From a virus, in IMG/VR virus record IMGVR_UViG_3300034418_005693, positions 1 through 22,042 of that record: a stretch of DNA of 22,042 nucleotides. One strand, given 5' to 3'. Within the stretch, counting starts at the first letter, position 1; each line of letters begins with the position of its first letter. The notes beneath the pieces are model-generated. The model ran no database searches. It saw only the letters and a list, made by a program, of their open reading frames with translations, and had not been told where the DNA came from. Of the stretch, positions 1 to 22,042 are shown piece by piece. Both the position numbers and the translations under genes were made by a program.

Positions 1-779
1 TCGTGATCAAACCGTGGAGCACTGTTGATCGTGCTGGTGGTTTTGACGTATTCACCAACAGTAGACGACTGCTCTAGTTGGGCGCCCCAGATGTAAACGG
101 AATTACCGCTAGTCACGTTATTGGTTGACAAATTATCAGTCGGATAAATCTGAACATCAGCACTGCCATCTGTCTGAACTACATCAAACCTCACAGTGCA
201 GCGATACCAACCGTTTCCAACTCCTTGAATATCGGTATCACTAACAGTCCAAGCAGTAGAATTGCTGGAAGACGCGCCTGTTGATAGGTCAAAATAACCT
301 CTTACATTTCCAAAACCAGAATCAACAAATCCGATTGCAATAAAATTACTGTTACCTGCTTTAGCGTAAACACTGATACTGTAGTTTTTGGTAACCACGC
401 CACTCACAACACTAGTAACGCGACCAGAGTAAGCTGCTGTAGCTGTTGCTTCAATTAAATCGGCTGTAGTCGATCCGTCTGGAGCCGTTACTTGGTTTGC
501 GGTAACAGTGACACCAGTGGGTGACCAAGTATCAAACTCCTCGCTCCACAGCAACAAATTAGTCGTCGCCTTTTTAATCACCCCATCGCCATCAACATAC
601 GTGCCGCTACTGGCACGGGTATGGTCAACAAGTGTCTTGCCAGTTACACTGTCAACAAGACTCCCGTTACTTGCAAAATTAAGGTCAAGAGTGGGTCTAG
701 CTCCACCAAGATCGTAGAGCTGGTCACCAAGACCATTGTATTGATTCGCTGAACCCGTCTTGGTTCCACTCAGCCTCAT
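1..779 (-). CDS. LamG-like / concanavalin-fold phage tail or adhesion protein, C-terminus cut by window edge
   Basis: I translated this frame by hand from the ATG at 779-777 to base 1. It gives about 259 codons with no stop, so the C-terminus lies beyond the left edge. The protein contains the phrase NLLLWSEEFDTW near residue 75, a central beta-rich part with a GWYRCTVRF motif, and YIWGAQLEQSSTVGEYVKTT near residues 235-255, ending NSAPRFDHD. From family knowledge, this set of phrases is typical of LamG/concanavalin-like carbohydrate-binding modules in marine phage tail proteins. The start forms a TGATG junction with the stop of the upstream gene, which suggests translational coupling. I infer a role in host-surface binding. 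The receptor is unknown, and an additional C-terminal domain is likely beyond the edge. Confidence 0.72.
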   Translation of the reverse strand, partial: MRLSGTKTGSANQYNGLGDQLYDLGGARPTLDLNFASNGSLVDSVTGKTLVDHTRASSGTYVDGDGVIKKATTNLLLWSEEFDTWSPTGVTVTANQVTAPDGSTTADLIEATATAAYSGRVTSVVSGVVTKNYSISVYAKAGNSNFIAIGFVDSGFGNVRGYFDLSTGASSSNSTAWTVSDTDIQGVGNGWYRCTVRFDVVQTDGSADVQIYPTDNLSTNNVTSGNSVYIWGAQLEQSSTVGEYVKTTSTINSAPRFDH

Positions 780-1108
780 CAGACTAGCTCCGTTACTTCA
801 AGTGTTCCGTTAGTAGTACCGTTACGAATAACAGCAATGTTTGCATTAAGAGGTACAGCTACATCCAGCCGCTCTCCATTAGCAATGAAATGACTGGTAG
901 CAGTAGCAGTTTGAGACGTGGCACCAATCTTAAAACGAATATCAGCACCAACTGCTCGCATCGAAATACGACCAATGGTTGCTGTAAGTGCAGTGTTAGC
1001 AGACGCAGCACCTGCACTGAGTTGACGTGCTACTCCAGGAATACCAAGGGGTTCTACCTGTTCAGCTGAGTAAGCACCAGATTTAATTGTGTAAGTAGTA
1101 GCAGGCAT
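779..1108 (-). CDS. small beta-rich structural-type protein of unknown function (109 aa)
   Basis: This 109-residue protein begins MPATTYTIKSGAYSAEQVEP and is rich in Ala, Thr, Val and Gly, with no charged clusters, no membrane segment and no signal peptide. The pattern of alternating hydrophobic residues and the GRISMRAVG and NANIAVIRNG stretches suggest an all-beta fold. It sits in the run of genes after the tail fibre and is joined to both neighbours by TGATG stop-start overlaps (1108 and 779). Similar small proteins occur in the tail-fibre regions of cyanophages as far as I recall, but I cannot name a function. A minor fibre or fibre-tip component is a reasonable guess from position and composition. 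Confidence 0.7.
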   Translation of the reverse strand: MPATTYTIKSGAYSAEQVEPLGIPGVARQLSAGAASANTALTATIGRISMRAVGADIRFKIGATSQTATATSHFIANGERLDVAVPLNANIAVIRNGTTNGTLEVTELV

Positions 1109-1308
1109 CAGTTCTTAAGGGTATCTTTGATACGTTGAATTTGATCATCCTCTTTACGCAACGGCTTCAGTGCATTGATGCCGCTAAGGATCAGCTGAAC
1201 AACACTGTTATCTTTTAGTTTAGAAGCACCAATGACTTCAGAACCAAGGAACAGTGCAAGAAAGACAAGCGACTCATAGGTCACTTTAATGCCAAGGAAT
1301 GTAAGCAT
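1108..1308 (-). CDS. small membrane protein, possible holin by position (66 aa)
   Basis: I start this gene at the ATG at 1308, not further upstream, because the upstream 12 codons overlap the end of the preceding gene and look non-native. The protein begins MLTFLGIKVTYESLVFLALF. It has a hydrophobic segment at about residues 10-27, a second weaker one at about 37-50, and a charged tail rich in Lys, Arg, Asp and Glu (KPLRKEDDQIQRIKDTLKN). Related proteins starting MLTFLGI occur in many cyanophages, to my recollection without an assigned function. T7 gene 17.5, its 67-residue holin, lies just after the tail-fibre gene, and this gene matches in size, charge layout and neighbourhood. Holin is therefore an inference from position only. 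Confidence 0.68.
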   Translation of the reverse strand: MLTFLGIKVTYESLVFLALFLGSEVIGASKLKDNSVVQLILSGINALKPLRKEDDQIQRIKDTLKN

Positions 1309-1316
1309 GATGATAA

Positions 1317-1691
1317 TTAAGTAGAAAGTTCTAGGAGCTGCCAAGTACCGGACACCTCATCCCACGTCCAGAGGCCGTCCTCGCTGGGCATCGGTACAGG
1401 TGCCTCCCATTGACATGTTTCCTCGTTCAAGATCCAACTAGGGTTTGGCGAGGGTGGGATGAATGCGTCGCGCATGGCGTCGTAGATATAACCGCTACCA
1501 GCGTAGTTTTTACGGATCTTTCCGCTGTAACTCGTCTGGACCCAATGGGTGTCAGGACCAAAAAGATCCTTTAGGAGGGAAACCCCAAAAGCTTCTTGCT
1601 CCTGACCGTTGGCATCAGTTATGTCACTGTTGTTCACCGTTAATACGCGAAGAACAGTGTTATTAGAATTTAGTTCAGCAAAGTGAGCCAT
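1317..1691 (-). CDS. MAHF-type cyanophage tail-region protein (124 aa)
   Basis: The frame is open from 1802, but I place the start at the ATG at 1691. The protein then begins MAHFAELNSNNTVLRVLTV, which matches the start I recall for this family in marine cyanomyoviruses. The extra upstream residues are a shadow of the glycine-rich gene. Family-like phrases include HWVQTSYSGKIRKNYAGSGY, DAMRDAFIPPSPNPSWILN and a Trp-rich end (LWTWDEVSGTWQLLE). No signal peptide or membrane segment is visible. The start lies 4 bases after the stop of the glycine-rich gene, so it is probably co-translated. The family has no established function that I know of. Its constant association with tail-fibre genes suggests a fibre accessory or chaperone role. 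Confidence 0.8.
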   Translation of the reverse strand: MAHFAELNSNNTVLRVLTVNNSDITDANGQEQEAFGVSLLKDLFGPDTHWVQTSYSGKIRKNYAGSGYIYDAMRDAFIPPSPNPSWILNEETCQWEAPVPMPSEDGLWTWDEVSGTWQLLELST

Positions 1692-1695
1692 AAAC

Positions 1696-2505
1696 TTAAA
1701 TAAGGTATCTAATGATGACAATACCGGAACCGCCAAGACCTGCATATCCGCCTGGATGACCACCACCGCCACCACCTGTATTGACAGAGCCATTGTGATC
1801 ATTGTTGTTTACGTTGTAAGCGCCTCCGTTTCCGCCACCACCTGGACCACCAAAGGAACGGGGGATATTCGTAATAGAACCAGCACCACCACCGCCAGCA
1901 TATGCAACATTGCTGCCTGTAATTGCGCTAATGGAGCCGCTGCCGCCTTGACCGTTTCCATTTGCGCTAGCGCTGCTCCCTACCTGCGCATGACCGCCGC
2001 CGCCGCCAGCAGAGTAGGCACTGCCACCAGCATAAAATCCACTGCCACCGTTATTGCCTTGACCGCCTGTACCTGTTCCACCACTGTAGCCGGTGACATT
2101 AGAGCAGCCACCGCCGCCGCCCGATCCACCGTTACCACCAACCTGCGAAGCGGAGCCGTGACCTCCGCCATTACTGGTAATCGTGCTAAAAGATGAGTCT
2201 TGACCATTGGTTCCAGCAGACCCACCCGCGCCGACAGTAACGGTATAACTTCCACTGCTCAGGGATAACGTACCTGTTCTCATACCACCAGCACCGCCAC
2301 CGCCGGCTGCGTAAAAACCGCCACCACCAGCGCCACCGCCAGCAACCACCAAATACTCAACCGTAGCTCCAAGTGGAGCAGAGGTTACAGTAAACGAATT
2401 TGTACCTGTAAACGTATGGATTTTATAGCCACCAGCGTAAGTAACAGTGCCTCCAGAAGCGATAATACTACTTCCAGAGGTTAGCAACATTTGAATTCCT
2501 GCCAT
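1696..2505 (-). CDS. glycine-rich adhesin-like tail protein (269 aa)
   Basis: After a short beta-rich N-terminal part (residues 1-55, ending VEYLVVAGGG), most of the protein is long glycine runs mixed with Ser, Asn, Ala and Tyr (about residues 55-255). It closes with GGSGIVIIRY. From family knowledge this is the glycine-rich domain of phage tail and bacterial surface proteins. Similar Gly-rich stretches in T-even gp38 adhesins form polyglycine type II sandwiches that bind receptors. The ATG overlaps the stop of the gp17-type fibre by one base (TAATG), so the two are probably made in a fixed ratio. I infer it is a separately encoded host-recognition tip on the fibre. The Gly codons make the minus strand very G-rich here, which explains several long false open frames. 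Confidence 0.8.
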   Translation of the reverse strand: MAGIQMLLTSGSSIIASGGTVTYAGGYKIHTFTGTNSFTVTSAPLGATVEYLVVAGGGAGGGGFYAAGGGGAGGMRTGTLSLSSGSYTVTVGAGGSAGTNGQDSSFSTITSNGGGHGSASQVGGNGGSGGGGGCSNVTGYSGGTGTGGQGNNGGSGFYAGGSAYSAGGGGGHAQVGSSASANGNGQGGSGSISAITGSNVAYAGGGGAGSITNIPRSFGGPGGGGNGGAYNVNNNDHNGSVNTGGGGGGHPGGYAGLGGSGIVIIRYLI

Positions 2506-3413
2506 TAAATTAGCCCTACTCCACTAATAACAAAAACATTACTGGCTACACATAACAAGGTAGCGACACCATATTGATTTAGTGTTCTATTACCAGTATT
2601 GGTAGTACCAGCCTGACGCAGAGTTACACTTGCTCCTTCTGTAATGGTTTGGCTGCTAGTGCTGTCGTTGTAAATACTAATAACATCACCAGAGACAAAC
2701 ACGCCAGCAGGGACGGTTACACCACCTGTAGTGATTGAAATGTGTTTACCACTGTCATTTGCTACAAGAGTATATGCCTGAGTTTGAGGGTTAGCTGGAA
2801 TCTTAGGAAATGCTTGAGCGCCAGAAAAGACGATATTACCAGTCATAGTCCCACCCGATTGAGCTAGGTAAGACGACATCCCAGCCTGAGTTTGATAAGT
2901 AGAACTTGCATCAGCTGTGGTCAAATAAGACTGGGAAAGCTTAGTTGGGGTAACACTGTTGTCAGCTAGCTTAGCTGTTGTTACTGCATTGCTGCCAATC
3001 TTATCCGCAGATACAGCATTAGTAGCGAGCAGGTTGTTGGTAATAGACCCATCAGCCAAATTACCAGTAGAAGCTTGAATAGTAAGGTTCTTCGTTTCTT
3101 GCGCTACATAAAGAGCTTGATTAAAGTTATTATTTAAATCAGTAGCTCTAATAGCAGCACCAGAATAAAAAGTAGCCTCTAGTGCAGCGTCACCTGTTTC
3201 TCGATATATTCGGATTGTCTGTGCAGCAGTAGGATACGGAGCTACAAGAAAAGTGATTTCCTTTTGAACAAAGTCTAAGGAGTAATCAACACCTACAGTC
3301 TTTGCAACGTTATCAACACTTACTTTGACGTGTGCTGCTTCAAGTGCCGGAAAGGTGTAATTAAAGGGTCCGGCAGTCCCGTTACCAGGTAAAGTTGATT
3401 CAGTGTCAGCCAT
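2505..3413 (-). CDS. 17: T7 gp17-type tail fibre, short form (302 aa)
   Basis: Residues 1-110 resemble the virion-anchoring N-terminal domain of T7 tail fibres. They start MADTESTLPGNGTAGPFNYT, continue with KVSVDNVAKTVGVDYSLDF and IRIYRETGDAALEATFYSGA, and then TDLNNNFNQALYVAQE. Residues 120-165 hold short repeats of the form NAVTTAKL / NSVTPTKL, typical of a trimeric fibre shaft. Residues 185-302 form a beta-rich end with YTLVANDSGKHISITTGGVT, common in cyanophage fibres. At 302 residues it is much shorter than T7 gp17 (553) and has no T7-like pyramid/tip region that I recognise. Receptor binding may therefore be delegated to the proteins that follow. A GAGG sequence lies 9 bases before the ATG. 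It follows the gp16-like gene by 11 bases. Confidence 0.88.
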   Translation of the reverse strand: MADTESTLPGNGTAGPFNYTFPALEAAHVKVSVDNVAKTVGVDYSLDFVQKEITFLVAPYPTAAQTIRIYRETGDAALEATFYSGAAIRATDLNNNFNQALYVAQETKNLTIQASTGNLADGSITNNLLATNAVSADKIGSNAVTTAKLADNSVTPTKLSQSYLTTADASSTYQTQAGMSSYLAQSGGTMTGNIVFSGAQAFPKIPANPQTQAYTLVANDSGKHISITTGGVTVPAGVFVSGDVISIYNDSTSSQTITEGASVTLRQAGTTNTGNRTLNQYGVATLLCVASNVFVISGVGLI

Positions 3414-3424
3414 TTAATTAGACC

Positions 3425-6400
3425 TCAATAAGATAAGTTTTGTTTCATGTCTTTCAGGAACTTTTCAGCACCGTCAATGTCTCCTACTTTCAAAAAGTTT
3501 TCTACAGTTTGATTTTTATACTGTTTATCTTGAATACCATCACGGGTAGAGACATATGCTTCAGCCATACGCATAGAAGAACGTAAAGCTGAATCAAGCA
3601 TCATATGCAAGCCTTCAAAGGATTCAAGCTCAGGTTCAAGGTTAAGACTACGAGCACGTTCAAACCTTTTTCTAAACTCTTTACCCTCTGTACTTTGCAT
3701 GACTTGTTGGATAGCTTGTTTAAAGTAACCTTGTTGACCCATGATGTTGGTGACTTCAGACCTCTCTTCATTGCTATACTCAACACCACGTCCATTAGTG
3801 CGAAGACTAGGACGTGCATCGTATTCAATGTCAATAAGGAATTGTTTTTCTGGGGAAATATCTCCATTTACTTTCCAAGGAAGATATGTATTCCAAATCC
3901 TTGCCCAGAAATTAGGAGGTTCACCAACAACACCACCATCAATCCAATCATGAGCATTAGGTAGGGTTTGCTTTAGAATTGGATTACGATTGGCTACCAA
4001 GTCAAAGAAGTTATTATCGACTTCCTTACGTGAAGGTTCAATAAGTCTAGCAAACTCAGCCATAAGGCTAGAGCCAGGAGTCATAGCTGCAGTTGCATAT
4101 GAAGATGTCCAACGGTTAATAGCACCAATGTCACCACGCAACATATCAGTCAACGGTTCAAGTGCAGCCAGCATAGATTTATTGGTTACTGCAGCTGCAA
4201 GAGAGAAAGCTTGAGCACGAAGATGTTCTGCTAGTTCAGCAGAATTAAGTACATAATAGTTATCAAGGATATTAGCAGTAGTTGCTAGCCAATTACTGAC
4301 ACCCGGAATACCATCATAACTTACCCAACCAATACCGGGAACTTTAATAGACCTAGGTTTCCAATCAGCATCACGACGAAGACGTTGCTTTTCTTTATCA
4401 TAAAGACCATCACCGGTGATTTGATCATTAGTAAAAAGACCAACAGCACCCATTACAGAAAGCATACCAATCGCTTTACGGCCAGCAAGTTCAGCCTTAA
4501 CAGTAGTATATGCACTCTTCATAGTCTCTGGTGTGTACTCTACACCTCGACTGGTAAGAAGCTGCTCTACTTGTTCAACAGGCATCTCTTCAAATGGACG
4601 CTTATACTTATGATAAAGATCTATAAACAAACCCATCGGGTTTTGAGATCCAGTAAACTTAAGATCATTGATAGGTGTTTTAGTAAAAAGAAGGAAAGGC
4701 TTAAGAGCTGGAAGCCTACGAAGCAATCCAGAAACAGCATCATTAGTCTTACTGTCCAAGCTCATTGAAATTTCACCAGAAATATGCCTCACAGCAGCAT
4801 CAGTGATGTTATCATTTTCGTCAAACATCTCTCTGTAAACTTTCTGTGACAACTCCTGCGCTTTTTTAGAATCAAGAACAAGCTTACCGCCCTTAGTCAC
4901 CTCATCCCATGCCTTACCACGTGCTTCCCAGTTAGCAACTACAGCTTGTGTAAAGCCGTCAAATGCTTGCATACCACGTTGACCAAATCGTAGCCACGGA
5001 TGATTAGCAAGGTCATTAATCTCTTCAACCTGTGCTAACATAGCTTGGGGACCAAATTCACCTGCTTGAGCCTTAGCATCAGCAAATGCTCGGAAGATTT
5101 GCAGCTGTTTTTCATCAGCAACACCCATATCTTCACGAAGACTCATAACATACGGATCTGAAGCTGAACGCTTAAACACCTGACCCATGTATGAGAAGCC
5201 TTTTTGAAGTGTATCCACTCCAGCAGCATATTGGAAAGCAGCTCTTTTTAAAAGAGTACCTTCGCTAAACATCACATACCCAGCAGACTGAGCAATAGGA
5301 CGCATAGCTAATCCAAAGATATTACTAAGACCAGCTTTAGTTGGTGTGATGACTGCACTCAAGGTTGAGTTATACACATTAGCCATGGAACCTTTAAGGA
5401 CCATAGAAGGTATATCAGCCTCACCGTCATAGAATGCTTTACTAATAAGACCAGTACTATTACGGACATAATTATTGAGTTTAGTAATGCTATTAACATT
5501 ACCATCAGTCAACTCATATGCCATCATCAACGGTGCAAGCATCTCTGGACGTTCTGCTTTAACAGCACGTAGCGTATCAATGGTACCCCTAGCATCAGCT
5601 TGAATACGAGCGATTGCTTTTAAGGTATCATTCTTTTCATTAGCAATTGCATTAGCAGCTCTAGTAGCTTCACCTTTACCAAAAGCTTTACTTGTAGTAT
5701 CAGTAAGACGATTCCACAGGTTAAGCATATTAAGAGCACGACCTCTAGTATAAGAAGTCATACCTTTTTGTGCCATCAGGAATTCAAGACGATCAAGGAT
5801 CTGCTCTTGAGCACGACTTACAGCAGGTGTTTCAGCCATCAGACGCATACCTTGTGCCATGTCAGAGACTTGACCACCAAAGGATGTGCCAACCAATGCC
5901 TGTGCTTTCATGTAATCCAGATCCATATAATCATTCATATACCGCTTAATTGTGTTAAACACAGCAGCATATCCCTCATCTTTAAGGACAAGAGTTTCAG
6001 TATTAGGATCAATGTATTGGAATTTACGGACAGCTTCTTTAAGTTGTGGTGTAGTTAGACCATAGAAGTCATCAGCAAGTCTTTCACCCGCCAATGAAAT
6101 ATCTTTGAATGATAGGTAACGCCCAGAAGCTGTTCTGTAACCGTATTCACCAGCATCTTTAAGTTGTTCACTAAGACCACGAATAATAACATCCGGTCCC
6201 TCAGGAATCTCCAAGCCATACTTTAGTGCAGCTTCAGAAACAACACTACCAACACGACCATAGACGCTATCAAAATTACCTTCAATACGGGCATAGTCAA
6301 CTTGAGCAGCGACAATACCTAGATCATCGACAGACCTAATGCCTGATTCATGGTAACCGTAAAGATCATGAACACCAAAAATAGGTTCATCGAGGTTTTG

Positions 6401-7456
6401 ACTTTTAGAGAAGTTGTACTCCCCTAGTTCATCTAGAGCAGCAGAACGTTTAGCAGCTGATTTAGAGATAGTATCTTCGATGGTTTCTAGGGCATCATCC
6501 TCTAAATTAGCATCAAGCCATGCTTTTGCTTTTTCATTTTCAGGCACCCATTGAGTAGCTCGTCGGATACCACGTCTAGCTTTAAACAGCTTTGCAACAC
6601 CTTCCAACATATCAATACTAGAACCTAACACAGTACCTTCAGTTAGATTTTTAAGGCGCCTGTTATCAGGATCTTCACCGTCTAGCGTGGCAATGTTATC
6701 TGGAATCCAACCAAACTGAGCAGGAAGGTGTTTCTTAGCTAGTCCGGCTAAGTTGTGACCCACTTCTTCGTCAGGCATACCAGCAAGAGTAACCCCTTCA
6801 ACACCTGTACCAACACCAGCGCCAAGCAGTTTCGGACCCAACCATTTAATGAAAGGATCAGAGAAAAACTTCATGCCGCTAGTTGCAGACGTTAGTCCAG
6901 TAGTGAGCCCGCTAGTAATTGCAACAGTAGGTAAAACGACCGAACTAAGCTCACGAATACTTTGAGCAACATCATCTTGAAACTTAGGTAATTTCAGAGA
7001 CTTACCATCAGGTCGAAAAGGATTTTCAATTCCAGGAACTTCTTTCTTTGGTATTACATTGATCATGTTGAGCGCAAAATCAGCAACACCTGTACCTATA
7101 GCACCAAGTCTTTCAAAGGTACGTTGAGCGTAAGTCCCTATATCTTCACCAAGAGTAGCATCAGGATCACCGCTACCATAAATAAAACCAGAGCCAGTTT
7201 TATATTTCCGTTCTGGTTGTACCACACTTGTGGGTGGTTGTTGTGGTTCAGCTGCAGGTTGTGTTGGTTGCGGTTGCTGCTGAACAGGAGTAGGAGCAGG
7301 AGTAGCTTGTTCTGCAGCAAGTGCCTGTTGGTTAGCCATAGCTTCCATTCTTGCAAAGTCTTGTTCACTTTGCGCGGCTTGCAGCATCAAAGCTTGTTCT
7401 TCTTCGGGAGTCAAGTCCGGCGTACCGAACAAGACTTCATTCATCGGATCTGTCAT
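3425..7456 (-). CDS. 16: internal virion / ejection protein, gp16-like (1343 aa)
   Basis: This is the longest gene in the window. Its length is close to T7 gp16 (1318 residues), and it holds the same place, last of three core proteins and just before the tail fibre. It opens MTDPMNEVLFGTPDLTPEEE, then has an Ala/Gln/Pro-rich unstructured stretch at about residues 40-80 (TPVQQQPQPTQPAAEPQQPP). A long, mostly helical body follows with hydrophobic patches, for example AIGMLSVMGAVGLF near the C-terminal third. I see no lytic transglycosylase motif here, unlike T7 gp16, whose N-terminus carries one. That activity sits in the neighbouring gp15-like protein. The expected role is to form the conduit across the cell envelope and pull DNA in during ejection. 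Confidence in the assignment rests on size and synteny rather than on motifs. Confidence 0.82.
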   Translation of the reverse strand: MTDPMNEVLFGTPDLTPEEEQALMLQAAQSEQDFARMEAMANQQALAAEQATPAPTPVQQQPQPTQPAAEPQQPPTSVVQPERKYKTGSGFIYGSGDPDATLGEDIGTYAQRTFERLGAIGTGVADFALNMINVIPKKEVPGIENPFRPDGKSLKLPKFQDDVAQSIRELSSVVLPTVAITSGLTTGLTSATSGMKFFSDPFIKWLGPKLLGAGVGTGVEGVTLAGMPDEEVGHNLAGLAKKHLPAQFGWIPDNIATLDGEDPDNRRLKNLTEGTVLGSSIDMLEGVAKLFKARRGIRRATQWVPENEKAKAWLDANLEDDALETIEDTISKSAAKRSAALDELGEYNFSKSQNLDEPIFGVHDLYGYHESGIRSVDDLGIVAAQVDYARIEGNFDSVYGRVGSVVSEAALKYGLEIPEGPDVIIRGLSEQLKDAGEYGYRTASGRYLSFKDISLAGERLADDFYGLTTPQLKEAVRKFQYIDPNTETLVLKDEGYAAVFNTIKRYMNDYMDLDYMKAQALVGTSFGGQVSDMAQGMRLMAETPAVSRAQEQILDRLEFLMAQKGMTSYTRGRALNMLNLWNRLTDTTSKAFGKGEATRAANAIANEKNDTLKAIARIQADARGTIDTLRAVKAERPEMLAPLMMAYELTDGNVNSITKLNNYVRNSTGLISKAFYDGEADIPSMVLKGSMANVYNSTLSAVITPTKAGLSNIFGLAMRPIAQSAGYVMFSEGTLLKRAAFQYAAGVDTLQKGFSYMGQVFKRSASDPYVMSLREDMGVADEKQLQIFRAFADAKAQAGEFGPQAMLAQVEEINDLANHPWLRFGQRGMQAFDGFTQAVVANWEARGKAWDEVTKGGKLVLDSKKAQELSQKVYREMFDENDNITDAAVRHISGEISMSLDSKTNDAVSGLLRRLPALKPFLLFTKTPINDLKFTGSQNPMGLFIDLYHKYKRPFEEMPVEQVEQLLTSRGVEYTPETMKSAYTTVKAELAGRKAIGMLSVMGAVGLFTNDQITGDGLYDKEKQRLRRDADWKPRSIKVPGIGWVSYDGIPGVSNWLATTANILDNYYVLNSAELAEHLRAQAFSLAAAVTNKSMLAALEPLTDMLRGDIGAINRWTSSYATAAMTPGSSLMAEFARLIEPSRKEVDNNFFDLVANRNPILKQTLPNAHDWIDGGVVGEPPNFWARIWNTYLPWKVNGDISPEKQFLIDIEYDARPSLRTNGRGVEYSNEERSEVTNIMGQQGYFKQAIQQVMQSTEGKEFRKRFERARSLNLEPELESFEGLHMMLDSALRSSMRMAEAYVSTRDGIQDKQYKNQTVENFLKVGDIDGAEKFLKDMKQNLSY

Positions 7457-7469
7457 TTTCAGTTAAAAA

Positions 7470-10460
7470 TTAATGGACACCACGATATTCAAAATGTCCT
7501 CCATGGCTACCTGGATAATCTACAAGATACCAACCATAACGTTGACCATTTTGGATCATCCAATTCTTTGATTTACCATGAATATCAATAGCCTCTCCAT
7601 GTACATGCCTAGAGCCAGGTGCTCCACCAACAGCAATGTTCTTCTCTTCAGTTCGTTGAGAACTAGTAATGTCAGAACCTTTCACAGCACCACCAGAAGC
7701 TTGAACCATTTGAGCAAAAGCATTAGCAGCATCACGGCTCATAACAACAGGTCGTCCCTTCTCATCTTGCATAGACACAGGTTGCCATCCAAATCCGATA
7801 TCATAATTACTGGTTCTTTGGATAAACCCTGGACGTATCAAAGAACGAGATTGAAGCCCTTGACCATGACCATACTTATACGCTTCCCTCATAACATTAC
7901 CAAAGTATTCCCTATTTTCTTTGGACATACCTACACCACCAGGACCACTATTGTAAGCACTGATAGCCCAGTTAAGACTATTGCCAGGGTTATTGGGATC
8001 ACGCAAATTTTTGATCAAATACCGCGCAGCTCCATCAATAGCTTGTGGAATGTTTAATGGGTCAACACCCAGTTCTGCAGCAGTGCCAGGCATAAACTGT
8101 GCAATGCCAGTAGCTCCAGCACTACTCTTACGCTGTCCAGAAAGAACAGCAGGATCAAACCCGTCACTTTCATGATGCAAAAGTCCAGCAAGTACACCAG
8201 GAGGCAGGTTATACTTAGTAGCAGTTTGTTGAATCAACTGGCCGATGTTGATACCATTATACGATGGGACAAGTTCAGAAATAAACTCTTTAGTGCTACC
8301 CATCGCTCGCGTAGAGATCTCAGGCGTCTGGTATTGATCTAGGAACCGAACAAGATTTGGGTCTGCCTTAGTTCTAAACTTAGACATCGAAGGTGGCATG
8401 ATAGGATCCCTACCTTCTGCACGTCGGGCTCGATTAATAACAGCTAACGGGCTGATACCAAACCTTGCACCAATGTATTGAGCCATAGGATCAAATTTAT
8501 ACCCAGGCTTTTGCATCTCTTGCTCAATAGTATTGAGTTCTGAAGTAGTAAAAATAGCACCATTTGTGTCTAAGATTTTACTACCAAGCCTGTTAAGGTT
8601 GCTTTGAACCCACTGACCACGTGCAGCAGCGGCTGCTGGAACAGACGGATTACCTTTGAATTGAGCGTAATCACCATCCTTAAAGAATTGAGGATTAGCG
8701 ATTTCCTTTTCAAATTCTGCTCTAACAAAAGCTTCAGCATTTGCTATAGCATTAGCGTCACCAACTGATTGGAGTTCTGCTACTTTTTTAAGAAACTTAG
8801 TATGCAAACGCTGCTCCATCAGAGGAACAGTAGGACTAAATTGTCCTTCCCTTTTTGCTTGAATTTGAGGAGGTTTCTTAGCTAGTGCAGATAGTGATGC
8901 TAGCTGAGCTTTGTAGTTATCCGTATTGCTACGTCCAGCTGATCCTTGTCTAGCTGCTGTTTGGAACTGACTAATAACGCTGCTGTGGTATCCAGAGCTT
9001 TCCATCAACTCCATGGTCAAAATACCACGGCTTCTGAGATCTTCAGCTTCTTTCATTTGACGTTGAATCTCCAAAGCATCAACACTTTGGTTCCTCATCA
9101 TCACTTCAAGACGTTGACTGGTTTGACCAGGAAAGCGGACCCCATAATTATTAATAACAGCTTGAACATCAGCAGCTGAATACCCTCCAGGAATCTGATT
9201 AAGTTGCTCAACTGCTGCATCTTCAAATGCCTTACGTTCACGAGTATCGAATGCTTCTTTCTGGCCTAATTTTGCCAGTACACGTTGACGTGCATCAAAG
9301 ATAGCTTGTGTAACTTCTTGAGCTGCAGGACTTGTGAAAATATCCCCGTAAGTAACCTCCTTACCATTATACATAGTAGGGGTTGCAAGAAGATCCTTCC
9401 AACTTTTAACGTAATCTTCTCGACGCTCACTTTCAAATCCTGCTTTGTAACTTCTGAAAACATCAGAAATGTAGGCACTTCTAGCTGGACCGCTAAGGGA
9501 TTCAAGTTTTGGCACTACACGTCCGTTTATAATATCCTCGTTGGTAGAGAAATCAATCTGACGTTGTGCTTCGTCCTTAGCAAAAGCTTTATATTGAGCG
9601 TTACTTTGTTGATTAAATTCCGCCTCAATATTACGCATAAGAGGATGAACCTTAGAGCCAAGAATGGCTGGACTAAGGTTTAACATCCCAGAACTAGCTA
9701 CATAGTCTGAACGAATGCGTCCAAAGATTTGGTTGTATGCTGCTAAGTCACGCCCCTCTGTTTCAGCAAGGCTGAGCTGACGACCATCACCTAGATCATA
9801 TTTTGTTGAATACTTATCAAGTACGTCAGTTCTAAAATTAGTGCCAAGGTTTGTAGTTAAAGCTGTAGACTCATTCCATAACTTAGCATTGCTGTTTTCG
9901 TTTAGGAATCGTATCTGTTGAATTGATGCACCAGTTCTATCGACAATAGCACGAATAGCACTATTTTCGGCATAAGCTTGATCACTAAAGTTTCGATCCA
10001 ACTTATGGATCTCCATCAACTCTTTGGTAGAGATACCTGTAGCGTAAAGTGTTTTCTCAACAGCTAACTTACGACCAGTTTCAATCTTTTCGTTTACTGC
10101 TTGAATTGTTTGAAACGCAGTACTAGAGATTTTGCTAATTGCATCAAGTGTAGCAAGTTCAGACTTACTCTGGGCTTGGGCATTACTGATAGTAGCATCG
10201 TAATTGCCCATAATTTGATTTTGAATAGCTTCGAGATTCTTACTCTCAAAGTCAAACAACTGTTGGCGGTTATTGAACTCAAGTTTGTTATTGATTTCAA
10301 TAGCATTACCAATGCGTTGTCGTTCATCAATATTAAATTTCGCAGCCTCCCTCATGTAGTTAGACTGCTTTTTAGCTTTGTCTTCTACAAGTGAAGCTAC
10401 ATCTGGTGCCTTGATTGGGTTAAAGCCGCTTGGCCTCGCAAATGAATTAAATGTAGCCAT
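7470..10460 (-). CDS. 15: internal virion protein gp15-like with lytic transglycosylase and M15-type peptidase domains (996 aa)
   Basis: Residues 1-700 are a helical, Gln/Ala-rich body like other ejection-core proteins. About residues 740-865 form an SLT-type lytic transglycosylase. The HHES motif gives catalytic Glu764, GATGIAQFMPGTA lies at 782-794, and ISAYNSGPGGV has the AYN signature at 835-837. Residues about 895-996 look like an M15 (VanY/DD-peptidase type) zinc peptidase. SRHVHGEAID supplies the HxxGxAxD pattern (His952, Asp959), and GGHFEYRG gives the third metal ligand, His989. The catalytic Glu/Asp normally three residues before that His is a His here (986), so peptidase activity is uncertain. 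The protein would cut glycan strands, and perhaps peptide stems, as the phage core enters the cell wall. T7 gp15 is 747 residues and lacks these domains. The gene starts 5 bases after the gp14-like stop and I see no clear Shine-Dalgarno. Confidence 0.88.
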   Translation of the reverse strand: MATFNSFARPSGFNPIKAPDVASLVEDKAKKQSNYMREAAKFNIDERQRIGNAIEINNKLEFNNRQQLFDFESKNLEAIQNQIMGNYDATISNAQAQSKSELATLDAISKISSTAFQTIQAVNEKIETGRKLAVEKTLYATGISTKELMEIHKLDRNFSDQAYAENSAIRAIVDRTGASIQQIRFLNENSNAKLWNESTALTTNLGTNFRTDVLDKYSTKYDLGDGRQLSLAETEGRDLAAYNQIFGRIRSDYVASSGMLNLSPAILGSKVHPLMRNIEAEFNQQSNAQYKAFAKDEAQRQIDFSTNEDIINGRVVPKLESLSGPARSAYISDVFRSYKAGFESERREDYVKSWKDLLATPTMYNGKEVTYGDIFTSPAAQEVTQAIFDARQRVLAKLGQKEAFDTRERKAFEDAAVEQLNQIPGGYSAADVQAVINNYGVRFPGQTSQRLEVMMRNQSVDALEIQRQMKEAEDLRSRGILTMELMESSGYHSSVISQFQTAARQGSAGRSNTDNYKAQLASLSALAKKPPQIQAKREGQFSPTVPLMEQRLHTKFLKKVAELQSVGDANAIANAEAFVRAEFEKEIANPQFFKDGDYAQFKGNPSVPAAAAARGQWVQSNLNRLGSKILDTNGAIFTTSELNTIEQEMQKPGYKFDPMAQYIGARFGISPLAVINRARRAEGRDPIMPPSMSKFRTKADPNLVRFLDQYQTPEISTRAMGSTKEFISELVPSYNGINIGQLIQQTATKYNLPPGVLAGLLHHESDGFDPAVLSGQRKSSAGATGIAQFMPGTAAELGVDPLNIPQAIDGAARYLIKNLRDPNNPGNSLNWAISAYNSGPGGVGMSKENREYFGNVMREAYKYGHGQGLQSRSLIRPGFIQRTSNYDIGFGWQPVSMQDEKGRPVVMSRDAANAFAQMVQASGGAVKGSDITSSQRTEEKNIAVGGAPGSRHVHGEAIDIHGKSKNWMIQNGQRYGWYLVDYPGSHGGHFEYRGVH

Positions 10461-10465
10461 AGTTA

Positions 10466-11668
10466 TTAAGGAGAGAAACCGGAAGTATTGGAACCAAAGT
10501 AATTACCCGCAATACTTGATCCTCCAGGTATTTGAACAGCTCCACCACTGTAATCACCAGCTGCACTACCGCCTACAGCAAGACCAGTTCCACCGCCATC
10601 AGGGGTTGGGATATTACCAGATACCGCACCTAGCACAGCTCCACCGATTGAAGGTGCTGCAGCACTAAGTCCAGCAAGAAGCGGATTAACTGTAGCAGCT
10701 CGGTAAGGCACAACCTCAGGAAGCGGAATAACCTTAGCTGGTGTTTGTAGCTCAGGTCTAGGCAGATTTGCAGGAAGGGGCAATGCAGGAGGAATAGCAG
10801 GAGCCAAACCAACACTAGTGATGGCGTTAAGATCAGCTTGGAACTTCTGAATAGCAGCATCTCTACGCATAGCAGTGGCTTGCATACCAAGACTCAAACG
10901 AGAAGCAGCAAGTTGTGCTTTAGAGAGATAGAATGTATCGTTTAGTTGCTCTAACTTTTGACCAAGTTGCGATGAGGTAAGTCCAAAATTCAACTCAGCG
11001 TTCATTACATTCTGAATGATTTTAGAAGTCAATAGACCAGTTTCTGCAATGGATGCTGCTGCTGCTTTTTCAGCACTAACACCCATACCGCCTTTAGCTT
11101 GTGCTTCGCCAGCTTGTTTAAGTCCTTGGACGTAAGCTAGTTGTTGATCAATTTGACCACTTGCACCAGCTTGTTGACGGGCAACATCTGCTTGTACAAA
11201 GTCTAAAGCTACACCACGTTGAGCATATTGAAACTCCAACATGGTAGATTTCTCTTGGAAATCAAGTTGAAGATTCTGCTCTTGTTCCCACCTAGCTGCA
11301 TCTTGAAGGGAGAAATCAAGGGCAATATTATTAAAGTTTAACTGTTGAAGACCTGTCTGTTGCCTCAGAGCATAGGCACGTTTTTCTTGATTATAATCAA
11401 ACGCCCTGATCCCCATCTGATAACGCCAGGAATCAAGAGCAGTTTGATCACGATAGGCGTACTCTTCTTCAATATTTTGGCGTTGGATGTTAATCCCTTC
11501 TTTTAGGAATTTACGATCCCTACGCAGGACTTGCATCGTGTACCGACGATTAGCCCTAGCAGCCTTAGTCCTTGCTTCAGCTTCTCGTCTAGCAGCAGCG
11601 TTTTGAGCGTTTGCTCCAAAAGCACCTTGAGCAAAGTTAAATGCGATTTTACCTAATTCTAGAAGCAT
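10466..11668 (-). CDS. 14: internal virion protein, gp14-like (400 aa)
   Basis: I choose the ATG at 11668 over the TTG at 11674 because AGGAGG lies 8 bases before the ATG, an ideal spacing, and only 2 bases before the TTG. Residues 1-60 contain an Ala/Arg-rich helix (ARREAEARTKAARANRRY). Residues 60-285 are a long helical Gln-rich region with a partly repeated segment (IALDFSLQDAAR near 115 and VALDFVQADVAR near 153). Residues 289-321 are a Pro-rich linker, and the tail to residue 400 is Gly/Ser-rich. T7 gp14 is 196 residues, so this protein is about twice as long, but it is in the gp14 position between gp12 and gp15. It probably forms the outer-membrane pore part of the ejection machine. Confidence 0.8.
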   Translation of the reverse strand: MLLELGKIAFNFAQGAFGANAQNAAARREAEARTKAARANRRYTMQVLRRDRKFLKEGINIQRQNIEEEYAYRDQTALDSWRYQMGIRAFDYNQEKRAYALRQQTGLQQLNFNNIALDFSLQDAARWEQEQNLQLDFQEKSTMLEFQYAQRGVALDFVQADVARQQAGASGQIDQQLAYVQGLKQAGEAQAKGGMGVSAEKAAAASIAETGLLTSKIIQNVMNAELNFGLTSSQLGQKLEQLNDTFYLSKAQLAASRLSLGMQATAMRRDAAIQKFQADLNAITSVGLAPAIPPALPLPANLPRPELQTPAKVIPLPEVVPYRAATVNPLLAGLSAAAPSIGGAVLGAVSGNIPTPDGGGTGLAVGGSAAGDYSGGAVQIPGGSSIAGNYFGSNTSGFSP

Positions 11669-11670
11669 CC

Positions 11671-14148
11671 TCAAGCCCTCCTGTAATAACGAGGTGAGTA
11701 ATTACCTTCCCATGTCATACTATTCAATGTAACAGGGAACGGTGAGGTGCTATTAATTTTCAATTGGAAGCTAGTGTTACGTTGATGAATAGGCACAGTG
11801 ACTACCGTATTTTGTACTAATGGTGCATTACTTTCAATATAACGATCTGCTTCCTGCACTGATTGAATAGAACGCCACTCAGCAGAACCATACTTTTTCT
11901 GATAGAATCCTACAAGACCACTAAGACCAAGGTTAAACTTCATCCTAGCAATAGTCAAGTTAGCACTCCAATCCTTAGGTTGGTTGCCTGGAGCATAGAA
12001 ATAAGTAGGTAGCTCTACTTCATAAGTGTATTCATAACCAATAGCAAGCTGACTCTCTTGACCTGTCCAATCACCAGGAATTGACCAATCACTTGTATCA
12101 ATATCCATCACAAAACCAGAATTAGGTTGATTGGTTTGTTGTGAAATAAACAGTTTAGATAGACCATTAATACCGACTGGTGTGGTTGTAGTTACCGTTG
12201 GAATTGTAACTGCAACAGGCTTCTTACCAGCAATGTGGGTGTACAAAGTTGGGAGTGTTGATCGTTTAGTAACCGAATTATAAGTAATGGTTCCAGCGTT
12301 AGATGCTGGATAAAGGAAATCAAGACGAACGGTAGGCATCGTAATGTTACCAAACGTCGGGAAACGACTACTAACTGGATATGGTGTTTGCACCATACTG
12401 ACCATACCAAGTTGGTAGTCAGAACCATTCTTGGTTACAAAGAATAGAACGTTCTGAATAATTTCCATGAATTGAATTGATCCAGGTAGATCCCATTTGA
12501 ACCAAGCCTGCATCAATTGTTGCTCCCCGTTACTGTAGAACTTATACAGGTAGATACATTTTGTGGTATCACTGTATGCAGCCAGTAGGGAGTTCTGTGG
12601 ATCTGTTGCTAGCTTTGTAATATCTACAGGTAGGTACTCAGCTACAACCTGACTAATGTCTACAGTGGTCGGTGTCTCACTACCACCACGTGGTTGCATA
12701 CCGAACACTTTAGAGTAAAGCGGTGTACGGGATACAAAGCTAACGTAACTACCCATGTCCTTAACAGGTACATCAGCAGCACTTTCATATTGACCAATTG
12801 TACGAATAATTGAGTCAAACGGTGTCAGGTTACCACTTTCAGAATACATCAAGAACTGTTCAAATTGACTGAACAGAATCAAACCTTGTGGTCTAGAAAC
12901 AGCAGAGTGTAGGGTACCAACCCTAAAGCTGGATACATCCACATCAACAGGATCAGCAGCGGTAACTGTCTGAGCACTAGCATAGAAGAAATTAGGAAAA
13001 TCCTTAGCCACACTCATAACAACTGAGTCTGGAGATAAGAATGCTAAGCGGTTACTATTCAGTACACCAAACTTAATTGTCTGTCCTACAAAAGATGGGA
13101 TTGGATTACCGTAATCATTACCTGAAGCACGAGGCGCCCAGGTTTCTTGAGAGATAGTAAACGTATTAAGTCCAGTATTAACCAACTTATAGGGCATAGT
13201 AGTGGCATCAAAACCAGCACTAGCTAGTTTATTTGTACCACCATCATCATCCCAGCCTAGCGATTCTTCCCAGTAACCTGTACCAGCATCTGTAGTAGAT
13301 CCGCTTACACCTTTGAATTGAACAAAGTAAGAATTACGCTCGTTGATAGAGTTGATAATTTTAACCCTACGACCGTTAGCTGTAGTAGCAGACAACCTAC
13401 TAGGACTTGTAACTTCATCTTGATAAGATGTCAAACCAAGACCGCTATCCCCAGCCTTTACTTCCAAGGTAAATGGTGAGGCATGTGTAATCTCCAGTGA
13501 GCTACCATATTTAGCTACGGTAAATCCTGTAGTATTAGTAGCAATAGCGGTTGATAATGTCGTCAATACATGATCAAGTGTATCGTTACTTGATATTGGA
13601 TGTGAGCAAGCAATACCGTTAAGGTAGATAGTATAAGTACCCTGTTCAATAAAAGAGACAACAACTGTACCACGAGTACCGAGAGTATAGGTACTCTTAG
13701 GCTGCATAGCAACTGTTTTTGTTTTGTTGATCAAGTATGTCTGATCAAGATAAGTTACGTTGTGGAAGTTATCTACTGGATTAGATGCTGTAAGGTAACT
13801 AATTACATCTGCATTAGTTTTACCAGTAATGGTAGCTTCAGTCCATACATACTGACTCCCATTCAATGTAGGAATCATATTCCAGATTCTAATATCACCA
13901 GAACTACTAACTACACCAATGTAACTTTCATCATCATCACGGTTAATGTCAAACCAATAACCATTTTCAAGACTTGCGCTATTAGCTAAGGTAGTAAGAA
14001 ACTGACTACCATTTCTTTTTACAAGACCAAAGGTAGGATCTGGGTAACCATTTAGTATTTCAGCTACTTGTCCTGGAGACTTTTTAATATCTTCTTGTGT
14101 ACTAATGCCACCAAGAAACGTAGAAATTTGTTGTGTAATTGCTGCCAT
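11671..14148 (-). CDS. 12: tail tubular protein B, gp12-like (825 aa)
   Basis: The start is the ATG at 14148, which forms TAATG with the gp11 stop and has AGAGG 5 bases upstream. An upstream GTG at 14154 would overlap that site. The protein opens MAAITQQISTFLGGISTQED, a typical beginning for T7-type tail tubular protein B: QQISTFLGGIS is followed soon by a GYPDPTFGLVKRNGSQFL stretch that I recognise from this family. The length is close to T7 gp12 (794). It is an all-beta-looking protein that forms the nozzle of the short tail below the gp11 ring. The gene ends 3 bases before the gp14-like start, and its last codons carry that gene's AGGAGG ribosome binding site. Confidence 0.92.
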   Translation of the reverse strand: MAAITQQISTFLGGISTQEDIKKSPGQVAEILNGYPDPTFGLVKRNGSQFLTTLANSASLENGYWFDINRDDDESYIGVVSSSGDIRIWNMIPTLNGSQYVWTEATITGKTNADVISYLTASNPVDNFHNVTYLDQTYLINKTKTVAMQPKSTYTLGTRGTVVVSFIEQGTYTIYLNGIACSHPISSNDTLDHVLTTLSTAIATNTTGFTVAKYGSSLEITHASPFTLEVKAGDSGLGLTSYQDEVTSPSRLSATTANGRRVKIINSINERNSYFVQFKGVSGSTTDAGTGYWEESLGWDDDGGTNKLASAGFDATTMPYKLVNTGLNTFTISQETWAPRASGNDYGNPIPSFVGQTIKFGVLNSNRLAFLSPDSVVMSVAKDFPNFFYASAQTVTAADPVDVDVSSFRVGTLHSAVSRPQGLILFSQFEQFLMYSESGNLTPFDSIIRTIGQYESAADVPVKDMGSYVSFVSRTPLYSKVFGMQPRGGSETPTTVDISQVVAEYLPVDITKLATDPQNSLLAAYSDTTKCIYLYKFYSNGEQQLMQAWFKWDLPGSIQFMEIIQNVLFFVTKNGSDYQLGMVSMVQTPYPVSSRFPTFGNITMPTVRLDFLYPASNAGTITYNSVTKRSTLPTLYTHIAGKKPVAVTIPTVTTTTPVGINGLSKLFISQQTNQPNSGFVMDIDTSDWSIPGDWTGQESQLAIGYEYTYEVELPTYFYAPGNQPKDWSANLTIARMKFNLGLSGLVGFYQKKYGSAEWRSIQSVQEADRYIESNAPLVQNTVVTVPIHQRNTSFQLKINSTSPFPVTLNSMTWEGNYSPRYYRRA

Positions 14149-14816
14149 TACCACCTCTGAAGTGCTTTAAATGGTTGGAAAGATTGGTACGCTGAACCTT
14201 CCCGTGGTGTACCAAAGAAGGAATAATCACCTTGGTTGCATTCATACTCTAGAGCCATTGCCCTACAGTACCCTTCTTTTTGTTGGAGGATTTGATATTG
14301 GTTACTATCGCCTACAATACGGCTAGCAACAATACTAGCAGCACGTGCAGTGATGTAATCTTGAATAGGAGACGGAAGATCAGTCCATTCTCTCAACCAA
14401 ACTACATCACAATAAATGGTATCATTCCATTCATCAGTGTGAGCACGGCGGTCATAAAGACGATCAGCCTTTTTAACTAGATCAATATAAGCATATGCTG
14501 AGTAAGTAGGATTGTTAGAAATATCTACCTGCAAAGCATTGACAGGGAAAGCAATGTGCTTATTGCCATCAGGTGACAATGGGTAGTCATATTCTTTATT
14601 GAATGTCCATCCTTCGGCCTGGACTTCTCTAGATACTTCTTGAAAGGTATCATAAGCAATCGCAACGTCCGGGTTGGTTACTATGGTAACCGTAGAACCG
14701 TCAGCACGTTCTACAGTTTCAGTTTCCAAAGTGGTCACAGGCGCTTGACCAACTGACGCCAAAATTTGGTTAATAGCTTGTAGCTCAGTTTTAGAGCCAG
14801 TGGTGTGAAATGACAT
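14148..14816 (-). CDS. 11: tail tubular protein A, gp11-like (222 aa)
   Basis: The protein begins MSFHTTGSKTELQAINQILA and continues SVGQAPVTTLET, the usual opening of T7-type tail tubular protein A (T7 gp11, 196 residues). Later phrases such as FQEVSREVQAEGWTFNKEYD, YIDLVKKADRLYDRRAHTDEW and PSPIQDYITARAASIVASRIVG also fit this family. It forms the ring between portal and nozzle. It is the first gene after the terminator at 14833-14871, and I see no good Shine-Dalgarno before its ATG, only an A/T-rich stretch. The stop overlaps the gp12 start by one base, so gp12 is likely coupled to it. Confidence 0.93.
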   Translation of the reverse strand: MSFHTTGSKTELQAINQILASVGQAPVTTLETETVERADGSTVTIVTNPDVAIAYDTFQEVSREVQAEGWTFNKEYDYPLSPDGNKHIAFPVNALQVDISNNPTYSAYAYIDLVKKADRLYDRRAHTDEWNDTIYCDVVWLREWTDLPSPIQDYITARAASIVASRIVGDSNQYQILQQKEGYCRAMALEYECNQGDYSFFGTPREGSAYQSFQPFKALQRW

Positions 14817-14832
14817 TGTTATATGAATAGTT

Positions 14833-14871
14833 AAAAAAAAGGGAGCCCCGAAGGACTCCCCAAAAAAAAAA
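14833..14871 (-). terminator. intrinsic terminator after the capsid gene cluster
   Basis: On the minus strand an 8-bp stem GGGAGTCC / GGGCTCCC (one G-T pair) encloses a TTCG tetraloop at 14841-14860 and is followed by eight T at 14840-14833. An A-tract at 14862-14871 on the plus strand mirrors it, so it could also act in the other direction. It lies 4 bases after the stop of the 94-residue gene and before gp11. T7 has its main terminator T-phi at the same place, just after gene 10. Partial read-through into the tail genes is expected from that model. Confidence 0.9.
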
Positions 14872-14875
14872 TAAC

Positions 14876-15160
14876 TTAGGCAGCAACGCGAGCTGCATCC
14901 AGAGCAGGAGAATCAGCTTCCACACCAGAATAAGCGGTACGGAAACCTTGAGTCTCAGAGAACACAGTAGAAGCGTTCACAGCAGAGCCAAAGCCTTGAG
15001 CGGTTTTAGCTACAGAGCGACGAACGGCATGGTTGTCAGAGACAGCCAAAGTACCGTTGTCAGAATAAGTAGTGCCGAGAGCACCAGTGATAGTGCGGGT
15101 AGCGAAATTAACAGTGCCAGCAGCACCGTTATTACCAGCAGCGGTAGTAAGATTAGCCAT
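14876..15160 (-). CDS. small Ala/Thr-rich protein after the capsid gene, function unknown (94 aa)
   Basis: This 94-residue protein begins MANLTTAAGNNGAAGTVNFA and has a composition dominated by Ala, Thr, Gly, Val and Ser. Codon use resembles the capsid gene, which suggests high expression. There is no membrane segment, signal peptide or known motif. It sits between the 60-residue gene and the terminator, and so shares the abundant capsid transcript. No Shine-Dalgarno is seen before the ATG. A capsid decoration or vertex protein would fit the location and codon bias, as in other cyanopodoviruses with surface knobs or horns, but no sequence feature proves it. Confidence 0.72.
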   Translation of the reverse strand: MANLTTAAGNNGAAGTVNFATRTITGALGTTYSDNGTLAVSDNHAVRRSVAKTAQGFGSAVNASTVFSETQGFRTAYSGVEADSPALDAARVAA

Positions 15161-15167
15161 AATTCAA

Positions 15168-15350
15168 TCAAACAGCATATGGAAGTTTGCCGTCTGCATC
15201 AGCCGAAGTCAGGACGTATTTGGTTTCTACACCACCAGTCACTGAACGACCAACCTCAACAGGACGGGGCGGGTTAAAAGTTTCAGAACTTACCAGACCC
15301 ACGCCATTAGATTCCTGAATGATAATAGAAGTACCCGAAGCAACAGTCAT
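15168..15350 (-). CDS. small protein after the capsid gene, function unknown (60 aa)
   Basis: This 60-residue protein begins MTVASGTSIIIQESNGVGLV and has a Pro-containing centre (ETFNPPRPVEVGRSV), with no membrane or signal segment. It follows the capsid stop by 18 bases, with AGAGG 9 bases before the ATG. It is in the same reading frame as the capsid gene, but TGA, TAA and a further TAA lie between them, so it is not a read-through extension like T7 gp10B. By position and the shared transcript, a minor capsid or decoration protein is possible. I do not recognise the family. Confidence 0.68.
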   Translation of the reverse strand: MTVASGTSIIIQESNGVGLVSSETFNPPRPVEVGRSVTGGVETKYVLTSADADGKLPYAV

Positions 15351-15368
15351 CAGTTAGTACCTCTTTTA

Positions 15369-16382
15369 TCAGACATTCTGCAGCTCGATAGCAGCAGCAG
15401 GGTTCAGAGTACCAGCACCCATGGCCAGACGACCAACGATGATGTCACCTTGGTACATGGTACGAACGTCAGAACCAGTGGTCTGAACTTGAGGACCAAT
15501 AGCCTCAACCACACCCACAGCATCCTTCTGATAGATCAGACCGCAGTGGTTAGTGAAGTTACCAGAGTAATCGTTGTTCTCACCATTCACAGAAGCCACA
15601 TTACCAGCCAGGAAAGGCAGGTTGTTAGAACGCTTGATGGAGATACCAGCAATCTCATAGAGACCTTCGCCAGAGTTCAGGTTACCTTGGCTAGCACCAA
15701 AGTCACGGTTCAGGATGTTAGAATCAACCTGAGAGATCAGAGCGTAGTACTGACGCGGGGACAGCACAGCGGTACGACCTTGCTTGGGCAGGTTCTTCTC
15801 ATCGAGGATAGAAGCAGCCTCAAAGAAAGCATCCACCAGTGCTTGAGCATCATACTCTTTACCAGCACCGATGTTGATCACACTACCGCCGGGCTCAGGA
15901 CCAGGAGCAGCAGTGATGGGGTGAGCTTCACGAGCAGCTTTAGCGATCTGACGGAAGATCTTCTTGTCATAAGCCTCAGCCAGAGCATGGCCGATCTTAG
16001 CAGAGATCTCAGAACGCAGGCTATAATGTGCAAGCGTTTCATCCAGATCATACACGAAGGCAGAGCTGATCAGAAGATCATCCATCACGATGGTCTTCTC
16101 AGCCACCGGAGGGCTGTTAGTACCAAGGATCGGTTCGCCGGGCTGGTGATACGCTGCCGACATACGGCCTGTGAAAATAAACTGTGCAGATTTGCCCCCA
16201 CGCAGAGAGCGGCTCATCACAGTACCTTTGGCGATAGTGGCGCTTTCATACGCCTTCATCATTTCGCCAGTAAACAGTTTCAGATAAGTTGCATACTTGG
16301 TATCATAAGCAGTACCAAGAGCAAGAGGGGTAGAGCTCGTATTATTAATCGAGCCTACCGAAGTAACAAGTGCGTTAGCCAC
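15369..16382 (-). CDS. 10: major capsid protein, gp10-like (337 aa)
   Basis: The length (337) is close to T7 gp10A (345), and the position between scaffold and tail tubular protein A is that of gene 10. Recognisable phrases include LKLFTGEMMKAYESATIAKG, SRSLRGGKSAQFIFTGRMSA, YHQPGEPILG, DDLLISSAFVYDLDETLAHY and AVLSPRQYYALISQVDSNIL, all typical of cyanopodovirus HK97-fold capsid proteins. The start is GTG at 16382: upstream in-frame codons back to a stop include no ATG, and the only nearby ATG is out of frame. No Shine-Dalgarno lies at normal distance; a GGGAG is about 25 bases upstream. Leu TTA/CTA and Ser TCA codons are absent over most of the gene, a sign of selected codon use for very high expression. 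Confidence 0.95.
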   Translation of the reverse strand: MANALVTSVGSINNTSSTPLALGTAYDTKYATYLKLFTGEMMKAYESATIAKGTVMSRSLRGGKSAQFIFTGRMSAAYHQPGEPILGTNSPPVAEKTIVMDDLLISSAFVYDLDETLAHYSLRSEISAKIGHALAEAYDKKIFRQIAKAAREAHPITAAPGPEPGGSVINIGAGKEYDAQALVDAFFEAASILDEKNLPKQGRTAVLSPRQYYALISQVDSNILNRDFGASQGNLNSGEGLYEIAGISIKRSNNLPFLAGNVASVNGENNDYSGNFTNHCGLIYQKDAVGVVEAIGPQVQTTGSDVRTMYQGDIIVGRLAMGAGTLNPAAAIELQNV

Positions 16383-16412
16383 AATAGAAAAGAGAGAGTT
16401 ATTTACATTCTC

Positions 16413-16426
16413 CCTAAGCGCTTAGG
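16413..16426. repeat. 14-bp perfect palindrome CCTAAGCGCTTAGG
   Basis: The sequence is identical on both strands with no spacer. It ends about 30 bases before the capsid GTG start and overlaps the only GGGAG in that leader. It could be a protein-binding site or, in RNA, a short hairpin that hides or exposes that GGGAG. Confidence 0.6.
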
Positions 16427-16518
16427 AATTCACACGAATAAACATGTGCATTCAATATAAGTTTTTTTTGTCTGTCTCTCCAGACTGTCATGACTAAAGG
16501 GTGTCGGTCGTAACCGGC

Positions 16519-16532
16519 CAATAGTCAATAGT
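16519..16532 (-). repeat. tandem 7-base repeat ACTATTG x2 in the capsid leader
   Basis: Two exact copies of ACTATTG follow each other on the minus strand. Each differs by one base from ACTATAG, the initiation part of the T7 RNA polymerase promoter. They lie about 140 bases upstream of the capsid start, where T7 has its strongest late promoter. Resemblance over seven bases is weak evidence, so the promoter reading is only a suggestion. Confidence 0.3.
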
Positions 16533-16563
16533 GAAGGGAGGGATCGCACCTCCCCAAGCCGCA

Positions 16564-16626
16564 CTAGCGGTTCACAGTTTTCGTGTACTTAACGCCACGA
16601 TAAGTGTAGGTAACTTTGATAGCCAT
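16564..16626 (-). CDS. micro-ORF, YRGVKY-type peptide (20 aa)
   Basis: Translation gives MAIKVTYTYRGVKYTKTVNR followed by TAG. GGAG lies 9 bases before the ATG, a good ribosome binding site. The YRGVKY phrase resembles the short beta-strand motif of DUF4278-type cyanobacterial and cyanophage peptides. I recall similar mini-genes in cyanomyoviruses, but have not verified a match. It lies between two structured RNA regions, and its stop codon is in the loop of a CCGC/GCGG hairpin (16559-16570). It could be a real peptide or a leader whose translation controls the capsid transcript structure. Confidence 0.5.
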   Translation of the reverse strand: MAIKVTYTYRGVKYTKTVNR

Positions 16627-16642
16627 GGTAGTAAGCTCCAAT

Positions 16643-16695
16643 GCCTCTGCGCGTTCCAGCCCGAGGCGTACCCGTCCCCGAAGGGATGAACGTAC
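16643..16695 (-). promoter_or_regulatory. two tandem RNA hairpins between the 49-aa gene and the YRG micro-ORF
   Basis: On the minus strand TCCC-TTCG-GGGA (16675-16686) is a UUCG-capped hairpin, with an outer GTAC/GTAC pairing at 16692-16695 and 16668-16671. Just after it comes GCCTC/GAGGC (16643-16667) with a 15-base loop. There is no T-tract, so this is not an intrinsic terminator. UUCG-capped hairpins commonly stabilise mRNA 3' ends, so protection of the psbA message is possible. Confidence 0.45.
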
Positions 16696-16700
16696 TTGGC

Positions 16701-16850
16701 TTACTTCTTCTTAGCTGTCTTAGCTGCCTTCTTAAATTGAGCAGCAGTAGGAGCACCGGCAGTACCAGGCTTCCTCATCTTCTCACCACTACCAGCAGCA
16801 ATACGCTTACGCTTGGCATGGATGTTTGCATAGAGTCCAGGTTTAGCCAT
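16701..16850 (-). CDS. small basic protein downstream of psbA (49 aa), DUF6321-like
   Basis: The translation begins [20 protein letters not shown], continues SGEKMRKPGTAGAPTAAQFK, and ends in a Lys-rich tail (KAAKTAKKK). This matches my memory of a small cyanophage and pelagiphage family (DUF6321) with the core GLYANIHAKRKRIAAGSGE. The protein is strongly basic with no membrane segment, so nucleic-acid binding is plausible but unproven. Its ATG overlaps the psbA stop by one base (TAATG), so its translation is probably coupled to that of D1. The function is unknown. Confidence 0.78.
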   Translation of the reverse strand: MAKPGLYANIHAKRKRIAAGSGEKMRKPGTAGAPTAAQFKKAAKTAKKK

Positions 16851-17905
16851 TAGCCAATTACCGGTGCAGTGTGTGTAGCCAGGTCGAGGGGGAAGTTGTG
16901 CGCGTTGCGCTCGTGCATCACTTCAAAACCAAGACCAGCTCGGTTAAGGATGTCTGCCCAGGTGTTAATCACTTGCCCTTCAGATGAGAGAAGCGATTGG
17001 TTGAAGTTAAACCCATTCAGGTTAAACGCCATTGTAGAAACACCAAGAGCAGCAAACCATATACCCAAAACGGGCCAAGCAGCAAGGAAGAAATGAAGGC
17101 TACGGCTATTATTGAAACTTGCATATTGGAAGATCAAACGACCGAAGTATCCATGAGCAGCTACAATGTTGTAGGTCTCTTCTTCTTGCCCAAATTTATA
17201 GCCTTTGTTTTGGCTTTCGATTTCTGTGGTCTCCCGTACCAACGAGCTAGTCACAAGGGAACCATGCATCGCACTGAAAAGCGACCCACCGAACACTCCT
17301 GCTACTCCCAACATGTGGAAGGGATGCATCAAGATGTTGTGCTCCGCTTGAAAGACGAGCATATAGTTGAACGTCCCACTGATTCCAAGAGGCATGGCGT
17401 CCGAGAAGGAGCCCTGACCGAAGGGATAGACCAAGAAGACTGCAGTAGCTGCTGCCACTGGTGCGGAATAAGCGACGAAAATCCATGGTCGCATTCCTAG
17501 TCGATAGCTAAGTTCCCACTCTCGTCCCATGTAAGCATAGATGCCAATGAGGAAGTGGAAGACGGTAAGCTGGAAAGGACCGCCGTTGTAGAGCCATTCG
17601 TCAAGTGAATTAGCTTCCCAAATTGGGTAGAAGTGTAGTCCGATGGCATTGCTGCTCGGAACGACGGCTCCCGATATGATGTTGTTTCCATAGAGAAGGC
17701 TCCCAGCTACAGGTTCGCGGATGCCATCAATATCGACTGGTGGTGCCGCTACGAATGCGATGATAAAACAAATGGCTGCAGCAAGGAGACACGGAATCAT
17801 CAGTGTTCCAAACCAGCCAACATAAAGACGGTTATCTGTACTGGTTACCCAGTCACAAAAACGCTCCCAGTAGTTCTGAGAGCGTGGAGCTGCAATTGCA
17901 GTCAT
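16850..17905 (-). CDS. psbA: photosystem II reaction-centre protein D1 (351 aa)
   Basis: The full-length D1 sequence is unmistakable: [60 protein letters not shown] and [20 protein letters not shown]. It has five membrane helices. Numbering is one less than in Synechocystis. Tyr160 (the redox-active YZ), Asp169, Glu188, His189, His197 (P680 ligand), His331, Glu332, Asp341 and Ala343 are all present, so the manganese-cluster ligands are intact. Glu129 in GREWELS corresponds to position 130, the high-light (D1:2) form. The C-terminal extension removed by CtpA is only 8 residues (THTAPVIG). There is no intron or frameshift. The product would replace photodamaged host D1 in infected cells. It starts 6 bases after the rlpA stop and overlaps the next ATG. 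Confidence 0.99.
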
Positions 17906-17911
17906 AGTTAG

Positions 17912-18208
17912 TTAGTCAAGTCGTGTTACTTTGACTCGTCCAACTCCGGTGCCAGTGAAGCCGATAGCATCAGCTGCACCTTTACTGAGATCGATCTCAC
18001 GACCAGGGATATAAGGTCCACGGTCATTAACCCGTACAATGGCACACCGTTGATAGCACACCTTTAGTCGGGTACCAAACGGGAGTGTCTTGTGCGCTGC
18101 AGTAAGGGCATTTTGATTGTATCGCTCACCATTAGCAGTAAGGTTTCCGTGGAATCCAGGACCGTACCAGCTAGTGATGACTGACAGAGTAGTTAGAAGA
18201 GGAATCAT
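17912..18208 (-). CDS. rlpA: RlpA-like double-psi beta-barrel lytic transglycosylase (98 aa or longer)
   Basis: Almost the whole protein is one RlpA double-psi beta-barrel domain: SWYGPGFHGNLTANGERYNQ, then NALTAAHKTLPFGTRLKV, VRVNDRGPYIPGREIDLSKG and ADAIGFTGTGVGRVKV. The residues matching the catalytic Glu, His and Asp of Pseudomonas RlpA are present (Glu28, His39, Asp62). RlpA cuts peptide-free glycan strands of peptidoglycan, so this may weaken the cell wall. Two Cys (51 and 55) could form a disulfide in the periplasm. From the ATG at 18208 the hydrophobic leader is only about 12 residues and there is no Shine-Dalgarno. An ATT at 18232 has AGGAG 8 bases upstream and would give a proper signal peptide (MKVPCFIIMIPLLTTLSVIT). 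It lies directly before psbA in an otherwise photosynthetic block. Confidence 0.88.
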   Translation of the reverse strand: MIPLLTTLSVITSWYGPGFHGNLTANGERYNQNALTAAHKTLPFGTRLKVCYQRCAIVRVNDRGPYIPGREIDLSKGAADAIGFTGTGVGRVKVTRLD

Positions 18209-18249
18209 AATAATAAAGCAAGGAACTTTAATATTGATTACTCCTACTA

Positions 18250-18280
18250 CCCGTTAGCCCACTCGCAGAACCAACGGGCT
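18250..18280 (-). promoter_or_regulatory. pair of mutually exclusive RNA stems before the RlpA gene
   Basis: On the transcribed strand CCCGTT (18278-18273) can pair with AACGGG (18255-18250), or AGCCC (18280-18276) can pair with GGGCT (18260-18256). Both use bases 18276-18278, so only one forms at a time. The first stem ends 4 bases before the AGGAG at 18245-18241. The arrangement could control access to that ribosome binding site. No T-tract follows. Confidence 0.35.
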
Positions 18281-18287
18281 ATGACGG

Positions 18288-18335
18288 TTACTTTTTCTTA
18301 CCGCCGCCTTTGTGACCTTTCTTTCCGCAAGACAT
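18288..18335 (-). CDS. micro-ORF, Cys/Gly/Lys/His peptide (15 aa)
   Basis: Translation gives MSCGKKGHKGGGKKK then TAA. It starts 2 bases after the hli stop, with GGAG 10 bases before the ATG. The peptide is highly basic and has one Cys and one His. Short Gly/Lys-rich peptides of this kind occur in marine picocyanobacteria and their phages as far as I recall, with no known function. Real translation is plausible but unproven at this length. Confidence 0.45.
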   Translation of the reverse strand: MSCGKKGHKGGGKKK

Positions 18336-18337
18336 GA

Positions 18338-18529
18338 TTAAAATACTCCGGGGATAATTTGACCTGTTACTGCATAAGCGCCAACAGCAGCAATGAAGCC
18401 GAGCATAGCCAGACGACCATTAAGAAGTTCAGCACGTTCGTTGTGAGGCACAGTGTAGTCTTTGTCGGTGTACATGGTGGGTTCTTTAGCGAAGATGTTT
18501 TGTTGGTTGTATTCGTTACTAGTAATCAA
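18338..18529 (-). CDS. hli: high-light-inducible protein (63 aa)
   Basis: The protein has the one-helix Hli signature ERAELLNGRLAMLGFIAAVG, with the chlorophyll-binding residues Glu34, Asn37 and Arg39, and it ends GAYAVTGQIIPGVF. The segment NIFAKEP before it is usual in cyanophage Hli proteins. For that reason I start upstream of it at TTG 18529, which has GAGG 7 bases before. The first ATG of comparable quality (residue 19) would cut this segment off. An ATT one codon later is also possible. The gene overlaps the end of the scaffold gene by 11 bases. Hli proteins bind pigments in thylakoids and protect photosystems from excess light, and they are commonly carried together with psbA by cyanophages. 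Confidence 0.93.
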   Translation of the reverse strand: MITSNEYNQQNIFAKEPTMYTDKDYTVPHNERAELLNGRLAMLGFIAAVGAYAVTGQIIPGVF

Positions 18530-19304
18530 GATTAGACCTCTCAAGTTTAGCGAAGACATCCTGACGATATGCAGGATCATTATCATACCGTGGATCGCTC
18601 ATTGCACGAACCACTTCAGCTTGAGAACGGAACACATCTTTAGTAGTAGCTGTAGGCTTGCCAGTAAGTAGTTGACCTTCTACACCTACTGCATCTTGAT
18701 ACCGACTGAACAAAGCTTCAACAGCAAAGGTCATGGCGTTTTTATCACCATTACCCATCACTGCATCATAGCGATCAATTTCTTGTTGAGAAAGATTGTC
18801 AGCAGCCCAACGCATCATTGAACTATACTCGTTATCGCCTCCAGCAATTTCACGAAGTTCAGTCAGATCACTATCTGTAATATCATCGGATGCTGGTGCT
18901 GTATTTCGCTCAGCTTCAGCTCGATATTCCAGATACATTTTAGCAAGGTCTGCAGAGCTAAGGTTGGACAACTCTTTAAGAGTCTCCTCCTCAAACTTAC
19001 CATTTAATCCTTGCTCCCACAAAGCTTCAAGGATACTAGGTGAGGATTCTTCCTCCTCTTCTTCCGTATCTTCTGTATCTTCAGTGGGTTCTTCTTGTGC
19101 AGTATCCTGTTCAGATGAGCGTCCGCCAAACTTTTTCTGCAATTCAATGTACGCTTTTTCTAGTTCTTCAGCGTCACGGAATTTACCAGCAAGGAGTTCT
19201 TGTTGTTCAGCAAATGCCTTTTCTCCTACAGCCAAAGAATCTTGTTCTTCAGCAGTCAGCTCACCTTCAGGAACTTCATTAGGATTGTACGTTAGAGTCG
19301 TCAT
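18519..19304 (-). CDS. 9: capsid assembly scaffold protein, gp9-like (261 aa)
   Basis: This acidic, mostly helical protein opens MTTLTYNPNEVPEGELTAEE and has an extreme Glu/Asp/Thr run at residues 64-87 (QEEPTEDTEDTEEEEEE). Helices follow (ILEALWEQGLNGKFEEETLK), and its C-terminus, which includes RSQAEVVRAMSDPRYDNDP and DVFAKLERSNLDY, resembles scaffold tails of T7-like phages. The length is near T7 gp9 (307). It guides capsid protein into procapsids and then leaves. The gene begins inside the end of the 73-residue gene (26-base overlap) and ends inside the start of hli. It is separated from the capsid gene by about 2.1 kb of accessory genes. Confidence 0.88.
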   Translation of the reverse strand: MTTLTYNPNEVPEGELTAEEQDSLAVGEKAFAEQQELLAGKFRDAEELEKAYIELQKKFGGRSSEQDTAQEEPTEDTEDTEEEEEESSPSILEALWEQGLNGKFEEETLKELSNLSSADLAKMYLEYRAEAERNTAPASDDITDSDLTELREIAGGDNEYSSMMRWAADNLSQQEIDRYDAVMGNGDKNAMTFAVEALFSRYQDAVGVEGQLLTGKPTATTKDVFRSQAEVVRAMSDPRYDNDPAYRQDVFAKLERSNLDY

Positions 19305-19500
19305 TAAAATTGGTGGCGTGGATTACTTTAAGGTTACCTAGACCTACAGTCTCAACATAACCTACTGGTCGGCCTACAGTAGCTTTACCGATTCTAGCTT
19401 TAGGTGCATATTTATTTGGCCGGCTAACTTCTACGTTAGGTGTAGTAGCCTCAGGCTCAGCCTTGGGGCGGCTGCGCTTCTTGGGTTGGTTGTTGTCCAT
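19279..19500 (-). CDS. small basic protein between portal and scaffold (73 aa)
   Basis: The N-terminal half is Lys/Arg/Pro-rich (MDNNQPKKRSRPKAEPEATT), and the C-terminal half is more regular (KATVGRPVGYVETVGLGNLK). The gene overlaps the portal gene by 44 bases and the scaffold gene by 26, all three in different frames. An overlap this long on both sides argues for tight linkage in head assembly. No Shine-Dalgarno is visible. I do not know its function; a small head-assembly or DNA-binding protein is possible from charge and place. Confidence 0.7.
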   Translation of the reverse strand: MDNNQPKKRSRPKAEPEATTPNVEVSRPNKYAPKARIGKATVGRPVGYVETVGLGNLKVIHATNFNDDSNVQS

Positions 19501-21034
19501 TTAGTTGTGGATTCTTTGAAGGATCATTCATCGGTGCAGATGCCAACTGACCTGCTTGTTTAGTCAGCTCTAGTTGTTGCTGTTGTTGCATTGCAGCAGC
19601 TTGTTCTGCTTGGACTTCCTGCATACTACGAACAAGGTTAAGGACATCAATACCTTGTGCAGCAGCTAGTCGTTTGATGACTTCCTCAGGATTAACATAA
19701 GTTTGAATTGCCTCTGGACCCATGGTTTGAGCAATGGTCATCAGGAAGGCACCAAGGCTTTCTCGATCTTGACCACGCCCAATAGCATTGATACCAGCAA
19801 CAATAGTAGGTCGCACGATTCCCTTGGGAATGCGTGGGATGTCACCAGTCCTTTGATAGACGGACAGTTTGCGATTCAGATAAGGAACTAAGAAATCAAC
19901 AGTGAGCATCGAGAACAGGCCACCCAATTGGGCTTCCAATTCAAGTTGCGTCATTCGGACTTCTTCTGCTGTAGTGCGTTCAGAGTTACGCACATTCATA
20001 ATGAGGAAAGCTTCAGAAAGCCTACGCTCAAGTTGAGCAGACATTTCATAAGCAGTCCTAAAGTCAGCAGTCTTTCCTACCTGAACAACACCAATGTCGT
20101 CAGGTCGTCCTTGAACGATAGCCCCGTTACCAGCAGCAGCAAGAGTTGCAGGTTTTGTTGTACTAGATGGAGATACAACAAACACAACTTTAGCAGCAGC
20201 AGCGGATCCTTCTACAAGTGCTTGAGTCAAAGCTTCAAGGGATTTTAGATCACCCAAGAACTCCTCAACTCTACCACGTCCGTAGCATTCACCATCTACT
20301 GAATTAAAGCGTAGTGCAATCCAAGGAGATGCATCAACAGGTGCTTTACCAAAAGATTTGGGAACAATTTTATCATACACTTCTTGATGCCAAACGTATC
20401 TATTGTTGTCACGCTTGACATGAGTGTAGATGTCTACCTCATCACGATAAGCATCACCCTCATCGTTACCAGGTGTGTTAGGTTTAGGTTCATCAGGAAT
20501 GAGATCTCCCAGTAGTTTTTTAGAGACTCGTTCCTTGGTTACAATTTCAATTACATTACCGTCACCATCTCTATCTACAACGTAGCGATTGAGAGGATAC
20601 AAACGCAGACCTTCTTTACCCATAAAGATAAGTGCGTTACCACCAACAACTAGATGCTTGAGAGCTTGGTGTACTACGACTCTATCATCACTGGCTGCAA
20701 TAGCTTCCATGATAGTCCGTTCAATCTTAGCAAAAGCTAGATCAAGTTCAGACTTGATAGCAGCTGAGTTTTGACCAAGCATTGATTCATCCACCTGTAG
20801 CTTAAAGAAGCTAGTTTGTGGAGGAAGCAAAGCAAGCATTAGTTTGGAGGATAATGTGACTACACCTTTAGCACCAACTGACTGCCATGGGGATGGCAAA
20901 GGTTGTGCTTGTTTGGAAAAGTCATCATCATCACGAATCAAATAAGGGAGTGTTAGGTCTGCTCCTCTACGTGCTACGGTGAGGTATTGGTTACGGTCAC
21001 CAGTAAGGAAATCATACCGTTGTTTAGCTGACAT
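19457..21034 (-). CDS. 8: portal (head-tail connector) protein, gp8-like (525 aa)
   Basis: The length is close to T7 gp8 (536), and typical phrases of T7-type connectors are present: MSAKQRYDFLTGDRNQYLTV, PSPWQSVGAKGVVTLSSKLM, LLPPQTSFFKLQVDE, LVVGGNALIFMGKEGLRLYP, YGRGRVEEFLGDLKSLEALT, and MNVRNSERTTAEEVRMTQLE with EAQLGGLFSML. Twelve copies should form the ring at one capsid vertex that nucleates head assembly and passes DNA. The C-terminal 60 residues are Gln-rich and low in complexity. The ATG overlaps the stop of the upstream gene by one base (TAATG), with GGAG about 11 bases before it. Confidence 0.96.
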   Translation of the reverse strand: MSAKQRYDFLTGDRNQYLTVARRGADLTLPYLIRDDDDFSKQAQPLPSPWQSVGAKGVVTLSSKLMLALLPPQTSFFKLQVDESMLGQNSAAIKSELDLAFAKIERTIMEAIAASDDRVVVHQALKHLVVGGNALIFMGKEGLRLYPLNRYVVDRDGDGNVIEIVTKERVSKKLLGDLIPDEPKPNTPGNDEGDAYRDEVDIYTHVKRDNNRYVWHQEVYDKIVPKSFGKAPVDASPWIALRFNSVDGECYGRGRVEEFLGDLKSLEALTQALVEGSAAAAKVVFVVSPSSTTKPATLAAAGNGAIVQGRPDDIGVVQVGKTADFRTAYEMSAQLERRLSEAFLIMNVRNSERTTAEEVRMTQLELEAQLGGLFSMLTVDFLVPYLNRKLSVYQRTGDIPRIPKGIVRPTIVAGINAIGRGQDRESLGAFLMTIAQTMGPEAIQTYVNPEEVIKRLAAAQGIDVLNLVRSMQEVQAEQAAAMQQQQQLELTKQAGQLASAPMNDPSKNPQLNGQQPTQEAQPPQG

Positions 21035-21978
21035 TATCCAGTAACTCCTCCGAGAATACCAAGAGCGGAACCAATGTTAAGACCAGAAGTAGGTGTTCCA
21101 GTTGTGACACCAGACTGACCACCAATACCCATACCACCACGAAGGTAACCACTACGACGTTGTTGATTACGTTGTGCAGCACGGATGGCATCAATGTTGT
21201 AGTTTTGACCTGCTCCATAAAGACGCATTGGTTCCTGTGGTGCATAAAACTGACTCATCTGATCCATCATATTCTGGTTTTGCTGTTGGAACCCACCCAT
21301 TGCAGAGGAGAACATATCACCCATACCAGCAAGCAGATCTAGAAAACCTTGGTCTTGAGTTTGTTGACCATAAATTGAATCCAAATCTAAGGTATTGAAA
21401 TAATCATTGATACCTGATTGAATACCTTCTTGGATACGCTTGTTGATCTCATCTTCTGTTAGACCGGGAGTACCTGCTCCTTCTGTAGTGGTAGTAGCTG
21501 CTGTCGGTTGACCTGGGCGACGTACAGTAGGGCGTCCACCAGGACGGATTGCCATACCACCAGGCATTAGTCCAGTCCCAGGAGTACCTACTGTTTTATA
21601 CCTATCACCATTTGGGCCAGCATATACTTGACGTTGGTTTCCAACCATACTACGCAGAGTGTCTGCGATTTTACTTTTACCAAAGTCTGGTTGTCGATAG
21701 GTTGGTGTTTTTGCTGCTTGGCTGACAAGCATGTTTGCTGCACCTGAAGCTAAATTAACACCAGCTTTAGCGATTTGATTGAGAGCCCTAGCTGTATTAC
21801 CACCAGCCGCTTGGGTAATAGTCTTTAGTTCATTGCGACTAATATTTGGTCCGGCTTCTCTAATAGCAGCACGAACCCCACCGGAGGATTTTGGTTTTCC
21901 CATTGGGAATGGTCCAGCATTAGTAACAGCTCCCGGTGTAGTAATACCTCTACCTTTTCCTTTATTTGTCTTAGGCAT
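21034..21978 (-). CDS. Gly/Gln-rich virion or tail-assembly protein, possible gp7.3-like (314 aa)
   Basis: The protein has a basic start (MPKTNKGKGRGITTPG), an Ala-rich helical part (residues 45-95), a Pro/Arg/Thr-rich middle, a Gln/Met-rich segment (GGFQQQNQNMMDQMSQF), and a C-terminus of the form RRSGYLRGGMGIGGQSG...SGLNIGSALG. T7 gp7.3, a small tail-assembly protein encoded just before the portal, has a basic Ala-rich body and ends SSGGGINI. The shared position and the Ser/Gly-rich ending with an NI motif suggest a distant equivalent, but this protein is three times longer. Treat the family link as an inference. The gene overlaps its upstream neighbour by 8 bases and the portal start by 1. 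Confidence 0.75.
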   Translation of the reverse strand: MPKTNKGKGRGITTPGAVTNAGPFPMGKPKSSGGVRAAIREAGPNISRNELKTITQAAGGNTARALNQIAKAGVNLASGAANMLVSQAAKTPTYRQPDFGKSKIADTLRSMVGNQRQVYAGPNGDRYKTVGTPGTGLMPGGMAIRPGGRPTVRRPGQPTAATTTTEGAGTPGLTEDEINKRIQEGIQSGINDYFNTLDLDSIYGQQTQDQGFLDLLAGMGDMFSSAMGGFQQQNQNMMDQMSQFYAPQEPMRLYGAGQNYNIDAIRAAQRNQQRRSGYLRGGMGIGGQSGVTTGTPTSGLNIGSALGILGGVTG

Positions 21979-22042
21979 TGTTCTCGTCAGTTAAGTAGTG
22001 TTGGATCCACTCGACCACAGAACGTTGGCCAGAGCGGTACAT
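21971..22042 (-). CDS. 3' end of an unidentified gene, cut by right window edge
   Basis: Minus-strand translation from the edge gives MYRSGQRSVVEWIQHYLTDE then NNA and TAA at 21973-21971. The ATG is exactly at the edge, so it may be an internal Met and the true start may be outside. The stop overlaps the next gene's ATG, sharing 8 bases. At 23 visible residues no family can be named. Confidence 0.5.
   Translation of the reverse strand: MYRSGQRSVVEWIQHYLTDENNA

Follow-up and report, generated by a model that had tools for sequence, protein, structure and literature searches.

Wall opening by short-tailed phages is understood in detail mainly from T7, where one transglycosylase is carried on gp16. 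A wall enzyme on the gp15-position protein is already in print for enteric phages: lysozyme activity is noted for the gp15-position protein of K1E/K1-5 (PMC8954989), and cryo-EM of PhiM1 virions shows a gp15-equivalent core protein, OEP, that bears a lysozyme-like domain, Gly718-Ser903 (PMC11440229). Here we describe a gp15-position protein of a cyanopodovirus that ends in two predicted wall-enzyme domains. The original prediction for this locus took its arrangement to imply a division of labour different from that of T7. A C-terminal wall enzyme on the gp15-position protein is not unique to it: K1-5, in which Pfam places Phage_lysozyme at residues 776-910 of the 982 residues of gp35, and PhiM1 both have one.

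Gene context and backbone of the 996-aa protein

The window, by which we mean the whole stretch of DNA analysed, is an IMG/VR record of 22,042 bp with a T7-like gene order and psbA and was therefore assigned to a cyanopodovirus; nearly all of its named relatives are cyanophages. The order of nozzle gene, gp14-position gene, gene of the 996-aa protein and gp16-position gene is that of S-CBP4. A separate RlpA-like ORF is also present in the window (Pfam). The genes concerned and the backbone are the following.

11671..14154, minus strand: tail nozzle protein (gp12-type); Pfam Phage_nozzle, E 4.4e-178
10466..11674, minus strand: gp14-position protein, named by position; PHROG 20153, function not assigned; ORF from TTG, true start uncertain
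7470..10460, minus strand: gp15-position protein of 996 aa, probably an ejection protein, with a helical backbone and two predicted wall-enzyme domains; ORF, Pfam, PHROG 24152
8301..10460, minus strand: backbone, residues 1-720; identity profile, slot matrices, AlphaFold2 model
3425..7456, minus strand: gp16-position protein of 1343 aa, an internal virion protein by PHROG 6651; searched for wall-enzyme domains with none found
16850-17905: psbA; translation and a place matching S-CBP4

The stretch 7470-8240 (minus strand), to which the original prediction had assigned the wall enzymes, consists of the codons for residues 741-996 of the 996-aa ORF. Chimeras do occur among metagenomic contigs, and the fusion could on that ground be suspected as an assembly chimera or a frame artefact. 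The chance of this is negligible, since a second IMG/VR contig matches the record with 99.95% identity across 13,390 bp, the same two-domain tail recurs on the same backbone in six other contigs (L025, L044, L049, L111, L112 and L116), and the backbone and both C-terminal domains are under purifying selection.

The backbone was modelled with AlphaFold2 (residues 1-725, 42 sequences, mean pLDDT 75.1, pTM 0.37) and the model is almost wholly helical. When it was compared with 350,542 PDB chains by Foldseek, T7 gp15 chains took ranks 1-3 (E 6.6e-3 to 9.9e-3), and with a further chain at rank 7 they ranged from E 6.6e-3 to 9.8e-2 with probabilities of 0.75-0.97; none of the chains matched at E<=0.001. 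VIA-align gave Z 6.6 over 216-304 residues against T7 gp15 and Z 6.0 against the PhiM1 core protein (8vb2), both under the safe level for a helical match. Sequence homology was detected by hhalign neither to T7 gp15 (probability 1.7%) nor to K1-5 gp35 (0.5%). The gene sits between the gp14- and gp16-position genes, downstream of the nozzle gene. Because T7 gp15 ranks first among the fold matches to the model and synteny agrees, the 996-aa protein is likely a gp15-type ejection protein. For cyanophage A4, a PDB entry of the pre-ejectosome exists (9k2v). PHROG 24152 covers only residues 1-727 of the 996-aa protein, and family models that break at the joint behind the backbone in this way may explain the "hypothetical" label on large core proteins of this kind.

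Two predicted wall-enzyme domains in tandem

Behind the backbone lie two slots flanked by conserved linkers, which we call joints, with the following features.

8301..8336, minus strand: joint 1, QYQTPEISTRAM, residues 709-720, conserved linker ahead of slot 1; slot comparison among relatives
7881..8273, minus strand: slot 1, predicted SLT domain of type SLTa, residues 730-860; Pfam PF01464, own profile 730-860, MltF-like fold
8169..8171, minus strand: codon of the predicted catalytic Glu764; aligned to T7 gp16 E37
7812..7877, minus strand: joint 2, KYGHGQGLQSRSLIRPGFIQRT, residues 862-883, conserved linker between the slots; slot comparison among relatives
7473..7817, minus strand: slot 2, predicted M15_3/LAS metallopeptidase-type domain, residues 882-996; Pfam PF08291, own profile, predicted fold
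7605..7607, minus strand: codon of the predicted zinc ligand His952; invariant in 24/24 M15-bearing rows
7584..7586, minus strand: codon of the predicted zinc ligand Asp959; invariant in 24/24 M15-bearing rows
7494..7496, minus strand: codon of the predicted zinc ligand His989; invariant in 24/24 M15-bearing rows

In slot 1, SLT (PF01464) was matched at residues 742-850 with E 1.3e-13 and 51 bits against a curated cut-off of 21.3. The position of Glu764 is occupied by E in all seven SLTa rows (alignment A6), and the SLT motifs GxxGxxQ and AYNxG are present as GATGIAQF (782-789) and SAYNSGPG (834-841). The tip (residues 715-996) was modelled with AlphaFold2 at a mean pLDDT of 66.7, with values of about 73-93 across most of the M15 part. 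Its slot 1 portion resembles MltF (VIA-align Z 8.9, 84-88 residues) and also aligns with Slt and, at a lower score, with T7 gp16 (Z 7.1); the model has the lysozyme-like fold, with pLDDT below 50 at model residues 107-164. By profile, motifs and predicted fold, slot 1 is an SLT lytic transglycosylase domain.

In slot 2, Peptidase_M15_3 (PF08291) was matched at residues 931-966 (E 1.9e-7; 31.6 bits against a cut-off of 23.2; profile positions 45-80 of 108), and our own profile, which combines the window protein with related sequences, extends this second domain to 882-996. A transglycosylase near the C-terminus of the gp15-position protein followed by a second wall domain had been proposed from the start, and both domains stand above their Pfam cut-offs. 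The zinc motif SxHxxGxxxD and the distal His (S950, H952, G955, D959, H989) are present in 24/24 M15 rows, and Arg936 and two further Asp are likewise invariant in these rows. Foldseek alone found no match of the tip model in the PDB at E<=0.001 (best E 1.1e-2). VIA-align superposed the M15 part on VanXYg (4f78) with Z 9.4 over 100 residues at 2.3 A, on LdcB/VanY (VanYB) with Z 8.0-9.0 and on the Zn D,D-peptidase 1lbu with Z 8.0. The LAS/M15 fold expected by the original prediction for residues 895-996 was therefore borne out at the level of the model, in which the last domain is of the VanY/VanX type.

In studied M15 D,D/L,D-peptidases of the VanX/DacA/Ply500 kind, the catalytic base is an Asp or Glu located three positions ahead of the final zinc-binding His. 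In the window this position is taken by His986, and over the 24 M15 rows it is His in 19, Gly in four and Asn in one, so that neither the window nor any of these rows has an acid there. Since the canonical acid is missing, we class slot 2 as a domain with a LAS/M15_3 fold and do not count it among the proven M15 peptidases of this kind. The invariant D899 or D930 might replace the acid, and the domain is predicted most likely to cut peptide stems or cross-links. It could also be a weak or dead zinc fold that binds peptidoglycan or positions the tip while the transglycosylase alone cuts, as the His, Gly or Asn at the base position would suggest. The M23 domains of related tips would speak for the same reading: in 10 aligned SLT+M23 rows and in L084 they read QPG[VIM]D rather than HxGxD and have no HxH. 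We regard this reading as rather unlikely for the window, because none of the residues named above as invariant, the three zinc ligands with Arg936, Ser950, Gly955 and the two additional Asp, varies in the 24 M15 rows, and because in the comparison of the window with L025 the strongest constraint falls on slot 2 (dN 0.041, dS 0.54; slot 1, dN 0.125, dS 0.84). The sister M23-type domains in slot 2 lack one more ligand besides HxH, therefore slot 2 need not be catalytic everywhere; the M23 domain of S-SRP01 retains both HxGxD and HxH.

With one restrictive nine-residue pattern for the M15 domain, 84,980 prokaryote genomes gave 17 matches, of which a single one was a relative, a fragment on a 4.2-kb contig binned as Lokiarchaeota. 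Relatives made up 137 of the 260 matches in viral contigs. A host origin of the domain is disfavoured by these counts, and the pattern matches favour a viral subfamily.

The gp16-position protein of the window had been said to carry no wall enzyme, and this held in sequence searches by both Pfam and hhalign. It has no Pfam match at E<=1, and no wall-enzyme family was found at E<=1 among 23 gp16-position rows (the window and 20 isolates or named phages, two of which have the gene divided between two ORFs). As a control, SLT was found in T7 gp16 at residues 15-127 with E 1.7e-31. Against T7 gp16 and against its N-terminal SLT domain, hhalign gave the window protein a probability of 0.3% each. 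A hidden transglycosylase, the finding that would have spoken against the original prediction, was thus not found at the sequence level, although a very divergent one could escape such searches.

Independent exchange of the two slots

Each of the two slots is exchanged independently among relatives. Slot 1 holds one of three SLT types (SLTa, SLTb, SLTc) and slot 2 one of three kinds of domain (M15, M23-like, reversed-order LAS-like), the reversed-order LAS and M23 domains being assigned from motif order alone. Seven of the nine possible combinations were seen in a set of 20 two-slot proteins.

SLTa+M15: 4 proteins
SLTa+M23: 2
SLTb+M23: 10
SLTb+M15: 1
SLTb+reversed LAS: 1
SLTc+M23: 1
SLTc+reversed LAS: 1

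Eight rows were left out of this set and its tree, namely L026 (a copy of the window), L027 (a copy of S-CBP4), L028, L033 and L037 (incomplete) and the near-copies L051, L055 and L102; all are SLTb+M23 except L026. L111, L112 and L116 (SLTa+M15) were found later and stand outside the tree. For the slot matrices, the joints of the window, L044, L049 and L053 were set by hand after the automatic finder had missed them. The percent identities of selected pairs are as follows.

Window and S-CBP4: 70% up to joint 1, slot 1 24%, slot 2 23%
Window and L025: backbone 70%, slot 1 80%, slot 2 92%
Window and L049: backbone 29%, slot 1 77%, slot 2 88%
L031 and L034: backbone 94%, slot 1 98%, slot 2 26%
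L030 and L039: backbone 82%, slot 1 45%, slot 2 84%
L049 and L053: backbone 62%, slot 1 82%, slot 2 24%

Synonymous divergence between the window and L049 was 0.39 in slot 2 against about 1.85 in the backbone, the latter near saturation. The DNA of L031 and L034 is 95.7% identical up to position 2740 of L031, unmatched until 3109 and 98.3% identical thereafter; the break in homology falls inside joint 2, the replaced stretch is about 370 bp and identity restarts just past the stop codon of the gene. These data show a single exchange event of slot 2 in this pair, and in the L030/L039 pair only slot 1 has been exchanged. The 20-row backbone tree requires at least five changes of slot 1 and at least six of slot 2. 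A single clade of M15 rows (p-AU 4e-7) and a single clade of SLTa rows (p-AU 9e-7) were both rejected, with the groups named from domain content and L044 on a long branch.

The reversed-order pieces were further compared with known families. When its profile was set against that of M15, the reversed LAS domain reached a probability of only 1.8%, and a PDB sequence search with it returned nothing of the LAS kind. PHROGs and NCBIfam name neither reversed-LAS piece (L099, L034), nor do they assign a LAS or M23 family to the reversed-M23 pieces of P60 and S-CBP1.

To view the tip more widely, the last 330 residues of 80 gp15-position proteins were grouped into 38 clusters and at least one member of each was scanned. 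The sample comprised 58 IMG/VR loci, 20 isolates or named phages, L007 and the window, with L026 and L027 as copies; the IMG/VR loci came from the best 80 of 450 gp16 relatives, 22 of the 80 being too short to show the gene upstream. A wall-enzyme family (SLT, SLT_3, Phage_lysozyme2, Glucosaminidase, Hydrolase_2, M15_3 or M23) was found at E<=0.001 in a scanned member of 18 clusters, in 12 of the 38 above the Pfam cut-off. More distant cyanopodoviruses have lysozyme-, glucosaminidase- or SleB-like domains at the tip position instead. No such family was found at E<=0.001 in the other 20 clusters, which include P-SSP7, P-SSP2, P-SSP10, P-GSP1, NATL1A-7, S-TIP28 and Syn5 (E 0.013); a few of them show LAS motifs by pattern (S28-C3 with its cluster, L093, L098). 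Of the phages that the original prediction named for comparison, P-SSP7 and Syn5 have no wall enzyme at E<=0.001, and P60 has a reversed-M23 piece by motif order.

It had also been proposed that the arrangement may fit the thicker, more cross-linked peptidoglycan of cyanobacteria. On this view the double enzyme would be an adaptation to a thick, highly cross-linked wall, and tips would track the host wall. The named relatives being nearly all cyanophages agrees with this, and a cross-linked wall would presumably suit two complementary activities. We nevertheless consider such host matching improbable. Synechococcus CB0101 was the isolation host of S-CBP1, S-CBP3 and S-CBP4 alike (PMC4646655), but these phages have three different tips: glucosaminidase with a reversed M23 motif in S-CBP1, SLT_3 with a reversed LAS motif in S-CBP3 and SLT with a degenerate M23 in S-CBP4. 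One host strain with three tips makes a plain match to host wall chemistry unlikely. Moreover, several cyanophages, among them P-SSP7, P-SSP2, P-GSP1 and NATL1A-7, have no recognisable wall enzyme on the gp15-position protein, and the enteric phages K1-5 and PhiM1 also have C-terminal wall enzymes.

We tentatively offer another reading, somewhat less likely than not: the gp15-position C-terminus of T7-like cyanophages could be a dedicated exchange port, in which recombination refills each of two linker-bounded tandem slots independently of the other, drawing on genes held in common with T4-like cyanophages. Slot 2 would then take metalloenzyme folds with reversed motif order, candidate circular permutants of LAS/M23, and turnover would be so fast that phages of the same host strain differ, suggesting that change of the tip is itself selected for, more than a match with the host wall.

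Proposed role and comparison with known systems

Domains, motifs, position, independent slot exchange and purifying selection were observed directly, the folds in predicted models. Together they make it probable that the 996-aa protein serves a T7-like cyanopodovirus as its ejection (core) protein in the gp15 position, with a channel-building helical backbone and a mobile two-slot tip that opens the wall; location in the virion, ejection, activity and order of action are what we infer from this. If T7 and PhiM1 are a guide, the protein would exit the head before the DNA, and its backbone would help form the channel ejected into the periplasm. The slot 1 lytic transglycosylase would cut glycan strands, the slot 2 LAS/M15 zinc domain would most likely cut peptide stems or cross-links, and jointly they would breach the wall locally where the channel passes. 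The gp15-position protein would in this way do the job of the T7 gp16 N-terminus. Recombination at or near the linkers would swap either tip domain or both while the backbone is retained. An enzyme on the gp15 rather than the gp16 position probably means a higher copy number per virion, because the gp16 equivalent is a tetramer in the T7/PhiM1 core (PMC11440229).

The related M15 domains of cyanomyoviruses are annotated as lysozyme murein or endolysin, which raises the alternative that the wall domains form a lysis enzyme acting at release and not at entry. This is very unlikely, as the domains are fused to a 720-residue structural backbone at the ejection-core position, the cyanomyovirus copy also lies in long proteins adjoining the baseplate-hub genes gp26/gp51, and the separate RlpA-like ORF of the window is a better lysis candidate.

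If the entry role holds, the wall-opening task has moved to the gp15-position protein, divided between two domains of different chemistry that are swapped like tool heads. Exchanges between close relatives have clean breakpoints and therefore offer a ready natural experiment: L031 and L034 differ almost only in one ejection-protein domain across several kb, and pairs of this type make it testable if host range, the speed of infection or competition among phages of picocyanobacteria is limited by the entry enzyme.

T7 shares with the window the gene order of the ejection core, an SLT domain with E37 in gp16, and gp15 as best match of the backbone model; it differs in carrying SLT at the N-terminus of gp16 and, to our knowledge, has no second peptidase-type domain. 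S-CBP4 (AGK86641.1) is alike in gene order, in a 70% identical backbone and in an SLT domain followed by a LAS-type domain at the same place, but has another SLT type (slot 1 24% identical) and an M23-like slot 2 without HxH. K1-5 gp35 (EPKV1_gp38), with 982 aa, likewise has a C-terminal wall enzyme at the gp15 position, but this is one T4-type Phage_lysozyme domain with no second one found, and backbone similarity is absent by hhalign. PhiM1 OEP (8vb2) is a gp15-equivalent with a C-terminal wall enzyme and a weak fold match (Z 6.0); in PhiM1 a second wall-enzyme-like domain lies on the gp16 equivalent, whereas none was found on the gp16-position protein of the window. The hub-region proteins of the cyanomyoviruses S-RIM50, S-SM1, S-RIM2 and S-B68 have the same M15 subfamily (42-52% identical), but these phages have contractile tails, and the M15 domain lies there in long proteins encoded close to tail/hub genes, its partner being Phage_lysozyme in S-SM1, glucosaminidase in S-RIM2 and GH19 in S-B68; IMG/VR relatives of this kind have no gp15 backbone (53 of 80 M15 loci read).

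Our search, confined to the open-access literature, turned up no description of a cyanophage ejection protein whose tip carries two enzymes or can be exchanged. As far as that literature shows, three features are new: two wall-enzyme domains paired on a single ejection protein, the exchange of each independently of the other via fixed joints, and an M15 domain shared with T4-like cyanophages, where it is coupled to other glycan cutters.

Motif order and motif loss in C-terminal wall-enzyme domains

In the gp15-position (ejection-core) proteins of phages S28-C3 and S-CBP3 and of the related loci L029, L034, L099 and L101, the LAS-like motifs occur in reversed order, YHxH preceding HxxGxAxD with a spacing of about 38-45 residues. 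This domain, which had no Pfam match in the rows scanned (S28-C3, S-CBP3, L029, L034 and L099), is at the sequence level a candidate circularly permuted LAS domain. The M23 motifs are likewise reversed (STG[PA]HLDV, then GS[HF]G[IV]D) in the gp15-position proteins of DSL-LC07, S-CBP1 and P60 (loci L014, L016 and L018), where they follow a glucosaminidase or lysozyme-like domain and may represent a permuted M23 domain. An M23-like domain also occupies slot 2, the second of the two tandem C-terminal places, in S-CBP4, L007, L030, L035, L038, L039, L041, L047, L050 and L053, and also in L084. It has Gln in place of the first zinc His and has lost the HxH motif as well, and judging from these residues it is probably not a functional M23 peptidase.

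Other domain variants were observed. The gp15-position C-termini of L093 and L098 carry another LAS-like domain with normal motif order (HxxDEAFD ... HLHLG) and no Pfam match. The L118 ORF, whose backbone is distantly gp15-like (E 2e-36), has an M15 domain at residues 699-811, and none of the three SLT profiles matched the region before it.

Other ORFs in the window

1696-2505 (-): very glycine-rich ORF, 269 aa, downstream of the 302-aa ORF at 2505-3413
17912-18208 (-): RlpA-like double-psi beta-barrel ORF, 98 aa, adjoining psbA

The glycine-rich ORF is possibly an adhesin or tail protein. The RlpA-like ORF matched Pfam DPBB_1 (3.2e-25) and TIGR00413 (8.9e-35) and is a candidate lysis gene; it lacks annotation in some records. 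It may travel jointly with psbA. Its identity is 82-84% in S-CBP4, S-CBP3, S-CBP1 and DSL-LC07, whereas the gp16-position proteins (neighboring internal virion proteins) of the same four phages share only about 20-73% identity with that of the window.
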